Shown here in pieces: positions 1 through 64,000 of a DNA stretch of 64,000 nucleotides. Within the stretch, counting starts at the first letter, position 1; every line of letters begins with the position of its first letter. The position numbers and the translations under genes are program-made. Origin of the DNA: Halobaculum roseum (lineage in GTDB: Archaea > Halobacteriota > Halobacteria > Halobacteriales > Haloferacaceae); the NCBI RefSeq assembly GCF_019880245.1, contig NZ_CP082286.1, positions 124,001 to 188,000 of the forward strand. The letters are read 5' to 3'. Under the pieces are notes generated by a model. It did no database searches. It was not told where the DNA came from and saw only the letters and a list, made by a program, of their open reading frames with translations.

Positions 1-335
1 TCGATGGTCTCCGCCAGCGTCTCCGTCGTCCCCGAGGTCTCCACGTCGACGAGGCTGTGGGGACGGATCAGGGTCGCGAACCGCTCGCGAACCGTCCCGA
101 TGCGCGATCGGGCGTCGCGGACGGCGGGCGCCCGGCACGCAACGGAGCCCGACGCGCTCGAAGCGCCGGCCGTGACGCCGCCCGCCGCACCGTCGTCGTC
201 GACACCCTCGACCGGGATCCGGGCGATCTCGCTGCGGAACTCCTCGTACGCCTCGCGCTTGGCGGCGACGGCGTCACGCTCGTCGGCCACCCGGTCCCGG
301 GCGGCCGACAGCGTGGCCGCGGCGTCGTCGGTCAT
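1..335 (-). CDS. Coiled-coil-like haloarchaeal protein, 5' part only
   Basis: The gene runs off the left edge, so only its first 111 codons are present. The ATG at 335-333 overlaps the TGA of the upstream gene (332-334), so the two are translationally coupled. The visible N-terminus is alanine/arginine/glutamate-rich and helical (residues 1-40 contain alternating charged pairs such as RDRVADERDAVAAKREAYEE), followed by a low-complexity glycine/alanine stretch. It resembles the haloarchaeal DUF7260-type family from memory, which has no known function. Family assignment is tentative; that it is a real gene is supported by the overlap and by codon use like its neighbour. Confidence 0.6.
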   Translation of the reverse strand, partial: MTDDAAATLSAARDRVADERDAVAAKREAYEEFRSEIARIPVEGVDDDGAAGGVTAGASSASGSVACRAPAVRDARSRIGTVRERFATLIRPHSLVDVETSGTTETLAETI

Positions 336-1294
336 CGCTCCCCCTCGACCGTCGTCAGCCCGGTGGCCTCGTCCGGCGGGTTCGTCGTGACCGTGAGACG
401 CCACGCGCCCGAGGGCTTCCGCGTCGCGTCGGTGACCGCCACCGCCGAAACCGACGCGCGTCCGAACAGGGTGACCACCACCGGGAGGGTGACGATGCGG
501 TCGGGGTCGCCGTGGTCGTCAGAACCAGAATCGGCTACGAGAGGGTCCCCGCCGTCGACGAGGGCGTAGCCGTCGAGTTCGACGCGCCACCGACGGGTCT
601 CCCCGTCGAGGTCCACGGTCGCGGGCGAAACGGCGTACGACCGGAGCATCCCCGCCGTCCGCAGGCGCGACAGGGCCGCCTCGAGGGGGTCGCCGTCGAG
701 CGGCGCCGGCAATAGTCGCGTGCCGGCCTCGCGGAGCACGGCGAGCGTCTCCTCGTCGTCGAGGTGCTCGGCGAGGCCGTCGGCGACGCTCGCCAGCAGG
801 CGGAGACACAGCTCGTCCGGGCCGTCGACCGACTCCGCCGCCGCGAAGTACGTCTCCATGACGGCGTCCTGAACCGCCGTGTGCGGGGAGTCGGCGACGG
901 CCTCGAACACGACGCCGACGACGGCGTGACACAGGTCGATCGCCGAGTCGGACGCGTATCCGTCGAGCGCGTGGCGCTCGGTTGCTCCCCCGCTGTCGAA
1001 GCCTTCGTCGGTCGCGTCGTGGGGGGAACCGTCCGGCTCGACCGCCGGCGCGTCGGCCCGCTCGACGGCGACGAGGTCGTAGAACGGGACCTGCGGGTCG
1101 TACCGGCGCAACGCGGCGCGGTACTGCTCGCCGCAGCGCGCCGCCGCCCGTGCGGTCGCGCGGGTGTCGAACGCGAGCCCCGCCACGGGGACCGGGCGCT
1201 CGCCGGTGCGGGCACAGCGGAGGCGGTAGGCGCCCGTCGGGTCCGCGAGCGATTCGATGTGGCGTCTGAGGTCGCCGAGGGTGGTTCCGATCAT
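332..1294 (-). CDS. Haloarchaeal protein of unknown function (DUF7551-like)
   Basis: A 320-residue soluble acidic protein. I chose the ATG at 1294 because the N-terminus from there (MIGTTLGDLRRHIESLADP) reads as a folded domain, whereas codons further upstream are out-of-frame translation of the binding-protein gene. An N-terminal region of about 100 residues ends in a motif describing a short tyrosine-containing strand (YDLVAVE), a central alpha-helical part covers 115-210, and the C-terminal third is beta-rich. No catalytic motif is recognised. It overlaps the next gene by 4 bases (ATGA). The similarity to a haloarchaea-only family is from memory and unverified. Confidence 0.65.
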   Translation of the reverse strand: MIGTTLGDLRRHIESLADPTGAYRLRCARTGERPVPVAGLAFDTRATARAAARCGEQYRAALRRYDPQVPFYDLVAVERADAPAVEPDGSPHDATDEGFDSGGATERHALDGYASDSAIDLCHAVVGVVFEAVADSPHTAVQDAVMETYFAAAESVDGPDELCLRLLASVADGLAEHLDDEETLAVLREAGTRLLPAPLDGDPLEAALSRLRTAGMLRSYAVSPATVDLDGETRRWRVELDGYALVDGGDPLVADSGSDDHGDPDRIVTLPVVVTLFGRASVSAVAVTDATRKPSGAWRLTVTTNPPDEATGLTTVEGER

Positions 1295-1352
1295 GGTGGG
1301 GTGTGGGGGTTGGAACGGAGGGGCCGGTGGCGGGACCCGTTCGCGGTCCCGA

Positions 1353-2591
1353 CTACTCGACCTCGCCGCGGATCGCCGCGGCGACGCGCTCGCGGTCGAA
1401 CAGGTGCTCGTCCTCGGGGGTTTCCCCGACGCCGCGCCACTCGCCGAACTGCTCGGGGTAGAACTGCTTCGCGGCCACCTCCGTCTGGAAGAGGTTGATG
1501 ATCGGCCCCTGGTAGGAGGTGCCGCCGCGGTAGATCCGGTCGTTTCGGACCGCGGAGAGCTGCTCCCCGACCGGGTCCTCGCGCATCCGGTCCATCCGCG
1601 CCTCGAACTCCTCGTCGGAGACGTGCGAGAAGCCGTACTGGAACACCAGCACGTCGGGGTCGACCTCCAACAGTTGTTCGTAGTCCCACTCGGCGTAGCT
1701 CCCGTCGATCTCGTCGTCGAACGCGCCGCGCATCCCGAGGTCACGGTACTGCTTGTGCCCGTTGCCGTCGTGGACCGGGTACGCGTAGAAGGACCCGCCC
1801 TCGAAGTCGGAGTTCACCGACAGCAGGCCGACGCTCGGGCGGTCGTCCTCCGGCGGGAGGTCCGCCCGGATCGTCGCGAGCGTCTCGTCGTGGACAGCCC
1901 GCACGGCCTCGTAGCGTTCGCGTTCGTCGAACACGTCCGCGATCTTCTCGAACGCCTCGTACAGCGAGTAGTACGGGTAGTCGTGCCAGTCGTCGCCGCG
2001 GCGTCGGATGGAGTTGCCGACGATGGGGCCGACGTTGTCCACGACCTCCGCGAAGTCATCGTCGGTCCAGTTGTCGTCCAGCAACTGCAGGAAGTTCGGG
2101 TCGAACAGGTGGACGTCGCAGTCCAGCTCGTAGAACGCCTCCTTGTCGATGGTTCCCTCGCCCATGAGCTGCGGAACGTCGGAGAAGTCGACATCGACGC
2201 CCGGGAGCGCGTCGAAGAACCTCATCGGCCAGTTCTCGGTGAAGACCAGGCCGCGGAGGCCGTCGAGCTGGCCGAGAGCGATCGCCATGTCGCCGTAGGT
2301 GCTGAAGTACGACATCCAGCGCTCGGGCGTCGAGTCGAATGTGACCTCGCCCATCGGCTCCATCGTCACAGTGTAGGGAGCGTCCTTGCCGGTGGCCGTC
2401 GGTGTCTCGCCGTCGTCGCCGGCGGTTCCCGTTTCCGTCGGGTCGCCGGCGGGTCCCGTCTCGGTCGAATCGCCGCCGGTCCCGCCGGTACAGCCGGCGA
2501 ACAGGCCGCCCGCGGCGACCGCGCCGCCGTACTTCACGTACTCCCGCCGGGTCGGTCCGTCGCCGTCTCGGTCTGCGGTCTCTCTCGGCAT
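1353..2591 (-). CDS. ABC transporter substrate-binding lipoprotein, iron/siderophore type
   Basis: A 412-residue periplasmic-binding-type protein of the FepB/BtuF class, expected to be anchored outside the cell and to deliver an iron complex to an ABC permease. The Tat signal has the twin arginine at residues 15-16 (TRREYVKYGG) and a lipobox ending in Cys34 (LFAGC). After a Thr/Gly/Asp-rich linker the mature domain starts near residue 75 (YTVTMEPMGEVTF) and contains a helical-backbone pattern typical of cluster A-II binding proteins, with WDYEQLLEVDPDVLVF near 285. No permease or ATPase gene lies in the window. Regulation is probably by iron: a TTAGGC-N2-GCCTAA palindrome lies 6-19 bases before the ATG, over the likely promoter. 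The ligand itself cannot be read from sequence. Confidence 0.85.
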   Translation of the reverse strand: MPRETADRDGDGPTRREYVKYGGAVAAGGLFAGCTGGTGGDSTETGPAGDPTETGTAGDDGETPTATGKDAPYTVTMEPMGEVTFDSTPERWMSYFSTYGDMAIALGQLDGLRGLVFTENWPMRFFDALPGVDVDFSDVPQLMGEGTIDKEAFYELDCDVHLFDPNFLQLLDDNWTDDDFAEVVDNVGPIVGNSIRRRGDDWHDYPYYSLYEAFEKIADVFDERERYEAVRAVHDETLATIRADLPPEDDRPSVGLLSVNSDFEGGSFYAYPVHDGNGHKQYRDLGMRGAFDDEIDGSYAEWDYEQLLEVDPDVLVFQYGFSHVSDEEFEARMDRMREDPVGEQLSAVRNDRIYRGGTSYQGPIINLFQTEVAAKQFYPEQFGEWRGVGETPEDEHLFDRERVAAAIRGEVE

Positions 2592-2596
2592 GTGAT

Positions 2597-2610
2597 TTAG
2601 GCCAGCCTAA
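2597..2610. promoter_or_regulatory. Iron box (DtxR/IdeR-type operator) of the binding-protein gene
   Basis: TTAGGCCAGCCTAA is a perfect 6-bp inverted repeat with a 2-base spacer. It matches the general shape of DtxR/IdeR/SirR-family operators. It lies 6-19 bases before the minus-strand ATG at 2591 and overlaps a TTTTA element that could be the TATA box, so binding of a metal-loaded repressor would block transcription. The regulator gene is not in this window. Confidence 0.8.
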
Positions 2611-2688
2611 AAGTTGAAAACGGTATCGGTTCGCGGGGGCGACAGCCGGGCGTCGGCGTTCGGAGGCTGATTCGCTCGCTACGAGCCC

Positions 2689-3744
2689 CTACTCGCCGGT
2701 CTCGGCGGAAGCGTCGGTCGAAGTGGCGATCGCCGCCCCGTCGTGGTCACGTCCGTCGAGGTACGCACGGATCGTCCCGTCGTCGATCGCGTCAAGCAGG
2801 TCCGCGGCGTCGTGCGCGTCGACGACGGCTTCGGGGTCGAGATGGCCCGCAAGCGTGCGGTGGCCGCTCGCGGCCCGGGCTTCGATCTCGTCGTCGGGCA
2901 GATACGGCGAACGCCCCTCGTCGAGGTACGCCTCGCGGACGCGTCGGAAGCGCTCGGAGTCCACATCGACGGGCGCGTGCTCGGCGTGGTGTTCATCGAA
3001 CCACTCGACCCAGCGCTCGCGCTCGGCCCACTCGCTCGTCAACTCCGCCTCACGTCGGACCCAGTCGACGCCCTCGGCGGCCTCCGGCCACCAGCCGTCG
3101 GCGATCCGCACGTCGGCGAGCACGCGCCGCGCGACCATCGCGCCCCGGCCCGCCGCGGCGATCGCCTGGGCGTCCGTCTCCGGCGACGGCGACGCGACGT
3201 ACAGCCCCTCGACGGGCGTCGCGCCCTCGTCGTCGGCGTAGTCGCGAGCGAAGTGTCGGTGCGTCTCGCCGTCGTGGTCGTGGGTCTCGAACATCGCGTC
3301 CTCGTCGTCGAGGCCGCGGAGGAACTCGCCGTCGTAGCGGGCGGCCGCGACGACGCGGGTCGCCGTGATCGGGTCGCCCTCCTGCGGCGTCACGCGGAAG
3401 CCATTTGCCTCGTCGCCGGCGCGGTCGCAGTTGCTGTCGTCGCGGTCGCCGTCGTTGTCGTCGTCGCCGCCGTCGCCGTCGCCGTCGATGCGCTCGACCG
3501 ATTCGACCATGTCGTCGACGAGCGTTCCGCCGGCGGTCTCGATGTGGTCGTGTGCCAGCGCGTAGAACGTCTCCACGTCGATGCCGGCGGGGAAGCCGAG
3601 GTAGTTCTCGAGGTGCGCACACCGGCCGATCGATGAGCGGCCACGGTCGTACACGACCGTATCAAGTCCGCTTCGGGCGAGGAAGACGGCGGTCGAGGCG
3701 CCGGCGGGACCGCCGCCGACGACGGCCACGTCGTGGTCAGTCAT
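2689..3744 (-). CDS. Iron-regulated FAD-dependent oxidoreductase, thioredoxin-reductase-like but shortened
   Basis: A 351-residue flavoprotein. The N-terminal Rossmann fold has the dinucleotide motif VVGGGPAG at residues 8-15, an acidic low-complexity loop at about 87-113, and a closing FAD motif around VEGLYVASPS (near 180). Compared with thioredoxin reductases it lacks the central NADPH-binding domain and its CxxC disulfide. The last 140 residues form a charged helical domain rich in Trp and Glu. The gene sits behind a duplicate of the iron box and of a signal-peptide start, so it is probably induced by iron starvation together with the binding protein. A role in reducing an imported iron chelate or in siderophore chemistry is possible but only inferred. 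Confidence 0.75.
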   Translation of the reverse strand: MTDHDVAVVGGGPAGASTAVFLARSGLDTVVYDRGRSSIGRCAHLENYLGFPAGIDVETFYALAHDHIETAGGTLVDDMVESVERIDGDGDGGDDDNDGDRDDSNCDRAGDEANGFRVTPQEGDPITATRVVAAARYDGEFLRGLDDEDAMFETHDHDGETHRHFARDYADDEGATPVEGLYVASPSPETDAQAIAAAGRGAMVARRVLADVRIADGWWPEAAEGVDWVRREAELTSEWAERERWVEWFDEHHAEHAPVDVDSERFRRVREAYLDEGRSPYLPDDEIEARAASGHRTLAGHLDPEAVVDAHDAADLLDAIDDGTIRAYLDGRDHDGAAIATSTDASAETGE

Positions 3745-3746
3745 CG

Positions 3747-3833
3747 TTACTCCGCCCCGGCGACGACGGCGCCGCCGGATCTCGCGTGCTCCCTGCGCAT
3801 GGGTCGGTCCCCGCGTCGCTCGTCGTTCGTCAT
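3747..3833 (-). pseudogene. 28-codon relic of a Tat signal peptide (leader ORF)
   Basis: From an ATG at 3833, exactly at the position relative to the iron box that the binding-protein ATG occupies at 2591, a 28-codon frame reads MTNDERRGDRPMRREHARSG and then GGAVVAGAE before TAA. It aligns with the Tat signal of the 1353-2591 protein: a GD(G)PxxRRE core followed by GGAV(V/A)AG. It stops two bases before the ATG of the flavoprotein, in a different frame. I read it as the remnant of a second binding-protein gene whose body was lost or replaced. It may still be translated as a short leader coupled to the flavoprotein. Confidence 0.6.
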
Positions 3834-3838
3834 GTGAT

Positions 3839-3852
3839 TTAGGCTCGCCTAA
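3839..3852. promoter_or_regulatory. Second iron box, upstream of the flavoprotein
   Basis: TTAGGCTCGCCTAA, the same 6-bp inverted repeat as at 2597-2610. The 14 bases CATGTGATTTAGGC are identical at both sites, including the start codon of the following (minus-strand) frame. A further half-site GCCTAA lies at 3875-3880. A TATA-like TTTAC sits at about 3857-3862. This predicts iron repression of the flavoprotein. Confidence 0.75.
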
Positions 3853-3905
3853 CTGAGTAAATCGGTTTCGGTTCGCCTAAAGAAACCGGTCCGCCCGAAC
3901 GGGGA

Positions 3906-5039
3906 TCAGCGAGGGGATCCGCACACCGGGCAGATCGGGGCGGTGTCGGGAACGTCGGTTCCGCAGTGGGGACAACGGGTCTCGTTCGGCCGTCGGATCG
4001 CCGTCACGGCGGCCTCGCTCGTCGCGCGGACGCCCTCGACCGTCCCGACGGCCGCGTCGTCCCCGCACGTGTCGTCCTCGGGGGCGTCGTCCCCGAACAC
4101 GCCTTCCGGTTCCTGACCGGGGTCGGCGTCGGACTCCGGGACGAGTCCCGCGTCCACGCCGGCGGCCGACGCCAGCGCGAACCGTACGCGGTCGGCCACG
4201 AACCTCGTGGCGTCGCCGTCGGCTTCCTCGACGCGAGCGGCCGCCCGGAGGTCGTCGGCGACGCCGGCGACGGCATCGGCGCCACCCCCGGCGTCGTCCT
4301 CGATACCCTGCGCGCCGTCCTCGGTTTCCTCGGCGTCGTCCGCGCGGGCGAGGAGCCCGAGCGCCCCGGCGGCGCGTCCACGGACGTACGGGCTCTCGTC
4401 GTCAAGCCGCGCGACCAGCGCTCCACGCGCGTCCGTCAGCCGCCCGGGATCGACGCAGCCGACGACGACGAGCGCGGCGAGCAGGTGATAGCGGACCGTT
4501 TCCGCGTCGTCGTCGAGGTGCTCTGCGAGGTCGGCGACGCGGTGGCGGAGCCGGTCGGGGTCCGCGAGCGCGACGTGCTCCAGCGCCTTCGCCAGCTTCT
4601 CGCGCACCTCCCGCTCGTCGAACGCGAGCCCGATCCGGAGGTCGGCGAGCAGCTCCGGCGACGCGACCGCCGCCGGGTCGGCGACGGCGGCGTAGCCGAG
4701 CGCCTCCGCCGCGCGGGCCCGAACGTAGTAGAACTCGTCCTCGTCGGCCAGTCGCTCGGCCAACGCGTCGCGGACCCGGACCACGCGCTCGGGGGAACGC
4801 TCGGCGACGGCGACGAACACCTTCGCCGTCGAGAGCCGGACAGCGCGGTCGGGGTCGGTCAGGTACGGGACGACCGCGTCGGCGACGCGGCCGACCGCCG
4901 CGGCGTCGTCCTCGGCGGCCGAACGGAGCGCCCGGAGGAGGTCCTTGCGCTCGCGGGCGTCGCCCTCGCGTCGGTCGGCGAGGCGGGCGCGTACGGCGTC
5001 CGTGTCGTCTCGGTCGAGCAGCGTCGTGATATCCGTCAT
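3906..5039 (-). CDS. HEAT-repeat protein with C-terminal zinc ribbon
   Basis: A 377-residue protein. The ATG at 5039 starts MTDITTLLDRDDTDAVRARL; the open frame further upstream is a shadow. Residues about 1-230 consist of repeated helical pairs with the HEAT/PBS-lyase pattern (for example VRLSTAKVFVAVAE and VRGRAAGALGLLAR), a fold used for protein-protein contacts. A Glu/Asp/Gly-rich linker follows, and the last 25 residues carry a double CxxC zinc ribbon (CPHCG, CPVCG). No enzyme motif is visible. It stands alone between two differently oriented genes. A scaffold or regulatory role is likely, and the partner is unknown. Confidence 0.75.
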   Translation of the reverse strand: MTDITTLLDRDDTDAVRARLADRREGDARERKDLLRALRSAAEDDAAAVGRVADAVVPYLTDPDRAVRLSTAKVFVAVAERSPERVVRVRDALAERLADEDEFYYVRARAAEALGYAAVADPAAVASPELLADLRIGLAFDEREVREKLAKALEHVALADPDRLRHRVADLAEHLDDDAETVRYHLLAALVVVGCVDPGRLTDARGALVARLDDESPYVRGRAAGALGLLARADDAEETEDGAQGIEDDAGGGADAVAGVADDLRAAARVEEADGDATRFVADRVRFALASAAGVDAGLVPESDADPGQEPEGVFGDDAPEDDTCGDDAAVGTVEGVRATSEAAVTAIRRPNETRCPHCGTDVPDTAPICPVCGSPR

Positions 5040-5180
5040 CGTCGGTCGGTCCGGCCGGGCGTCCGCCGGGTCGACCGCGGGTTTCGCCCGGCGGTACAAA
5101 ACCGCACCGCAGGCGGGTGACCGACCCCCGGTCCGTGGCAGAGCCCGAACCCTTACCTCCGGTCCGGCGGATCCGATGAC

Positions 5181-5723
5181 ATGGACGAGCTCGTCGTCTC
5201 GACGGACGTGTACGTCGCCCCCGAGGAGGCGTACGAGTTCCTCCTCGAGTTCCCGCGCTACGAGCGCTACACGGAGTACCTCGACCGCGTCTCGCGAACC
5301 CACGGCGACGGCGGTCCGGGGTCGCGCTACGCGATGCGGTTCTCCTGGTGGAAGCTCACCTACACCGCGCGCTCGGAGGTGACGGAGGTGACGCCGCCGA
5401 CGCGGATCGACTGGCGCGTCCTCAAGGACATCGACGCCCGGGGCGCGTGGCTGATCGAGCCGTTCGACGAGCTGCCGGCGGACGCACCCGCCGACGCGAC
5501 CGAGGGCTGTCGGGTGACGCTCTCGATCCGGTTCGACGCCGACAGCGCCGACTCCTCGTCGGTGTCGCTCCCGCCGCTGGTCTCCTTCGGGTGGGTGCTC
5601 GACAAGGTGAAAGGGCTCGTCGCCGAGGAGGCCGAACGCGTCGTCCGTCGGGCCGTCGCGGACCTGGAGGGACGCGAGCGGGAGGTCAGCCTCACGGTTC
5701 GGACTGACTCCGAGGCGCTGTGA
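5181..5723 (+). CDS. SRPBCC (polyketide cyclase/COQ10-like) family protein
   Basis: A 180-residue protein with the START/Bet v1-like layout: an opening strand MDELVVSTDVYVAPEEAYEF, then a helix, a long curved sheet (RYAMRFSWWKLTYTARSEV) and a C-terminal helix (VDKVKGLVAEEAERVVRRAV-like). Proteins of this fold bind hydrophobic ligands in a central cavity. Haloarchaeal members of unknown ligand are common. A tryptophan pair at about 54-55 probably lines the pocket. It is a single gene in front of trkA. Confidence 0.75.
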   Translation: MDELVVSTDVYVAPEEAYEFLLEFPRYERYTEYLDRVSRTHGDGGPGSRYAMRFSWWKLTYTARSEVTEVTPPTRIDWRVLKDIDARGAWLIEPFDELPADAPADATEGCRVTLSIRFDADSADSSSVSLPPLVSFGWVLDKVKGLVAEEAERVVRRAVADLEGREREVSLTVRTDSEAL

Positions 5724-5818
5724 TCCGCCGATAGCGGAGGGATAGGCGGTCGACACGAGTCCGGAACGCTCATTCCCCTCGGTCGAACAGGTGGGGACAT
5801 GACTGGGGTGGCTCCGGC

Positions 5819-7156
5819 GTGCGGGTGCTGATCATCGGCGCGGGGCAGGTCGGCGAGAGCATCGCGGCGGACCTCGCGGACGGCCACGACGTGGTGGTCG
5901 TCGAACGGGACGCCGAGCGCTGCGACGAACTGACGTACTCGCTGGACGTGCTGACGGTCAACGGCGACGGCACGGCCGTCTCGACGCTGGAGGAGGCGGG
6001 GATCGCGGACGCCGACATGGTGGTCGCCTCGACCGACGACGACGAGACGAACATCGTCGCCTGTTCCACGGCGAAGGCGGTCAGCGACGCGTTCACGATC
6101 GCCCGGATCAAACACACGGAGTACCTCCGGACGTGGGAACGCTCCCGGCAGGCGTTCGGTATCGACTTCATGGTGTGTACGAACCTCCTCACCGCCGAGT
6201 CCATCGTCCGCGTCATCGGCCTGCCGGCCGCCCGGGACGTGGATCCCTTCGCCGACGGCAAGGTGCAGATGGCGGAGTTCGTGGTGAGCGAGGGGAGCCC
6301 GCTCGTCGGCCAGACCGTCAGCGAGGCCGACCGGTTCGACTCGCTGACGTTCGCGTCGATCATGCGCGAGGACGAGGTCGTGATCCCGCGCGGCGAGACG
6401 CTGATCGAGGCGGGCGACCGCGCCGTCGTCATCGGCTCGCCCGACAGCGTCCGCGGGTTCGCCGCCGACGTGGCGCCCGAGGAGCACGTCGGGACCGGCG
6501 AGGAGGTGGTCATCCTCGGCGGGTCGGAGATCGGCTACCACACCGCCCGGCTGCTCGGCGAGCGCGGGTTCTCCCCGCGGCTGATCGAGCAGAACGAGGA
6601 CCGCGCCCGGAAGCTGGCGGAGGAGCTCCCGGAGACGGTCGTCATGCAGTCGGACGCGACCGACGTTGGCTTCCTCGAGCGCGAGCGCGTCGGCGACGCC
6701 GACGTGCTCGTGGCGGCGCTGGACTCCGACGAGAAGAACCTCCTGTCGTGTCTGTTGGCGAGCCGGCTCGGCGTCGAGCGGACGGTCGCGGTCGTCGACC
6801 GAACCGTCTACGTCGATCTGTTCGAGACGGTCGGCATCGACGTGGGCGTCAGCCCGCGTGCGGTCGTCGCCGAGGAGATCTCCCGGTTCACCCGTGAGGG
6901 GAGCGCCGAGAACGTCGCGCTCATCGAGGACGACCGCGCGGAGGTGCTGGAGGTCGAGGTGACCGAGGAGTCGCTGCTCGCGAACCGGCCGATCAGCGAG
7001 TCGATCCACGACTTCCCCGACTGTCTGGTGATCGGCGCGATCACCCGCGCCGGGGAGCTTGTCACCCCGCGGGGCGACACCGTGATCGAGCCCGGCGACC
7101 ACGTCGTCGTCTTCTTCGAGGAGAGCGTCGTCGACGAGGTCTCGAGCAAGATCTGA
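5819..7156 (+). CDS. trkA: Trk potassium uptake system NAD-binding subunit TrkA
   Basis: A 445-residue cytoplasmic gating protein that binds NAD(H)/ATP and controls a TrkH-type K+ channel. The start is GTG at 5819, giving MRVLIIGAGQVGESIA with the GxGxxG nucleotide motif at residues 7-12. Two RCK_N Rossmann domains are present (about 1-120 and 225-345), each followed by an RCK_C domain (about 135-215 and 365-445; VQMAEFVVSEGSPLVGQ and AEVLEVEVTEESLLANR open them). The duplicated layout and length are typical of TrkA. The channel subunit TrkH is 4.7 kb away (11877-13499). High intracellular K+ is the main osmotic strategy of these organisms. Confidence 0.93.
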   Translation: MRVLIIGAGQVGESIAADLADGHDVVVVERDAERCDELTYSLDVLTVNGDGTAVSTLEEAGIADADMVVASTDDDETNIVACSTAKAVSDAFTIARIKHTEYLRTWERSRQAFGIDFMVCTNLLTAESIVRVIGLPAARDVDPFADGKVQMAEFVVSEGSPLVGQTVSEADRFDSLTFASIMREDEVVIPRGETLIEAGDRAVVIGSPDSVRGFAADVAPEEHVGTGEEVVILGGSEIGYHTARLLGERGFSPRLIEQNEDRARKLAEELPETVVMQSDATDVGFLERERVGDADVLVAALDSDEKNLLSCLLASRLGVERTVAVVDRTVYVDLFETVGIDVGVSPRAVVAEEISRFTREGSAENVALIEDDRAEVLEVEVTEESLLANRPISESIHDFPDCLVIGAITRAGELVTPRGDTVIEPGDHVVVFFEESVVDEVSSKI

Positions 7157-7169
7157 CGCGTCGCGGCGA

Positions 7170-8264
7170 CTACTCGACGGTGATCGTCCGCTCGGGCATT
7201 CCGTCCTGGAGGGCGCCGAAGGCCGTCTCGTACCCCTCGTGGCGGGCGACCTGCGGCCAGACCGTCGGCGTCAGGGTCAGTTCGTCGCCGGACTCGACGC
7301 TCGCGCCGTCGAGGGCGGCGCCGTAGTGGTAGGAGAGGTCCGGATCGAGCGTGCGGGTGAGCTCTCCGGAGAACACCGTCTCGCCGCCCCGCGCGTGAGT
7401 CGCCTCCAGCCCCATCGCGGGGATCAGCATCCGGTTGTACGGGGTCCGCGCCGACACCGCGAGGTACGGGCCTTCCGCGTCGATCCCCTCGGGCGGCTCC
7501 TCCAGCACCGTGGCGACGAGGACCGCGTCGTTGCTGTTCGCCTCGCCGACGACCTCCCCGGGGAGGTCGTCGGTCGCCGGCGCGGTCGCGTCGGGCACCA
7601 TCTCCATCCGCATCGGGTCGACGGCGTCGCGCTCGCCCGCGTTCTCGAGCGTCCGGAACATGATCTCGTCGCGCGCTTCCTGGCTGTACTCCACCTCGAC
7701 GGGGATGTCCGCCGGCGACTCGAAGCGGCCGGCGTACGCCCCCGTCCGGCGGGTGCGAACGGCGCCGACGGAGACGTTCACGGTGTAGGTGCCGTCGCCG
7801 TCGAGCGGGAAGTTGCCGCCGTAGTGAAAGCCCATCGGCTGGGAGAGCATCGGGTAGATGACCTCCTGCGTGACGAGCGAGCCGTCCTTCGTCACCTCGA
7901 TCGAGAGCCCAGTCTCGGGGAGCACCTGCCCGGTCTCGGGGTCCCAGACGCTCGCCATCAGGTGCACGTCGTCGTCGGACTCGATGTCGGTGCGCTCGAC
8001 CTCCGTGCCGTTGACGTTCCAGAACCGGTGGGCGTACGAGTAGAACACGCCGACCTGGTAGTCCCCGTCCTTCCCCATTCCGCCCATCTCCATCCCCTCG
8101 ACGTGGCTGGGCAGGTACACGCCGTCCGGACGGTCCTCGACGATCGGCGGCGCCCGCGAGGCGCTCCCGGTGGCGAGTTCGAAGCCGAGACACCCCGAGA
8201 CGCCGCCGATACCGGCGGCCGCGCCGCCCGCTGCCGCGCTCCTGAGGAACGTACGTCTGTCCAT
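7170..8264 (-). CDS. P19/Tp34-like iron transport lipoprotein (Tat)
   Basis: A 364-residue exported lipoprotein. The Tat motif DRRTFLRS (2-9) is followed by a lipobox ending in Cys25 (GVSGC). The mature part starts with a His/Met-rich segment (H54, M58, M60, M63 in LPSHVEGMEMGGMG), which is the kind of copper/iron site seen in the periplasmic P19/Tp34 metal-binding family, followed by an immunoglobulin-like beta domain (FHYGG and YHYGAA motifs in the two halves). The C-terminal half may be a second related domain. It is near a small membrane protein and a Dyp-peroxidase-like protein, which together look like a high-affinity iron module. Substrate and permease are not proven here. Confidence 0.75.
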   Translation of the reverse strand: MDRRTFLRSAAAGGAAAGIGGVSGCLGFELATGSASRAPPIVEDRPDGVYLPSHVEGMEMGGMGKDGDYQVGVFYSYAHRFWNVNGTEVERTDIESDDDVHLMASVWDPETGQVLPETGLSIEVTKDGSLVTQEVIYPMLSQPMGFHYGGNFPLDGDGTYTVNVSVGAVRTRRTGAYAGRFESPADIPVEVEYSQEARDEIMFRTLENAGERDAVDPMRMEMVPDATAPATDDLPGEVVGEANSNDAVLVATVLEEPPEGIDAEGPYLAVSARTPYNRMLIPAMGLEATHARGGETVFSGELTRTLDPDLSYHYGAALDGASVESGDELTLTPTVWPQVARHEGYETAFGALQDGMPERTITVE

Positions 8265-8459
8265 ACGGACACTCGGTGACGCCTACGAAAGGGGATTCTG
8301 GTACGCCCGTCGAACGGCCGCTCCGTCCGACGGCTGCCCCGTCGAACCGCCACCCCGACGACGGGTACCCCCCATCGAACCGGCAACCGACAGTGTCGCT
8401 ACGGCGACCGGGAGCCGTGGTCGAAACCGTGTTATGCGCGCCGACCGTCACCTCGACCG

Positions 8460-8747
8460 ATGAGACGGAGATCCGCCGTCGCCGCGCTCGCGGCGGCGCT
8501 CGCGTTCGCGTCGCTTCCCCGGAGCGTGCTCGCCCATCCGGGCCACCCGGCGGCGACCCCGAGCGGACCGCTCGCCGGGGCATCCCCCACCGGACTCGGG
8601 ATCGGACTCGCGGGGGTGCTGTTGGCCTCGGGGGTGTTACTGCTCGCTCACGAGGGCGTCCTCACCGAGCGTACACGAAGCGCCGGCGTCGGCGTCGGTG
8701 CCGTCCTGACGGTTCTCGGGGCGTTCGTCGCGTTCGTTCACTTCTAA
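8460..8747 (+). CDS. Small membrane protein with signal peptide
   Basis: A 95-residue protein. An N-terminal hydrophobic segment (about 5-24) looks like a cleavable signal ending at VLAHP, then HPGHP, and two transmembrane segments at about 46-65 and 73-94. A TATA-like GTGTTATGC lies about 26 bases before the ATG, which supports this start. It lies between the P19-like and Dyp-like genes but on the opposite strand. No family is recognised; the His-Pro-Gly-His segment at the exported face could bind metal, which is speculation. Confidence 0.6.
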   Translation: MRRRSAVAALAAALAFASLPRSVLAHPGHPAATPSGPLAGASPTGLGIGLAGVLLASGVLLLAHEGVLTERTRSAGVGVGAVLTVLGAFVAFVHF

Positions 8748-8795
8748 CCGGACCCGGTCCGGGATCCGAATCGGATCAGATCGGACCGGAGCGGG

Positions 8796-10124
8796 TCATC
8801 CCTCGTCGCCGGCGGGGGTCGGCAGCGCGCGCAGCGACCGCGGCGGGACGAGGAAGTAGCCGCGGTGGCGCAGGAAGATGTACTCGAGGATGCCGTTGTT
8901 GACGCGCTGGCGGACCGCCGGGGTCGCCTCCGTCGCGTCGACGCCGTTCATCGACCGCCTGACGGTCTCGAACTGGTCGATGGAACGCTGGAGCGACGGG
9001 AAATGCAGGCTCGCGATGTCGTCGTCGGCCGACTCGAAGTGCCGGCGAAGCAGGATCGGGTTCCCGTCGTCGTCGCGGTTGTCGCGGGCGGCCTTCTGCG
9101 CATGGCCGACGCGGCCGTACTCCTTGGCGTCCTCGACCACCGAGTCGAGGAAGCGATCGATCCCCGAGTCGTCGCCGAGGTTCGTTCCGACGCCCTCGAC
9201 GAGGTTCTCGGCGGCGTGGCCCGGCGAGAACATCTCCATCACCTGTTGCTCGAAGTCCTGCTCGCCGTACCAGTCGTCGAGCCGCTGGCGCCAGTTGCCG
9301 ACCGACTTGGTCGTCCCCTCGGCGAACGGCCCCTCGCCGATCGCGACGGAGTCCTCCGTCGCCTGGTTGCCCCGGAACCCCGCGGCGAACCCCATGAACA
9401 GCGGTGCGTCCTCCGGGACGGGGTTCGGGTCGGGAACGCCGGAGAGTTCGTCGGCCTTCTCGTGGGGCATCCCCGGGTCGAAGAAGCCGGTCCGGCGGTC
9501 GTCCAGGTCGAGCGCGTCCGTCAGCGCCGACGGGAACGTCACGCCGTTCGCCTCCTCGCGCTCGCCGAGGAGCGCCTCCTCGGCGGCCAACAACCCGTCC
9601 GGGCGGTCCGACGCGAGGTGGACGAGCACGTCCTGGGTGTCGAACTCCGGGGTCTCGAAGTCCGCCAGCGGCGTCGGCTCCGGGAGCGACACGTCGTCGG
9701 GCACCGCCAGCTCCGCCTCGAAGCGGTCGAGGTACGACGGCGAGTACGCCGCCGAGTGGAGCAGCCCCTCGTGGCTCCAGGCGTACGCCTCGTCGAGCGC
9801 GTCGAGCGCGCCGCGGACGGCCTCCCGCTCCTCCGCTCCGGGGGTACCCTCATCCGGCAGCGAGAGGTACAACAGCGTTTGGTGACGGGGGAGCTGCCAG
9901 TTGCCGGCGTCGTCGGTTCGCACGTAATCGTTCCAGGCGTACTGCCGCTCCGGGTGGGCGTCGGCGCCGTCGCCGGCGGGGATCGGCTCGGCGCCGTCGA
10001 GTCGGTCGACGCAAGCTGCCAGCCCGGCGGCGCCGCCGACGGCGACGGCCGCCTTCAGCGCCTCTCGGCGGGAGAGCCCGTCGAGCGACGGTGCATCGGA
10101 TGCGTCGGCGTCCGCGTCGGTCAT
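8796..10124 (-). CDS. Tat-exported Dyp-type peroxidase-like protein (EfeB-like)
   Basis: A 442-residue protein with a Tat signal (SRREALKAAVAVGGAAG, residues 18-34, with Cys38 as possible lipid attachment). The central and C-terminal parts follow the dye-decolorizing peroxidase layout: the RGNQATEDS and FSPGHAAENLVEGVG regions, and then GHAQKAARDN with an LLRRHFE segment corresponding to the haem side of the family. The canonical GxxDG distal motif is not evident to me, so haem peroxidase activity is uncertain. In bacteria the EfeUOB system combines such a protein with an iron-binding lipoprotein; here the P19-like gene is nearby. A haem/iron-acquisition role is inferred. Confidence 0.65.
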   Translation of the reverse strand: MTDADADASDAPSLDGLSRREALKAAVAVGGAAGLAACVDRLDGAEPIPAGDGADAHPERQYAWNDYVRTDDAGNWQLPRHQTLLYLSLPDEGTPGAEEREAVRGALDALDEAYAWSHEGLLHSAAYSPSYLDRFEAELAVPDDVSLPEPTPLADFETPEFDTQDVLVHLASDRPDGLLAAEEALLGEREEANGVTFPSALTDALDLDDRRTGFFDPGMPHEKADELSGVPDPNPVPEDAPLFMGFAAGFRGNQATEDSVAIGEGPFAEGTTKSVGNWRQRLDDWYGEQDFEQQVMEMFSPGHAAENLVEGVGTNLGDDSGIDRFLDSVVEDAKEYGRVGHAQKAARDNRDDDGNPILLRRHFESADDDIASLHFPSLQRSIDQFETVRRSMNGVDATEATPAVRQRVNNGILEYIFLRHRGYFLVPPRSLRALPTPAGDEG

Positions 10125-10251
10125 ACGCGTCCTAGCGCGCTCCCGGAGAAGGGGATTGTGGTGTGGGCGTCGAACGCGGCCGTGGCGGCATGGTAACGCG
10201 CAGCGACCCCCACCGCACGACGTTCGCCCGCCGACCTCTGCCTGCCGACAT

Positions 10252-10773
10252 TCACTCCCGTCCTCCGGAGACCGTCGAGACCCCGACCCCGGCGAACGCG
10301 CCGACGAGCGCCCAGAGTCCGGAAGCGACGATCCCGAGGACAGTCACGGCCCACATGTCTGGGCCGAAGCTGTCGACCGCGAAGTCCGCCGAGCCCACGA
10401 GTACGATCGGCGACGGAATTGCGCGTCCCTGGACGAGCGCGCCCAGCACCGTCCCGACGTACCGGCCGATCACTCCGGCAGCCAGCGACACGGCTGCGAC
10501 GGCCCGGACCGACGCGGGAGGCGAAAGGTCGCCCCGCCCGACCGCGGCCGCGACGAACGCAAACGGCAGCAGCGCGTGGAGATACTCCCCGAGTCCCCCC
10601 ACGAGGACGGTGAGCGCGATCCCCCTGACCGGGGACCTCACGACGGCGAGTTCGAGCAGTTCGGTCGCGCCGCCGGCGACGCCGGCGGCGACGAACACGG
10701 TCGCGAACAGTGCTGACGACGGAGTCTGCGGTCGGAGCGAGTCGACGGAGGGCACACGGGAAGGGTGTACCAT
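10252..10773 (-). CDS. Membrane protein of unknown function
   Basis: A 173-residue protein with about four hydrophobic segments (roughly 22-42, 54-72, 85-108 and 142-165), rich in Ala, Val and Gly. No charged catalytic residues lie in the membrane parts. The ATG at 10773 gives a short polar N-terminus before the first span. It faces the regulator pair at 10.8-11.7 kb across a 39-bp gap on the same strand, so it may be read from the same promoter. No family is recognised. Confidence 0.6.
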   Translation of the reverse strand: MVHPSRVPSVDSLRPQTPSSALFATVFVAAGVAGGATELLELAVVRSPVRGIALTVLVGGLGEYLHALLPFAFVAAAVGRGDLSPPASVRAVAAVSLAAGVIGRYVGTVLGALVQGRAIPSPIVLVGSADFAVDSFGPDMWAVTVLGIVASGLWALVGAFAGVGVSTVSGGRE

Positions 10774-10812
10774 CCGGACTGAAAAACGGGGCGGCCGCAG
10801 TCCGGTTCGGCG

Positions 10813-11346
10813 CTACTCCAGGAGGGCGTCGACGAGCCGCGTGAACCGGTCGAGCAGCCGGTCGGGGAGCGACGGCTCGATGCGGCGCAGCGATCGGGCG
10901 GTGGCCTCGGGGTCGGTCAGCGCGAGCGTCACCCGGCCCCTGTTGTCGCGGCGCTTCTCGACGACGCCGGCGTCGACGAGGCCGTCGAGGTGGTGTTCGA
11001 GCGTGCTGCGGGCGACGCCGACCGCTTCGGCGACCGCGTCGGGAGGGGCCGGCCCGTCGAGGAGTTCGACGACGGCGTCGCGGGCGGTCTCGCGTCTGAA
11101 CAGCGCGATCCGCCGGCGTTCCAGCGGGTCGAGCGCGGGGTCGAAGTAGTGCGTGCGCCCGGAGACCTCCTCGCCGACGACGCGGTCGGCGCGGGCGAGC
11201 CGCCGGAGGTGGTACTGCGCCTGCCCCGGCGCGAGATCGAGTCGGCGAACCAGCTCGTTGAAGTGGAGCCCGGGGTTGGCGACCACGTAATCGGCGACGC
11301 GCTCGCGGGTGGGGCGCCCGCCCGCCGGCGTCGCGCGGTCGCTCAC
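10813..11346 (-). CDS. Winged helix-turn-helix transcriptional regulator (two HTH domains)
   Basis: A 177-residue DNA-binding protein. The GTG at 11346 overlaps the TGA of the upstream gene (GTGA), and from there the frame reads VSDRATPAGGRPTRERVADY. The first winged helix (about 15-75) contains PGLHFNELVRRLDLAPGQAQ, a pattern typical of haloarchaeal ArsR/MarR-like regulators; the second (about 100-150) contains VAEAVGVARSTLEHHLDGLV. The coupled membrane protein upstream may be the sensor partner. The target is unknown. Confidence 0.85.
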   Translation of the reverse strand: MSDRATPAGGRPTRERVADYVVANPGLHFNELVRRLDLAPGQAQYHLRRLARADRVVGEEVSGRTHYFDPALDPLERRRIALFRRETARDAVVELLDGPAPPDAVAEAVGVARSTLEHHLDGLVDAGVVEKRRDNRGRVTLALTDPEATARSLRRIEPSLPDRLLDRFTRLVDALLE

Positions 11347-11666
11347 GAGGCCGCCTCCGTCCGGATCGTCCGTGCGTAGTACACCGCCGCGACGACGAGG
11401 CCGGCCATGACCACGTCGAGGACGTGTTCGCCGAAGTGGTGCGCCTCCGCGCCGACGAGGCCGAAGGCCGTCGCGCCCCCGAGCCCCGCCCGGAGCGCGA
11501 GGGTGCCGAGCGCGAGCGCCACGAGGAGGTACGACCGCGACCGACGCCTGAGGAACGCCGCGAGGCCGAGCCCGAGCAGCCCGGCGCCGGCGAGCCCGCC
11601 GAGGGCGACGACGAGCGCGTAGACGACGCCGTGGGCGGCGGGCGCGAGGTGAAGTACCGTGTCCAT
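11343..11666 (-). CDS. Small membrane protein coupled to the HTH regulator
   Basis: A 107-residue protein with three hydrophobic segments (about 12-36, 46-68 and 80-98). Its stop overlaps the GTG of the winged-helix regulator by four bases. Such membrane-protein/HTH pairs are common in haloarchaea and are usually read as a signal-sensing pair, though that role is inferred. A histidine pair (HH, about residues 77-78) lies at the start of the third span. The ATG at 11666 was chosen because translation upstream has no hydrophobic character. Confidence 0.65.
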   Translation of the reverse strand: MDTVLHLAPAAHGVVYALVVALGGLAGAGLLGLGLAAFLRRRSRSYLLVALALGTLALRAGLGGATAFGLVGAEAHHFGEHVLDVVMAGLVVAAVYYARTIRTEAAS

Positions 11667-11876
11667 ACACGGGTTCGCTCGCCGAGCGACTTGACCGTTG
11701 CGCGGTCGGTCGCCCCCCGACCGGCTAGCCGCTGAACGGGGAACCGTAACGGGACAACGGAGACGGGAGAACGGCGACGGGCGGACGACGGGCGGAAGAC
11801 GACCGGAGAGCGACGGCTGGCGGCCGGCGACGAGAGAACGATACGTTGAACACTGACGCGACCGCGCGATTCGAGA

Positions 11877-13499
11877 GTGAACCTCCGCGTCGAGTACCGG
11901 GCGAGCCTGAGCCTCGTCGGCACCGTCGTGCGCTACCTCTCGGTGCCGCTTGTGGCGCCGCTTCTCGTCTCGGTGTACTACGGCGAGTCGGTCGCTCCCT
12001 TCCTCGTCACCATCGCGCTCGCGCTGGCGGTCGGCACCGGACTCGAACGCCTCGATCCCGAGCCCGATCTGGGCGCCCGCGAGGGGTTCCTGATGGTCGC
12101 GACCACGTGGCTGGCGGTCGGGCTCGTCGGAGCCGTCCCGTATCTGATCGAGGCCCACGGGATCCCCGGGATCGTTGCCCCGCTCGCGCCGGCATCGACA
12201 CTCGCGAACCCCGTGAACGCCCTGTTCGAGTCGATGTCCGGCTTCACGACGACGGGCGCGACCGTCCTCGGCGACATCTCCTTCGACACCCACGGCCGCG
12301 GGATCATGCTGTGGCGCCAGCTCACCCAGTGGCTCGGCGGGATGGGGATCGTCGTCCTCGCGGTCGCGATCCTCCCCGAGCTCTCCGTCGGCGGCGCCCA
12401 GCTCATGGACGCCGAGGCGCCCGGCCCGGGCATCGAGAAGCTCACGCCGCGGATCGCCGAGACCGCCCGCGTGCTGTGGGGCGTCTACGCAGGCATCACG
12501 GCCCTCGAGATCGTCCTCCTGTACGGGATGCACCTCGCCGGGCCGGCGCTCGGGATGCCGGGGCTCGCCCCGAACATGACGCTGTACAACGCCGTCGCTC
12601 ACGGCCTGACGACGATGCCGACCGGCGGGTTCTCGCCGGAGGCGCGCTCGATCGAGGCGTTCTCCGCGGCCGTGCAGTGGGTCATCATTCCGTTCATGGT
12701 CGCCGCCGGGATCAACTTCGCGCTGTTCTGGGGCGTCGTCACGGGCGACCCGAGACGGATGCTCCGGGACGTGGAGTTCCGGACGTTCATCGGGGCGATG
12801 GGCGTGATCGCCGCACTGGTGACGGGGTTGCTGTTCGCCGGGGCGTTCGTCGCCGCCGCCCCGGCCGGCGAGACGTACGACGCCGCCTACCTTTCCGCGG
12901 TTACGGGCGCCATCTCCGGGAGCATCGAGCCCTCGCTTCGGCACGCGGCGTTCCAGACGGTCTCGATCGTCACGACGACCGGGTACGCGAGCATGGACTT
13001 CAACACCTGGTCCGCGCCGGCGCAGTACACGCTGCTTTTCGCTATGTTCATCGGCGGCTCCGCCGGCTCGACCGGCGGGGGGATCAAGGTGATCCGGTGG
13101 GTGGTCATCCTGAAGTCGCTCCGGCGGGAGCTGTTCACGACGGCCCACCCCGACGCAGTCCGGCCGGTCAGGCTCAACGGCCGCGCGCTCGACGAGCGTG
13201 GTGTCCGCGGCATCTTCGCGTTCACCCTGCTGTATCTCGTGTTGTTCCTGGTCTCGACGCTGGTGTTGTTCCTCGACGGCACTCGCCTCCCGGAGACCGT
13301 CTCGGTCCTCGAAACGATGAGCGCGGTCGCGGCCACCCTCGGGAACGTCGGCCCCGGGTTCGGGGTCGTCGGGCCGATGGGGAGCTACCTCGGGTTCACG
13401 GACGCGAGCAGACTCTACATGGTGTTTCTGATGTGGATCGGCCGGCTGGAGATCATCCCGGTCCTCGTGTGTCTCACGCCCGAATACTGGCGGCGGTGA
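11877..13499 (+). CDS. trkH: TrkH-family potassium channel subunit
   Basis: A 540-residue membrane protein, the K+-conducting subunit of the Trk/Ktr superfamily. Four pore loops with the expected glycine filters can be read: SGFTTTGAT, GLTTMPTGGF, IVTTTGYAS and ATLGNVGPGF. The conserved cytoplasmic RPVRLNG segment lies near residue 420. GTG at 11877 is the start (MNLRVEYRASLSLVG). It ends 32 bases before the convergent gatA stop. It probably pairs with TrkA at 5.8-7.2 kb. Confidence 0.93.
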   Translation: MNLRVEYRASLSLVGTVVRYLSVPLVAPLLVSVYYGESVAPFLVTIALALAVGTGLERLDPEPDLGAREGFLMVATTWLAVGLVGAVPYLIEAHGIPGIVAPLAPASTLANPVNALFESMSGFTTTGATVLGDISFDTHGRGIMLWRQLTQWLGGMGIVVLAVAILPELSVGGAQLMDAEAPGPGIEKLTPRIAETARVLWGVYAGITALEIVLLYGMHLAGPALGMPGLAPNMTLYNAVAHGLTTMPTGGFSPEARSIEAFSAAVQWVIIPFMVAAGINFALFWGVVTGDPRRMLRDVEFRTFIGAMGVIAALVTGLLFAGAFVAAAPAGETYDAAYLSAVTGAISGSIEPSLRHAAFQTVSIVTTTGYASMDFNTWSAPAQYTLLFAMFIGGSAGSTGGGIKVIRWVVILKSLRRELFTTAHPDAVRPVRLNGRALDERGVRGIFAFTLLYLVLFLVSTLVLFLDGTRLPETVSVLETMSAVAATLGNVGPGFGVVGPMGSYLGFTDASRLYMVFLMWIGRLEIIPVLVCLTPEYWRR

Positions 13500-13530
13500 G
13501 TCGGGAGGAAGGGGCAGGGGGTCGCGCCGT

Positions 13531-14889
13531 CTACTTCTCGACGGCGCTGCCGGCGCGGATGACCGCCTCCTCGCCGAAGGCGGGGCCGACGAACTGCATC
13601 CCGACGGGGAGGCCGTCGGCCTCGCCCGCCGGCACCGAGATGGCCGGGAGGTTCGCGAGGTTCACCGGCACGGTGTTGGCGTCCATGAGGTACAGCGAGA
13701 GCGGGTCGTCGAGGCTCTCGCCGCGCTTCGGGGGGAGCACGGGCATCGTCGGCGTCGCCAGCACGTCCGCCTCCGAGAGCGCCTCGTCGAAGTCGCGCTT
13801 CACCCACGCTCGGGCGTCCTGCGCCTTCTTGTAGTACTTGTCGTGATAGCCCGCCGAGAGGGCGTACGTCCCGAGCAGGATCCGCCGTTTCACCTCGTCG
13901 CCGAAGCCCTCCTCGCGGGAGCTGGCGAACGACTCGTTCCAGTTGCCCTCGCCGCCGTCGACGCCGTAGCGGACGCCGTCGAAGCGCGCGAGGTTCGAGG
14001 ACGCCTCCGACATCGCGATGACGTAGTACGCCTGCACCGCGTGCTCGACGGAGGGGAGCGACACCTCGACGGTCTCGACGCCCTTCGCCTCCAAGTCCGC
14101 GAGCGCGTCCTCGAACACCGCGACGACCTCGTCGTCGGCACCCTCGACCAGCTCGGTCGGGACGCCGACGGTCATGCCGTCGACGTCGCCGTCGGCCGCG
14201 GCGGCGTACTCGGTCGCGTCGGCGGGGTGGGTGTCGTCCGGAACGCCGGGCGCGTCGGCCGCGCCGCCCTCGGCGGCGTCGTAGCGCGTCGTCGCGTCGC
14301 GTTCGTCGGGGCCGGCGATCGCGTCCAGCAGCGCGGCCGCGTCCTCGACGGTGCGGGCGAAGGGGCCGATCTGCTCCAGCGAGTTGGCGTACGCGACGAG
14401 TCCGTACCGCGAGACGAGCCCGTACGTCGGCTTGATCCCGACCACGCCGCAGAACGCGGCGGGGTTGCGAACGGAGCCGCCCGTGTCGGAGCCGAGCGCC
14501 AGATCCGCCTCGCCGGCGGCGACGGCGGCCGCCGAGCCGCCCGAGGAGCCGCCCGGGACGTGCTCGGGGTCGACGGGGTTCTTCGTCGGTCCGAACGCCG
14601 AGGTCTCGGTGGTGCCACCCATGCCGAACTCGTCCATGTTCGTCTTGCCGACGATCGTCGCGCCGGCCTCCCGGAGGCGTTCGACGACCGTCGCGTCGTA
14701 CGGCGGCACGTACTCATCGAGCATCGCCGAGCCGCAGGTCGTGCGGATCCCCTCGGTGGAGATGTTGTCCTTCACCGCGACCGTCCTGCCCGCGAGCGGC
14801 CCGTCGGCGTCGCCATCGACGGTCACGCGGGTGACGAACGCGTTCAGCCCGTCGGCCGCCTCGCCGTCGGGGGCGTCGTCGGCGCTCAT
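13531..14889 (-). CDS. gatA: Asp/Glu-tRNA amidotransferase subunit A
   Basis: A 452-residue amidase-signature enzyme that releases ammonia from glutamine for transamidation of mischarged Asp-tRNA(Asn)/Glu-tRNA(Gln). The catalytic triad can be placed: Lys40 in TVAVKDNI, the cis-Ser at 115/116 in GGSSGGSAAA, and the nucleophile Ser139 in SDTGGSV. Length fits the family. The ATG at 14889 overlaps the stop of gatC (ATGA), so the pair is co-translated. gatB is not in the window. An Asp/Ala-rich insertion near 205-240 carries many acidic residues. Confidence 0.95.
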   Translation of the reverse strand: MSADDAPDGEAADGLNAFVTRVTVDGDADGPLAGRTVAVKDNISTEGIRTTCGSAMLDEYVPPYDATVVERLREAGATIVGKTNMDEFGMGGTTETSAFGPTKNPVDPEHVPGGSSGGSAAAVAAGEADLALGSDTGGSVRNPAAFCGVVGIKPTYGLVSRYGLVAYANSLEQIGPFARTVEDAAALLDAIAGPDERDATTRYDAAEGGAADAPGVPDDTHPADATEYAAAADGDVDGMTVGVPTELVEGADDEVVAVFEDALADLEAKGVETVEVSLPSVEHAVQAYYVIAMSEASSNLARFDGVRYGVDGGEGNWNESFASSREEGFGDEVKRRILLGTYALSAGYHDKYYKKAQDARAWVKRDFDEALSEADVLATPTMPVLPPKRGESLDDPLSLYLMDANTVPVNLANLPAISVPAGEADGLPVGMQFVGPAFGEEAVIRAGSAVEK

Positions 14890-15197
14890 GAGACCTTCGG
14901 GCCCTTGAAGAAGCCCGCCTCCGAGTCGGGCGCGTTCGCCAGCGCCTCCTCTTGGGTGAGGCCGTCGCGCACCTCGTCGGCGCGCATCACGTTCACCAGG
15001 TCGGGCTCGTCCTCGACCTCGGGCACCTCGTCGAGCGCCGCGAAGTAGTCGAGCACGTCCGCGAACTGCTCGGCGAACGCCGCTGCCTCCTCGTCGTCGA
15101 GGTCGACCCGGGCGAGGTCGGCGACGTGGCGGACCTCGTCTGGGTCGACGGCGTCCGCGTCGGCGGCCGACGCGTCGCCCTCGTCCGTCGCTGTCAT
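14886..15197 (-). CDS. gatC: Asp/Glu-tRNA amidotransferase subunit C
   Basis: A 103-residue stabilising subunit of the GatCAB complex. The family signature is present: DPDEVRHVADLARVDLDDEE near 19-38 and the AANAP-like LANAPDSEAGFFKGPKV at the C-terminus, which threads around GatA. The N-terminal 18 residues are acidic. A TATA-like CCTTACTC (minus strand, about 15222-15230) lies 25-33 bases before the ATG, so gatCA probably has its own leaderless promoter here. Confidence 0.95.
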   Translation of the reverse strand: MTATDEGDASAADADAVDPDEVRHVADLARVDLDDEEAAAFAEQFADVLDYFAALDEVPEVEDEPDLVNVMRADEVRDGLTQEEALANAPDSEAGFFKGPKVS

Positions 15198-15612
15198 GTG
15201 CGATGGGTGCCGCGGACCGCGAGTAAGGGTTTCGATACCCCCGACCCACGGCCCTCGCGGGGGCGGTTCGCTCGCGGCAACGCGGGTCCCTCACGGCGGC
15301 GGGGACCTCGACGGCGGCGCGGTTACTTCACGTGATCCGGCTCGCCTCGGGCGGTCCCGACACCCCGCGGCTTCTCGGGGGCGAACGTCCTGCTCGGGGA
15401 CTACTCAACCCCGTCAATATCATAACGCTTAGGAGGCTTAGCGCGCCGTTCGTCGCGACCGGACCGCGTCGAACCGCCCCGTCGCGGTCGGGTAGATTTT
15501 GTCGATGACCCGGCGCAGTCAGCCAGCAGGTATAAGTGACTTGCGGACCTGTACTGGATACAGCGAATCAGGCAGAGAGACGCCTCTCTGGCTTTCGTTC
15601 CCCAACCCTACA
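15198..15612. other. Divergent intergenic region between gatC and tfb
   Basis: A 415-bp region without a gene. It holds the gatC promoter on the left and the tfb promoter on the right, and between them a more AT-rich stretch (about 15405-15430, CAATATCATAACGCTTAGG) with a direct repeat GCTTAG. No tRNA or conserved RNA was recognised apart from the tfb leader hairpin described separately. Confidence 0.5.
15531..15590 (+). promoter_or_regulatory. tfb promoter and 5' leader hairpin
   Basis: A TATA-like TATAAGTG at 15531-15538 lies 75-82 bases before the tfb ATG, giving a leader of about 50 nt, which is long for this organism. The leader contains a perfect 7-bp hairpin, CAGAGAG (15573-15579), loop ACGC, CTCTCTG (15584-15590), ending 22 bases before the ATG. 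The stem is seen directly; a regulatory role is inferred. Confidence 0.45.
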
Positions 15613-16602
15613 ATGAGTGAGAACGTCCGAAGTTACACGGACGACCGATCGAGTACGGCCACCGTCGACGAGGACGAGTCGGCGTCCGAGTCGGAGGGAG
15701 AACAGCTCGAGTGTCCCGAATGCGGCGGCGACCTCGTGAACGACACCGAGCGCGGCGAGACGGTGTGTCGCGACTGCGGTCTCGTCGTCGAGGAGGACGA
15801 GATCGACCACGGGCCGGAGTGGCGCGCGTTCGACTCCAAGGAGAAGGACGAGAAGTCCCGCGTCGGCGCCCCGACGACGAACATGATGCACGACAAGGGG
15901 CTGTCGACCAACATCGGCTGGCAGGACAAGGACGCCTACGGCAACCAGCTGTCGGGCCGCCAGCGCGAGAAGATGCAGCGCCTGCGCACCTGGAACGAGC
16001 GCTTCCGCACGCGCGACTCCAAGGAACGGAACCTCAAGCAGGCGCTCGGGGAGATCGACCGTATGGCGAGCGCGCTCGGCCTCCCGGACAACGTCCGCGA
16101 GACCGCCTCGGTCATCTACCGCCGCGCGCTCGACGAGGATCTCCTCCCTGGCCGTTCCATCGAGGGCGTCGCCACCGCGAGCCTCTATGCGGCTGCTCGA
16201 CAGGCCGGGACGCCCCGCAGCCTCGACGAGATCACGAACGTCTCGCGGGTCGAGAAGGACGAGATCGCCCGGACGTATCGCTACGTCGTCCGCGAACTGA
16301 AGCTGGAGATCCAGCCGGCCGACCCCGAGAGCTACGTCCCGCGGTTCGCATCCGACCTGGACCTGTCCGACGAGTCCGAACGTCGCGCCCGCCAGCTCCT
16401 CCAGACGGCCAAACAGGAGGGCGTCCACTCGGGCAAGTCGCCGGTGGGACTCGCCGCCGCGGCCGTCTACGCCGCCTCGCTGCTCACCAACGAGAAGGTG
16501 ACCCAAAGCGAGGTGAGCGAGGTGGCGAACATCTCGGAGGTCACCATCCGGAACCGGTACCACGAGCTGCTGGAAGCCGAGGAACAGGTCCAGCTCGGCT
16601 GA
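15613..16602 (+). CDS. tfb: Transcription initiation factor IIB (TFB)
   Basis: A 329-residue general transcription factor that bridges TBP-bound TATA boxes and RNA polymerase. The zinc ribbon (CPEC at 34-37, CRDC at about 53-56) is followed by the B-reader/linker containing WRAFDSKEKDEKSRVG, and two cyclin repeats (about 130-220 and 230-320) with the expected SIEGVATASLYAAAR and SPVGLAAAAVYAAS helices. The ATG at 15613 is used although the frame stays open upstream, because the upstream codons lie in the leader. Haloarchaea carry several tfb paralogues; which one this is cannot be told here. Confidence 0.96.
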   Translation: MSENVRSYTDDRSSTATVDEDESASESEGEQLECPECGGDLVNDTERGETVCRDCGLVVEEDEIDHGPEWRAFDSKEKDEKSRVGAPTTNMMHDKGLSTNIGWQDKDAYGNQLSGRQREKMQRLRTWNERFRTRDSKERNLKQALGEIDRMASALGLPDNVRETASVIYRRALDEDLLPGRSIEGVATASLYAAARQAGTPRSLDEITNVSRVEKDEIARTYRYVVRELKLEIQPADPESYVPRFASDLDLSDESERRARQLLQTAKQEGVHSGKSPVGLAAAAVYAASLLTNEKVTQSEVSEVANISEVTIRNRYHELLEAEEQVQLG

Positions 16603-16680
16603 TTCTGACGGATCTCTCGTCGCCCCCGAACGCGCTCGCGCTTTCGTAACGCCGAAGCCACCCACCCGCCAGCCACGGGT

Positions 16681-17163
16681 ATGGAGACGACGCGCCACTT
16701 CACCGCGACGGTCTATCTCGTCCACGACGGCGCGACCGCGCTGCACGTACACCCGAAGCTCGGGATCCGCATCCCGCCGGGCGGCCACGTCGACCGCGAC
16801 GAACTCCCACACGAGGCGGGGCTGCGCGAGGCGCGCGAGGAGACCGGCCTCGATCCGACGCTCGTGGACGACACCCCCGATATCGGGGCTCCCGCCGGCG
16901 AGACGCTCCCGGCGCCCCGGCACACGATGCTGTACGACATCAACGTCCACGACGACGGAACCGTCGGCCACCAGCACATCGACTCGATCTACTTCGCCGC
17001 CGTCGACGGCCGCCGGATCGATCCGAACGGCGACGACGAGGTCTGCGCCGACGCCTGGGCGTGGTACACCCCCCAGGACCTCCGCGAGAGCGACATCGAC
17101 AGCGACACCACCCGGATCGGAATCGAGGCCATCGAGACCGTCGCCGCCGCGAGCGAGGAGTAG
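16681..17163 (+). CDS. Nudix hydrolase
   Basis: A 160-residue hydrolase of nucleoside-diphosphate-linked substrates. The Nudix box starts at Gly35 (GGHVDRDE) and continues with REAREETG (residues 49-56), matching GX5EX7REXXEEXG with the metal-binding glutamates at 53-54. The N-terminal HFTATVYLV strand and a short C-terminal WYTPQDLRES segment complete the fold. The substrate cannot be predicted. It follows tfb by 78 bp on the same strand. Confidence 0.88.
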   Translation: METTRHFTATVYLVHDGATALHVHPKLGIRIPPGGHVDRDELPHEAGLREAREETGLDPTLVDDTPDIGAPAGETLPAPRHTMLYDINVHDDGTVGHQHIDSIYFAAVDGRRIDPNGDDEVCADAWAWYTPQDLRESDIDSDTTRIGIEAIETVAAASEE

Positions 17164-17375
17164 CGAACGGAAGTCGGTGTGGGCGATCGCCGCCGTCGGT
17201 CCGCGGCGCGACCGTACCGGTGTCGCCGCGAACCTTCTTCGGGGAAGCCGGGACCACGGCCGCCATCGAGTGACCCAAGACGGGCGGCGCACAGCGGGTG
17301 CGCGACACCGCGTCGCCCGGCGGTGGCCCGCGAGGCCGTGTCGACTGTCAGCCATCGATCGACGGCGAGCGGCGC

Positions 17376-18521
17376 CTAGGCGTCGCCATCCGTCGGGTAC
17401 TCCTCGCCGCACAAGTCGGCGACGTAGCGTCCGACGTGGTCGTCCATCCGCCGTTTGAACCCCGCCTGTCGGGCGAGGCGGTCGAGTTCCCGCGAGACGT
17501 AGGTGCCGTACTGGACGGCCTTCTTCTCCGCCGAGCGGACGCGCTCGGGGACGAGTCCCTCGGCGGCGGCGCGCAGCGCCACCTTCCGCTCGCCGTCGGC
17601 CACGAGCAGGTGTCCGGGCAGCGCCAGCGCCGCGGCGACGACGCGGTCGTGCAGCAGCGGCGCGACGGGCTCGACGCCGGCGGCCCGCAGCGCCAGCACG
17701 TCGCGCTCCAGTTGGTCGGGGAGCGTCGCGACCGTTTCGCGGCGGGCACCCCGGACGGTGTCGGCGTCGACGCGGGGGTCGTCAGCCGGGTCGACCAGCT
17801 TCGCGTAGCCGCCGAACAGCTCGTCGGCGCCCTGACCGACCGCGAGGCGGTCGTAGCCGTCGGCGGCCGCACGTTCCCCGACGAGATACAGCGGGAGCGC
17901 GATAGCCACGTCCATCGGGTTGCGCCGTCCCGTCGCGTCAACGATCTCGGGGACGGCGCGTTCGAGATCCGCGTGCGAGAGGGTGACCTCCCGCAGGTCG
18001 CGGTCCATCGCCTCGGCGGCGTCGCGAGCGGCCGCCACGTCGTGTGCGCCCTCGAAGCCGGCGACGTACAGCGGTGCCCCGGGGACGCCGGCGGCGACGA
18101 CCGCCGAGTCGACGCCGCCGGAGAACGCCACCGCGAGGCCGTCGGGGTCGACCGCGTGAACGCTCGTGTCGACTGCGTCGGCGACCGCGCCGAGCGCGGC
18201 TTCGTCGCCCGGCGGATCGGGGTCGGGAAGCGCCCAGACGCGTCGCTCGCCGTCGCCGTCGAGCGCGTGTCCCGCCGGAAGCGACCGCGGGCGTTCGAGA
18301 CCGCCGGGGCTGCGACTCCAGCGGTCCGGGTCGTCCGCGTCGACGAACAGCGGTCGACGACCGAGGACGTCGCGAACGAGCGTCCCGTCGACGACGCCCG
18401 CGAACCCGTCGGTCCCGGGCAGCGGGTCGCCGTCCGCGAGCGCGGTGCGGACAAGGGCTGGGTCCGTGGCGTCTTCGTCGCCGTCGAGATCCGTCGCCGG
18501 GGACCGACGCTCGCGAGTCAC
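17376..18521 (-). CDS. Asparagine-synthase-like PP-loop ATPase lacking the glutaminase nucleophile
   Basis: A 381-residue protein. The GTG at 18521 overlaps the TGA of the PHP gene (GTGA), so the pair is coupled. The ATP-pyrophosphatase motif FSGGVDSAVVA lies at about 130-140, followed by an adenylating domain with GQGADELFGGYAKL near 250, a strong asparagine-synthase B signature. The first 110 residues look like a short remnant of the class-II glutaminase domain but do not start with the catalytic Cys2. The enzyme would therefore need free ammonia or another amine. Whether it makes asparagine or acts on another substrate is open. Confidence 0.8.
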   Translation of the reverse strand: MTRERRSPATDLDGDEDATDPALVRTALADGDPLPGTDGFAGVVDGTLVRDVLGRRPLFVDADDPDRWSRSPGGLERPRSLPAGHALDGDGERRVWALPDPDPPGDEAALGAVADAVDTSVHAVDPDGLAVAFSGGVDSAVVAAGVPGAPLYVAGFEGAHDVAAARDAAEAMDRDLREVTLSHADLERAVPEIVDATGRRNPMDVAIALPLYLVGERAAADGYDRLAVGQGADELFGGYAKLVDPADDPRVDADTVRGARRETVATLPDQLERDVLALRAAGVEPVAPLLHDRVVAAALALPGHLLVADGERKVALRAAAEGLVPERVRSAEKKAVQYGTYVSRELDRLARQAGFKRRMDDHVGRYVADLCGEEYPTDGDA

Positions 18522-19201
18522 AGGAAGTCGGCGACTCGGCGGCCGATCCGGCGCTTGGCGCCGCCGGCGGCCTGCCGGAAGGAGATGTACCACGGCGTCC
18601 GCTTGCCGACCACGCTCGTACGGCCGTCGCGGATCGCCTCGAGGATCGCGTCGACCGAGCGCTCGTCTGCGCCTACCTCGGTGACGGCCTGCCCCACCAT
18701 CTCGGCGATGTGCGCGTCGCTTCCGGCGGTCATCGGGAGCCCCCGGTTCACCGCGAACGTCTCCGCCTGTCGGTTCGAACGACCCGTGAGGAGCCGGGAG
18801 TTGTACACCTCGATCGCGTCGGCGCTCGCCAACTGGTCGTCGGTGATGTGCGGCGCGACGCCGTGGCGCGACTTCTGAAACGGATGCGGGACGACCGCCA
18901 GGCCGCCCTGGTCGTGGATCCGGTCGAGCGTCTCGTCGTAGTCGAGGCCGGCGGGGATCAACTCCTCGATGCCGAACGCGAGCACGTGGCCCGCGGCGGA
19001 GGTGATCTCCATGCCCGGGATGCCGACGAGCCCGTAGTCGTCCGCCATGTCGGCGGCCTCCAGGCTCGCGTCGAGTTCGTCGTGGTCGGTGACCGCCAGC
19101 GCGTCGAGCCCGACGGCGGCCGCCTGTTCGAGGAGCATGTCGACCGGGTCGCGGCCGTCGTGTGAGAGCGCGGAGTGACTGTGCAGCTCGACCGATAGCA
19201 C
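18518..19201 (-). CDS. PHP-domain metal-dependent phosphoesterase
   Basis: A 227-residue protein of the polymerase-and-histidinol-phosphatase superfamily. Metal ligands can be read in order: H7 and H9 in ELHSHS, D39-H40 in TDHDE, H107 in PHPF, and D163/H165 in GSDAH. The GTG at 19201 gives VLSVELHSHSALS, the normal N-terminus of haloarchaeal members, and a TTTTCTA element about 27 bases upstream supports it. The physiological substrate is unknown (nucleotide or sugar phosphate). It is translationally coupled to the asparagine-synthase-like gene. Confidence 0.85.
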   Translation of the reverse strand: MLSVELHSHSALSHDGRDPVDMLLEQAAAVGLDALAVTDHDELDASLEAADMADDYGLVGIPGMEITSAAGHVLAFGIEELIPAGLDYDETLDRIHDQGGLAVVPHPFQKSRHGVAPHITDDQLASADAIEVYNSRLLTGRSNRQAETFAVNRGLPMTAGSDAHIAEMVGQAVTEVGADERSVDAILEAIRDGRTSVVGKRTPWYISFRQAAGGAKRRIGRRVADFL

Positions 19202-19329
19202 GGTCGCGGATACTCGTGGACCGTAGAAAAGGAATCCGGTCCGATCGACCGCCGGTCGCTCGCGACCCGAATAGACACGACCGTGCACATAGAAAGCCAT
19301 TTGAGCGGCGATGTTGACCGTACTCGTGA

Positions 19330-21483
19330 ATGCCCCTCGCCGACGCGGACCGCGAACTGGTGGAGGCGGAGCTCGGACGGGAGCCCACCCGAGCCGAGGC
19401 CGCGCTGTTCGAGAACCTCTGGAGCGAGCACTGCGCGTACCGCTCGTCGCGCCCGCTGTTGGGCGCCTTCGAGAGCGAGTCGGAGGACGTCGTGATCGGC
19501 CCCGGCGACGACGCCGCGGTAGTCGCGCTCGACGAGGACACGTACGCCACGCTCGGCATCGAGAGCCACAACCACCCCTCGTACGTCGACCCGTTCGACG
19601 GCGCCGCCACGGGCGTCGGCGGCATCGTCCGCGACACGATGTCGATGGGCGCGTACCCGATCGCGCTGGCGGACTCGCTGTACTTCGGGGACTTCGACCG
19701 CGAGCACTCGCGATACCTGTTCGAGGGCGTCGTCGAGGGGATCAGCCACTACGGCAACTGCATCGGCGTCCCCACGGTGGCCGGCTCCGTCGCGTTCAAC
19801 GACGGGTACGAGGGGAACCCGCTCGTCAACGTCGCCTGCGTGGGCCTGACGACACCCGACCGACTGGTCACCGCGACCGCCGAGACGCCCGGCAACGAGC
19901 TGGTGCTCGTCGGCAACGCCACCGGCCGCGACGGCCTCGGTGGCGCCTCCTTCGCCTCGGAGGACCTCGCCGAGGACGCCGAGACGGAGGACCGTCCCGC
20001 CGTTCAGGTGGGCGATCCGTACGCCGAGAAGCGACTGATCGAGTGCAACGAGGCGCTCGTCGACGAGGGACTGCTCGTCGCCGCGCGCGACCTGGGCGCG
20101 GCCGGACTCGGGGGCGCGTCCTCGGAGCTGGTCGCGAAGGGCGGCCTCGGCGCCGAGATCGCCCTCGACCGCGTCCACCAGCGCGAGCCGAACATGAACG
20201 CCATGGAGATCCTGCTGGCCGAAAGCCAGGAGCGCATGGTGTACGAGGTCCGGCCCGAGGACACCGACCGCGTCGCCGAGCTGGCCGAGCGGTTCGACCT
20301 GGGCTGTTCGGTCATCGGCGAGGTGACCGACGGCAACTACGTGTGCACCTTCGAGGGGGAGACGGTCGTCGATGCGCCCGCCGAGTACCTCGCCGACGGG
20401 GCGCCGATGAACGACCTCGATCGCGAGGAGCCGAGCCAGCCCGACCGCGACCTCCCCGCGCTCGTCGCGGACGGGGAGCCCGATCCCGACGCGCTCGCCG
20501 AGGCGTTCGACGCCGTCGTCGGCCACCCGAACACCGCGAGCAAGCGCTGGGTGTACCGCCAGTACGACCACGAGGTCGGCGTCCGGACCTCGGTGCTCCC
20601 TGGCGACGACGCCGCGGTGCTGGCTATCCGCGAGGCCGAAACCGACGGCGGCGACCCGGTCGGGCTGGCGCTGTCCTCCGGCTCCGAGCCGCGGTGGACG
20701 GAGGCGGCGCCGTACGAGGGCGCCCGCGCCGTCGCGCTGGAGAACGCGACGAACCTCGCGGCGAAGGGCGCGACCCCCCTCGCGGCGGTCGACTGCCTCA
20801 ACGGCGGCAACCCGGAGAAGCCGGACGTGTACGGCGGCTTCGCGGCCGCCGTCGACGGCCTCGCCGAGATGTGCGCGGACCTCTCGATGCCTGTCGTCGG
20901 CGGCAACGTCTCGCTGTACAACGACTCGGTCGCCGGCCCCATCCCGCCGACGCCGACGCTGGCGGTCATCGGAACGAAGGCCGGATTCGACGCCCCCCCG
21001 GCGGCGTTCGCCGGCGAGGGGACCGTGCTCGCGGTCGGCGCCGCCGGCGGCGCGCTGGGCGGCTCGGAGTATCTCGCGCAGTCGGGCGGGAGCGACCGCT
21101 TCCCCGCCCTTCCGGAGAACGCGCCGGCGGTCGTGGAGACGCTCGCGGCGGTCGCCGACGGCGACGACACCCTCGCGGTGCACGACGTGAGTCACGGGGG
21201 ACTCGCGGTCGCGCTCGCGGAGATGGTGACCGACGACGCCGGCGCCGAGGTCGCCCTCGACGACGCGCTCGCGCTGTTCGACGAGACCCCCGGTCGCGCG
21301 GTGATCGAGACGGCCGACCCGGACGCGGTCCGGGCAGCATTCGACGGCGTCGCGCCGGTCGAGGAGATCGGCGAGGCGACCGCGGACGGGACGCTCTCGC
21401 TTTCGGTCGGCGACGCGGAACTGACGCGCGACGCCGCGTCGATCCGCGACCTCAGGTCGGTCATCGAGCGCGAACTGGACTGA
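19330..21483 (+). CDS. purL: Phosphoribosylformylglycinamidine synthase subunit PurL
   Basis: A 717-residue enzyme of the fourth step of purine synthesis, converting FGAR to FGAM with ATP and ammonia. Signatures include [11 protein letters not shown] (30-40), ESHNHPS (78-84), [13 protein letters not shown] and GGNVSLYN. The length matches the small PurL type that works with separate PurQ and PurS; neither is in the window. A GAAAGCCAT element about 35 bases upstream is also found before two other genes in the window. It is divergent from the PHP gene. Confidence 0.96.
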
Positions 21484-21576
21484 CGGCCGGCGTCGACGGA
21501 CCGGTCGGGCGTTCCAGGGACCTGACATCGTGAGAATCGAACGAGCGCTTTTTAGTTCTCACGTTGACAATACGTC

Positions 21577-22971
21577 GTGTCGATCCGTGCCCTCCTCCTC
21601 GCAGCCCTCCTCGTCATCGGCGGCTGTGCGGCCCCCGCGGTCCCCCCGGCGACGACCGAGGGCGACCCCGCCGCCTCGGACCACCACACGACGAGCGGGG
21701 GATCGCCGGATGCCACGATATCCACGGTGTCTCCGTCGACGCCGTCGGCACAGTCGCCACAGTCGACGCAGCCGCCGGCAGAGTCGCCGCAGCCGTCGCC
21801 GGGTGCGGACGGCGCGGCCGCGAACACGTCGGAAGCGACACCGCCGTCGCCACGGGCGCTCGCCGACGGGTACGACGTTCGCGTGTCCGGCGGGTCGCTG
21901 CCCGTCGAGTACCCGTTGGTGTTCGCCAGGGTCGCGGTGACGGTGGATCGGCCGACGGTCGAGCCGCCGTCGGTCGTCCGCGTCGAGCCGAACGAGTCGA
22001 TGGAGTTGGGCGGGAGCGAGTATCCGGAGTTCTACCGGTTGCTCGGCTTCAGCGTGGGTGAGGAGCGCGGGCGGGCACTCACCGCGGCGGCGTACGTCGC
22101 GTCGGCGGAGGCGGTCGTCGTCAACGAGGCGGTCCTCGCGGACGCAGCGGACGCGGAGTCGACGCTGGCCCACGAGTCGGTTCACGTCGTCCAGTTCCGG
22201 ACGGGCGCGTTCGAGGACCTGGACGGAACGGCGGCGACGCCGCCGGGATCGACGGCCTCGCGGCTGCTTCGGGCGGCGATCATCGAGGGGTCGGCGACGT
22301 ACGTGCAGGGGGAGTACGTCCGCCGGTACGCCCCGGAAGCCCCCAGGCCGACCGAGTCGCTGCGCGCGCGAGCGGCGAACGGGTCGGCGGCGACACGCCT
22401 GGGGGCCGCGCCGTATCTCGCCGGCGCGCGCTACGTCGACGGCCGGGTGTCCGACCCCGGCGAGGTTCGCGAGGTGTACGCCGATCCGCCCCGCACGGCC
22501 GAGGAGTTGCTCCACGACCGCCCGCCGGGGAGCGAGCCGCTCGCGGCGCTGGCCGTTCGCGATGCGCCGGGCGACGGGTGGACCAGCGACGGACGGGCGA
22601 GGGACACCTACGGGGAGCTGTTCGTTCGCACGCTGCTGGAGACGAGCGTCGACGAACCGACCGCGGCCGATGCCGCACACGGCTGGGACAACGACGTGCG
22701 ACGGCGGTTCGTCGCGCACGCCGACGACGGGTCGACACACACCGGCTACGCGTGGGCGATCCGATTCGAGGACGCCGCCAACGCGACGGCGTTCGCGGCG
22801 GCGTTCGAGACGTGGCGGGCGGACCGTCCGGCGAACGCGTCGACGGTGCGGCTCGTTCGCGCCGCGCCGGGGACGGTCGTGGTACTGCTCGGGGACGAGC
22901 GGTTCGTGACGCGCGCGACGGCGTCCGGCACGGACGGCGCAGTCACCCTCCGTGTGAACGAGACCGGATGA
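21577..22971 (+). CDS. Surface lipoprotein with HExxH motif (Hvo_1808-like)
   Basis: A 464-residue exported protein. The start is GTG at 21577, and CTTTTTAGT at about 21549-21557 is a well-placed TATA box. A Sec-type lipoprotein signal ends in LLVIGGCAAP (Cys17). A Pro/Ser/Thr/Gln-rich linker (about 25-85) follows. The folded part has TLAHESVHVVQ, containing HESVH (HExxH), and about 35 residues later IIEGSATYVQGEY, giving a gluzincin-like second Glu. It resembles the haloarchaeal Hvo_1808 surface-protein family from memory. Peptidase activity is not established for that family, so it is inferred from motif only. Confidence 0.72.
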   Translation: MSIRALLLAALLVIGGCAAPAVPPATTEGDPAASDHHTTSGGSPDATISTVSPSTPSAQSPQSTQPPAESPQPSPGADGAAANTSEATPPSPRALADGYDVRVSGGSLPVEYPLVFARVAVTVDRPTVEPPSVVRVEPNESMELGGSEYPEFYRLLGFSVGEERGRALTAAAYVASAEAVVVNEAVLADAADAESTLAHESVHVVQFRTGAFEDLDGTAATPPGSTASRLLRAAIIEGSATYVQGEYVRRYAPEAPRPTESLRARAANGSAATRLGAAPYLAGARYVDGRVSDPGEVREVYADPPRTAEELLHDRPPGSEPLAALAVRDAPGDGWTSDGRARDTYGELFVRTLLETSVDEPTAADAAHGWDNDVRRRFVAHADDGSTHTGYAWAIRFEDAANATAFAAAFETWRADRPANASTVRLVRAAPGTVVVLLGDERFVTRATASGTDGAVTLRVNETG

Positions 22972-22978
22972 TCCGGAG

Positions 22979-23137
22979 TTAGACCAGCAACAGCGGCACC
23001 ACGAAGGTCACGAGGATGCCGACGAGCGCGATGACCGCGCCGGTGGCCGCCTGTCCGCTCGTGATCTCCTGCATCGGCGAGGTGACGCGTTCGTAGTCGA
23101 ACTCCTTGAAGTGGTCGTGCTCGTGGTGGTCGGCCAT
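22979..23137 (-). CDS. Small tail-anchored protein with His-rich N-terminus
   Basis: A 52-residue protein, MADHHEHDHFKEFDYERVTS followed by a Gln/Thr-rich turn and a single C-terminal membrane span (about 31-51). The ATG at 23137 is chosen because upstream translation lacks this pattern. The HHEHDH cluster could bind metal. Haloarchaeal genomes carry a conserved family with the same RVTSPMQE motif (DUF7550-like, from memory). Function unknown. Confidence 0.6.
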   Translation of the reverse strand: MADHHEHDHFKEFDYERVTSPMQEITSGQAATGAVIALVGILVTFVVPLLLV

Positions 23138-23270
23138 GGTTCGTGATCGAGGGGGCGTCGCGCTGGTACTTAATCCGTCGTGGTCCGCGGCGCGCGCCCG
23201 GGGCCGGGAGGGCCGCCCCTCCGCCCCGACGGCCATCAGGGTTTTGACACGGACACCTGCACACGACTGC

Positions 23271-23597
23271 ATGGTCCCCCGAGGACACACGTCGCTCCTC
23301 CGATTCGTCCGGCGGTCGGCACAGCGAAACGAGTACGTCGCCGAGGCCATCTGGTGGTCCGTGTTCGTATGCTACGCCGTCAGCGTCGCAGCCATCAGCC
23401 TCGGCGGCGTCGTCGGCGGGGGGTACCTGTACTTCCGGTACGTCCTTCCGACGGTCGCCGCGCGGGTCGAGCCGATGGCGCAGGCGGTGGTCGGTCTCGC
23501 GTACGTGTTCGTGCTGTTCGTCCTCCTCCACTCGGTCGTCACCCGCATTCGCGATTGGCTGTACGGCGGCGGAACCGTCGCCGGTTGGAAGCAGTGA
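23271..23597 (+). CDS. Small two-span membrane protein
   Basis: A 108-residue protein with a basic N-terminus (HTSLLRFVRRSAQRNEY) and two long hydrophobic segments (about 24-52 and 62-85), ending in a short soluble tail. ATG at 23271 is preceded by GTTTTGACA at about 23240, a possible TATA box. It is divergent from the 52-residue gene. No family recognised. Confidence 0.55.
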   Translation: MVPRGHTSLLRFVRRSAQRNEYVAEAIWWSVFVCYAVSVAAISLGGVVGGGYLYFRYVLPTVAARVEPMAQAVVGLAYVFVLFVLLHSVVTRIRDWLYGGGTVAGWKQ

Positions 23598-23719
23598 GCC
23601 GGACAGCGGGGTTCGGGTGAATCACGAACGATGAAGGGGGCGCGGTCGCCGGCGCGCGGTGTGGCGGCGCCCACGCCGACAGGCGAAACGATGAAACCCG
23701 GTTCGGGGCTATCGAACGT

Positions 23720-24550
23720 ATGACCCTCACGAAGCGGATCATCCCGTGTATCGACGTCGATCTCGACGACGACGGGAACGCCGCCGTCTACACCGGCGTC
23801 AACTTCGAGAACCTGGAGTACTCCGGCGATCCCGTCGAGATGGCGAAGAAGTACAACGAGGTCGGCGCCGACGAGTTCGTCTTCCTCGACATCACCGCGA
23901 GCGCGGAGGGGCGCGAGACCATGCTCGATACCGTGTCGGCGGTCGCCGACGAGTGTTTCATCCCGCTGACCGTCGGCGGCGGCATCCGAACGAAGGCCGA
24001 CATCAAGGAGACGCTGCGGGCGGGGGCGGACAAGGTGTCCATCAACTCCGGGGCCATCGAGAACCCCGAGTTGATCGCCGAGGGCGCCGACGCGTTCGGC
24101 AGCCAGTGCATCGTCATCTCCGTCGACGCCCGGCGGCGGTTCGACGACGAGGGCGACCACTACGTCGAGATCGAACGTGAGGACGGCGAGACCGAGGAGT
24201 GCTGGTTCGAGTGCACCGTCAAGGGCGGCCGGGAGGGAACCGGGATGGACGTGGTCACCTGGGCGAAGGAGGCCGAGGAGCGCGGCGCGGGAGAGCTGTT
24301 CGTCAACTCCATCGACGCCGACGGCACGAAGGACGGCTACGACATCCCGCTCACGAAGGCGGTGTGTGACGCCGTGTCGACGCCGGTGATCGCCTCCTCC
24401 GGCTGTGGCGGCCCCGAGGACATGGAGGAGGTGTTCGTCGAGGCCGGCGCCGACGCTGGGCTCGCGGCGAGCATCTTCCACTTCGACGAGTACGGCATCG
24501 ACGAGGTGAAGCGCTACCTCGACGAGCACGGCGTCCCCGTCCGGCTCTGA
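23720..24550 (+). CDS. hisF: Imidazole glycerol phosphate synthase cyclase subunit HisF
   Basis: A 276-residue TIM-barrel enzyme of histidine synthesis; with HisH it converts PRFAR and ammonia to IGP and AICAR. The N-terminus MTLTKRIIPCIDVD carries the catalytic Asp12, and VISVDARRRF the second Asp near 135. VGGGIRTKAD and ASSGCGGPEDMEE are the two phosphate-binding loops. The length is slightly above 253 because of acidic insertions (DLDDDGN near 15-20 and around 145). hisD lies 34 kb away in the same window. Confidence 0.97.
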   Translation: MTLTKRIIPCIDVDLDDDGNAAVYTGVNFENLEYSGDPVEMAKKYNEVGADEFVFLDITASAEGRETMLDTVSAVADECFIPLTVGGGIRTKADIKETLRAGADKVSINSGAIENPELIAEGADAFGSQCIVISVDARRRFDDEGDHYVEIEREDGETEECWFECTVKGGREGTGMDVVTWAKEAEERGAGELFVNSIDADGTKDGYDIPLTKAVCDAVSTPVIASSGCGGPEDMEEVFVEAGADAGLAASIFHFDEYGIDEVKRYLDEHGVPVRL

Positions 24551-24682
24551 GCCGACCGAGCGTCCGCTCGTCCGGACGGAGAACTGACTCGACGTGGCTG
24601 TTCCGGCGGGCGAGACGCTGCCCGACGAGCACGGAACGAGTACCGAGAGAGAACGAAGGGACGGACCGCGACGGGTCCCGGC

Positions 24683-24991
24683 TCAGGCCTCGGCGGCCGG
24701 GGCGTCGTCGAACGCGGCCTCGATCCGGTCGTACAGCGTTTCGAGGTTGTCCGAGACGCCCGTGGCGGCCTGTTCGAGGGCGTCCAGGGGGTCCAGCCCG
24801 TCCTCGGTCTTGATCGAGAGGATCGGCTCGGTCTGACCGCCGGACTGCTCGGGGTTCATGTCGTACGTCGCCGCGGCGACGCCGTCGGCCCTGAGGAGCT
24901 GCCCCTTGAGGACGTTCATGAACGTGTGGTCCTCGCCCGCGATCTCGATGCGGAGTTCCTCGTCCGTCTTGTCGATGACGCGAAGTTCCAT
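24683..24991 (-). CDS. rpo11: DNA-directed RNA polymerase subunit Rpo11 (L)
   Basis: A 102-residue subunit that forms the assembly heterodimer with Rpo3. The family core is present: [20 protein letters not shown] (about 13-32) and a later [10 protein letters not shown] strand. The C-terminal helix (residues about 65-95) ends in an Ala-rich tail. It is a single gene between two convergent or divergent neighbours. Confidence 0.96.
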
Positions 24992-25109
24992 TGCCGGAGC
25001 GTTCGCCGCAGGCGCGTTTCAAGCTTGTGTTCCGCGGATTCGCGCGTCGCCGGCACGTCGCCGTCTGGTCTGTTCGGATCGTCGCGTCCCGCGTTCGCGA
25101 CCCGACCGG

Positions 25110-26132
25110 TCACTCCCCCTCCCACTCGACAACGCGGTCGATCCCGGGGTCGGGAAACAGCGCCGACACGTCCGGATCCGCGTCGACGAGGGTGTAGCGC
25201 GTCCCGGTCCGCTCGGCCACGCCGGCCTCGGCGAGGTGGTCGAGGTGGGCGTACGCCTCGCCCGGGCCGTGGAGGACGTGGATCCCGTGGAGGTCGCCGA
25301 ACAGCGCGGCGCTCACCTCCCACGGCGTCGACGGACCGAGGTCGGCGAGCGCGTCGACGACGTTCCCGGTGCGCTCGACGTGGTGCCGGAGGATCGTCGC
25401 CGCCCGCCCGGCGGGGTCGTCGATGCGGTCGCGGTGCCCCGGCCACGCCGTCCCGGGGTCGAGGTCTATCAGGTCCAGCAGGCTCCCGACGTAGCTCGCG
25501 AGGGGGGCCTCGACGCGGACGTCCGCGCCGCCGACGTTCGGGGTGTACTTCGGGAGGATGGCGTCCCCGACGAACGCCTCGTCGGCCGCGGGGTCGTGAA
25601 ACGCCGTGAGCCCGGCGGCGTGTCCGGGAAGGTGGACGGCTTCGAGGGTGCGGCCGTTCACGGCGAACTCCTCGCCGTCGGCGAACGGCTCCACGTCGCA
25701 CGGCTCGCCCCCGAGGTCGGCGTGACCCTCGAGGAAGTCGACGAGCTCGGCGCGTGGTCCCTCCGGCATCCCCCACTCGCGGAACTTCTCGCGCTGGAGC
25801 CGTCGTTCCTCCAGCAGACTGTACTCGTCACCGGCGACGAGCGGCGCGTCCGCCTCGTGGGCGTGGATCGTCGCGCCCGACTCCGACTGGATCGCGCCCG
25901 CGAGGCCGGCGTGGTCGGCGTGCCAGTGCGTGAGCAGGACGCGGTCGACGTCCGCGATCCCGTACCCGAGGTCGGCGAGACCGACGGCCAACTGCTCGCG
26001 AACCTCGGGGAGGGCGACGCCGGCGTCGACGAGGACGAGTTCGTCCGGGTCACCGCCGTCCGCGGGGCCGTCGAGCACGTACACGTTGTTCAGCCCCTCG
26101 AAGACGGTGTTGGTGAGACGGATCCGCTCCAT
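25110..26132 (-). CDS. MBL-fold metallo-hydrolase
   Basis: A 340-residue metallo-beta-lactamase-fold hydrolase. ATG at 26132 gives MERIRLTNTVFEGLNNVYVL, the usual first strand. The zinc motif LTHWHADHAG lies at about 67-76, with a later His in VHLPGHAAG (about 170) and DAILP near 190. A C-terminal helical region of 100 residues (REHVERTGNV-like) is typical of the larger, lactonase/thioesterase-like branch. The substrate is not known. Confidence 0.88.
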   Translation of the reverse strand: MERIRLTNTVFEGLNNVYVLDGPADGGDPDELVLVDAGVALPEVREQLAVGLADLGYGIADVDRVLLTHWHADHAGLAGAIQSESGATIHAHEADAPLVAGDEYSLLEERRLQREKFREWGMPEGPRAELVDFLEGHADLGGEPCDVEPFADGEEFAVNGRTLEAVHLPGHAAGLTAFHDPAADEAFVGDAILPKYTPNVGGADVRVEAPLASYVGSLLDLIDLDPGTAWPGHRDRIDDPAGRAATILRHHVERTGNVVDALADLGPSTPWEVSAALFGDLHGIHVLHGPGEAYAHLDHLAEAGVAERTGTRYTLVDADPDVSALFPDPGIDRVVEWEGE

Positions 26133-26346
26133 GCCGACGGATGGGCTCCCCCGTGGCAAGAACCCTTCCGACTCGGATCGCGACGGACTCGAGGACCACG
26201 ATCCGCCGATCTCGCGTCGACACGCACATTTTTCACCGACGGGCACACCGTACATACTCGCGAGTGTTTACCGTACAGCGTGCCAGTCATCGCCGCGCCC
26301 GGTCGCACCGGGACGCCGGAGCCGGGGACGGCCGGGGAGCGTGTCG
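26133..26346. other. Divergent promoter region
   Basis: A 214-bp gap between the MBL gene (minus) and the histidine kinase (plus). It holds T-rich stretches at 26226-26236 (CATTTTTCACC) and 26262-26272 (GTGTTTACCGT), both possible TATA elements. No gene or RNA is recognised in it. Confidence 0.4.
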
Positions 26347-27627
26347 ATGATCTGGCGGTACGTACGCGGTCGCGTGCGCGACGCCGTCACCGCGGCCCTG
26401 GCGTCGGCCGGCGCGTGGGCGTCCGCAGCCGCCGTTCGGTACGGTGACGGCGGGGACGCGGACCCGTCGGCCGACGCGCTGGCGGTCGCACGCGAGGTAG
26501 CGGTCGACGGCGCGACCGAGGGTGTGATCGTCGTCGATGACGACGGCGTCGTGCTCGAGTGTAACGGAACCGCGGCCGACGCGATGGGGATCGATCCGGA
26601 ACTCGCCGTCGGCGAGCCGATCGCGACGCTCGACCCGGAGATAGCCGCCCGGATCGGCGAGGCGGTCGACGCCGCCGGCGACGAACCGTTCGTGGACGGC
26701 GACGAACCGGTCGCAGACGAGGACGAGCAGGTCGCAGACGAGGACGAGCAGGTCGCGGCCGACACGGGCACGGCCACGGACGTGGACGCCACCGGGACGC
26801 CGCGTCTCACTCGGATGACCGACGAGGGGAAACGCCACTACGAGCTTCGCGTCTCCCGGTTCGACCGCACCGAACTCGCGGGGCTGGTGCTCACCTTCCG
26901 CGACGTGACCGACGAACACCGGCTTCGCCGGCGGGTTGGGGTGTTGAACCGACTTCTCCGCCACGACCTCCGGAACGAGATGAACGTCGTCCTGGGGTAC
27001 ACCGAACTGATCGAGGACCGCCTCCGACGGGAGGCAGCCGGGAGCGACGCGCCCGAGGACGCCCCCGACGACGAGGCGGCGACCGCGCTCGAGCGGGTCA
27101 CCGGCGCCGCGGAGACGATGCTCGACCGCGCCCAGACCGTTCGCCACGTCGAGGCGACGCTGGACGCGGACGTGTCCGCCCGATCGCGACTCGACGTGGC
27201 CGGGCTGGTGCGCGCGCAGGTCGACGGGCTCGCCATGGAGTACCCGTCCGCGGACCCGCAGGTAACCGTCGACGCCCCCGAGTCGGCGTGGATCACCGCG
27301 ACCGGACTGATCGACACCGTGTTCGTGAACCTCCTCGAGAACGCGATCGAACACAGTCACCGCGAGCGGCCGGCCATCGAGGTGACCGTCACGGAGTCCG
27401 GCGAGTACGTCGCCGTGACCGTCGCCGACGACGGTCCGGGGATCCCCAGTCAGGAGCTTCGGACGTTCCAGACCGAGGCCGAGACGGCCGTCACCCACTC
27501 GTCGGGACTGGGGCTGTGGCTCGTCGTATGGGTCACCGAGGAATCGGGGGGACGGGTCTCCTTCGACATCGACGAGACGGGCACCGCGGTCACGGTGGAG
27601 TTCCCCGCCGCCGATCCGCCGGAGTAG
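26347..27627 (+). CDS. Sensor histidine kinase with PAS domain
   Basis: A 426-residue cytoplasmic signalling kinase of the haloarchaeal type. A PAS domain (about 40-190: GVIVVDDDGVVLECNGTA) is interrupted by an acidic tandem repeat at 120-138, then comes the phospho-acceptor box LLRHDLRNEMN with His206. The ATPase domain has the N box NLLENAIEHS, G1 DDGPGIP and G2 SGLGLWLV. The ATG at 26347 is preceded in frame by GTG at 26341, which could also be used. No response regulator is adjacent. Signal and partner are unknown. Confidence 0.88.
   Translation: MIWRYVRGRVRDAVTAALASAGAWASAAAVRYGDGGDADPSADALAVAREVAVDGATEGVIVVDDDGVVLECNGTAADAMGIDPELAVGEPIATLDPEIAARIGEAVDAAGDEPFVDGDEPVADEDEQVADEDEQVAADTGTATDVDATGTPRLTRMTDEGKRHYELRVSRFDRTELAGLVLTFRDVTDEHRLRRRVGVLNRLLRHDLRNEMNVVLGYTELIEDRLRREAAGSDAPEDAPDDEAATALERVTGAAETMLDRAQTVRHVEATLDADVSARSRLDVAGLVRAQVDGLAMEYPSADPQVTVDAPESAWITATGLIDTVFVNLLENAIEHSHRERPAIEVTVTESGEYVAVTVADDGPGIPSQELRTFQTEAETAVTHSSGLGLWLVVWVTEESGGRVSFDIDETGTAVTVEFPAADPPE
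26710..26757 (+). repeat. Two-copy 21-bp coding tandem repeat in the kinase PAS domain
   Basis: The unit GTCGCAGACGAGGACGAGCA appears twice back to back (with one more base per unit, 21 bp) and encodes VADEDEQ twice. The preceding VDGDEP is a looser copy. It keeps the reading frame, so its number can change without breaking the gene. Confidence 0.7.
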
Positions 27628-27700
27628 ACGAGCCGGAGCCCGAAACCGTTCCGCGGTCGCCCCGACGACCGACGAACGGCGAGACCGGTCCGCGCGGCGT

Positions 27701-28438
27701 TCACCGAACGAGGTACGGGTCCGAGCCGGCGATGAACCGCCCGAGGTCCGATTCGCGCCGGTAATCCGTCGCCCGGAGCGTCGCGAGCGACTCGACCAGC
27801 CGGTCGGCGTCGCCGGGGGCGGTGGCGTTGCCGGGAGCGGTCGCGTCGCCGCCGTCGGTCGCGCCGGCCGCCCGGGTCGACTCGGCGGCCTCGCCGGCGC
27901 CGGGCGTCCACTCGGCGGGCTCCTTGACCGGGAGGACGAGCCAGCCGGAGCCGCGGATCTCGCGGCCGTGGAGGTCGTCCATCCGGATCGGGGTCTTGTG
28001 GGCCTGTGCTGTGTACTGCTCCAGCACGTGTCGGGTCGCGCGCTCGCCTACCGGAAGCAGGACGTGGGCGGCGATGGCGCGAAGCTCGGCGTCGAAGAAC
28101 CGCTCCATGTCGTCGTACGACGCCGGCGTCGGAGAGCCGTCGGGGCCGAGCCGGTCGCCGGTCGCCTCGCACATGTGGAGATACGAGAGGTACGTCGAGT
28201 CGACGACCGGGGCGTCGCCCGCCGACTCCAACAGCCCGGCGCGGACCAGCGCGTCGAGGAACCGCTCGCCGGCGGGCGAGCCGGTGAACGGGACGCCCGT
28301 GTCGAGGCCGCCGTGAACGCCGGGATGGTCGCCGACGACGTGGAAGTCGGCGTTCGCGTCGCCGTACCCGGGGACGAACCGCTCGCAGCCCGGGTCCATC
28401 CCGAAGGGGTTCGAGACGCGGTCGGTGACGTTCTTCAC
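27701..28438 (-). CDS. Uracil-DNA glycosylase family protein
   Basis: A 245-residue protein. The GTG giving VKNVTDRVSNPFGMDPGCE is the usual start of haloarchaeal homologues; an earlier GTG two codons upstream is possible. The UDG fold is suggested by PGYGDANADFHVVGDHPGVH, corresponding to motif 1, the Tyr/Leu-rich YLSYLHMCEATGDR, and the HVLLPVGERATRHVL helix. The active-site residues differ from E. coli Ung, so it belongs to a diverged branch whose base specificity is unknown. An Ala/Gly/Asp-rich insertion lies at about 190-220. Confidence 0.75.
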   Translation of the reverse strand: MKNVTDRVSNPFGMDPGCERFVPGYGDANADFHVVGDHPGVHGGLDTGVPFTGSPAGERFLDALVRAGLLESAGDAPVVDSTYLSYLHMCEATGDRLGPDGSPTPASYDDMERFFDAELRAIAAHVLLPVGERATRHVLEQYTAQAHKTPIRMDDLHGREIRGSGWLVLPVKEPAEWTPGAGEAAESTRAAGATDGGDATAPGNATAPGDADRLVESLATLRATDYRRESDLGRFIAGSDPYLVR

Positions 28439-28551
28439 GGACACTCGTTGGCCGTCTGAGCCACATGGCGCTTCCGGTTCGCGCGCTCGGCCGCGGGGCT
28501 GCCCGGGCAGGCAGCCGAAACGGATACGTCGCGCGAGCGGTATGATACCAT

Positions 28552-29088
28552 ATGACAATTCGACGCGCGACCGTCGGCGACGCGGACGCCGTCCGGCGGA
28601 TCGCCGGCGACTCGTGGGAGACGGACTACCCGTCGATCCTCAGCAGGGAGAGCGCCGAGTCCGGGGTCGAGGAGTGGTACGATCCCGCCCGCGTCCGGGG
28701 AGCGGTCGAGGCCGACGACGAGCTGCTGTACGTGGCCGAGCGCGGCGAGGACACCACTGCCGACGCCGCCGACGCCGCCGACGCCGAGGAAATCGTCGGG
28801 TTCGCCCACGGCGTCGTCGACGGGAACGCCGGCGCCGGTCACGTCCTCCGGCTGTACGTCCACCCGGACGCCCGTGGCGAGGGACGGGGGCGTCGGCTGC
28901 TGGAACGGGTCCGCGACGACCTGTTCGACCGCGGCGTCGACCGGATTCACGCGACGGTGCTGAGGGAGAACGACCCCGGAAACGAGTTCTACCGATCGTT
29001 CGGCTTCGAACGGACGGGGGAGGCGGAGACGACGATCGGCGGCGAGGCGTATCCGGAGACGAACTACACGCTGCGACGAACGCGGTGA
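28552..29088 (+). CDS. GNAT family N-acetyltransferase
   Basis: A 178-residue acetyl-CoA-dependent acyltransferase. The core is MTIRRATVGDADAVRRIAGD at the start and motif A around LRLYVHPDARGEGRGRRLL (about 100-118), with the acetyl-CoA pyrophosphate loop R-G-E-G-R-G. NEFYRSFGFERTGE near 145 is the conserved C-terminal strand. A run of Ala-Asp repeats (about 65-75) is an acidic surface insertion. It is divergent from the UDG-like gene. Confidence 0.88.
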   Translation: MTIRRATVGDADAVRRIAGDSWETDYPSILSRESAESGVEEWYDPARVRGAVEADDELLYVAERGEDTTADAADAADAEEIVGFAHGVVDGNAGAGHVLRLYVHPDARGEGRGRRLLERVRDDLFDRGVDRIHATVLRENDPGNEFYRSFGFERTGEAETTIGGEAYPETNYTLRRTR

Positions 29089-29111
29089 CCTCCTCGGGGG
29101 GTCCCACCGAA

Positions 29112-29585
29112 TCAGAGTTCGACGCCGGACGGGATCAGGCTCTCGTGGCGAAGCAGGTTCCCCTCGGCGTCGTACACGAGGAACGTCTCCTTCTCGTAGG
29201 TGACGAGGGGGTCGCCGTCGACGTCGATCTCGACGCGGTAGCGGCCGTCGCCGTCGCTGGCGCGGCCGTACTCGCGGGCCGCGCGGATGAACCGGAGCAC
29301 GTCGTCGGCGGACTCGTTGAGTTCGAGAACGAAATCGCCGGTGTGGCGGTTCGTCACCCCGACGACGCCCGTCGCCTCGGAGTCACGTTCGTGGTCGGAC
29401 TGGAGCCGGAACGCCACGTCGGTCTCCCCGGCGTCGAGCAGCTCGCCGTCGGTCCCGGTGAGGCGCTCCCGGAGGAGGTCCTCCTGGCCGTGAAAGTCGA
29501 TATATACGTGGGGCTTGGCGGGATCAGCGTCGGTCTCGACCCAGTCGATGTGCTCCACAGTCAACTCGAAGTAGTCGCGCCTCAT
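29112..29585 (-). CDS. Haloarchaeal protein of unknown function (DUF5793-like)
   Basis: A 157-residue acidic protein that starts MRRDYFELTVEHIDWVE and carries a central PHVYIDFHGQEDLLRERL. The remainder is mainly beta-strand with a TNRHTGDFVLE segment. It has no membrane span, cysteine or known catalytic motif. The match to the haloarchaeal DUF5793 family is from memory. It is convergent with the GNAT gene, with 24 bp between the stops. Confidence 0.7.
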   Translation of the reverse strand: MRRDYFELTVEHIDWVETDADPAKPHVYIDFHGQEDLLRERLTGTDGELLDAGETDVAFRLQSDHERDSEATGVVGVTNRHTGDFVLELNESADDVLRFIRAAREYGRASDGDGRYRVEIDVDGDPLVTYEKETFLVYDAEGNLLRHESLIPSGVEL

Positions 29586-29714
29586 TCCGTGAACGGTCGT
29601 ACGGGATCGGTGTGTAAGTACGTAACGCCCCGGGAACGTACGACGGTCGCGGGCCCCCGTCCGCGCGGTCGACGGTCCAATCGATTTATTTCGACGGAGA
29701 GTACTCCGGGGAAC

Positions 29715-30248
29715 ATGGTCTGGGTCCGTTCGGAGTACGCGGGGGAGCTGGCCGTCCTCTCGACGTGGGTCGCGGCGCTGCTCCCGTGGAACGTGTTCTA
29801 CGGCGCCGTCGCCGGCGGGTCGGTGCTGTTCGTCCGCTTCCCGCTGTTTCAGATCCGCTACGCGTTCGGCCTCCCGTTCGTCCGCGCGACGAGCGTCTCC
29901 TCGCCGGTGTCGGCGTTCCTCCTCCAGTCGGGCACCTCCGTGCAGGTGGCCTACGGGCTCTGGCTCGTCGGCGCGGTCGCGTACCTCGTCGCGTTCGTGA
30001 TCTCCGTGTACTACTACCGCGAGGAGGAGCGCGCCGAGTCGTGGGCCGTCGACCCGGTCGACGTGCTGGGCGGCCTGCTCGTCGCCTCGGCCGTGCTGTT
30101 CCTCGTCGCCTCGATGTTGCTTCCGGAGCGCTTCTTCGGTCTCGGCCTCGGCGTCGGCGGCGGGATCCCCGGCGTGTCGATCCCGGTTGGCGCCGTGCTC
30201 CAGCTCGTGCTCGGCGGCGTGCTCCTGCGGGCGGAGCGAGTGAGCTGA
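29715..30248 (+). CDS. Membrane protein, haloarchaeal family (DUF7549-like)
   Basis: A 177-residue integral membrane protein with about five hydrophobic segments (roughly 10-32, 35-50, 72-100, 113-135, 150-170). ATG at 29715 gives MVWVRSEYAGELAVLSTWVA. A TATA-like TTTATTTCG lies at about 29683-29691, 24-32 bases upstream. Function unknown. It is followed 130 bp later by the pilus ATPase. Confidence 0.65.
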   Translation: MVWVRSEYAGELAVLSTWVAALLPWNVFYGAVAGGSVLFVRFPLFQIRYAFGLPFVRATSVSSPVSAFLLQSGTSVQVAYGLWLVGAVAYLVAFVISVYYYREEERAESWAVDPVDVLGGLLVASAVLFLVASMLLPERFFGLGLGVGGGIPGVSIPVGAVLQLVLGGVLLRAERVS

Positions 30249-30378
30249 GGAACGCGACGGTCGGACCGGGAACCGCGACGACGAGTCCCGTTCGTCGGGG
30301 CGGACCGCGACGGTATCAGATCTGTGACCGCCGGTGGTGAAGTTAAGTACCGGACTTCCCTACGACAACCAGTAACCG

Positions 30379-32250
30379 ATGTCGGGGGACGCCGCTGACG
30401 CCACGGCCGAGGACAGCCCCCTGTCGACGCTCAGGCGGCGCCTCGAACGGACGATCGAGGTGCTCAGGGGCGCCGACCTCGACGTTCGGCCGTTCCTCCC
30501 CGGCGAGGACGGCCCGCTGGCGTCGTTCGACCCGCCCCCCGACCACGAGGAGGTCGACCGCTACTGGGTGAACGCCCCGTACGCGTACGTCGTCGTCACC
30601 TACGACACCGAGGACGACAACCACGTCTACCACGTCGTCGAGCCCGAACTCGACAACTTCGAGCTCGAGTTGCTCCAGCGCGTCGTCGACGACATCCGCG
30701 ACCCGCTGTTGTTCCGCGACGACCCGAACGAGGCCGACGACGAGACGCTTCGCGACGAGCTTGCGGCGCTGTTGGAACAGTACGGCGTCGACGCGTCGAT
30801 GTCGACGTTTCACGCGCTGTCGTACTACCTCCGTCGCGACTTCCGCGGGTACGGGAAGGTCGACGCGCTCCTGTCGGACCGACACATCGAGGACATCTCC
30901 TGTGACGGCTACGACCTCCCGATCTTCGTCTATCACGACGAGTACAGCGATATCGAGACGAACGTCGTCTTCGGCCCCGACGAGCTGGACAACTACGTCA
31001 TCCGCCTGGCCCAGCGGTCGGGGCGACACATCTCCGTCGGCGACCCCATCGTCGAGACGACGCTCCCGGACGGCTCGCGCGCCGAGTTGGCGCTCGGCGA
31101 GGAGGTCACCCCGCGCGGGTCGGCGTTCACCATCCGCCAGTACGCCGAGGAGCCGTTCACGCCGATCGACCTCATCGAGTACGGCACCTTCTCGATCGAG
31201 CAGATGGCCTACTTCTGGCTGTGCATCGAGCACAACAAGAGCCTCATCTTCGCCGGCGGCACCGCCTCCGGGAAGACCACCTCGATGAACGCGGTGTCGA
31301 TGTTCATCCCGCCGCGCTCGAAGGTGCTCACCATCGAGGACACCCGGGAGCTGTCGCTGTATCACGACAACTGGCTCTCGTCGGTCACCCGCGAGCGGAT
31401 GGGCGAGGGCGAGGACATCGACATGTACGACCTCCTGCGCTCGGCGCTGCGACACCGCCCCGAGTACATCATCGTCGGCGAGGTGCGCGGCGAGGAGGCG
31501 CTCACGCTGTTCCAGGCGATGAACACCGGCCACACCACGTTCTCGACGATGCACGCCGACTCCATCGAGACGGTGATCAACCGCCTGGAGAACGAGCCGA
31601 TCAACGTCCCCCGGGCGATGGTTCGGTCGCTGGACCTGCTGTCGGTGCAGACGCTCGCCCGGTTCGAGGGCGGGAGGGTGCGCCGCGCGAAGACCGTCGG
31701 CGAGATCGGGGGGATCGACCAGCGGACCGGCGAGCTGGACTACTCGTCGGTGTTCGAGTGGGAGGCGGGGTCGGACAGCTTCGCCAGCCGGGACTCCTCG
31801 CTGCTCGATGAGATCCAATCGGAACGGGGGTGGAGCCGGGCGGAGCTGCTGTCGGAGCTTCGCGACCGCAGACGGTTCCTCGAACACCTCCACGACCGCG
31901 GCGTCACCGACTACCGGCGGTTCACTGCGCTCGTCAACGAGTACTACGCCGACCCCGACCGCGTGATGGCCCGGATCGAGGAGGCCGAGGACGGCACGGA
32001 CGGCGAGGCGCTCGGATCGGACACGGCGGATCCGGCTGACCCCGGCCCAACCGGCCGAACCGCGGACGACGACCGAACCGTTGGCCCCGCCGGCGACGAC
32101 CCGACGGATCGGGATCGGTCGGCGGATCGGAACGACTCGACGGACCCGGGAGGCTCGCCGGACCCGGACGACTCGCCGGAACTGGACGATTCGACGAACC
32201 CGAACGGTTCGACGGGTTCGGTTGGGTCGGACACCGGCGGCGGGGACTGA
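30379..32250 (+). CDS. Archaeal type II/IV secretion (pilus) ATPase, short form
   Basis: A 623-residue hexameric ATPase of the PilB/TadA/FlaI superfamily that powers pilus assembly. The N-terminal half contains the DRYWVNAPYAYVVVTYD domain and HIEDISCDGYDLPIFVYHDEY (about 170-190). The motor follows with Walker A GGTASGKTTS (about 293-302), the Asp box TIEDTREL, Walker B YIIVGEVRGEEA (about 361-372) and the His box MHADS. A 100-residue Asp/Ser/Pro-rich disordered tail ends the protein. Together with the next gene it forms a minimal pilus motor. A longer paralogue lies at 41048-44122. Confidence 0.9.
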   Translation: MSGDAADATAEDSPLSTLRRRLERTIEVLRGADLDVRPFLPGEDGPLASFDPPPDHEEVDRYWVNAPYAYVVVTYDTEDDNHVYHVVEPELDNFELELLQRVVDDIRDPLLFRDDPNEADDETLRDELAALLEQYGVDASMSTFHALSYYLRRDFRGYGKVDALLSDRHIEDISCDGYDLPIFVYHDEYSDIETNVVFGPDELDNYVIRLAQRSGRHISVGDPIVETTLPDGSRAELALGEEVTPRGSAFTIRQYAEEPFTPIDLIEYGTFSIEQMAYFWLCIEHNKSLIFAGGTASGKTTSMNAVSMFIPPRSKVLTIEDTRELSLYHDNWLSSVTRERMGEGEDIDMYDLLRSALRHRPEYIIVGEVRGEEALTLFQAMNTGHTTFSTMHADSIETVINRLENEPINVPRAMVRSLDLLSVQTLARFEGGRVRRAKTVGEIGGIDQRTGELDYSSVFEWEAGSDSFASRDSSLLDEIQSERGWSRAELLSELRDRRRFLEHLHDRGVTDYRRFTALVNEYYADPDRVMARIEEAEDGTDGEALGSDTADPADPGPTGRTADDDRTVGPAGDDPTDRDRSADRNDSTDPGGSPDPDDSPELDDSTNPNGSTGSVGSDTGGGD

Positions 32251-32253
32251 CGG

Positions 32254-34386
32254 ATGGTGTTGTCGTTCCTGCCGCTGGTCGGGGCGCTGCTCCTCCTGGC
32301 ACCCGTCGCCGCGGCGTCGGTGAGCCCGGGGGCGAACCTCGCGGTGACCCGGGTCGCGGTTCACGCCTTCGGCGACTACGTCGGCGTCGACCGGCCCCGG
32401 AAGCACCGCCAACGCGACCGCCTTCGGGCGGCACACGTCGGCGTCACACACCGGCTGTACGCCTCGAAGACGCTGCTGTACACCGCTGTCGCCGGCGTCT
32501 CGGGGAGCGTCCTCGGCGTGTACGTCGCCGCGGCGACGCTGGCGCTCCTGCGGATCGGCGGGGAGGCGATCCGGGCGGCGCTGCCCGCGCCGCTGGGCTT
32601 TCTCGCGGACTTGACCCGGATCGGGCAGCTCACGGTCACGGAGCTGTTCCCCCTCCTCTTGCTCTCCTCGGCGACCGTGGGCGTCGGGTCGGCCGTCGGC
32701 GTGTACCTCCTCCGATGGGAGATCCTCGACCAGCGGGCCCACGCGAGGGCGACACAGATCGAGGCGACGCTCCCCCGGACGGTCGCGTTCGTGTACGCGC
32801 TGTCGCGCTCGGGGATGGCGCTGCCGGCGGTGTTGGAGACGCTGTCGCGAAACGAGGACGTGTACGGCGAGGCCGCCCGCGAGCTGGGCGTCGCCGTCCG
32901 CGACATGAACACGTTCGGAACGGACGTCCTCACCGCGCTCGAACGCATGGCCGAGCGAACGCCCTCCCAGAACATGGCCGAGTTCGGCGAGAACCTCGCG
33001 TCCGTGCTCGGCAGCGGTCGGGAGCTGTCGGCGTTCCTGCACGACCAGTACGAGCGATACCAGGAGGAGGCGGAGTCCCAACAGGAGCAGTATCTCGAAC
33101 TCGTCTCGACGTTCGCGGAGGCGTACGTGACGGTGCTCGTCGCCGGCCCGCTGTTCTTCATCACGATCCTGGTCGTGATCGGGATCGTCCTCTCGGACAC
33201 CCTTCCGCTGTTGCGAGCGGTGGTCTACCTCGCGATCCCGCTGGCGAGCTTCGGCTTCGTCGTCTACATCGACTCGATCACTCGGTCGACGGGCGACGCG
33301 ATCGCGGCTGAACAGCCGGTGGGAGACGCGCGTGTTCGCGCGGTTGCGGGGCCGAACGTCGCCGGGGTCGGCGGCGCCTCGGACGCTCGGGCGGACGGCG
33401 GCGCGACGGGGGTCGATCACGGCGGCGCCGAGCGAGGGGATCGGTGGGCGGCGAGCAGGGAGCGGCTGGCTGCGTACGACCGGATCGAGGCCGTGCTCGA
33501 CGCCGCACGGCGCCCGATAGGGATCCTGCTGGAACGGCCGGTGCTGACCGCCCTCCTCACGGTTCCGGTCGGCCTGTGGTGGGTGTGGATGCGGACGCCG
33601 TCGTTCCGGTCCACGCCGGCGGCGTTCGCCGGGGCCGTCGACTCGCCGGTGATCGAGGCGGCGCTGCTGGTGCTCGCCGCCTACGGTCTCGCCTACGAAA
33701 TCGAGAAGCGACGGATCCGGGCGATCGAACGCGCGGTTCCCGACTTCCTCGATCGGATGGCGAGCGTCAACGACGCCGGCGTGAGTGTCATCGAGAGCCT
33801 CCGTCGGCTTACGCGGTCCGACCTCGAACGGCTCACGCCGGAGATACGGCGGACGTGGCGGGACGTACAGTGGGGTGCGACGGTGACGACGGCGCTCGAT
33901 CGGTTCCGCCGGCGGGTTCGCTCGCCGATGGTGTCGCGGGCGATCGCGCTCGTCACGAACGCCGTCGACGCGAGCGGCGACGTGGCGCCGGTACTCGAGA
34001 TCGCCGCCGACGAGGCGCGCTCGACGCGGCGGCTCCGCAGGGAGCGACGACAGGTCATGGTGACGTACCTGCTCGTGATCTACGTCTCGTTCGCGGTGTT
34101 TCTCGGCATCATCGGGGCGCTGACGGTGGCGTTCATCCCGGCCGTCGAGGGGGCGCAGCTGTCGTCCCCCGGCGGCGTCTCCGGCGTTTCGACCGGCGTG
34201 TTCGAGGGTATCGGGGGCGTCGACACCGACAGCTACGTCCTGATCTTCTATCACGCCTCGGCGATCCAGGCGGTCGCGTCGGGACTCATCGCCGGACAGT
34301 TGGGCGAGGGGAACGTCAGCGACGGCGTGAAACATGCCACTGTCATGCTCCTGCTCGCGTACCTCACGTTCGTGATCGTCGGATGA
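32254..34386 (+). CDS. Archaeal type II/IV secretion system F (platform) protein
   Basis: A 710-residue membrane protein of the T2SSF/TadC/FlaJ family that anchors the pilus base. It starts 4 bases after the ATPase stop. There are two T2SSF domains, each with an internal helix preceding a hydrophobic pair (TLPRTVAFVYALSRSGMALP near 170-190 and AVPDFLDRMASVNDAGVSV near 495-513). The N-terminal 95 residues form a hydrophobic region and a basic KHRQRDR loop. The middle linker (340-400) is low-complexity. The next gene overlaps its stop. Confidence 0.88.
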   Translation: MVLSFLPLVGALLLLAPVAAASVSPGANLAVTRVAVHAFGDYVGVDRPRKHRQRDRLRAAHVGVTHRLYASKTLLYTAVAGVSGSVLGVYVAAATLALLRIGGEAIRAALPAPLGFLADLTRIGQLTVTELFPLLLLSSATVGVGSAVGVYLLRWEILDQRAHARATQIEATLPRTVAFVYALSRSGMALPAVLETLSRNEDVYGEAARELGVAVRDMNTFGTDVLTALERMAERTPSQNMAEFGENLASVLGSGRELSAFLHDQYERYQEEAESQQEQYLELVSTFAEAYVTVLVAGPLFFITILVVIGIVLSDTLPLLRAVVYLAIPLASFGFVVYIDSITRSTGDAIAAEQPVGDARVRAVAGPNVAGVGGASDARADGGATGVDHGGAERGDRWAASRERLAAYDRIEAVLDAARRPIGILLERPVLTALLTVPVGLWWVWMRTPSFRSTPAAFAGAVDSPVIEAALLVLAAYGLAYEIEKRRIRAIERAVPDFLDRMASVNDAGVSVIESLRRLTRSDLERLTPEIRRTWRDVQWGATVTTALDRFRRRVRSPMVSRAIALVTNAVDASGDVAPVLEIAADEARSTRRLRRERRQVMVTYLLVIYVSFAVFLGIIGALTVAFIPAVEGAQLSSPGGVSGVSTGVFEGIGGVDTDSYVLIFYHASAIQAVASGLIAGQLGEGNVSDGVKHATVMLLLAYLTFVIVG

Positions 34387-35090
34387 CCCAGGATCCTGCG
34401 GACGCTCCCGAAGCCGACGGCGTCGACGCTGCCGACTCGTTACGGTCGCCGCCGGCGGCCGCGTCGACGTACGACCGGATCGCGACCCACTTCTCGAAGA
34501 CGCGCGAGCACGCCTGGCCGGAGGTGGAGTCGTTCCTCGACGGCCGCTCCGGAGCGGTCGGGCTCGATGTCGGCTGCGGAAACGGGCGCCACTGCGAACC
34601 GCTCGCGGACCGTGTCGACCGGGTCGTCGGCGTTGACGTGAGCCGGGGGGTGTTGCTCGAAGCGCGAACACGAGCCCGCGAGCGCGGGTACGGCTCGGAC
34701 GTGTCGTTCGTCAGCGGCGACGCCGCCGCGCTTCCCGTCGCCGACAGTCGCGTCGATCTGGCGGTGTACGTCGCCGCGCTCCATCACCTCCGGACGCGCG
34801 AGCGACGGGTCGCCTCGCTGTCGGAGCTCGCCCGGACGCTCGCGCCGGGCGGTCGGGCGCTGGTGAGCGCGTGGAGCACCGCGCACGACCGCTTCGACGC
34901 CGACGCTGACGCCGAGGCGGGGTTCGACACGACGATCGACTGGACCCTTCCGGGCGGGAAGACGGTGCCGCGCTTCTATCACATCTACGCGCCGCGGGAG
35001 TTCGACGCGGATCTGACCGCGAGCGACCTTCGGGTCGTCAGGTCGGTCGTCTCCAGCGGCAACTGCTATGCGGTCGTCGCGCCGGAGTGA
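34383..35090 (+). CDS. Trm9-like class I SAM-dependent methyltransferase
   Basis: A 235-residue methyltransferase. The ATG at 34383 overlaps the TGA of the pilus platform gene (ATGA). The motif YDRIATHFSKTREHAWPEVE (about 30-49) matches the Trm9/ALKBH8 family, which methylates wobble-uridine modifications in tRNA. The SAM loop is VGLDVGCGNGRHCE (about 60-73), and VDLAVYVAALHHLRTRE is motif IV. The C-terminal YHIYAPREF is also typical. The substrate here is inferred from family. Its coupling to a pilus gene is unexpected. Confidence 0.8.
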   Translation: MTQDPADAPEADGVDAADSLRSPPAAASTYDRIATHFSKTREHAWPEVESFLDGRSGAVGLDVGCGNGRHCEPLADRVDRVVGVDVSRGVLLEARTRARERGYGSDVSFVSGDAAALPVADSRVDLAVYVAALHHLRTRERRVASLSELARTLAPGGRALVSAWSTAHDRFDADADAEAGFDTTIDWTLPGGKTVPRFYHIYAPREFDADLTASDLRVVRSVVSSGNCYAVVAPE

Positions 35091-35221
35091 ACTGCCGAGC
35101 CGCAGTCCGTGGAACCGGCCGGCGAGCGGTGTCTGCGTGTATGTGAACGCCTGCCGGGTGGATACGACGGCCGCACGACCGGACGCGTTTTTATACGGGG
35201 GCCGACCCAACGTCGAGACAG

Positions 35222-36364
35222 ATGATCAGCGACGACGAGTTCGACTTCGACGTGACGGTTGTCGGCGGCGGTCCGGCGGGGCTGACGAGCGCGCTGTACG
35301 CGACCCGGCTCGGTCTCGACACGCTCGTCGTGAACCGCGGCGGCGGCCGCGCGGCGATGATGCGAGACACCCACAACGTCATCGGGGTCACCGAGGAGAC
35401 CTCGGGCAACGAGTTCCTCAAGACCGCCCAGGAGCAGGTCAAAAGCTACGGCGGGGAGTACCGTCGCGGGTTCGTGGAGCACGTCGAGGCGATCGGTGGA
35501 GGCGGCGGGGACAGCGACAGCAGAGGCAGTGGGGACGACGGCGACGTAGACGAGGGGGACGACGGCGCCCCCGACGGATTCCGCGTCGACACCGGCGACG
35601 AAGAGCTGACGACGCGCCGCGTCGTGCTCGCGACCGGGTTCTCCGACGAGCGCCCCGACCCGCCGCTGCCCCGCACCGGCATGGGGCTGCACTACTGCCT
35701 CCACTGTGACGCGTACATGTTCGTCGACGAGTCCGTGTACGTGATGGGGACGGGCGATTCCGCCGCGTACGTCGCGATGATCATGCTCAACTTCACAGAC
35801 GAGGTGGACGTCCTCCTGCGCGGCGAGGAGCCCGAGTGGTCCGACGACACCGCGGAGATGTTGGAGAACCACCCGGTCGACGTGGTCCGAGAGGAGATCG
35901 CCGGGATGAACAAGGACGACGACGGCTGGCTGGAGAGCTTCGAGTTCGAGGACGGGACGGTCCGCGAGTACAAGGGTGGCTTCCCGATGTACGGCTCGGA
36001 CTACCACGCCGAACTCGCCGACGCGCTCGGGTTGGAGCGGGAGGACTCGGGGGAGGTCGCCGTCGACGACCACGGGCGGACCTCCCTCGAGGGCGTGTAC
36101 GCCGTCGGCGACCTCACGCCCGGTCACAACCAGATCCCCGTCGCGATGGGCGAGGGCGCCAAGTGCGGCATCGCGATCCACATGGACCTGCGGGCGTTCC
36201 CGCGGTCGACCGACGACATCGCCGACCTCGGCCCCGTCGACGAGAGCGAGGTGCCGGCCATCTCGCCCGAACTCATGGCGACCGCCGTCGCCCACGAGGG
36301 ACACGCCGGCGGCCCGCGACCAGACGCCGATGAGGTCGAGGGCGAGGCGACGGCCGACGACTGA
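35222..36364 (+). CDS. Thioredoxin-reductase-like NAD(P)/FAD oxidoreductase
   Basis: A 380-residue flavoenzyme. The FAD motif VVGGGPAG (13-20) and a second nucleotide motif VMGTGDSAAYVAM (about 178-190) flank the redox-active pair CLHC at 159-162 in GLHYCLHCDAY. The C-terminal EGVYAVGDLTPGHNQIPVA closes the FAD site. A Gly/Asp/Ser-rich insertion sits at about 92-118. The electron acceptor is not identifiable. It may be a haloarchaeal-type reductase of an unknown small thiol or disulfide protein. Confidence 0.85.
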   Translation: MISDDEFDFDVTVVGGGPAGLTSALYATRLGLDTLVVNRGGGRAAMMRDTHNVIGVTEETSGNEFLKTAQEQVKSYGGEYRRGFVEHVEAIGGGGGDSDSRGSGDDGDVDEGDDGAPDGFRVDTGDEELTTRRVVLATGFSDERPDPPLPRTGMGLHYCLHCDAYMFVDESVYVMGTGDSAAYVAMIMLNFTDEVDVLLRGEEPEWSDDTAEMLENHPVDVVREEIAGMNKDDDGWLESFEFEDGTVREYKGGFPMYGSDYHAELADALGLEREDSGEVAVDDHGRTSLEGVYAVGDLTPGHNQIPVAMGEGAKCGIAIHMDLRAFPRSTDDIADLGPVDESEVPAISPELMATAVAHEGHAGGPRPDADEVEGEATADD

Positions 36365-36400
36365 TCCGGGACGGCGACAGGCCGACGGAAACGGCAAACC

Positions 36401-36410
36401 CCTTATTCTT
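36401..36410 (+). promoter_or_regulatory. TATA element for the tRNA-Gly transcript
   Basis: CCTTATTCTT in an AT-rich patch. A start about 25-28 bases downstream falls near 36431-36437, just before a copy of the tRNA 5' end at 36439-36449 and about 70 bases before the mature tRNA. The distance is unusually long for a haloarchaeal tRNA. Confidence 0.5.
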
Positions 36411-36438
36411 GGACCGGAAACTGTGAGATAGCTCCCGC

Positions 36439-36506
36439 GCGCCGGTGGTGAGCAAACCCGAAGGGTTTGCGAGGTACGGCGCACGAGCGAGCGAAGCGAG
36501 CGATGT
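36439..36506 (+). repeat. Duplicated tRNA-Gly 5' end plus two stem-loops
   Basis: GCGCCGGTGGT at 36439-36449 is identical to the first 11 bases of the tRNA-Gly at 36507. Between them are two hairpins: GCAAACCC-GAA-GGGTTTGC (36452-36470) and GCGCAC (36479-36484) pairing with GTGCGC (36505-36510), with a GAGCGAGCGAAGCGAGCGAT loop. The 3' arm of the second hairpin overlaps the tRNA acceptor strand, so it must be unpaired for the tRNA to fold. Confidence 0.75.
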
Positions 36507-36578
36507 GCGCCGGTGGTCTAGCTGGTATGACTTTGGCCTTCCAAGCCAACGACCCGGGTTCAAATCCCGGCCGGCGCA
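36507..36578 (+). tRNA. tRNA-Gly (anticodon TCC)
   Basis: A 72-base cloverleaf. Acceptor GCGCCGG pairs with CCGGCGC, with discriminator A578. The anticodon loop CTTCCAA gives TCC, and the stem TTGGC/GCCAA flanks it. The T arm is CCGGG-TTCAAAT-CCCGG. CCA is not encoded. No intron is visible. Partial copies of both ends lie around it. Confidence 0.93.
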
Positions 36579-36811
36579 TTTTCTGCCGAACGAAGTGAGG
36601 TGAAAATCGCTTCAGAGGGATTTGCTACCCTGCAAGTCGCAGCGCGCGAACGGAGTGAGCGCGACCGTCTTGCTCTGGTTCAAATCCCGGCCGGTGCAGT
36701 ACTGTCTCGAACGAAGTGAGAGACGTACTCGCCTTCGAGGGATTTAAACTAGACCGGACGCGCGCAGCGGAGTGAGCACGTCCGGGCGTGGTTCAAATCC
36801 CGGCCGGCGCA
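36579..36811 (+). repeat. Two tandem units carrying tRNA-Gly 3' fragments and stem-loops
   Basis: Two imperfect units of about 120 and 113 bp follow the tRNA. Each ends with GGTTCAAATCCCGGCCGG and YGCA (36677-36698, 36790-36811), the 22 bases of the tRNA T arm and acceptor. Each contains a GAGGGATTT block and two stem-loops. The stems are TTTTC/GAAAA (36579-36606), GTCGC/GCGAC (36636-36665), GTAC..GTCTC/GAGAC GTAC (36699-36728) and CCGGACG/CGTCCGG (36754-36785). All four loops share the core GAACGAAGTGAG or a close variant. Confidence 0.85.
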
Positions 36812-36850
36812 GTTCTTGCGGGTTCCACGTCGCCAGCGGCGCCGACGGGA

Positions 36851-38158
36851 TCAGTCGTCCGCGGGGTCCGCGTCCAGTTCCTCCAGCGCCGCCTCCCGCG
36901 CCGACGCCCGGCGGAACACGACCCAGAAGACGCCGGAGGCGACGACGATGAACCCCGCGGCGGTGTAGAAGGCGGCGCTCGTGGAGACGTACTGCTTGAT
37001 GGCCCCGATGCCGACCGGCCCCGCTACCTGCCCGACCTTCCAGGAGATCGAGCGGAGGCTCATCGCTGAGGCGACGGAGTCGTAGCGCTCGCCCTCCTCG
37101 ACGAACAGCGACATCGACGCCGGCAGGCGGATCGAGTCGGCGACACCGAGGACCATGTACGCCCCGAAGAGGCTGAAGAACGCGCCGCCGAGCACCTGCT
37201 CGCCCCCGAAGGCGACGAATCGAACCGGGTCGACCGTCCCCTCGAAGTAGTAGCTCAGGGGAATGAGCGCCGTGCCGATCCCGTACAGGAACGCGCCGGC
37301 GACGACGAAGTACTCCTTGTTGCCGACGCGGTCGGAGAGATCGCCGACGTACCCCTGGGTGATCGACTTCGTGAGCTTCCCGCCCGCGAGGATCCAGCCG
37401 ATGGCGAACGCGGTCGTGCCGAACTCGGTGCGCGCGAGGATGGGCAGGAAGATGATGACGGCCATCTTGCCGACCGAGAACGCGAGCCGGAAGACGACGA
37501 GCGCGCGGATCATCGGGAGGTCGAGCAGCGCCTTCAGCGTCGCGACGCCGCCGCCGGCGTCGTTCTCGGTGCCGCCGCCGGGATCGTCGCGGAGGTTGAG
37601 GAACACGAGGACGAACGCGAGGATCGTGACCGCGGTGAGGACGACGTAGGTGAAGGTGTACCCCTCCGCGAACAGGAGGTAGCCGCCGACCACGTCGCCC
37701 GCGAGGCTGGAGAACGCCGCGACCTGGTTGTACGAACCGAGCCAGCGGCCGTTCTGGTCGTCCGGCGCGATGTGCCCGACGACGGTCGAGCCCGTGATCC
37801 AGAGGACGGACGCGCCGACGCCCTGCAACACCCGGACGAGGATGACGTGCGTCGCGCTCTCGACGAGCATGAATCCGAAGAAGACGACCACGTTGATCGC
37901 GAGCCCCAGCAGGAGCCAGTGTTTCGCGTTGCTCGTGTCGACCTTCCGGCCGAGCGGGAGGACGATGAGCAACTGGACGACGGCGAAGGCGGTGCCGAAC
38001 AGTCCCTCGACCGTGCCGGTCGTCCCGAAGTCCTCGGCGTACAGCGCCAGCGCGATGAGCAGCGTCGAGTACGCCTGACTGCGCGCGAACGCCGTGCCGG
38101 CCAGCGCCGAGAACTCCTTGTCGCGCAACAGCGCGACGGAGTTGCCGAACTGCACCAC
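36851..38158 (-). CDS. MFS transporter
   Basis: A 435-residue major facilitator. Twelve hydrophobic segments can be counted, with a cytoplasmic PLGRKVDTSN loop after the second helix (family motif A-like) and the equivalent GDLSDRVGNKEY loop after the eighth. I chose the GTG at 38158 (VVQFGNSVALLRDKEF) because TTTAAGC at about 38186-38194 lies 28-36 bases upstream; the GTG at 38176 is the alternative. The protein ends in a Glu/Asp-rich tail. Substrate unknown. Its stop is 40 bases past the last tRNA-derived repeat. Confidence 0.85.
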   Translation of the reverse strand: MVQFGNSVALLRDKEFSALAGTAFARSQAYSTLLIALALYAEDFGTTGTVEGLFGTAFAVVQLLIVLPLGRKVDTSNAKHWLLLGLAINVVVFFGFMLVESATHVILVRVLQGVGASVLWITGSTVVGHIAPDDQNGRWLGSYNQVAAFSSLAGDVVGGYLLFAEGYTFTYVVLTAVTILAFVLVFLNLRDDPGGGTENDAGGGVATLKALLDLPMIRALVVFRLAFSVGKMAVIIFLPILARTEFGTTAFAIGWILAGGKLTKSITQGYVGDLSDRVGNKEYFVVAGAFLYGIGTALIPLSYYFEGTVDPVRFVAFGGEQVLGGAFFSLFGAYMVLGVADSIRLPASMSLFVEEGERYDSVASAMSLRSISWKVGQVAGPVGIGAIKQYVSTSAAFYTAAGFIVVASGVFWVVFRRASAREAALEELDADPADD

Positions 38159-38275
38159 TGTTACGTTCCGAAACACACAGGGTGCGCTTAAATTCCATCA
38201 TCGCGGCCGGATACGGGGTGGATTCTCACGGTGTACGTTCATCGCAGTCCCCGGATCGCCCCGGCGTCGACGCCG

Positions 38276-39160
38276 CTACAGCTCGATCCGTTCGACGAGC
38301 TGGTCGTCGCTTTTGGTGTTGATCGCGACGATGCGGACGAGGTCCTCGATGAGCGAGTCGCGAAGCTTCGCTTTGAGGAGGTTGTCGACCTGATAGACGC
38401 CCGCGGCGTTCACCATCTCGATCTCGACGAGCACTGGCATCGCGTCGCCGTCGTGGCCGTCGGCCTCGCTGCCGGGCTTGAGGTCGACGTTGCTGATGGC
38501 CTGCGAGGAGAGCGTGTTGATCCCGCGACCGCCCTTCTCGTAGGGGATCCGGGAGCGACCCCGCTCCATGTCGAGCGCGTCGGCGACGCGGATGACGCCC
38601 GCCTCGCGGGTGAGCGGCGTCTCCTCGGTGTGGTGACAGAGGATGGCGTGGAGCACCTCCGCTTTCACGCGGACGGCCTCCTCGGTTCCGTAGTAGTCGA
38701 ACTGCGGGAGGAACCGATCCAGCAGGTCGGCCGCCAGCGGGATCGAGTAGTAGGCGTGGTCGTCGCGGTGGACGACGTGCCCGATGTCGTGGATCGTTGC
38801 CGCGAGCGCGACGATCACCGCCTCGTCGGCCTCGTCGAGCCCCTGCTCGCTCGCGCCGTTGAACGCGACGCCGCCGCGCTTCAGCAGGTCGTACAGTCGC
38901 AACGCCCGGTTGCGAACGATCTCGATGTGCTTGGCGCCGTGGTCGTTGTATCCCTTGCGCGTGACGGCGTTGACGTTCTGCGCGCGGAGGTACGTCCGGA
39001 TCTCGGGGTCGGACTCGATGGCCGCCAACACCTCGTTCACGCGCTCGTCGGGGAACGCGTGCTCGGCGTCGGGGTCGTACTGCCGAACGCTCATCTTGTT
39101 CGGGTCGTCGATCCGATCGTCGTCCGGAGACGTCCCCGTCGAACCGGCGTTGTCGCTCAT
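38276..39160 (-). CDS. HD-domain phosphohydrolase
   Basis: A 294-residue metal-dependent hydrolase. The HD signature reads YNDHGAKHIEIV (about 76-87), AATIHDIGHVVHRDDHA (about 125-141) and ILCHHTEE, giving the H...HD...D set. RVADALDMERGRSR is the distal Asp helix. The start is ATG 39160 (MSDNAGSTG). The last 80 residues form a beta-rich domain. Typical substrates are nucleotides or signalling phosphates; not determined here. Confidence 0.85.
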   Translation of the reverse strand: MSDNAGSTGTSPDDDRIDDPNKMSVRQYDPDAEHAFPDERVNEVLAAIESDPEIRTYLRAQNVNAVTRKGYNDHGAKHIEIVRNRALRLYDLLKRGGVAFNGASEQGLDEADEAVIVALAATIHDIGHVVHRDDHAYYSIPLAADLLDRFLPQFDYYGTEEAVRVKAEVLHAILCHHTEETPLTREAGVIRVADALDMERGRSRIPYEKGGRGINTLSSQAISNVDLKPGSEADGHDGDAMPVLVEIEMVNAAGVYQVDNLLKAKLRDSLIEDLVRIVAINTKSDDQLVERIEL

Positions 39161-39346
39161 ACTACGGCGGACGGGGGGCGCCCGCAAAAGGGCTCGGCCT
39201 CTCCCGTAGTTCGTCTCCGCGACCCTCCGCTATCGACGCGCTGGAGGTTCCGTCGGCGTGGATCGATGCTCGGAAATCGTCTTCCGGCCCCCGTTTCGGC
39301 CGGATCTGTCGAAACAATTACTTACGAATGCTGTGATGCGCTCGGC

Positions 39347-39892
39347 ATGGCGCCCGATCCGACCGACGGAGCGGAACGTTCTCAGGAGGGATCGACCGAT
39401 GACAGTCCCGGTGACGGTGTGGAACAGTCCGGGAGAGACCCGACCGGCGGCGGCTCCGTCGAAGGCGTCGAACAGGCCACGGAGGAGCTGAACGACGACG
39501 ACCCCGGCGACACGGACCCTCGCGAGAAGGGACCCAACGACATGTACTGTTCCTCCTGTGGCGCGGTCATCAAGAAGAACGCCGAGCTCTGCCCCGAGTG
39601 TGGGGTTGCGACGGGCAACACCGGGGTCACCGGCTCGCGTTCGACGGGGACCGCGGCTTCAGGAACTGCGGCGGGCGGCTCGTCGACGGGGAAGAACACG
39701 TTCCTCGTGGGCGGTGCGGTCTCCGGCCTGATCGCGTTCGTCCTGCTCCCGATCGTGTTCGGCCCGCTCTCGATCTACTGCGGCTACCGAGTGTACAGGG
39801 ACTTCGACGAAGTGCAGGGGATCGCGGTGGCCGCCTGGGGCGGTCTCGCCCTCGTCGTCGGGATGGTCTTCGGCGCGATGATGTTCCTGTAG
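39347..39892 (+). CDS. Zinc-ribbon membrane protein (DUF4190-like)
   Basis: A 181-residue protein. A long acidic Gly/Ser/Asp-rich N-terminal part (1-65) precedes a zinc ribbon (CSSCG then CPECG, about 68-85), a Gly/Ser/Thr linker and two transmembrane segments at about 122-142 and 155-178. CAATTACTTA at 39315-39324 is a good TATA box for a leaderless ATG at 39347. It resembles small envelope proteins of unknown role. Confidence 0.7.
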   Translation: MAPDPTDGAERSQEGSTDDSPGDGVEQSGRDPTGGGSVEGVEQATEELNDDDPGDTDPREKGPNDMYCSSCGAVIKKNAELCPECGVATGNTGVTGSRSTGTAASGTAAGGSSTGKNTFLVGGAVSGLIAFVLLPIVFGPLSIYCGYRVYRDFDEVQGIAVAAWGGLALVVGMVFGAMMFL

Positions 39893-40151
39893 GTCCGTCG
39901 ACGTGACGGCGAGGGCCGGCGCAGGAACACGCCCCGGCGCGCGCCGCGCCGGTCGCAGTAGATCTACGGACGGATCCGTACCATCTACGCTCAACATCCC
40001 CTCCGACTGTACGCCGGTCGGGTTTCGACTGCCGATCACGGGTTCGCCGAGGAGGGGACATCGGATCGACACCGTCCCTCCGTCAAACGGGGATATTCCG
40101 GTTGCTCCGTGCAAGAACGCCTGTGGAGGCCGTACCGTTCGGTCCAAAAAG

Positions 40152-40160
40152 CCTATAATT
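40152..40160 (+). promoter_or_regulatory. TATA box of tatA
   Basis: CCTATAATT, preceded by an A-rich AAAAAG patch that could act as BRE, lies 26-34 bases before the tatA ATG at 40186. The upstream 290-bp gap (39893-40180) otherwise holds only unique GC-rich sequence. Confidence 0.6.
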
Positions 40161-40185
40161 GCCACCGGGTAAGCCGGGAGTAGAG

Positions 40186-40488
40186 ATGCCTACCACCCTA
40201 CCCCTGTTCGGCGCCATCCCGGGCGGTCCGGAGATGCTCATCATCCTGCTCGTGTTGGTGCTGCTGTTCGGCGCGAACAAGATCCCCAAGCTGGCCCGTT
40301 CGACCGGGCAGGCGATGGGCGAGTTCAAGAAGGGCCGCGAGCAGGTCGAAGAGGAGCTTCAGGAGATGCAGGAGGGCGAGATCGACGAGGACGACGAGAT
40401 CGCCGCCGACTCGACCGTCGATTCGACGGCCGACACGTCCACCGGCTCGACCGACGACGCCGTCGAGACCGACACGGAGAAAAACTGA
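40186..40488 (+). CDS. tatA: Twin-arginine translocase subunit TatA
   Basis: A 100-residue pore-forming subunit of the Tat system, which exports the many folded twin-arginine proteins of haloarchaea. A short N-terminus leads into one membrane span (about 14-30, EMLIILLVLVLLFGANK) with the hinge FGANKIPKLAR, an amphipathic helix (GQAMGEFKKGREQVEEEL) and an acidic tail. The ATG at 40186 is used rather than an in-frame upstream one because of the TATA position. tatC is not in the window. Confidence 0.93.
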   Translation: MPTTLPLFGAIPGGPEMLIILLVLVLLFGANKIPKLARSTGQAMGEFKKGREQVEEELQEMQEGEIDEDDEIAADSTVDSTADTSTGSTDDAVETDTEKN

Positions 40489-40538
40489 GGCGCCGTCCCG
40501 GACCGTTTTTACCCGCCCGCCGAACACTCCCCACCGCG

Positions 40539-40611
40539 GGGCGTGTGGCCAAGCGGATACGGCGAGCGGTTCCTAACCGCTAGATCGCGGGTTCGAATCC
40601 CGTCACGCCCG
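40539..40611 (+). tRNA. tRNA-Arg (anticodon CCT)
   Basis: A 73-base cloverleaf. The acceptor GGGCGTG pairs with CACGCCC, with discriminator G611. The anticodon loop TTCCTAA between AGCGG and CCGCT gives CCT. The T arm is GCGGG-TTCGAAT-CCCGT. GTTTTTACC at about 40504-40512 lies 27-35 bases upstream and is a plausible TATA box. No CCA is encoded. Confidence 0.93.
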
Positions 40612-40740
40612 TTCACTCGCTTCGCTCGTTCACGGCCGTGACGTAGTAACACTCGCTCGCTCCGCTCGCTCGCGTGACTCCCGTCACGCCCGTTGCGAGG
40701 TCGAGCGCAGCGAGACCTCGATGCGAACGGGGAGCGTGCG
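40612..40740. repeat. Stem-loop tract with a tRNA-Arg 3' copy
   Basis: CCCGTCACGCCCGTT, the last 15 bases of tRNA-Arg and flank, recurs at 40680-40694, 81 bp downstream. Stem-loops of the same type as at tRNA-Gly surround it: CTCGCTTCGCTC at 40616-40627 and CTCGCTCGCTCCGCTCGCTCG at 40652-40672 (loop core on the minus strand), and CGAGGTC/GACCTCG (40696-40702, 40714-40720) with loop GAGCGCAGCGA. Confidence 0.75.
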
Positions 40741-41047
40741 CGGTCGAGCGGCGGCGAGACCCCGACAGCGAACGGCGAACGCCCGGCCGAACGTGAGTGA
40801 GGCCGCGGCAGCGAGCGGGGAACCCCGTGACCCGTGAGCGAAGCGACCCGTGAGCGGTATCGGGCGTTGCTCGCGACGGGGACTACCCGGTAGAAGAATT
40901 CTTTCCGACTTCGGACAACTCATTACAAACCGAACAGGACGGACGCGGTTTCGCTCGAAAACCGGCCACATAACGTGTGTATCGGTGCTTCTCACCGATG
41001 ATATAGAGGGCAAGCATTTAACGTGGCGCCGGAGTTGAGTGGACTCA
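40741..41047. other. Non-coding region before the long pilus ATPase
   Basis: A region without a convincing gene. The left part is GC-rich with further GAGCG/GAACG-like fragments; the right part (about 40890-41020) is lower in GC and holds CATTTAAC at 41015-41022, a well-placed TATA for the ATG at 41048. A 62-codon open frame here has no coding character. Confidence 0.5.
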
Positions 41048-44000
41048 ATGGCTACCGACGAGGCTGACGCGGCCGCCGGCTCCGGATTCGAGGGCGAATC
41101 CGGGTCGGCGGCGCGCTCGGGGGATGCGGCCGTCGTCGGGGAGTACACGTGGCCGGACTTCCTGCGGGAGCACGGACACGAGGACGCTGCCGACGAACTC
41201 GCCGAGCGCCTCCGGACGGAGGTCGTCGAGGAGGACGAGGACGGCGAGGAGGTCGTGCGGATCGAGGTCCGCGCCGCGACCGCCGAGGACTTGGCGGCGC
41301 TCGGCGTCGCCGATGTGGCCGCCGACGCGCTGGGTATCGACCCCGGCGACGTGTCGGCCGCCGTCGGCTCGGCCGGCGCGCTCGGTGAGTCGATCGCGGA
41401 CCGCTCCCCGCTGCTGGCGTACGACGAGACGCCCGTCTGGAAGGACATCTACACGTGGGACGACTACCGCGAGGAGTACTTCCTCGACGAGGAGGGGAAC
41501 CCACCGACCGACGAGGAGGACGAGCCGCTGGAGTTCACCGACGCCGACAAGGCCGAGGCGCTGGGGTTCGACCCGAACCGCGTCGAGGAGACGCTCGGGC
41601 ACCTCGCGAAACGCGCGCCGGAACTGGACGAGGTGATCGACGAGCGTACCGTCGACATCGCCGACGACGTCGACGAGGACGCGTTCTTCAGCGACGCCGC
41701 CGGGACGACGACGGTCGCGAACCGCTACGACCTGGAGAAGGCGGTGCCGATGCCGAAGAAGCGTCACTTCCGCGAGGTCGAACGCTACTGGGTGAACGAA
41801 CCGTACTCGTTCGTGATCGTCTTTCACTCGACCAAGGAGAACGAGAAAAAGTACTACGTGGTCGAACCGTACCGTAACGCCATCGAGGAGGACCTGTTCG
41901 AGTTCCTCGAGGGGAAGCTCCGCTCGGCGATCAAGTACGCCGACGAGGGCGCCGTCGCGGCCGACGACGACCACCGCCGGCTGACGATCCGCGAGGAGAC
42001 GTACGACCTGCTGGAACGGTACGACCTCTACACCCGCGACGCCGGCCCGCAGCTCGGCGACAAGCTCGCGGATCTGTTCGGCGTCGACGTGGACGACGAG
42101 GGTGCCGCGGGTCGGCTGATCCGCGCGCTCGGCGTCGCACCCCGGGAGTCACACGGCGAGATCGACGGGATCGCCGCGCGACCCGAGCCCGCGGTCCTCG
42201 CGGAGGACCCGGACACGCTCACGGAGTACACCGTGACGAAGGCGCTGTACTACCTCGAACGCGACTTCGTCGGCTACGAGCGCATCGACGGCATCAAACA
42301 CGACATCAACGTCGAGGACATCTCCTGTGACGGGTACAACTCCCCCGTCTTCGTCTACCACTCCGACTACGAGCAGATCATCTCGAACGTCTACCACGGC
42401 GAGCAGGAGTTGGACGACTTCGTCGTCAAGCTCGCCCAGCGCTCGGGGAAGGGTATCTCGAAGCGCCGCCCGCAGGTGGACGCCACGCTCCCGGACGGCT
42501 CGCGTGCACAGTTAACCCTCGGCAAGGAGGTGTCCGATCACGGGACGAACTACACCATCCGCCAGTTCAAGGACGTCCCGTTCACGCCGATCGACCTCAT
42601 CAACTGGAACACGTTCAGCCTCGACGAGATGGCGTTCCTGTGGCTGTGCATCGAGAACCACAAGAGCCTGATCTTCGCGGGCGGCACCGCCTCCGGGAAG
42701 ACGACCAGCCTGAACGCCGTCTCGCTGTTCATCCCCTCGAACTCGAAGATCGTCTCGATCGAGGACACCCGCGAGGTCGAGTTGCCTCAGCGCAACTGGA
42801 TCGCCTCCGTCACCCGACCCTCGTTCGCGGACGACGGCGGCGGCGACGTGGACGAGTTCGACCTGCTGGAGGCCGCACTGCGCCAGCGACCCGACTACAT
42901 CGTCATGGGCGAGATCCGCGGCGAGGAGGGGCGCACCCTCTTTCAGGTCATGTCGACCGGGCACACGACGTACACGACCTTCCACGCGGACAACGTCGGC
43001 GAGGTGCTCAAGCGCTTCACGACCGAGCCGATCAACGTCTCGAAGACGATGTTCACGGCGCTGGATCTCGTGTCGGTGCAGGCGTCGACGCGGGTACAGG
43101 GTCGGAAGGTCCGCCGGAACAAGTCGCTCACGGAGATCAACCACTACGACGCCGAGAACGACGAGATCAACGTTCAGGACGTGTACCAGTGGCAGGCCGA
43201 GACGGACGAGTTCCTCCACATGGGCGACTCGAACACCCTCGAGGAGATCATGTTCGACCGGGGATGGAGTCACGAGCGGCTGGAGGAGGAGCTGCTCAAG
43301 CGTCGCGCGGTGATCGCCTACCTGATCGACCGCGACCTCAACACGTACACGCAGGTCGCGGCGACGCTGCAGGCGTTCATTAACGACCCCGAGACGATCC
43401 TCTCGCTGATGGCGAACGAACGGCTGGAGGCGAGCCTCGACGACCTCCGCGAGATGGAGTCGGTCCTGATCGACGTGGACGAGGACAAAGAAGAGATGGT
43501 CCCGCGTCCGGAGCCCTCCGAGGCGCAGGCGGCGGAGGCGGAGTCGATCCTCGAGGAGGCGGAGTCGATCCTCGCGGAGTTCCGCGGCGAGCGCACCGAC
43601 GGCGTCGCGGCCGCCCTGGGCGCGGTCGAGCCTGCCGGCGACGTCGCCGCCGAACCCGGCGCGGGGGACGCGCTCGCCGGCGACGCGGACGCGGACGCGA
43701 ACGCCGCCGGCGCACCGTTCGACGGGATCGGTCCGGAGCCGCTCGACATCGGCCGATCGTTCGACACGGGCGGTTCGAACGACGCGCCTGAGGCGGCCGA
43801 CGGCACGGCTGACGACGCGACCGATCCGGCCGGCGAGGCTGCCGACGCGTTCGACGCGATCGATCAGTTCGACGACGACCCGTCGGGCAGCGACGCCGGC
43901 GTCAACCGCTCCGATGGCGGCCGGTCGGAGGGCGACCGTCCCGACGACGACACGGCGATCGACACCGGCGCCCTCGACGACGGCGACGCGTCCGATCCCG

Positions 44001-44122
44001 GCGTCGACGGGGAGTCCCCCGACGAGGAGGTGATCGACGACTGGGGGTTCGGGGAGGTCGCGGAACCCGACGACGACGCGGCGGCGAAGGGCGGACCGGA
44101 CGACGAGGAGGGGGAGACGTAG
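41048..44122 (+). CDS. Archaeal pilus ATPase, long form
   Basis: A 1024-residue paralogue of the 30.4-kb ATPase. About 230 extra N-terminal residues contain a tandem acidic domain (YTWPDFLREHG and IYTWDDYREEYFLDEEG), then the shared RYWVNEPYSFVIVFHS domain, DISCDGYNSPVFVYHSDYEQ, Walker A GGTASGKTTS (about 545-554), IEDTREVELPQ, Walker B YIVMGEIRGEEG (about 617-628) and FHADN. The tail from about 830 is low-complexity and acidic. ATG 41048 fits the TATA box; GTG at 41039 is possible. It begins an operon of seven overlapping or abutting genes. Confidence 0.92.
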   Translation: MATDEADAAAGSGFEGESGSAARSGDAAVVGEYTWPDFLREHGHEDAADELAERLRTEVVEEDEDGEEVVRIEVRAATAEDLAALGVADVAADALGIDPGDVSAAVGSAGALGESIADRSPLLAYDETPVWKDIYTWDDYREEYFLDEEGNPPTDEEDEPLEFTDADKAEALGFDPNRVEETLGHLAKRAPELDEVIDERTVDIADDVDEDAFFSDAAGTTTVANRYDLEKAVPMPKKRHFREVERYWVNEPYSFVIVFHSTKENEKKYYVVEPYRNAIEEDLFEFLEGKLRSAIKYADEGAVAADDDHRRLTIREETYDLLERYDLYTRDAGPQLGDKLADLFGVDVDDEGAAGRLIRALGVAPRESHGEIDGIAARPEPAVLAEDPDTLTEYTVTKALYYLERDFVGYERIDGIKHDINVEDISCDGYNSPVFVYHSDYEQIISNVYHGEQELDDFVVKLAQRSGKGISKRRPQVDATLPDGSRAQLTLGKEVSDHGTNYTIRQFKDVPFTPIDLINWNTFSLDEMAFLWLCIENHKSLIFAGGTASGKTTSLNAVSLFIPSNSKIVSIEDTREVELPQRNWIASVTRPSFADDGGGDVDEFDLLEAALRQRPDYIVMGEIRGEEGRTLFQVMSTGHTTYTTFHADNVGEVLKRFTTEPINVSKTMFTALDLVSVQASTRVQGRKVRRNKSLTEINHYDAENDEINVQDVYQWQAETDEFLHMGDSNTLEEIMFDRGWSHERLEEELLKRRAVIAYLIDRDLNTYTQVAATLQAFINDPETILSLMANERLEASLDDLREMESVLIDVDEDKEEMVPRPEPSEAQAAEAESILEEAESILAEFRGERTDGVAAALGAVEPAGDVAAEPGAGDALAGDADADANAAGAPFDGIGPEPLDIGRSFDTGGSNDAPEAADGTADDATDPAGEAADAFDAIDQFDDDPSGSDAGVNRSDGGRSEGDRPDDDTAIDTGALDDGDASDPGVDGESPDEEVIDDWGFGEVAEPDDDAAAKGGPDDEEGET

Positions 44123-46177
44123 ATGAGCCTCGACACCGACGCGGGCTTCGGGAGCGCGCGGGGGTTCGCGGACGCCTTCTACCCGTTGTTCCGGCGGGTG
44201 TTCGACGAGGAGGGCGACTTCGTCGACACCGTCGACACGAAACTGACGCAGGCGCGGATGAACCAGCCGGTCGAGCTGTACGTCTCCCGGGCGCTCGGCG
44301 TCGGCGTACTCGTGGGGCTGGCGCTGTGGCTCGTCGGGATGCTGCTGGGGTGGGGGCTGTTCGCGCTCGGGATCGTCCAGGCTGAGTCGATCGGGCTCGG
44401 GATCCCGGTGAGTTCTCCGGAACAGGCGGCGCTGTTGGAGTCGCTCACGGAGCCGGCGGCCGTGATCGTCAGCGGTGTGGTCTTCGGGGGCGTCGGCTTC
44501 GGGCTCGGGTTCGGGACGCTCCTTGCGATCCCGTACCAGCGGGCGGACGCCCGCAAGCGCGAGATCAACATGTTGCTGGCGGACGCCGTCTCGTTCATGT
44601 ACGCCCTCTCCGTCGGCGGGCTGAACCAACTGGAGATCCTGGAGGCGATGGCGGAGGCCGACGACACCTACGGGGAGGTGGCAAAGGAGTTCCAGAGCAT
44701 CGTCCAGGAGACGAGCTACTTCGGCACCGACTACCGCAACGCGGTCCGCCAGCAGTCCATCGAGACGCCCAGCGAGGAGTTCTCGCAGTTCCTCACGGAC
44801 ATGCTGTCTATCATCAACTCCGGCGGCGACATGGAGCGGTTCCTCTACGACAAAAAGGAGAAGCACCTCCGCACGGCGAAACAGGAGCAGGAGCTGACGC
44901 TGGAGACACTGGAGCTGTTCGGGGAGATGTACATGACGCTGTCGCTGTTTCCCCTCCTGCTCATCATCATCCTCGTCATCATGTCGATGCTCGGGCAGGG
45001 CCAGGACTTCCTGCTGACGGCGACCGTGTACCTGCTCACGCCGCTCATCGGCGTCGGCTTCCTCGTGCTCGTGTCGACGGTGAAGCAGGACGAGCCGGGC
45101 GACGGCTACCTCGAGCCCGGCGGCGTCGACGAGCACTTCGCCGAGGAGCAGCGCGAGGGGCTGCTTCACCTCGGGCTCGTCGAGGCGTTCGTCGGCGACT
45201 TCTCGCTGTTCGACCGGATCCGGTCGCGCGAGGGAACGTACAAGACCGGGCAGCTGCTGGGGGCGCCGCACCTGTTCTTCCGGGACAATCCCCTGTTCAC
45301 CCTCGCGCTCACCGTGCCCGCCGCGCTCGTGTTGGTCGGGTTCGGCGTCGCCTCCGGCGACGCGCCCCTGACGTTCCAGGGGTTCGTCGACAACCCGGTG
45401 TGGTCGACGTTCGTGTGGGTGTACGTCCCCGCCTACGTCACGCTGATCCCGCTGGTGGTCTTCTACGAGTGGCACCAGCTCCGGCGCGGCGGGATCACCG
45501 GTAAGCTCTCGGACAACCTCCGCAAGCTCTCGTCGGCCAACGACACCGGGCAGACGCTGTTGGAGTCGATCCGGACGACGGCCGACACCTCGAGCGGGAA
45601 ACTCGCCGAGGAGTTCGAGGTGATGTACGCGAAGGTGAACTACGGGATGAGCCTCCGGGAGGCGCTCGTCGAGTTCAACAACAAGTACCATATCCCGCGG
45701 CTCGCGCGGACGGTGAAGCTCATCTCGGAGGCACAGCAGGCGTCCAGCCAGATCACGGACGTGCTGACGACCGCGGCACAGGCCTCGGAGAACCAGGACG
45801 ACATCGAGCGCGAGCGCAAGTCCCGCACCCGGATGCAGGTGGCGATCATCCTGATGACGTACCTCACGCTGCTGGCCGTGATGGCTATCCTGAAGCTCCG
45901 GTTCCTCGACGTGCTCGCGGGGCTGACCGCGCAGGCGGGCGGCGGCGGCGGGGGCGGCGCCGCGAGCGGCGGAGGCGGCGGGCTCGGGTCCGGCGGGTTC
46001 GGCGGCAACGTCGACGTGGACCGACTGTCGGTGCTGTTCTTCCACGCGGTGACGATCCAGGCGGTGCTGTCGGGGGTCATCGCGGGGTACATCCGCAGCG
46101 CCGACATCGTGAGCGGGATGAAGTTCGTCATCGTGTTGCTCACCGTCGCACTCGGCGTGTGGGTGGTGGTGGCGTGA
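44123..46177 (+). CDS. Pilus platform protein (T2SSF family)
   Basis: A 684-residue membrane protein that abuts the ATPase stop (TAG then ATG). Two T2SSF domains are visible (INMLLADAVSFMYALSVGGL near 148-167 and GKLSDNLRKLSSANDTGQTL near 460-479), plus about nine hydrophobic segments. Near residue 610 a Gly-rich patch (GGGGGGAASGGGGGLGSGG) links the final membrane segments. Its TGA overlaps the GTG of the next gene. Confidence 0.9.
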   Translation: MSLDTDAGFGSARGFADAFYPLFRRVFDEEGDFVDTVDTKLTQARMNQPVELYVSRALGVGVLVGLALWLVGMLLGWGLFALGIVQAESIGLGIPVSSPEQAALLESLTEPAAVIVSGVVFGGVGFGLGFGTLLAIPYQRADARKREINMLLADAVSFMYALSVGGLNQLEILEAMAEADDTYGEVAKEFQSIVQETSYFGTDYRNAVRQQSIETPSEEFSQFLTDMLSIINSGGDMERFLYDKKEKHLRTAKQEQELTLETLELFGEMYMTLSLFPLLLIIILVIMSMLGQGQDFLLTATVYLLTPLIGVGFLVLVSTVKQDEPGDGYLEPGGVDEHFAEEQREGLLHLGLVEAFVGDFSLFDRIRSREGTYKTGQLLGAPHLFFRDNPLFTLALTVPAALVLVGFGVASGDAPLTFQGFVDNPVWSTFVWVYVPAYVTLIPLVVFYEWHQLRRGGITGKLSDNLRKLSSANDTGQTLLESIRTTADTSSGKLAEEFEVMYAKVNYGMSLREALVEFNNKYHIPRLARTVKLISEAQQASSQITDVLTTAAQASENQDDIERERKSRTRMQVAIILMTYLTLLAVMAILKLRFLDVLAGLTAQAGGGGGGGAASGGGGGLGSGGFGGNVDVDRLSVLFFHAVTIQAVLSGVIAGYIRSADIVSGMKFVIVLLTVALGVWVVVA

Positions 46178-46740
46178 GCGACGACCCGTGGAGTTCGGAG
46201 GGGAGCGCCGGCGAGAGACCGGAGCGTGACGGACGCGACCGCGGTGGCGACGCCGCGGACCCGGGTGGCGACGCCGCCGGTCGCGGACAGACGACGATCG
46301 ATTACGCCGTCGGGGTGAGCGTCTTCCTGCTGGTCGTCGCGTTCGTGTTCGCGTTCGCCCCGTCGCTCACCGCGCCGTTCACCGGCGACGCGACCGACGC
46401 CGTCGTCGTCGCCGACCGGTCGGCCGACCGGGTCGCGAACGACCTGCTCGTCGAGGATCCGGCGAACCCGGCGGTCCTGAACGCCACCTGTACCGGGGCG
46501 TTCTTCGACACCGACGGGCCGGACCGCTCGGACGACTGCCGCTACGACGCGAACGCCTCGGACCTGAAGGGAACGCTCGGAGTGATCTCGCCGGCACGGA
46601 CGGTGAACGTGACCGTCGTCGGCGGCGAGACGACGCTCGCGGCGGGACCGTCGCCGCCGCGGGGCGCGGACGTGTCGGTCGCCCGCCGGGCAGTCCTGCT
46701 CGACGGGGCGGACGCGTCCGTGGTTGTACGGGTGTGGTAA
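46174..46740 (+). CDS. Minor pilin-like protein 1 (DUF7287-like)
   Basis: A 188-residue protein. The GTG at 46174 overlaps the platform stop (GTGA). A Gly/Asp-rich leader is followed by RGQTTIDYAVGVSVFLLVVA (about 38-57), a class-III-type processing site before a single hydrophobic segment, and an acidic, Asn/Thr-rich outer domain with two cysteines (about 104 and 117). It fits a minor pilin or pilus-associated protein. The DUF label is from memory. Confidence 0.75.
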   Translation: MSDDPWSSEGSAGERPERDGRDRGGDAADPGGDAAGRGQTTIDYAVGVSVFLLVVAFVFAFAPSLTAPFTGDATDAVVVADRSADRVANDLLVEDPANPAVLNATCTGAFFDTDGPDRSDDCRYDANASDLKGTLGVISPARTVNVTVVGGETTLAAGPSPPRGADVSVARRAVLLDGADASVVVRVW

Positions 46741-46742
46741 CA

Positions 46743-47324
46743 ATGCGCGCACAGGCACACACGCTGGAGGGGTTCGCGGCCGCGGTCATCGTGTTGAGCG
46801 GCGTCCTCTTCGCGCTGCAGGCGACCGCGGTGACGCCGCTGACCGCGAGTACCTCGAACCAACACATCGAGAACCAGCAGGCGGCCGTCGCCGAGGGGAC
46901 GCTGGCCGCCGCCGAGGCGAACGGGACGCTCGCGCCGACACTGCTGAACTGGAACACGTCCGGCGAGCGGTTCCGCGGCTCCGGTTCCGACGGGGTGTAC
47001 ACCGCCGGCGGTCCGCCGACCCCGTTCGGCCACACGCTGAACGAGACGTTCGGCGAGGACCGGATCGCGTTCAACGTCGAGGTGAGCTATCGAACGACCG
47101 GCGGGCGCGGTCGGACGCGGATGGTGTACATGGGCTCGCCCAGCGACAACGCCGTCGCGGCGACCCGGACGGTAGTGCTGTTCGACGACGACCCCGTGGG
47201 CGACGGCTCCGGGACGCTCGCGGAGGTCGCGTCCGACCCGGACCACGAGTTCTACGCGGACGATACGGACGACGGGCCGCTGTACGGGGTCATGGAGGTG
47301 CGCATCGTCGTATGGCGGATCTGA
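46743..47324 (+). CDS. Minor pilin-like protein 2 (DUF7288-like)
   Basis: A 193-residue protein whose ATG (46743) follows the previous stop by two bases. Its N-terminus MRAQAHTLEGFAAAVIVLSG has the RAQ processing-like site and one hydrophobic segment (about 10-32). The ectodomain is rich in Thr, Asn and Gly. An in-frame GTG at 46734 is an alternative start. Confidence 0.75.
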   Translation: MRAQAHTLEGFAAAVIVLSGVLFALQATAVTPLTASTSNQHIENQQAAVAEGTLAAAEANGTLAPTLLNWNTSGERFRGSGSDGVYTAGGPPTPFGHTLNETFGEDRIAFNVEVSYRTTGGRGRTRMVYMGSPSDNAVAATRTVVLFDDDPVGDGSGTLAEVASDPDHEFYADDTDDGPLYGVMEVRIVVWRI

Positions 47325-48331
47325 TGGACGGCGACGGCCGCGGACAGCTCGTGCTCGTCGCGGGGTTCGCGCTCGCGATCGTGCTCGTCGCGTTGGTGTT
47401 GCTCGCGAACACCGCGATCTTCACCGAGAACCTCGCGACCCGCGACAACGGCGTCGGCGAGCGCGACGTACTCGGCTATCGCTCGTCCGTCGTCGACGGC
47501 GCCGGTGGGATCGTCGACCGGGAGAACACCGCCGAGTACGACGACCGTGAGCCCCTGGAGGAGAACGTCACCGCGGGGCTCGCCGCCCTCGACTCGCAGT
47601 TGCGCGAGTCAGCCGCCCGGCGCGCCGCCAGCGCCCGCGCTGACGTGGACGCCGCGACCTACACCAACGGATCGCTGGTGCGGCAGAACGGGACTGCGGA
47701 CGACCCGCGGCAGTTCACGAACGTCAGCGACGACGCCGACTGGACCGTCGCGACCGACCTGGAACGCGACGGCGACGGCGGCGCGACGCGCGGGTTCATC
47801 GCCGTCGTGACGAACTCCTCGCTCGCATCGGCCTCCGCGGGCGACCCCGACGAAGCTTTCCACGTCGTGGTGACCAACGGGAGCGCGGCGTGGCACGCGT
47901 ACGTGTACGAGAACAGCAGCAGCGGAGCGATCGCCGTCGCCGTCAAGCCGGCCGGCGAGTCCGCATCGGCGACGAGCCAGGTCTGCTCGGTGTCGGCGTC
48001 GAACGCGACGGTCGATTTCACCGGGGGGACGCTCGGAGGCGTTGACTGCCCCGGTCTGGCGTTCGGCGGCGAGGTGGCCGGCAGCGCGACGACCGACGGG
48101 TACGACGTGGTCGTCCGCAACGGCGACCGCGCGGCCGGCGGCTACGACCTGACGGTCCGGACGGTCGGCTCAGGCTCCGTCTCGGACGAGAACGTCACTG
48201 ACGGACCGTCGGCCGACGACCCGTATCACGTCCCTGCGGTGTACGCGGTCGAGGTGCCGATCGATTACTGGACCAGCGAGGTGACGTACGCGGAGACCGT
48301 CCGTGTCGCGCCGGGGGAACGCGATGAGTGA
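47312..48331 (+). CDS. Minor pilin-like protein 3 (DUF7261-like)
   Basis: A 339-residue protein. The ATG at 47312 overlaps the previous gene by 13 bases; ATG 47324 (sharing the stop base) is equally possible. GRGQLVLVAGFALAIVLVA (about 9-27) gives the RGQ site and a single span. The long ectodomain has many Asn-x-Ser/Thr sites, suited to N-glycosylation, and two cysteines near 222 and 243. Confidence 0.75.
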   Translation: MADLMDGDGRGQLVLVAGFALAIVLVALVLLANTAIFTENLATRDNGVGERDVLGYRSSVVDGAGGIVDRENTAEYDDREPLEENVTAGLAALDSQLRESAARRAASARADVDAATYTNGSLVRQNGTADDPRQFTNVSDDADWTVATDLERDGDGGATRGFIAVVTNSSLASASAGDPDEAFHVVVTNGSAAWHAYVYENSSSGAIAVAVKPAGESASATSQVCSVSASNATVDFTGGTLGGVDCPGLAFGGEVAGSATTDGYDVVVRNGDRAAGGYDLTVRTVGSGSVSDENVTDGPSADDPYHVPAVYAVEVPIDYWTSEVTYAETVRVAPGERDE

Positions 48332-48815
48332 CCCCCGTCGACCGGGCGCCCGAACGCGATCGGACGGGGCGAGGTCGCGATCCCGCCGGGACCGCGGGAC
48401 CGCGACGACCCTCTCGTACGTGTTGACGCTCGGGATCACGGCGCTGTTGATCAGCGGCCTGCTCGTCGCAGCAGGGGGCGCCGTCGAGAGCCAGCGCGAG
48501 GACACGACGCGCGAGACGATGGAGGTGGTCGGCCAGCAGCTCTCCTCGCGGCTGATGGCCGCGGACCGCCTCGTCGCCGCCGGCGGGAGCGAGGTCGCCG
48601 TCCGCGGTGCGTACCCCGGGACGGTCGCCGGAAGCACCTACTCGATCGCCGTGGAGCCCGGGTCGCCGGCGACGATCGAGTTGACCGCGACCGGCACACG
48701 TGTCTCGGTGACGGTGGCGGCCCCGGCACGCACGCCCGTCGCCGAGACGACCGTGTCGGGCGGCGACGTGGAGATCGTGTACGTCGGCGGCCAACTGGAG
48801 GTGCGGGAGGCGTGA
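48324..48815 (+). CDS. Minor pilin-like protein 4 (DUF7266-like)
   Basis: A 163-residue protein, overlapping the previous gene by 8 bases. A basic Arg-rich leader (1-28) precedes RGTATTLSYVLTLGITALLI with one hydrophobic segment (about 31-55), then a beta-rich ectodomain. The start is ATG 48324 because it fits the overlap. Likely part of the pilus, by position and fold. Confidence 0.72.
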   Translation: MSDPRRPGARTRSDGARSRSRRDRGTATTLSYVLTLGITALLISGLLVAAGGAVESQREDTTRETMEVVGQQLSSRLMAADRLVAAGGSEVAVRGAYPGTVAGSTYSIAVEPGSPATIELTATGTRVSVTVAAPARTPVAETTVSGGDVEIVYVGGQLEVREA

Positions 48816-49567
48816 GCCGCGCGCAAAGCGACGCGATCGGGTTCGTGCTGGTGTTCTCCTTGATCGTCCTCACCGTCGGGACCGTGTACGCCGCGGGCTA
48901 CCCGGCGTTGGAGGAGTTCCGGACCGGCGAACAGCTCGAGAACATGGAGCGAGCGTTCGAGGTGCTCGACGACAACCTGGACGACCTCACGCGCGAGGGC
49001 GCGCCCAGCCGCGCGACCGAGATCAAGCTCAACGGGGGAACGCTGGCGGTGAACGGGTCGACGACGATCACGGTGAACGCGACGACGACGGATCCGGTCA
49101 GGGGCGAGAACTTCACCGTCTCCGACGAGAGCACGCCGATCACCTACAGCGAGGGCGACACGACCGTCGTCTCCGCACACGGCGCGGTGTTCCGCCAGGA
49201 CGGCGACGCGGCCGTGATGCGCTCGGAGCCGGGGTGGGTGGTCGACGACGACCACGCGCTGATCCCGCTGGTCGTCACCGACCGAACCGGCGATCGGGTC
49301 GCGTTCGGCGGGAGTTCGACCGTGCTGATCCGTGGGCAGGTGACGGGGCGGGGGATCGCGGGCGAAGTCGTCGCCGGCGACAGCGACGACGTGACTGTGA
49401 CCGTCACGGTCGAGTCGCCACGGGCGGACGCCTGGAAGCGCCACTTCGAGGCCGAGGGACTGACCGCAGTCGACGGTAACCCAGCCGACGGCGAGGTCAC
49501 CTACCGGTTCGAGGTGGACAGCGTGGTCGTCCAGCAGACGACCGTCTCGGTGGAGTTGGAGGGGTAA
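48812..49567 (+). CDS. Minor pilin-like protein 5 (DUF7289-like)
   Basis: A 251-residue protein. The GTG at 48812 overlaps the previous stop (GTGA). MSRAQSDAIGFVLVFSLIVL has the RAQ site and one hydrophobic segment (about 8-30), then an ectodomain with repeated Thr/Val strands and Asn-x-Ser/Thr sites. This closes the operon. It is convergent with the 49630-51057 gene, with 62 bp between. Confidence 0.75.
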   Translation: MSRAQSDAIGFVLVFSLIVLTVGTVYAAGYPALEEFRTGEQLENMERAFEVLDDNLDDLTREGAPSRATEIKLNGGTLAVNGSTTITVNATTTDPVRGENFTVSDESTPITYSEGDTTVVSAHGAVFRQDGDAAVMRSEPGWVVDDDHALIPLVVTDRTGDRVAFGGSSTVLIRGQVTGRGIAGEVVAGDSDDVTVTVTVESPRADAWKRHFEAEGLTAVDGNPADGEVTYRFEVDSVVVQQTTVSVELEG

Positions 49568-49629
49568 CGACGGCGGCGGTGAGAGACAGCGAGGCGGCGG
49601 GCGGCGGCTGCCTCCGGCACCGGTGCGGC

Positions 49630-51057
49630 TCAGTCCTCGTCGACCTCGATCTCGGTGACCGAAACGTGGAGGTAGGTGATCCGTGGGGCGTTCGACGCGC
49701 TCACGTCGAGATCGATCGTTCCGACGCTCTCGTCGTACTCGAAGTCGTTCGGCTGCCCGTTCACGTCGATCGTGTCGCCGACGAGGCCGCCCTCGAAGTT
49801 CGTCCCCGGCCCGCCGCCACCGTTGAGGTCGACATCCGACCCGGGGGCGTACACGAACCCGACGAACAGGTAGTTTCCGTCGAACGAGACGTCCCCGTCG
49901 GAGTGGACCAGCACGCGAAGTTGACTCGCGGGACCGTCGGGGTTGACATCGCCGCTCACGGAGAAGTCCTCGCGGACGTACCAGGTAGTCGAGTTCCCCC
50001 CGGTCACGTCCACGTCGCCGGCGTCGAAGTCGCCGTCGACGACGACGGAGACGTTCCCGTCGGACGTGTCGATCGAGAGGTCGCCGCCGTAGTCCCCGTC
50101 GAGGAAGTACGTCTCGCCGCCGTCCATGTCGTCGGTGTCGAAGTCGCTCTCAGTCTCGTTGATGCAGGCGTCCGGCTCCGTCTCGCACTCCTCGATATGG
50201 GACTCGATGACGTCGTCGGCGGACGGCTGCACGACCCCGTCGCGGTACGGCTCCGGCGGCGGCCCGGGATTGGCCGAGATCCCGCCCGCGGAGGTCGAGG
50301 CGACGACGTTGTCGAACTCGGTCTCGAACGGGACGACCAGCTCCGTCCGTGCGGTTCGGTTCCCGTGGTACACCGTCACGTCGCCGCTGGTGCGCTGTTC
50401 GAAGAACCGCCCCCACGCGTCGTAGTACTCGCTGCCGACGGTGATCACGACGACCCCCTCGTCGAGGGGGTTCGCGCGGTCGGAGTCCCCGTCCGGGTAC
50501 ACAGCGGCCGGGTCGCTCGAGCGCCGGACGACGACCTCGCCGTCGAGACGCTCGTCGCCGCCGACGGACACGAGCGGGAGCGTCAGCGTCGTGCCGCGGT
50601 AGTGGAACTCCGGCGGCGACACCATCGAACTGCCGTTGCCCGACCGCCGCCAGACGCCCCCGCCCTGATACGCGACCGACGTGTCGCCGTCGCGGTAGAC
50701 GACCGCGCCGAGGGTCGTGTTCGTGATCTCGTACTCGAAGTCGCCCGTGCTGGCGTTGTACACCGAGATGTTCATCCACCCCGCGTCGGCGTCGATGCGC
50801 CGCGTCGCGTCGGCGCTTCCGGCCAGCCGCACCCGCTGGGTGTCGCTCTCGCCGTGGGCGACGAGACTCGCCTTCGAGTCGAGCTGCGTCATCGACTGTT
50901 CGGCCGCACCCGTCGTCGCCGACTGCTGGACGCCGCCGATGGCGTCGCCGCCGAGCGCGACGACCGTCGTCGCGCCAGCGATGGTGATCGCCAGCAGGAG
51001 GACGACGCTGATCACGTCGCCCTGTGCCCGTCGGTCGTCATCCCCCCACGAAGGCAT
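49630..51057 (-). CDS. Large pilin-like surface protein with repetitive C-terminal domain
   Basis: A 475-residue protein. DDRRAQGDVISVVLLLAITI (about 6-25) has the same RAQ/hydrophobic start as the minor pilins. The ectodomain contains Asn-rich strands, a short Cys-containing segment (CETEPDAC, about 303-310), and a C-terminal third of short strands (VYAPGSDVDLNGGGGPG and GLVGDTIDVNGQ) resembling polymer-forming pilus-tip domains (DUF7305-like, from memory). ACGTTTATTT at 51081-51090 is a TATA box 24-33 bases before the ATG. A tip or adhesin role is inferred. Confidence 0.75.
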   Translation of the reverse strand: MPSWGDDDRRAQGDVISVVLLLAITIAGATTVVALGGDAIGGVQQSATTGAAEQSMTQLDSKASLVAHGESDTQRVRLAGSADATRRIDADAGWMNISVYNASTGDFEYEITNTTLGAVVYRDGDTSVAYQGGGVWRRSGNGSSMVSPPEFHYRGTTLTLPLVSVGGDERLDGEVVVRRSSDPAAVYPDGDSDRANPLDEGVVVITVGSEYYDAWGRFFEQRTSGDVTVYHGNRTARTELVVPFETEFDNVVASTSAGGISANPGPPPEPYRDGVVQPSADDVIESHIEECETEPDACINETESDFDTDDMDGGETYFLDGDYGGDLSIDTSDGNVSVVVDGDFDAGDVDVTGGNSTTWYVREDFSVSGDVNPDGPASQLRVLVHSDGDVSFDGNYLFVGFVYAPGSDVDLNGGGGPGTNFEGGLVGDTIDVNGQPNDFEYDESVGTIDLDVSASNAPRITYLHVSVTEIEVDED

Positions 51058-51169
51058 CGTCGTACCGACGGCGGCCTGTGAAATAAACGTTCGTCCCCGA
51101 GTATTAGGGTTGATTGCTGTGGCGAGTTCCGTTCGTCGGCGATAACTGGCGAAAAGACTGTCGGGGACG

Positions 51170-51607
51170 TTACGAGGGCGTCTCCCCGGTTGCGAGCGCC
51201 TGCGAGGTCTCGCCGTTCTGCGAGGTCCAGAGCACGCGGACGGTGGTCCCGGCGGAGACATTTCCACCGTGGTCGGTGCTAAGATTGGCTGAGGTCCCAG
51301 CGGATACAGGGAGCCCGAACGCCTTTGACGGGCCGTCGCTGGCGTTCAACGAAACCAGACCCGTGTTCTGGTCGTTCAGCGTGCTTCCCCCGGTATGAGT
51401 GGCAGTGACGTTGTAGTCACCGCCGTCCGTCTCGCTGTAGTCGAACTGGAAGTTCGCGTTCGGCGTCGTCTGCTGGACGCTGTTCCCCAACCCGAGGACG
51501 AACGAGCCGATCACTGCCGCGAGGATCACCGTGATGGCGACCATCAGGATCACACCGATCACCGGACTAACCGCGCGGTCGTCGTCGAGGAGTTGTTTGA
51601 AATTCAT
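51170..51607 (-). CDS. Major type IV pilin (archaeal PilA type)
   Basis: A 145-residue pilin. DDDRAVSPVIGVILMVAITV (about 8-27) is the archaeal class-III signal with cleavage near RA and the hydrophobic assembly domain. The ectodomain is Asn/Gly/Thr-rich with several glycosylation sequons. It follows the other pilin by 6 bp and is 70 % or more identical to it in the first 60 residues but different after that. Both ends carry RVLWTSQNGET-like motifs. Confidence 0.93.
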   Translation of the reverse strand: MNFKQLLDDDRAVSPVIGVILMVAITVILAAVIGSFVLGLGNSVQQTTPNANFQFDYSETDGGDYNVTATHTGGSTLNDQNTGLVSLNASDGPSKAFGLPVSAGTSANLSTDHGGNVSAGTTVRVLWTSQNGETSQALATGETPS

Positions 51608-51613
51608 CGTGGT

Positions 51614-52018
51614 TCAGGGCGTCGACTCCTGCGCGAGCGTCTGGGTCGTGTCGCCGTTCTCCGAGGTCCAGATCACGCGGACGGTGTCATCGGTGCCGTA
51701 AACGATGTAACTGGAGTTGTCTCCAGCGGAGACATCGCCACTTCCGCTCCAAGTACTGGTGGTCTCGGCACTAGTCGTTACGTTGAGTTGACTCTCCGGA
51801 ATCGAGTCGCCGCCGGTGTGAGTGGCCGCCACACCATTGCTGTCATTGTAGTCGAACTGGAAGTTCGCGTTCGGTGCCGTTTGCTGCACGCTGTTCCCCA
51901 GACCTAAGACGAACGAACCGATGACAGCCGCGAGGATCACCGTGATCGCCACCATCAGGATCACGCCGATCACCGGGCTAACTGCACGGTCGTCGTCGAA
52001 GAGTGCGTTGAAGTTCAT
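51614..52018 (-). CDS. Type IV pilin, tandem paralogue
   Basis: A 134-residue pilin. ATG 52018 gives MNFNALFDDDRAVSPVIGVI; GTG 52033 would add five residues. The N-terminal 55 residues are nearly the same as in the downstream pilin, while the ectodomain (after FQFDYN) differs in sequence and length. It is the first gene of the pair, with a TATA element at 52096-52104 and a structured leader. Confidence 0.92.
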   Translation of the reverse strand: MNFNALFDDDRAVSPVIGVILMVAITVILAAVIGSFVLGLGNSVQQTAPNANFQFDYNDSNGVAATHTGGDSIPESQLNVTTSAETTSTWSGSGDVSAGDNSSYIVYGTDDTVRVIWTSENGDTTQTLAQESTP

Positions 52019-52037
52019 TTGTTCTCGTTCCACAGCC

Positions 52038-52051
52038 CTCCCCGAAGGGAG
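52038..52051 (-). promoter_or_regulatory. UUCG-capped hairpin in the pilin 5' leader
   Basis: On the minus strand CTCCC-TTCG-GGGAG (52051 to 52038), a 5-bp stem with a C(UUCG)G tetraloop, lies 19-33 bases before the ATG at 52018. Its 3' arm contains GGAGG, the complement of the 16S anti-Shine-Dalgarno, so the site is paired when the stem forms. TATA element AATTATTAC at 52096-52104 implies a leader of about 55 nt. Confidence 0.55.
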
Positions 52052-52104
52052 TCGCCCCCCGGCGGTACTGTGTTGATACGGTACGACCCTTCTGTGTAAT
52101 AATT

Positions 52105-52297
52105 GTGTCGTCGACAGAATCAGATATGATAGCTAATGGTGAATACCCGACCCGTCACTGTCGGTAACAACATGGGTACTGATTTGTCCGTACACGGACG
52201 CGGATGTCGCTCACGGTCGACGGACTTCGCTCGAAAACACGCGTGAGAAGTCGAGAATTCCGGGACGGCGCTCCCGCTCCGGAAGGTAAATTTCGAG
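52105..52297. other. AT-richer gap between the pilin promoter and tRNA-Ala
   Basis: A 193-bp region with stretches such as ATATGATAGCTAATGG and TACTGATTTGTCC that are clearly lower in GC than the window average. It holds the upstream side of the pilin promoter. No gene is recognised. Confidence 0.4.
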
Positions 52298-52369
52298 TGG
52301 ACTCGGTGGGATTTGAACCCACGGCCTTTCCCCTGCCAAGGGAACGATCTACCACTGATCTACGAGCCC
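52298..52369 (-). tRNA. tRNA-Ala (anticodon GGC)
   Basis: A 72-base cloverleaf on the minus strand. The acceptor GGGCTCG pairs with CGAGTCC including the G3-T70 wobble that identifies alanine tRNAs. The anticodon stem TTCCC/GGGAA encloses TTGGCAG, giving GGC. The T arm is GTGGG-TTCAAAT-CCCAC. A TATA-like CCTTAACTAC at 52398-52407 precedes it. This is not a Gly tRNA, although GCC would be similar. Confidence 0.92.
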
Positions 52370-52646
52370 GCCTGCACTACTTCGTATCGCGGTTCGGTAG
52401 TTAAGGGCTTCGACTGCGCGCGTCCTCGCTACGGATCACCACGGTCGAGCCGCGGATGGAAAGCCATTAGGCCCGCGACCGAGAGGACCCCGATGGGAAC
52501 AGCACGGCCGCAACTCTGACTCGCCCGCGGTGGGCTTGGGATTGCGGATGTGCCCCCGTCGGACTGCCCGCTCGCGCCCGACGGCGCGTTCGGGAGCGAC
52601 AGCCGACGGTGGCTCGCTTCTGCGGCCGACGTTCCAACTTCAGACA

Positions 52647-53120
52647 ATGGCACGAATGCACACCCGCCGTCGAGGGTCGTCCGGTTCGGACAACCCCGCG
52701 GCAGACGAACCCCCGGAATGGAGCGACGTGGACGCCGAAGACGTCGAGGAACGCGTCGTCGAGCTGGCCGAACAGGGCCACGACCCGAGCGTCATCGGCT
52801 TGAAGCTGCGCGACGAGGGCGTGAAGGGCACGCCGGTTCCGAACGTGAAGCTCGCGACCGGCAAGAAGGTCACCGAGATCCTCGAGGAGCACGACGCCGG
52901 CAAGGACCTCCCCGAGGACCTCCACAACCTCATGGAGCGCGCGGTGCGCCTCCGTGAGCACATGGAGGAGAACCAGCAGGACGCGCAGAACAAGCGCGCG
53001 CTCCAGAACACCGAGTCGAAGATCCGTCGCCTGGTCGACTACTACCGCGGCGACGAACTCGACGAGGAGTTCACCTACAGCTACGACGTCGCCGTCGACC
53101 TCCTCGAGGACGACGCGTAA
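52647..53120 (+). CDS. rps15: 30S ribosomal protein S15
   Basis: A 157-residue archaeal uS15, long because of the N-terminal extension MARMHTRRRGSSGSDNP typical of archaea and eukaryotes. The core HNLMERAVRLREHMEENQQD and the rRNA-binding RALQNTESKIRRLVDYYR helices are clear. A promoter element GAAAGCCATTAGG at about 52459-52471 suggests a leader of about 150 nt. It heads the rps15-recJ-like-pcc1-rps3ae cluster. Confidence 0.96.
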   Translation: MARMHTRRRGSSGSDNPAADEPPEWSDVDAEDVEERVVELAEQGHDPSVIGLKLRDEGVKGTPVPNVKLATGKKVTEILEEHDAGKDLPEDLHNLMERAVRLREHMEENQQDAQNKRALQNTESKIRRLVDYYRGDELDEEFTYSYDVAVDLLEDDA

Positions 53121-53152
53121 CGACGACCCCGACCCCACCACGAGACCCACAG

Positions 53153-54391
53153 ATGTCCACCGCCGCCGACGCGCCGACCGACGCAGACCCCGAACGGGTA
53201 GCATCGGCGCTGTCGACGGCGGAATTCGTCCGGGTCTACCCGCGACCGACCGGCGACGCGCTCGCCGCTGCGGGCCTACTCGGCCGCGCGCTCGACGAGC
53301 GCGGGACGCCGTTCCAGATCCGATCCACGCGCGACAGTGCGGTCCCCGACGGCGACGGGAACGCGCTCGCGCTGGGCTGGACCCCGCCGAACGGAACGGG
53401 CATCCCGTCCGGTTCGCGTCCGGTGTCGGCCGTCGCGGCCGCCGTCGCCGACGCGGTCGGCGTCGAGCCGGACCCGATCGTCGGGCTGGCCGGCGTCGTC
53501 GCCGCCGGGACCGTCCCCGGCGAGGGCGGCAGCGGAAGCCTGCTGGAGGAGGCCGAACGGCGCGGCGTCGTCGACCGACGCCCGGGCGTCGCGGTCCCCA
53601 CGGCGGACCTCGCCGACGGGCTCGCACACTCGACGCGGATCTGGACGCCGTACTCCGGCGATCCGGACGCCGCTCGCGAGCTGCTCGCCGACCTCGGTAT
53701 CGAGACCGGAGCCGACGGGGCCGCCGACCGCGACGAGGACGACCACCGCCGACTCGCCTCGGCGGTCGCGCTCGACGCGACCGCCGACGCGACCGAACGG
53801 GCGGTGACGGCCGTCGAGCGGGCGCTGCGACCGTACGAAACGCCGACCGGGCCGTTCGCCACGCTCGGCGGTCACGCGGACGTGTTCGACGCGCTCGCTC
53901 GCGAGCGCCCGGGGCTCGGCGTGGCGATGGCGCTGGGCGCGGACGTGACCGACGCGGCGCTGTCGACGTGGCGCGACCACGCCGGTCGCGTCCACGCGGC
54001 GCTCGCGGACCCGACGACGGGCCGGTACGACGGCGCGTTCGTCGCCCGCGTGGAGGCGTCGCCCGCGGACGCGCCGGCGCTGGCGACCGCCGCGCGGCTC
54101 GTCCGCGAGTACGCCTCGCCCGAGCCGGTCGCGCTCGTCGTCTCCGACGACGCGGCCGCCGCCGCCGGCGACGGCGCGGCCGACGCGACCGCCGCGCTCC
54201 GGGCCGGTGTCGAGGCGACATCGGACACGGATCCGGACGACGCGAGCGCCGGCGACACGGACCGCGCCGAGGGGACGACCCGCGACGGCGACTCGGTCGA
54301 CGTGACCGGCGACGCCCGCCTCGGCGAGGCACGCTTCGCCGGCGGCGACGTACAGGCGTTCATCGGCGCGTTCAGGGAGGCCCTGCGATGA
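53153..54391 (+). CDS. RecJ-like (DHH superfamily) protein, degenerate
   Basis: A 412-residue protein in the position usually held by the recJ-like gene of haloarchaeal ribosomal clusters. The opening VRVYPRPTGDALAAAGLLGR corresponds to DHH motif I but lacks its conserved Asp/His; no DHH triplet is found further on. Gly/Ala-rich helices (VVAAGTVPGEGGSGS) and a C-terminal ALVVSDD segment remain. It is probably a catalytically inactive partner, perhaps for GINS or KEOPS, which is inference. Pcc1 overlaps its stop. Confidence 0.7.
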   Translation: MSTAADAPTDADPERVASALSTAEFVRVYPRPTGDALAAAGLLGRALDERGTPFQIRSTRDSAVPDGDGNALALGWTPPNGTGIPSGSRPVSAVAAAVADAVGVEPDPIVGLAGVVAAGTVPGEGGSGSLLEEAERRGVVDRRPGVAVPTADLADGLAHSTRIWTPYSGDPDAARELLADLGIETGADGAADRDEDDHRRLASAVALDATADATERAVTAVERALRPYETPTGPFATLGGHADVFDALARERPGLGVAMALGADVTDAALSTWRDHAGRVHAALADPTTGRYDGAFVARVEASPADAPALATAARLVREYASPEPVALVVSDDAAAAAGDGAADATAALRAGVEATSDTDPDDASAGDTDRAEGTTRDGDSVDVTGDARLGEARFAGGDVQAFIGAFREALR

Positions 54392-54786
54392 CCGGTCGCG
54401 ACCGGTCCGCCGACGACGGCGACTCCCACGACGACCTCGCGCGCACCGCGACCGTCGAGACGACACACGCCGACGCGGACGCCGCGGCGACGATCGCGGC
54501 GGCCATCTCGCCGGACAACACGGACGACATTCGGACGGAGGCGGACGGAGCGACGGTCGCGACCCGCGTCTCGCGGGGGACGACCGGCGGCTTCCTCGCC
54601 TCGGTGGACGACTACCTCGTGAACCTCGACGTGGCCGACGACGTGGTCGCGACGGGGAGGGGGACGGACGGCGAATCGACCCACACGAACGACGCGGACG
54701 GACTCCGCGACGCGAACGGCGCGGACGAGTTCCGCGACGCAGACGACACACGCGACACCGCAGACACGGACACACACGACACATGA
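54388..54786 (+). CDS. pcc1: KEOPS complex subunit Pcc1
   Basis: A 132-residue protein. Residues about 18-88 are the Pcc1 domain, a short alpha-beta dimerisation unit with AAISPDNTDDIRTEADGATV and FLASVDDYLVNL. KEOPS makes the t6A modification of tRNAs. The ATG overlaps the stop of the recJ-like gene, and its own stop overlaps rps3ae (ATGA). The last 45 residues are a low-complexity Asp/Thr/Asn tail absent from most Pcc1 proteins. Confidence 0.85.
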   Translation: MTGRDRSADDGDSHDDLARTATVETTHADADAAATIAAAISPDNTDDIRTEADGATVATRVSRGTTGGFLASVDDYLVNLDVADDVVATGRGTDGESTHTNDADGLRDANGADEFRDADDTRDTADTDTHDT

Positions 54787-55424
54787 GCGAACGATCAGTC
54801 TCACGACAACGACAGGGGAAACGCTGGTACACCGTCCTCGCGCCCGAACAGTTCGACCGAGCCGAGCTCGGCGACACGATGGCCGAGGAGCCCGAGCAGG
54901 TCGTCGGCCGGACGGTCGAGACCACGCTCGGCGAGATCACGGGCGACCAGGGACAGGACAACGTCAAGCTGACGTTCAAGATCACGGACGTGGGCTCGGA
55001 CGCCGCCTACACCGAGTTCGTCCAGCACGAACTCACGCGGGATTACCTCCGCTCGATGGTGCGCCGCGGCGCCTCGAAGGTCGACCTGCACATCACCGTG
55101 CGCACGACCGACGACTACCGCGTCCGCGTCAGCCCGGTGGCGTTCACGACCAAGAAGGCCGACCGCTCCCAGGAGCAGGCCATCCGCCAGATCATGATCG
55201 ACCTGGTCGAGCAGGCCGCCGAGGACCGCTCGTTCTCGGAGCTCATCGACTCCGTCGTCGAGGGACGCCTCTCGTCGGCGATCTACGGCGAGGCGAAGAC
55301 GGTGTACCCGCTTCGCCGCGTCGAGGTCCAGAAGCTCTCGCTCGAGGCGCGTCCCGAGGAGATCGCCGCCGAGGAGGAGGCCGCCGTCGACGTGGACGAC
55401 GACGACGTCGCCGTCGACGAGTAG
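54783..55424 (+). CDS. rps3ae: 30S ribosomal protein S3ae (eS1)
   Basis: A 213-residue archaeal-eukaryal ribosomal protein. It starts MSERSVSRQRQGKRWYTVLA and has the conserved LTFKITDVGSDAAYTEFVQHE and LRSMVRRGASKVDLHITVRT segments. The C-terminus is an acidic Glu/Asp tail. TTTTT at about 55448-55452 after the stop may act as a terminator towards the convergent gene. Confidence 0.96.
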   Translation: MSERSVSRQRQGKRWYTVLAPEQFDRAELGDTMAEEPEQVVGRTVETTLGEITGDQGQDNVKLTFKITDVGSDAAYTEFVQHELTRDYLRSMVRRGASKVDLHITVRTTDDYRVRVSPVAFTTKKADRSQEQAIRQIMIDLVEQAAEDRSFSELIDSVVEGRLSSAIYGEAKTVYPLRRVEVQKLSLEARPEEIAAEEEAAVDVDDDDVAVDE

Positions 55425-55484
55425 GCACCCGACCGACGACGATCCGATTTTTGTGCCGACCCGCGACCGAGCGGCGCGACCGGG

Positions 55485-55661
55485 TCACAGCGTCACGCGA
55501 CGGGTGATGAGCGCCACGTCCGCCGACCCGCACTCGGGGCACTCGTCTACGACCGCGCCCACGGACGCCGTCACCCGCTCGCCGCAGCTGCCGCACCGGT
55601 ACACGTCCGCACGCTCGGGCGCGAGGACGGCGGCGACCCGGTCGACGATTCGCATCGACAT
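55485..55661 (-). CDS. Small zinc-ribbon protein
   Basis: A 58-residue protein (or 65 from the in-frame ATG at 55682) with two CxxC pairs (YRCGSCG and DECPECG) and a short basic end RRVTL. MSMRIVDRVAAVLAPERADV precedes the first pair. Such small zinc-finger proteins are abundant in haloarchaea. It is convergent with rps3ae. Function unknown. Confidence 0.65.
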   Translation of the reverse strand: MSMRIVDRVAAVLAPERADVYRCGSCGERVTASVGAVVDECPECGSADVALITRRVTL

Positions 55662-55739
55662 CGGTATGGCACTAGTTGACACGATCGAGTAAACGTCTTG
55701 TGCCGGATCGTTCGACGGGTCGTGGCGCCGGCCGACGGG

Positions 55740-56159
55740 TCACTCCTCGACGCGGACGACGCCGACCATTCCCGCCTGTTCGTGCGGGATGCAGAAGTAC
55801 GTGTAGTCGCCGGGGACCTCGAAGGTGTGCTCGAAGCGTCCGTTGGCGGAGATCGCCCCCTCGTTTCCGTCCCAGGCCTCGCGCGCGGCTGCCTCGGTGT
55901 CGTATCCGCCGGTGGCGAAGTACTCGGCGTCCTCGGGGATCTGATCCTCGTAGGCGGTCACCGAGTGCGCGCGCGTCGAGGTGTTCTCCCAGACCACCGT
56001 CTCGCCGACGGAGATCGTGACCTCGTACGGGCGAAACGCCTCCGCGGTCATGCCGACGTCGTAATCGTCGCCCTCCGACCCGGGGAGCACGGCCGCACAG
56101 CCCGCCAGCGAGAGCGACGCTGCGGCGCCCGCGGTCGCGAGAAAGCGGCGTCGGTCCAT
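55740..56159 (-). CDS. Halocyanin-like blue copper lipoprotein
   Basis: A 139-residue cupredoxin. The Tat-type signal DRRRFLATAGAA and lipobox LAGC (Cys21) anchor it outside the membrane. The type-1 copper ligands are visible: His65 (RAHSV), Cys123, His126 and Met131 in YFCIPHEQAGM. It serves as a mobile electron carrier in haloarchaeal respiration. The length matches small halocyanins. Confidence 0.92.
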   Translation of the reverse strand: MDRRRFLATAGAAASLSLAGCAAVLPGSEGDDYDVGMTAEAFRPYEVTISVGETVVWENTSTRAHSVTAYEDQIPEDAEYFATGGYDTEAAAREAWDGNEGAISANGRFEHTFEVPGDYTYFCIPHEQAGMVGVVRVEE

Positions 56160-56253
56160 GTCCGAACGGTGGGGACGGACCGCTTTATGCGGATTGGTCC
56201 GGGCGTCGAATCGGATGGAAAGCCATACGGTCGGCGGTGCCGTCGCCCCGACA

Positions 56254-57069
56254 ATGACCGACCGGCCGCGCTTCCTCTCCCGGCTGGGGCTGGCGGACGC
56301 CGTGACCGCCGGGAACGCCGCCCTCGGGACGCTCGCCGCCGTCGCGGCGGCGGTCGACCCGACGCTGGCGGCGCGGCTGGTCCTCCTGGCGGCGGTCGCC
56401 GACGGGCTCGACGGCGTGCTCGCGCGCCGCTACGGCGGCACGCCCGTGGGCCCCCACCTCGATTCGCTCGCGGACGTTGCCTCCTTCGGCGTCGCCCCCG
56501 CGCTCATCGTCGCCGCGACGGTGACCGGTTCGTACCCCCTCGATTCGGCGCCGGCGGTGTACGCCGCCGGGCTGGTCGTTCCGGCCGCGTACGTCGCGCT
56601 CGCGGTGATCCGGCTCGCCGTGTACAACGTCGAGGACGAGGGCGCGAAGACGACACACGGGGTTCAGACGACGCTCGCCGCGACGGTGATCGCGGCGTCG
56701 GTGCTCGCGGGGTTGGACTCGCCCGCGGTGGTGCTCGGACTCGCTGCCGTCTCGGCACCGTTGATGGTGACGCCGGTTCGGTATCCGGATCTACACCCGC
56801 AGGACGCGCTCGTGATGGGAGTCGTGCAGGCGTGTGCGATCCTCCTGACCGGGATGGCCGGCGAGTCGTTCGCGTTCGCGCTGCTGTTTCTCGCGCTCGG
56901 CTACCTGGTTCTCGGACCGCGCTTCTACTGGCGCGACGTGAGCGAGTCGGCCGAGGATCCGGACGATCAGGCGGGCGAATCGACGGAGGATCCGGGCGGA
57001 TCCACGGATGATCCGGCCGATCCGGGGGACGCGGCACCCGGAACCGACGATCACGAGTTGGGCGCCTGA
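56254..57069 (+). CDS. pssA: CDP-alcohol phosphatidyltransferase, archaetidylserine synthase type (PssA)
   Basis: A 271-residue membrane enzyme. The CDP-alcohol motif can be read completely: D50, D53-G54, A57-R58, G66, D70 and D74 in DGLDGVLARRYGGTPVG plus PHLDSLAD. ATG 56254 is preceded by GAAAGCCATACGG about 30 bases upstream. In haloarchaea such enzymes make the lipid precursor for PGF-CTERM surface protein anchoring, so this assignment is probable rather than proven. The C-terminal 40 residues are acidic. Confidence 0.85.
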   Translation: MTDRPRFLSRLGLADAVTAGNAALGTLAAVAAAVDPTLAARLVLLAAVADGLDGVLARRYGGTPVGPHLDSLADVASFGVAPALIVAATVTGSYPLDSAPAVYAAGLVVPAAYVALAVIRLAVYNVEDEGAKTTHGVQTTLAATVIAASVLAGLDSPAVVLGLAAVSAPLMVTPVRYPDLHPQDALVMGVVQACAILLTGMAGESFAFALLFLALGYLVLGPRFYWRDVSESAEDPDDQAGESTEDPGGSTDDPADPGDAAPGTDDHELGA

Positions 57070-57088
57070 GCCGATCAGCGGCGACGAA

Positions 57089-57691
57089 CTATCCGACGAT
57101 CCGTTCGTAGACGCGCTTCGTCCAGTCGTCGCCGTAGATCTCTTCGGGGAGCCCCTCGCGCCACTCCACCGCCCGAACGGTCTCGTCGTCGTCGCCCAAC
57201 GCCGCGGGGTCGTCGGCGACGGTCGGCTCTCTCGCGCGGAGTTCGAAGTGAACGACCCGAAACGGCGTCTCCGGGACCGACCCGTCGGCGGCCGCGATCA
57301 CCTCGTCGTGGACCGCGTGCGGCCGCACCGCGTCGGCGACGACGCCGGACTCCTCGCGGACCTCGCGCTCGGCCGTGGCCGCCAGCGGCTCGTCGGGCAG
57401 CGCCGTGCCCCCGGGAAGCGCCCAGCCGCGGTCGGCGAGGTCGACGACGAGCACGCGATCTGCGGGGTCCAACACGACACCGGCGGCGACCCAACCCTCG
57501 CGGATCGCCTCGTTGTCGGCGCGGAGCCGTCGAAGCTCCTCGGGTGACCGCGTCGACTCGACACGGTTCACGATCAGGTCGTCGTACTCGCGGCGCGGGT
57601 CGCGTGCGGGCCGGCCGTCCGGGGGACGGTCCGCGGGGTCGTCGCGCTCGGCACCGGCGCCCGCGGCGCTTGGGGCGGGGTCGTCGCTCAT
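57089..57691 (-). CDS. Nudix hydrolase, second
   Basis: A 200-residue protein. ATG 57691 starts an N-terminal acidic region (1-35) followed by a helical REYDDLIVNRVESTRSPEEL and the Nudix box (about 95-117: GGTALPDEPLAATAE, then REVREESG). The region before the box is longer than in the 16.7-kb Nudix protein. It is convergent with pssA. Substrate unknown. Confidence 0.85.
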   Translation of the reverse strand: MSDDPAPSAAGAGAERDDPADRPPDGRPARDPRREYDDLIVNRVESTRSPEELRRLRADNEAIREGWVAAGVVLDPADRVLVVDLADRGWALPGGTALPDEPLAATAEREVREESGVVADAVRPHAVHDEVIAAADGSVPETPFRVVHFELRAREPTVADDPAALGDDDETVRAVEWREGLPEEIYGDDWTKRVYERIVG

Positions 57692-57763
57692 ACGCCCCCA
57701 ACCAGGGGCCATCCCGATACGCGTTCCGGGAACGGTTTACCCCCGGGACGTGAGAGGACGCGT

Positions 57764-59050
57764 ATGGAGTCGAGACAGGTCGCCGACCTCTCGCCGGACG
57801 AGCGGCGTGCGTTCTTCGAGCGCGACGCCGGCGTCGACGCGGTTCGGGGCGACGTACGCGACATCGTCGAACGCGTTCGCGACGAGGGCGACGCCGCGGT
57901 CCGGGAGTTCTCCCGCGAGTTCGACGGCGTCGAGGTGGCGAACGTCGACATCACCGACGAGGCCGAGCGCGCCGTCGACGCCGTCGACGACGAGGTGCTC
58001 GCGGCGATCCGCGAATCGATCGCGAACGTCCGCGAGTTCCACGAGGCACAGGTCCCCGAGGACTGGACCCGCGAGTTCGACGACGGCCGCGTACTCGGGA
58101 AGCGCTTCCGCCCCCTCGATCGCGTCGGCGTGTACGTCCCCGGCGGTACCGCGGCGTACCCCTCGTCGGCGATCATGGGCGTCGTCCCCGCGAAGGTGGC
58201 CGGCGTCGAGCACGTCGCCGTCGCGACGCCGCCGGCCGAGGACATCAACCCCGCGACGCTGGCGGCGATCCACGAGGCCGGCGCCGACGCCGTCTACTCC
58301 GTCGGGGGCGCGCAGGGCGTCGCCGCGCTCGCGTTCGGCACCGAGACGGTGACGCGCGTCCGGAAGGTCGTCGGGCCGGGCAACAAGTGGGTGACCGCCG
58401 CGAAGGCGGAGGTCCGCGGCGACGTGGAGATCGACTTCCTCGCGGGCCCCTCGGAGGTGCTGGTGCTCGCCGACGACACCGCCGACCCCGCGGCCGTCGC
58501 GAGCGACCTGATCGCGCAGGCGGAACACGACCCGAACGCGTCCGTCGTGGCGGTGACTGACTCGGAGGCGGTCGCGGAGGCTGTCTGCGGGGAGATCGAG
58601 GCGAGAGCGCCTGAGCGCGAACGGGCCGAAACCATCGAGTCCGCCCTCGACAACGACGCCTCGGGCGTGCTCGTCGCGCGCTCGATGCCCGAGGCGGTGC
58701 TGTTTGCCGAGGAGTACGCCGCCGAGCACCTCTCGATCCAGGCCGAGGACGACGAGGCGCTGCTCGACCGGATCTCGAACGTCGGCTCGGCGTTCCTCGG
58801 CCGGTTCACCCCGGTCGCCGCCGGCGACTACGCCTCCGGGACGAACCACGTGCTCCCGACGAACGGGGGCGCGAAGGCGTTCGGCGGGCTCTCGACGGAC
58901 ACGTTCCTCCGGTCGTCGACCGTCCAGCGGCTCTCGGAGGACGGCCTGCGCGACCTCTCTGGGACGGTGACGACGCTCGCGGAGGCCGAGGGGCTGGAGG
59001 CGCACGCCGAGAGCGTGCGCGTCCGGTTCGAGGACGCCGGCGACGAGTGA
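57764..59050 (+). CDS. hisD: Histidinol dehydrogenase HisD
   Basis: A 428-residue enzyme of the last two steps of histidine synthesis. The signature PGGTAAYPSSAIMGVVPA is at about 126-143, followed by GNKWVTAAK and the active-site AEHLSIQAED and GTNHVLPTNG segments. The length is normal. GTTTACCC about 26-33 bases upstream is a possible TATA element. Confidence 0.97.
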   Translation: MESRQVADLSPDERRAFFERDAGVDAVRGDVRDIVERVRDEGDAAVREFSREFDGVEVANVDITDEAERAVDAVDDEVLAAIRESIANVREFHEAQVPEDWTREFDDGRVLGKRFRPLDRVGVYVPGGTAAYPSSAIMGVVPAKVAGVEHVAVATPPAEDINPATLAAIHEAGADAVYSVGGAQGVAALAFGTETVTRVRKVVGPGNKWVTAAKAEVRGDVEIDFLAGPSEVLVLADDTADPAAVASDLIAQAEHDPNASVVAVTDSEAVAEAVCGEIEARAPERERAETIESALDNDASGVLVARSMPEAVLFAEEYAAEHLSIQAEDDEALLDRISNVGSAFLGRFTPVAAGDYASGTNHVLPTNGGAKAFGGLSTDTFLRSSTVQRLSEDGLRDLSGTVTTLAEAEGLEAHAESVRVRFEDAGDE

Positions 59051-59158
59051 CCGACCCGCGATGGTCGACGACGCGGGCGGCGGGCGAACGCCCTTGCGAC
59101 GCCCGAGTCCCTGCTACCCTGCGTCAAGGTTATACCCCTGTGCCGGGATCAACCCACC

Positions 59159-59527
59159 ATGAGCACTGACGCGTCCGGAGGCGGCGAGCCCGATGTCCCC
59201 GTCACGGTGACGCCGAAGGCCGCCGAGGAGGCCATCTCCCTCATGGAGGGTGAGGGGATGGACACCGATGTCGGCGGGCTTCGCCTGTTCGTCCAGCAGG
59301 GCGGCTGCGCGGGCCTCTCGTACGGCATGCGCTTCGACAACGAGCCAGAGGAGGACGACCGCGTGACCGAGCACCACGGCCTGCGCGTGTTCGTCGACCC
59401 GTCCTCGATGAACTACATCGGCGGCTCGACGCTCGATTACGAGTCCGGCCTGCAGGCGGCGGGCTTCCACGTCGAGAACCCGAACGTCGAGGCCGAGTGC
59501 GGCTGCGGCGAGTCGTTCCGGACGTAA
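59159..59527 (+). CDS. A-type iron-sulfur carrier protein (HesB/IscA)
   Basis: A 122-residue protein with the three family cysteines at 50 (QQGGCAG), 114 and 116 (ECGCGESF), which hold a transient Fe-S cluster or iron. An acidic N-terminal extension of 13 residues precedes VPVTVTPKAAEEAISL. GTTATACCCC at about 59129-59138 is a TATA-type element about 21-30 bases before the ATG. Confidence 0.92.
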   Translation: MSTDASGGGEPDVPVTVTPKAAEEAISLMEGEGMDTDVGGLRLFVQQGGCAGLSYGMRFDNEPEEDDRVTEHHGLRVFVDPSSMNYIGGSTLDYESGLQAAGFHVENPNVEAECGCGESFRT

Positions 59528-59585
59528 GCCGTCGCGTTCGGGGTCGACCCAGACGGTTTAACAGCGAGCGTCGCCTCCCTCGGGT

Positions 59586-59828
59586 ATGAATCTCGAAGTC
59601 GTCGAGACGGCCGCCGGCGAGCTCTTCGTCGACCGTGCGGACGGCGAACGCGGGTCGAAGGCGCCGTTCTTCCACGTGTACGCCGACGAGGCGGGCGAGA
59701 CCAGGTGGGGCTACTTCTGCGGGAACTGCGAGACGGTGAACAACGCGATGGACTCGATGGGTCGCATCGAGTGCAACGAGTGTGGGAACATGCGCAAGCC
59801 GGACGAGTGGGACGCCGCGCACGAATAG
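59586..59828 (+). CDS. Small zinc protein, DUF5816 type
   Basis: An 80-residue protein with CGNC (45-48) and CNEC (63-66), likely one zinc site, in the conserved frame GYFCGNCETVNNAMDSMGRI. The KPDEWDAAHE C-terminus is also conserved in the haloarchaeal DUF5816 family (from memory). Its stop lies at the left edge of a stem-loop repeat tract. Confidence 0.8.
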   Translation: MNLEVVETAAGELFVDRADGERGSKAPFFHVYADEAGETRWGYFCGNCETVNNAMDSMGRIECNECGNMRKPDEWDAAHE

Positions 59829-60110
59829 CGAGGCGGGAGCGACCGAACGGAGCGACCGCCTCGGCGAACGGCGGCGAGGTCTGCGGGCCGAGCCGTCAAG
59901 AAGAATAGCGTCGTCGAGCGAGCGTAGCGAGCGAAACGACGGCAAGTCGGCGGCGAGGTGTGCGCGATCGACCGAAGGGAGGTCGCGTGGCCCGAGCCGC
60001 CCAGAAGGATAGCGCCGTCGAGCGAGCGTAGCGAACGAGACGACGGCCGGTCGGCGACGAGGTCTGTGGCCCGAGCCGCCCGGAAGGATAGCGTCCCCGA
60101 AGCGACCGAC
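59829..60110 (+). repeat. Three-unit stem-loop repeat tract
   Basis: Directly after the zinc-protein stop, three degenerate units follow (starting at about 59872, 59951 and 60053), each with CGAGGTSTG, a CCGAGCCG block and GAAKRATAGCG. Stem-loops lie in between: CGAGGCG/CGCCTCG (59829-59863), CGTCGT/ACGACG (59909-59941) with GAGCGAGCGTAGCGAGCG, and CCGTC/GACGG (60015-60046). In unit 2 a CGACC/GGTCG hairpin of about 22 bp is inserted inside the block that is uninterrupted in units 1 and 3. Confidence 0.8.
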
Positions 60111-60207
60111 GGACCGTTCCGCCGAGATGAGGCGGTGTCGAGCACGCGAGACGGGGACAAAAGGAACGAACACGGGAGATAAGTGGCAGCCGGTCGCAGT
60201 CGGGGCC

Positions 60208-60798
60208 ATGCTCGAACTCCCCATCGCCCAGTCGGGGACTGGACTGGTCCGGGAGGCGATCGAACGGTTCCTGACCGATGTCGCCGACGCCCTGCCGAGC
60301 GTCATCGCCGGCGTCGTCTTCCTGCTCATCGCCGGGGTCGCGATGAAGGTGTTCATGACGGTCCTTCGGGAGGCACTGAAGCGGACCATCGCCGGCGAGT
60401 CGCCGGTCTACCGACAGTTCATCGCCACCATCGTCGCGGTCTTCCTGTGGTTCGGCGTCGGCCTCTCGTTTCTCTCCATCGTCGGCCTCGACGGCATCGC
60501 CACCTCGCTGGGCACGGCCGCGGGGTTCGTCGCGCTCGGTATCTCCTACGCGACCTCGGGGATGATCGCCGACGCCGTCGCCGGCGTCTACCTCCTTCGC
60601 GACGAGGACTTCAACCCCGGCGACATCGTCGACATCGGCGGCACGGTCGGCGTCGTGAAGTCGATCGAACTCCGCAAGACCCGCCTCGCGGTCGAGGACG
60701 ACACCGTCGTCCGCGGGAACGCCGAGATCGAGAAGAAGTGGACGAAGATCGGCGACGCCGGGACGGATCAGGAGACACCGGCGCCCGCGGGCGATTGA
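60208..60798 (+). CDS. Small mechanosensitive channel-like membrane protein
   Basis: A 196-residue protein with three hydrophobic segments (about 28-50, 68-92, 100-125) followed by the MscS beta domain DFNPGDIVDIGGTVGVVKSI (about 140-159). It lacks the large C-terminal cytoplasmic vestibule domain. A helix-forming glycine-rich AAGFVALGISYATSG pore segment is present. It follows the repeat tract; ATG 60208 is used. A channel role is likely. Confidence 0.8.
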   Translation: MLELPIAQSGTGLVREAIERFLTDVADALPSVIAGVVFLLIAGVAMKVFMTVLREALKRTIAGESPVYRQFIATIVAVFLWFGVGLSFLSIVGLDGIATSLGTAAGFVALGISYATSGMIADAVAGVYLLRDEDFNPGDIVDIGGTVGVVKSIELRKTRLAVEDDTVVRGNAEIEKKWTKIGDAGTDQETPAPAGD

Positions 60799-60960
60799 GG
60801 GCGTCCGGACGATTGAGAGGCCGGATCCGGGACGCGTGAGGGGGCGGACTCCGGAGGGAGCGTGACTCGGGGGTCGATCGTCGTCCCGGCTAGCTTGTCG
60901 CGCGCTACCGTGTCACACGTTCTGCCGCGAGTTTAAATCCGATGAGGTGGTAGTCCGCCT

Positions 60961-61956
60961 ATGTTCGTGGGACACGCGCTGGCGGCGTTCGCGCTCGTCG
61001 CGCTCGTCGCGCGGCGCCTCGGCGAGCGACCGGCGCGTGCGCTCACGCTGGGCGTCGTCGCCGCGCTGTTCGCCGCCGCGCCCGACGTCGACATCGGGTA
61101 CGCGCTGGTGGGCGTCGTCTCCGGACTCGGCGCGGGCACCGGGGCCTTGGGCCTCGCCGAGTCGTTCTGGTCCACGGGGAACCTCGTCCACCGCGCGGTG
61201 ACCCACTCGCTGGTCGTCGCCCCGATCGTCGCGCTCGCGGCCGCCGCGTGGGTCGACGGCCGCGGGAGCGCCCGCGCCGTCGCGCTCGCGCTCGTCGCCG
61301 GCCTCGTCGCGGTGACAGCGACCGTCAGCGGCGTGCTCGGGGCGGTCGTGACCGTCGCGTTCGTCGCGACCGCGCTCGCGCTGGCGGCGGCGATCCGCCG
61401 GCGGACCGAGCTGACGCCGCGGGCGACGTTCGCGCTCGCGCTCGCGGGTCTCGCCTCCCATCCCTTCGGGGACCTGTTCACCGGCGAACCGCCGGCGTTC
61501 CTCTACCCCCTCTCGACGGACGTGGTGACCGCCAGAGTGGCGCTGTCGGCGGATCCGACGCTGCACCTCCTGGGGGCGTTCGCGCTGGAGCTTGCGACCG
61601 TCTGGGCGGCCGTGCTGGCGTGGAGCCACCTCCGCGCCGAACGGGACGGACGGTCCAACCGGGCGTTCGACGTTCCACGCCGCGTCGATCCGCTCGCCGT
61701 CGCCGGAGCCGGGTATGCCGCCGGCGCGTTCCTGATTCCGGCGCCCACGCTCGACCTCTCGTACCCCTTCGTCTTCTCGGTGCTCGCGGTCGGCGCCGTG
61801 GGGGTCGCGCCGGTTCGGATCCGTCGCCGGGGGCGCGCCGCGCTCTCGCCCGAGTTCGCACGACCGGGGCCCGAACGCGCCCTGTTCACCGGGTTGGCCG
61901 CGGTGACCATCGCGTGGTTGGCCTACCTGCTCGCGTACCTCGCGGGCGTCGCCTGA
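60961..61956 (+). CDS. Membrane-bound metal-dependent hydrolase (DUF457/YdjM type)
   Basis: A 331-residue integral membrane protein. The family pattern is visible: MFVGHALAAFALVA at the N-terminus, APDVDIGYALVG near 40, HRAVTHSLVVAP near 78-89 and SHPFGDLFTGEPPAFLYPL near 165-183. The His/Asp residues at the membrane surface probably bind metal. Eight or more hydrophobic segments. The natural substrate is unknown. AGTTTAAAT at about 60930-60938 is a good TATA box, 23-31 bases before the ATG. Confidence 0.85.
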   Translation: MFVGHALAAFALVALVARRLGERPARALTLGVVAALFAAAPDVDIGYALVGVVSGLGAGTGALGLAESFWSTGNLVHRAVTHSLVVAPIVALAAAAWVDGRGSARAVALALVAGLVAVTATVSGVLGAVVTVAFVATALALAAAIRRRTELTPRATFALALAGLASHPFGDLFTGEPPAFLYPLSTDVVTARVALSADPTLHLLGAFALELATVWAAVLAWSHLRAERDGRSNRAFDVPRRVDPLAVAGAGYAAGAFLIPAPTLDLSYPFVFSVLAVGAVGVAPVRIRRRGRAALSPEFARPGPERALFTGLAAVTIAWLAYLLAYLAGVA

Positions 61957-62041
61957 CCGGGCGACGCGGCGGAAACCGCGGCCCGACCGTCGTGCGCCAC
62001 CGGCCGACCGTTTTACACCCCGGCGCCGCATAGCGAGTTCC

Positions 62042-62680
62042 ATGACGCAGTCGGGGCTTCGGACCGTCGTCGAGGACCGGCGGGCGAACGCGGTGATCGG
62101 CTGGACGGTGCTCGCGTTCCTGGTCGCCAGCGGCGGGAGCGAGCTGTTGTTCGGGCAGCAGGTGTGGGGCGCGCTCGTGTTAGCACTGGTCGCCGTCGCG
62201 CTCGTGCCGCCGGTCGCGTTCCGGAACGCCACCGCGATGCTCCCCTGGGAGGTGTTGGCGCTGTCGTCGCTGCCGGCGGTCGGCCGGACGCTGATCGTCG
62301 GGGAGACGGTCGGCGGGATCACGTTCACCGGACGGGTGACGACGTATCTCGCGGTGGCGACGGTCGCGCTCATCCTCGCCGTCGAACTGGACGTGTTCAC
62401 CCCCGTCCGCATGACGCACTCGTTCGCCGTCTTCTTCGTGACCATCGCGACGATGGCCGCGGCGGGGGTGTGGGCGGTCGTCAGGTACTTCTCGGACACG
62501 CTCCTCGGCACCCGCCATCTGCTCGACGGGCGCCCCGAACACGCGATCGAGACGGCGATGATGTGGGACTTCGTCGCGGCCACCGTCGCCGGCGTCCTCG
62601 CGGGCCTGTTGTTCGAGTACTACTTCCGTCGCCGCGCCGCCGGAACCGACCGGGTCGACGTGGAGGTGGCCGAGGCGTGA
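62042..62680 (+). CDS. Membrane protein of unknown function
   Basis: A 212-residue protein with five or six hydrophobic segments (about 20-35, 42-62, 70-90, 98-118, 125-150 and 175-195). Its stop overlaps the GTG of the next membrane-protein gene (GTGA), so the two are coupled. A TATA-like GTTTTACAC lies at about 62009-62017. No family recognised; conserved His136 and Arg131-Met in PVRMTHS are the only notable polar residues in a span. Confidence 0.65.
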   Translation: MTQSGLRTVVEDRRANAVIGWTVLAFLVASGGSELLFGQQVWGALVLALVAVALVPPVAFRNATAMLPWEVLALSSLPAVGRTLIVGETVGGITFTGRVTTYLAVATVALILAVELDVFTPVRMTHSFAVFFVTIATMAAAGVWAVVRYFSDTLLGTRHLLDGRPEHAIETAMMWDFVAATVAGVLAGLLFEYYFRRRAAGTDRVDVEVAEA

Positions 62681-63351
62681 AACTCCGCGACGCGCTCGGG
62701 ATCTCCCCCGAGCGACAGGAACAGGCGACCCGCGCGATGCAGGTACTGATGGTCATGTTCCTCGGGATCGGGATCGAGCGCGGCTCGACGGGGCTGATCG
62801 TCAACGGCCTCGTCGCGCTCGGGGTGACGTTCCTCCCCGCGGCGCTGGAGCGCGAGTACGACCTCCCGATGGACGCCGGGCTGACGCTGTGGATCACCTC
62901 GGCCGTCTTCCTGCACGCGCTCGGCGTGGCCGGGATACCGGGACTGACCGGGAACCTCTACGCCGAGGCGAGCCCGATCCCGTTCTGGGACCACATCACC
63001 CACGCGCTGTCAGCGTCGGTCGTCGCGGCGGTGGGCTACACCGTCGCGCGGGCTATCGACGAACACACCGAGGCGGTGTACCTCCCGTCGCGGTTCATGT
63101 TCGTGTTCATCCTGGTGTTCGTCGCCGCCTTCGGCGTGTTCTGGGAGGTGCTGGAGTTCGCTATCAGCGGGGCGGCCGCGGCCGTCGGCTCCGGGAGCGT
63201 GCTCACCCAGTACGGGCTGGAGGACACGATCTACGACCTCGTGTTCGACCTGGCGGGCGCCGTCATCGTCGCCGTCTGGGGGACCGCCCACCTCACCGAC
63301 GTGGCCGACGCGGTGACCGAGCGGATCGACCGTCGGCGCGGAACGCGCTAA
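62677..63351 (+). CDS. Membrane protein with WDHITH motif
   Basis: A 224-residue integral membrane protein. The GTG overlaps the previous stop. Six hydrophobic segments are present, with the motif PFWDHITHALSASVVAA at about 107-123 (a WDHxxH pattern found in DUF2238-type membrane proteins) and ILVFVAAFGVFWEVLEFAIS near 145-164. The His pair may bind metal or lipid head groups. Function unknown; the pair of coupled genes suggests a complex. Confidence 0.7.
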   Translation: MKLRDALGISPERQEQATRAMQVLMVMFLGIGIERGSTGLIVNGLVALGVTFLPAALEREYDLPMDAGLTLWITSAVFLHALGVAGIPGLTGNLYAEASPIPFWDHITHALSASVVAAVGYTVARAIDEHTEAVYLPSRFMFVFILVFVAAFGVFWEVLEFAISGAAAAVGSGSVLTQYGLEDTIYDLVFDLAGAVIVAVWGTAHLTDVADAVTERIDRRRGTR

Positions 63352-63465
63352 CGGGGAGGAGCCGACCGGACGCCGTCGCCACGGTGGGTGGTGCGGTCCC
63401 GATGCCCGAGACGACCCGGGGCCGCGGATACCTTTTTGGATCCCGCCGGAGAGCGAACGTGTGAG

Positions 63466-63666
63466 ATGGTCTTCAAGAAGATCACGCTGATCGGCCGGAG
63501 TACCGAGAGTTTCGACGCCGCCACGGACGACGCGATCGACCGCGCCGAGGAGACGCTGGACGAGGTCCACTGGGTCGAAGTGGAGGAGTTCGGGGTCGAG
63601 GTCGCCTCCGTTGAGGGTCGGGAGTACCAGGCGGAAGTCGAGGTCGCGTTCGAGCTGCAGGAGTAA
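63466..63666 (+). CDS. Dodecin, flavin-binding
   Basis: A 66-residue protein that assembles into a hollow dodecamer storing riboflavin-type ligands. Trp36 (VHWVEV) and Gln55 (REYQAEV) match the flavin-stacking and hydrogen-bonding residues known from the Halobacterium dodecin. The sequence starts [26 protein letters not shown] at about 63431-63439 is its likely TATA box. Confidence 0.95.
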
Positions 63667-63680
63667 ACGGCTCCGGACGC

Positions 63681-64000
63681 TCAGTTCTCCTCGGGTGTCG
63701 AGCCCGCGCCGTCGGCGACGCCGTCCTCCTCGGGCGCGGCGTGTGACTCGTGTGTCGCGCGCTCGTGCGAGACGGCCGCCTCCTCGCGCATCGTCACCTG
63801 CGCGACGCCGCTCGTGTCGTCGAACACGAGGTGGCTGTGCGGGTAGGCGAACTCCACGTCGATGGAGTCGTCGTCCTCGAGGATATCCCAGACGGCGGTC
63901 TGGACCTGCGATCGGACGGTCAGCGGCTTGAACGGGTTCTTCGCCCAGTAACGCAGGGTGATCTCGACGCCGTGGTCGCCGAAGCTGTCGATGTAGCACG
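63681..64000 (-). CDS. MscS-family mechanosensitive channel, C-terminal end
   Basis: Only the last 106 codons are in the window; the gene continues to the right. The end of the cytoplasmic vestibule domain is visible (CYIDSFGDHGVEITLRYWA, VRSQVQTAVWDILEDDD and FAYPHSHLVF), then a tail with His/Glu repeats. It is convergent with dodecin, with 14 bp between the stops. Confidence 0.8.
   Translation of the reverse strand, partial: CYIDSFGDHGVEITLRYWAKNPFKPLTVRSQVQTAVWDILEDDDSIDVEFAYPHSHLVFDDTSGVAQVTMREEAAVSHERATHESHAAPEEDGVADGAGSTPEEN

Follow-up and report, generated by a model that had tools for sequence, protein, structure and literature searches.

The RPEs of Rickettsia are short palindromic repeats that occur in frame in unrelated conserved proteins, where they are tolerated (PMC6649704, PMC10969869). 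The haloarchaeal repeat unit described here, found at the 5' end of a tRNA-Gly (TCC) gene in a 64-kb stretch of Halobaculum roseum DNA (the window), shares with them the short palindromic form, the occupation of several unrelated places per genome and the in-frame insertion into conserved proteins. RPEs measure ~150 bp, and the likeness is one of behaviour, with no sequence relation claimed. To our knowledge, RPEs neither carry arms copied from each target nor sit mainly at tRNA ends. MITEs and the REP/BIME palindromes are also short, non-coding, palindromic, dispersed and flanked by direct repeats, and the unit resembles a MITE insertion in having a direct repeat (D) on each side and relatives that are free of it. 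In contrast to these elements, it occurs in only 2-12 copies per genome, no related transposon was found, and its terminal repeats are not the constant inverted repeats that a MITE shares with an autonomous transposon, because D and its inverted copy (D') change with the target.

The rtT/tyrT repeats of Escherichia coli are arranged in tandem next to a tRNA gene and contain a piece of the tRNA, and they resemble the 3' trailer units reported below. Unlike the haloarchaeal unit, they are bacterial, are confined to the 3' side and to one locus, and have no inverted copy. Template switching and tandem inversion duplications give the same D-D'-D layout as the unit and keep stems paired (PMC8794818), but they are a mutation process and not a sequence family, which leaves a shared core unexplained.

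In the window, the unit spans ~68 nt (36439-36506) in the order D, TGAGC-stem-GCGA, D', linker and D, where the last D is the tRNA itself; D is a direct copy of the first bases of the tRNA, and D' an inverted copy of D. The upstream D (36439-36449, plus strand) comprises the acceptor 5' strand and TGGT. As the original prediction had it, this 11-base sequence, GCGCCGGTGGT, is repeated exactly at 36507-36517, 68 nt downstream, as the first 11 nt of tRNA-Gly (TCC) (36507-36578, plus strand; ARAGORN, Rfam RF00005), and the window contains no further exact copy. With one mismatch or fewer, GCGCCGGTGGT had 8 matches in the window against 5.8 expected from shuffles, so the 11-mer is unremarkable alone and its significance lies in the paired placement. 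A chance repeat was ruled out, since the unit recurs in 242 genomes at the same place beside the tRNA.

The conserved core (36449-36472, plus strand), with its covarying stem and its kept flanking GA, contains hairpin 1, in which GCAAACCC (36452-36459) pairs with GGGTTTGC (36463-36470, both plus strand) around a GAA loop, with GA flanking each side. It is followed by D', CGGCGC (36477-36482, plus strand), which is complementary to both GCGCCG copies, the one in D and the one in the tRNA 5' strand, as indicated by model pairing, covariation and folds. Sequence and fold define the linker ACGAGCGAGCGAAGCGAGCGATGT (36483-36506, plus strand), of the GAGCGAAGCGAG type, as the loop of a competing second hairpin. 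Over 36380-36830, the tRNA was the only significant match to Rfam covariance models, one other match overlapping the tRNA and falling below the gathering score, and a known RNA family was rejected as the identity of the leader, which no Rfam family covers.

The TATA-like promoter element CCTTATTCTT (36401-36410, plus strand) had been predicted to be correctly placed for the upstream copy and not for the real tRNA, and this agrees with the distances: its first base lies 38 nt from the upstream copy and 106 nt from the real tRNA, and inspection of 36450-36506 revealed no TATA-like stretch. The distance from promoter to first copy, taken from the first base of CCTTATT, is 38 nt in the window and in four other unit-bearing Halobaculum orthologues; a fifth has a mutated copy at equal spacing. 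In genes free of the unit the promoter lies 31-40 nt from the tRNA (n = 7 measured); three of these genes, from Halobaculum species, have 40 nt, and a fourth Halobaculum species lacking the unit has a different leader, 59 nt long. The tRNA-Gly-TCC unit was present in 6 of the 10 Halobaculum species read, and the four lacking it all have GCGCTGG in place of GCGCCGG. The upstream copy would thus occupy the former start position of the tRNA. Since the spacing of the first copy approximates that of unit-free genes, this empty-site evidence supports the view that the start of the gene received an insertion or was duplicated locally.

The original prediction had proposed that a segment with two hairpins was inserted after 11 bases of the gene and duplicated them. 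Its insertion or local duplication part is in line with the spacing of unit-free genes, whereas a single event does not account for an old, widespread, low-copy family. Likewise, the direct copy is there as proposed, yet plain target-site duplication is insufficient, because the inverted copy follows the host tRNA as well.

In H. volcanii, dRNA-seq assigned tRNA-Gly-CCC an exceptionally long leader (300 nt) and placed no start close to tRNA-Gly-TCC (PMC4983044), a pattern that fits a promoter lying upstream of the unit. In a genus that is probably Haloferax, as one contig stretch was 91% matched to an H. mediterranei plasmid, tRNA-Gly-CCC has one to three tandem units and tRNA-Gly-TCC has two, all of a related, non-identical type; the Haloferax comparison refers to the genomes of this genus, H. 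volcanii itself entering through the published dRNA-seq.

Among the tRNA genes recovered from individual stretches of the H. roseum genome, 5' units were found at tRNA-Gly TCC and CCC only. The CCC gene is preceded by two tandem units, each copying its own tRNA (GCGCCGTT), and a third formal match, at tRNA-Pro, is a lone near-match without a unit. The general element model R2 returned two loci in this genome, exactly these two tRNA-Gly genes.

Insertion-like duplication had been proposed for both ends of the window's tRNA-Gly, and duplicated tRNA ends do lie on both sides of the gene. The first 3' trailer unit (36580-36698, plus strand; repeats D1, D3 and D4) mirrors the leader and consists of a linker hairpin, an inverted T-arm copy (GGGATTTG, 36617-36624), a core and a copy of the tRNA 3' end (GGTTCAAATCCCGGCCGGTGCA, 36677-36698). 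The second (36699-36811, plus strand; repeats D1, D2, I2, I4 and I5) has the same composition, with the inverted T-arm copy GGGATTTAAAC at 36739-36749 and the tRNA 3'-end copy at 36790-36811. They form a tandem pair (36580-36811) in which each unit ends in a copy of the T-arm and acceptor 3' strand, and many tRNA genes of this genome are trailed similarly; under a strict rule, trailer copies of the tRNA 3' end were counted at 19 of 54 tRNA predictions. In the window, tRNA-Arg (CCT) also has a trailer repeat (40600-40695), in which CCCGTCACGCCCG occurs again ~80 nt past the gene end.

A covariance model built from 16 units (R1) matched 242 of 391 genomes of the class (haloarchaea), in 61 of 86 genera, and all its matches in a phylum-wide draw fell within the order of the window. 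The 178 matches inspected lie in fetched loci drawn from the best-scoring R1 matches, so the bias to tRNA-Gly is partly by construction: 99 precede tRNA-Gly-CCC and 65 tRNA-Gly-TCC (164 together), singly or in tandem, 4 precede tRNA-Thr-CGT, and the remaining 10 are not followed by a tRNA on the same strand. In three loci the tRNA-Thr (CGT) genes have leader units of the Gly type, the junction lying at the shared GCCGGTG, which suggests transfer between tRNA genes. At another locus (L169, 31-253, minus strand) a four-unit tandem array lies downstream of tRNA-Gly-CCC, and the stretch contains no further tRNA. Two other kinds of unit were seen among five loci (L005, L008, L016, L036 and L270): a second type without the TGA/GA motif, made of an acceptor copy, a plain hairpin and TCGGGGCG, and a type B unit, GTGTTGAGACGGAC...GTCCGTCGATGC.

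The arms of the units follow the tRNA next to them. In 62 units the cognate tRNA has an acceptor other than GCGCCGG; D agrees with that tRNA in 59 of them and with the consensus in one, and D' compensates. D tracks its own tRNA even between the TCC and CCC genes of one genome, as seen in four genomes (G000, which is H. roseum, G117, G178 and G355). Across 135 distinct units, 13 of 14 pairs had changes on both sides, with a covariation score of 0.459 against 0.144 when shuffled, and covariation was found in all 8 pairs of the core stem; unit and covariation counts here are counts of sequences, not of independent events. The flanking GA dinucleotides were kept in 131/134 and 133/134 units.

Among weaker matches, the TGAGC-stem-GCGA core lies between different arms at the tRNA-Gln 5' end (AGTCCCGTGGTG as D, CACGGGAC as D') and, in antisense orientation, at the 3' ends of tRNA-Ala (TGGACTCGCCGGGA / GTCGGCGAGT), tRNA-Arg and tRNA-Gly. 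Read from outside toward the gene, the layout is identical at both tRNA ends, and the conserved strand is therefore antisense at 3' ends, which points to a DNA-level element rather than to a leader RNA alone. Beside one antisense tRNA-Arg element lies a long tandem array of ~20-nt units (GAACGAAGCGAGTGCGTCCT). Copy number is low, with 2 elements in H. roseum and 2-12 per genome in eight other genomes. The 52 elements of these eight comprise 20 at tRNA 5' ends, 13 antisense at tRNA 3' ends, 1 other and 18 in open frames without a tRNA, an open frame being weak coding evidence in GC-rich genomes. Several of the open-frame elements, in genomes other than H. roseum, are in-frame DGGERxxDSRSSSE..SDGG inserts in conserved proteins, lying either inside a Pfam domain or between domains. 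Five in-frame cases were covered by the Pfam check, and their hosts were a metalloenzyme-superfamily protein (phosphoglycerate-mutase-like), a succinate-dehydrogenase-type flavoprotein (SdhA-type), SRAP, an Lhr winged-helix protein and a class I W/Y tRNA-synthetase (TrpRS-like). In-frame DGGER...SDGG inserts encoded by the palindromic element were seen at six loci (L361, L371, L374, L387, L394 and L395).

A viral or plasmid carrier was rejected: no unit was found in phage records, the pattern matches on viral contigs had no tRNA and one weak model match only, and plasmids gave two partial matches, mostly over the tRNA. Three bacterial pattern matches (L213, L235 and L237), with no tRNA there, look like chance hits in coding sequence. 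For the unit family, no transposase or mobilising partner was identified, nor any transposition event.

The second hairpin of the leader, CGGCGCAC...GTGCGCCG, had been proposed as a possible competitor of tRNA folding through a 3' arm that overlaps the acceptor strand. This hairpin is real: the acceptor 5' strand serves as its 3' arm, folding of the isolated hairpin gives -22.8 kcal/mol, and the competition was borne out in silico. A hairpin that had been missed, between CGGCGC (36477-36482) and the upstream copy, is stronger (-27.7 kcal/mol) and is transcribed first. For the precursor from 36430, with standard RNA parameters at 37 C and not cell conditions, the native fold (D:D' plus normal acceptor stem) was predicted at -68.3 kcal/mol, and an exchanged fold, in which D pairs with the tRNA 3' strand and D' with the tRNA 5' strand, at -69.2 kcal/mol. 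The lowest-energy route found from one to the other has its highest point at -50.2 kcal/mol, ~18 kcal/mol above the native fold. The pre-tRNA is thus predicted to be bistable, which is no evidence of function, because near-equal energies follow from the layout itself.

The idea that D shields the tRNA at equilibrium was abandoned, since deletion of D, with folding from D onward, raised the native acceptor fraction and the balance hangs on the length of upstream leader. When the upstream leader included was lengthened from 0 to 15 nt, the native acceptor probability, averaged over 121 loci, went up from 0.08 to 0.52, and with 0-5 nt most units were predicted to be misfolded at equilibrium (mean 0.08-0.24). 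Any shielding role would therefore rest on folding order and not on equilibrium. In the precursor, D would pair with D' first and leave the tRNA acceptor strand free, given that the D:D' hairpin is both the earlier and the stronger one; the nearly isoenergetic exchanged fold would stay behind the barrier.

With a probability of roughly 0.6, we read 36439-36506 as a single copy of a short palindromic repeat element of haloarchaea, placed at the tRNA-Gly 5' end, tolerated by the host and RPE-like in behaviour. The unit would have arisen by insertion or by a duplication of the tandem-inversion type at the gene start, and would be transcribed as a pre-tRNA leader and removed by RNase P at 36507. 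Its arms would be held identical to the host tRNA through template switching or gene conversion, with selection against acceptor-trapping leaders helping to keep them matched. No dedicated function needs to be assumed, the repeat being best taken as tolerated. The feature of the original prediction is real and its guess of the origin broadly right; on comparative analysis, the larger finding is a haloarchaeal family of palindromes with target-copying arms, whose behaviour is closest to that of RPEs. The family is widespread in Halobacteria and apparently undescribed: no earlier description was found in the open-licence papers searched, and an account in a subscription journal could be missed.

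A dedicated tRNA-Gly leader RNA was also considered, in which TGA/GA would form a kink-turn-like or tandem-GA protein site and D/D' an acceptor mimic that guides processing. The protein could be, for example, L7Ae, which is a kink-turn binder and a subunit of archaeal RNase P. The near-invariant GA/GA beside a freely covarying stem is what a kink-turn, with its tandem sheared G-A motif, would have, and the fixed position between promoter and tRNA, the strong bias to tRNA-Gly TCC/CCC and the transcription in H. volcanii (PMC4983044) also argue for such an RNA. However, a kink-turn should lie on the transcribed strand, whereas the motif is sense at tRNA 5' ends and antisense at 3' ends, and it also occurs in frame in protein genes; a sense pre-tRNA kink-turn cannot explain these copies. 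Moreover, close relatives of the same genus lack the unit. The usual C-stem with a three-base bulge appears to form inconsistently, with many units able to pair nearly straight through in the D/D' region and to an extent that varies between units. Kink-turn RNA function as the sole reason for the unit was downgraded once the antisense and in-protein copies appeared, and a dedicated leader is held to be unlikely. Repeated template switching during replication at tRNA ends, acting as a mutational hotspot with no element involved, would give direct and inverted copies of local sequence as its expected product, mirrored at both gene ends, and such switching can both generate RNA hairpins and repair them (PMC8794818). 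This purely local origin appears improbable, since the TGAGC-stem-GCGA core is common to unrelated targets and genera (alignment A4) and tRNA-Thr genes bear Gly-type units, so sequence must also move between places. It is very hard to credit that integrative elements left the copies behind as remnants of their attachment sites: the trailer copies look like att repeats, and elements of Haloquadratum and relatives do use tRNA 3' ends (PMC3119063), but the intervals that the tRNA-end copies bound are 60-120 nt and gene-free with no integrase, 5' ends are used equally, att sites contain no inverted copies, and the layout is present in protein genes too.

For the tolerated palindromic repeat, mobility and arm copying need two steps, because an element that moves by itself should not bring arms matching each new target. 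Arm copying could be due to template switching, to selection or to gene conversion, a process of high activity in Haloferax (PMC11276520). A stronger version, in which mobile palindromes copy each target into direct and inverted arms while spreading, so that acceptor folding or the reading frame survives insertion at tRNA 5' and 3' ends and in protein genes, is put forward tentatively and may well not hold.

The element family links three observations: the unusual repeats at the ends of haloarchaeal tRNA genes, the tRNA-Gly transcripts of H. volcanii, with an exceptionally long leader or no proximal start (PMC4983044), and the hydrophilic DGGER...SDGG-type inserts of haloarchaeal housekeeping proteins. 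With arms that follow their target, an archaeon amenable to genetics offers a direct test of whether selection, template switching or gene conversion keeps stems paired after insertion. For annotation, repeated tRNA ends in these genomes need not signal genomic islands.

Two further observations concern RNA genes of H. roseum. A group of about eight to ten clustered tRNA genes, several of them weakly scoring, lies on a secondary contig of 240 kb (G000:C2:103386-105421; L043, L046 and L066) and resembles a virus- or plasmid-borne tRNA array. In the window, an Rfam S15-Halobacteria ribosomal-protein leader was found at 52493-52553 (plus strand), near and divergent from tRNA-Ala (GGC).
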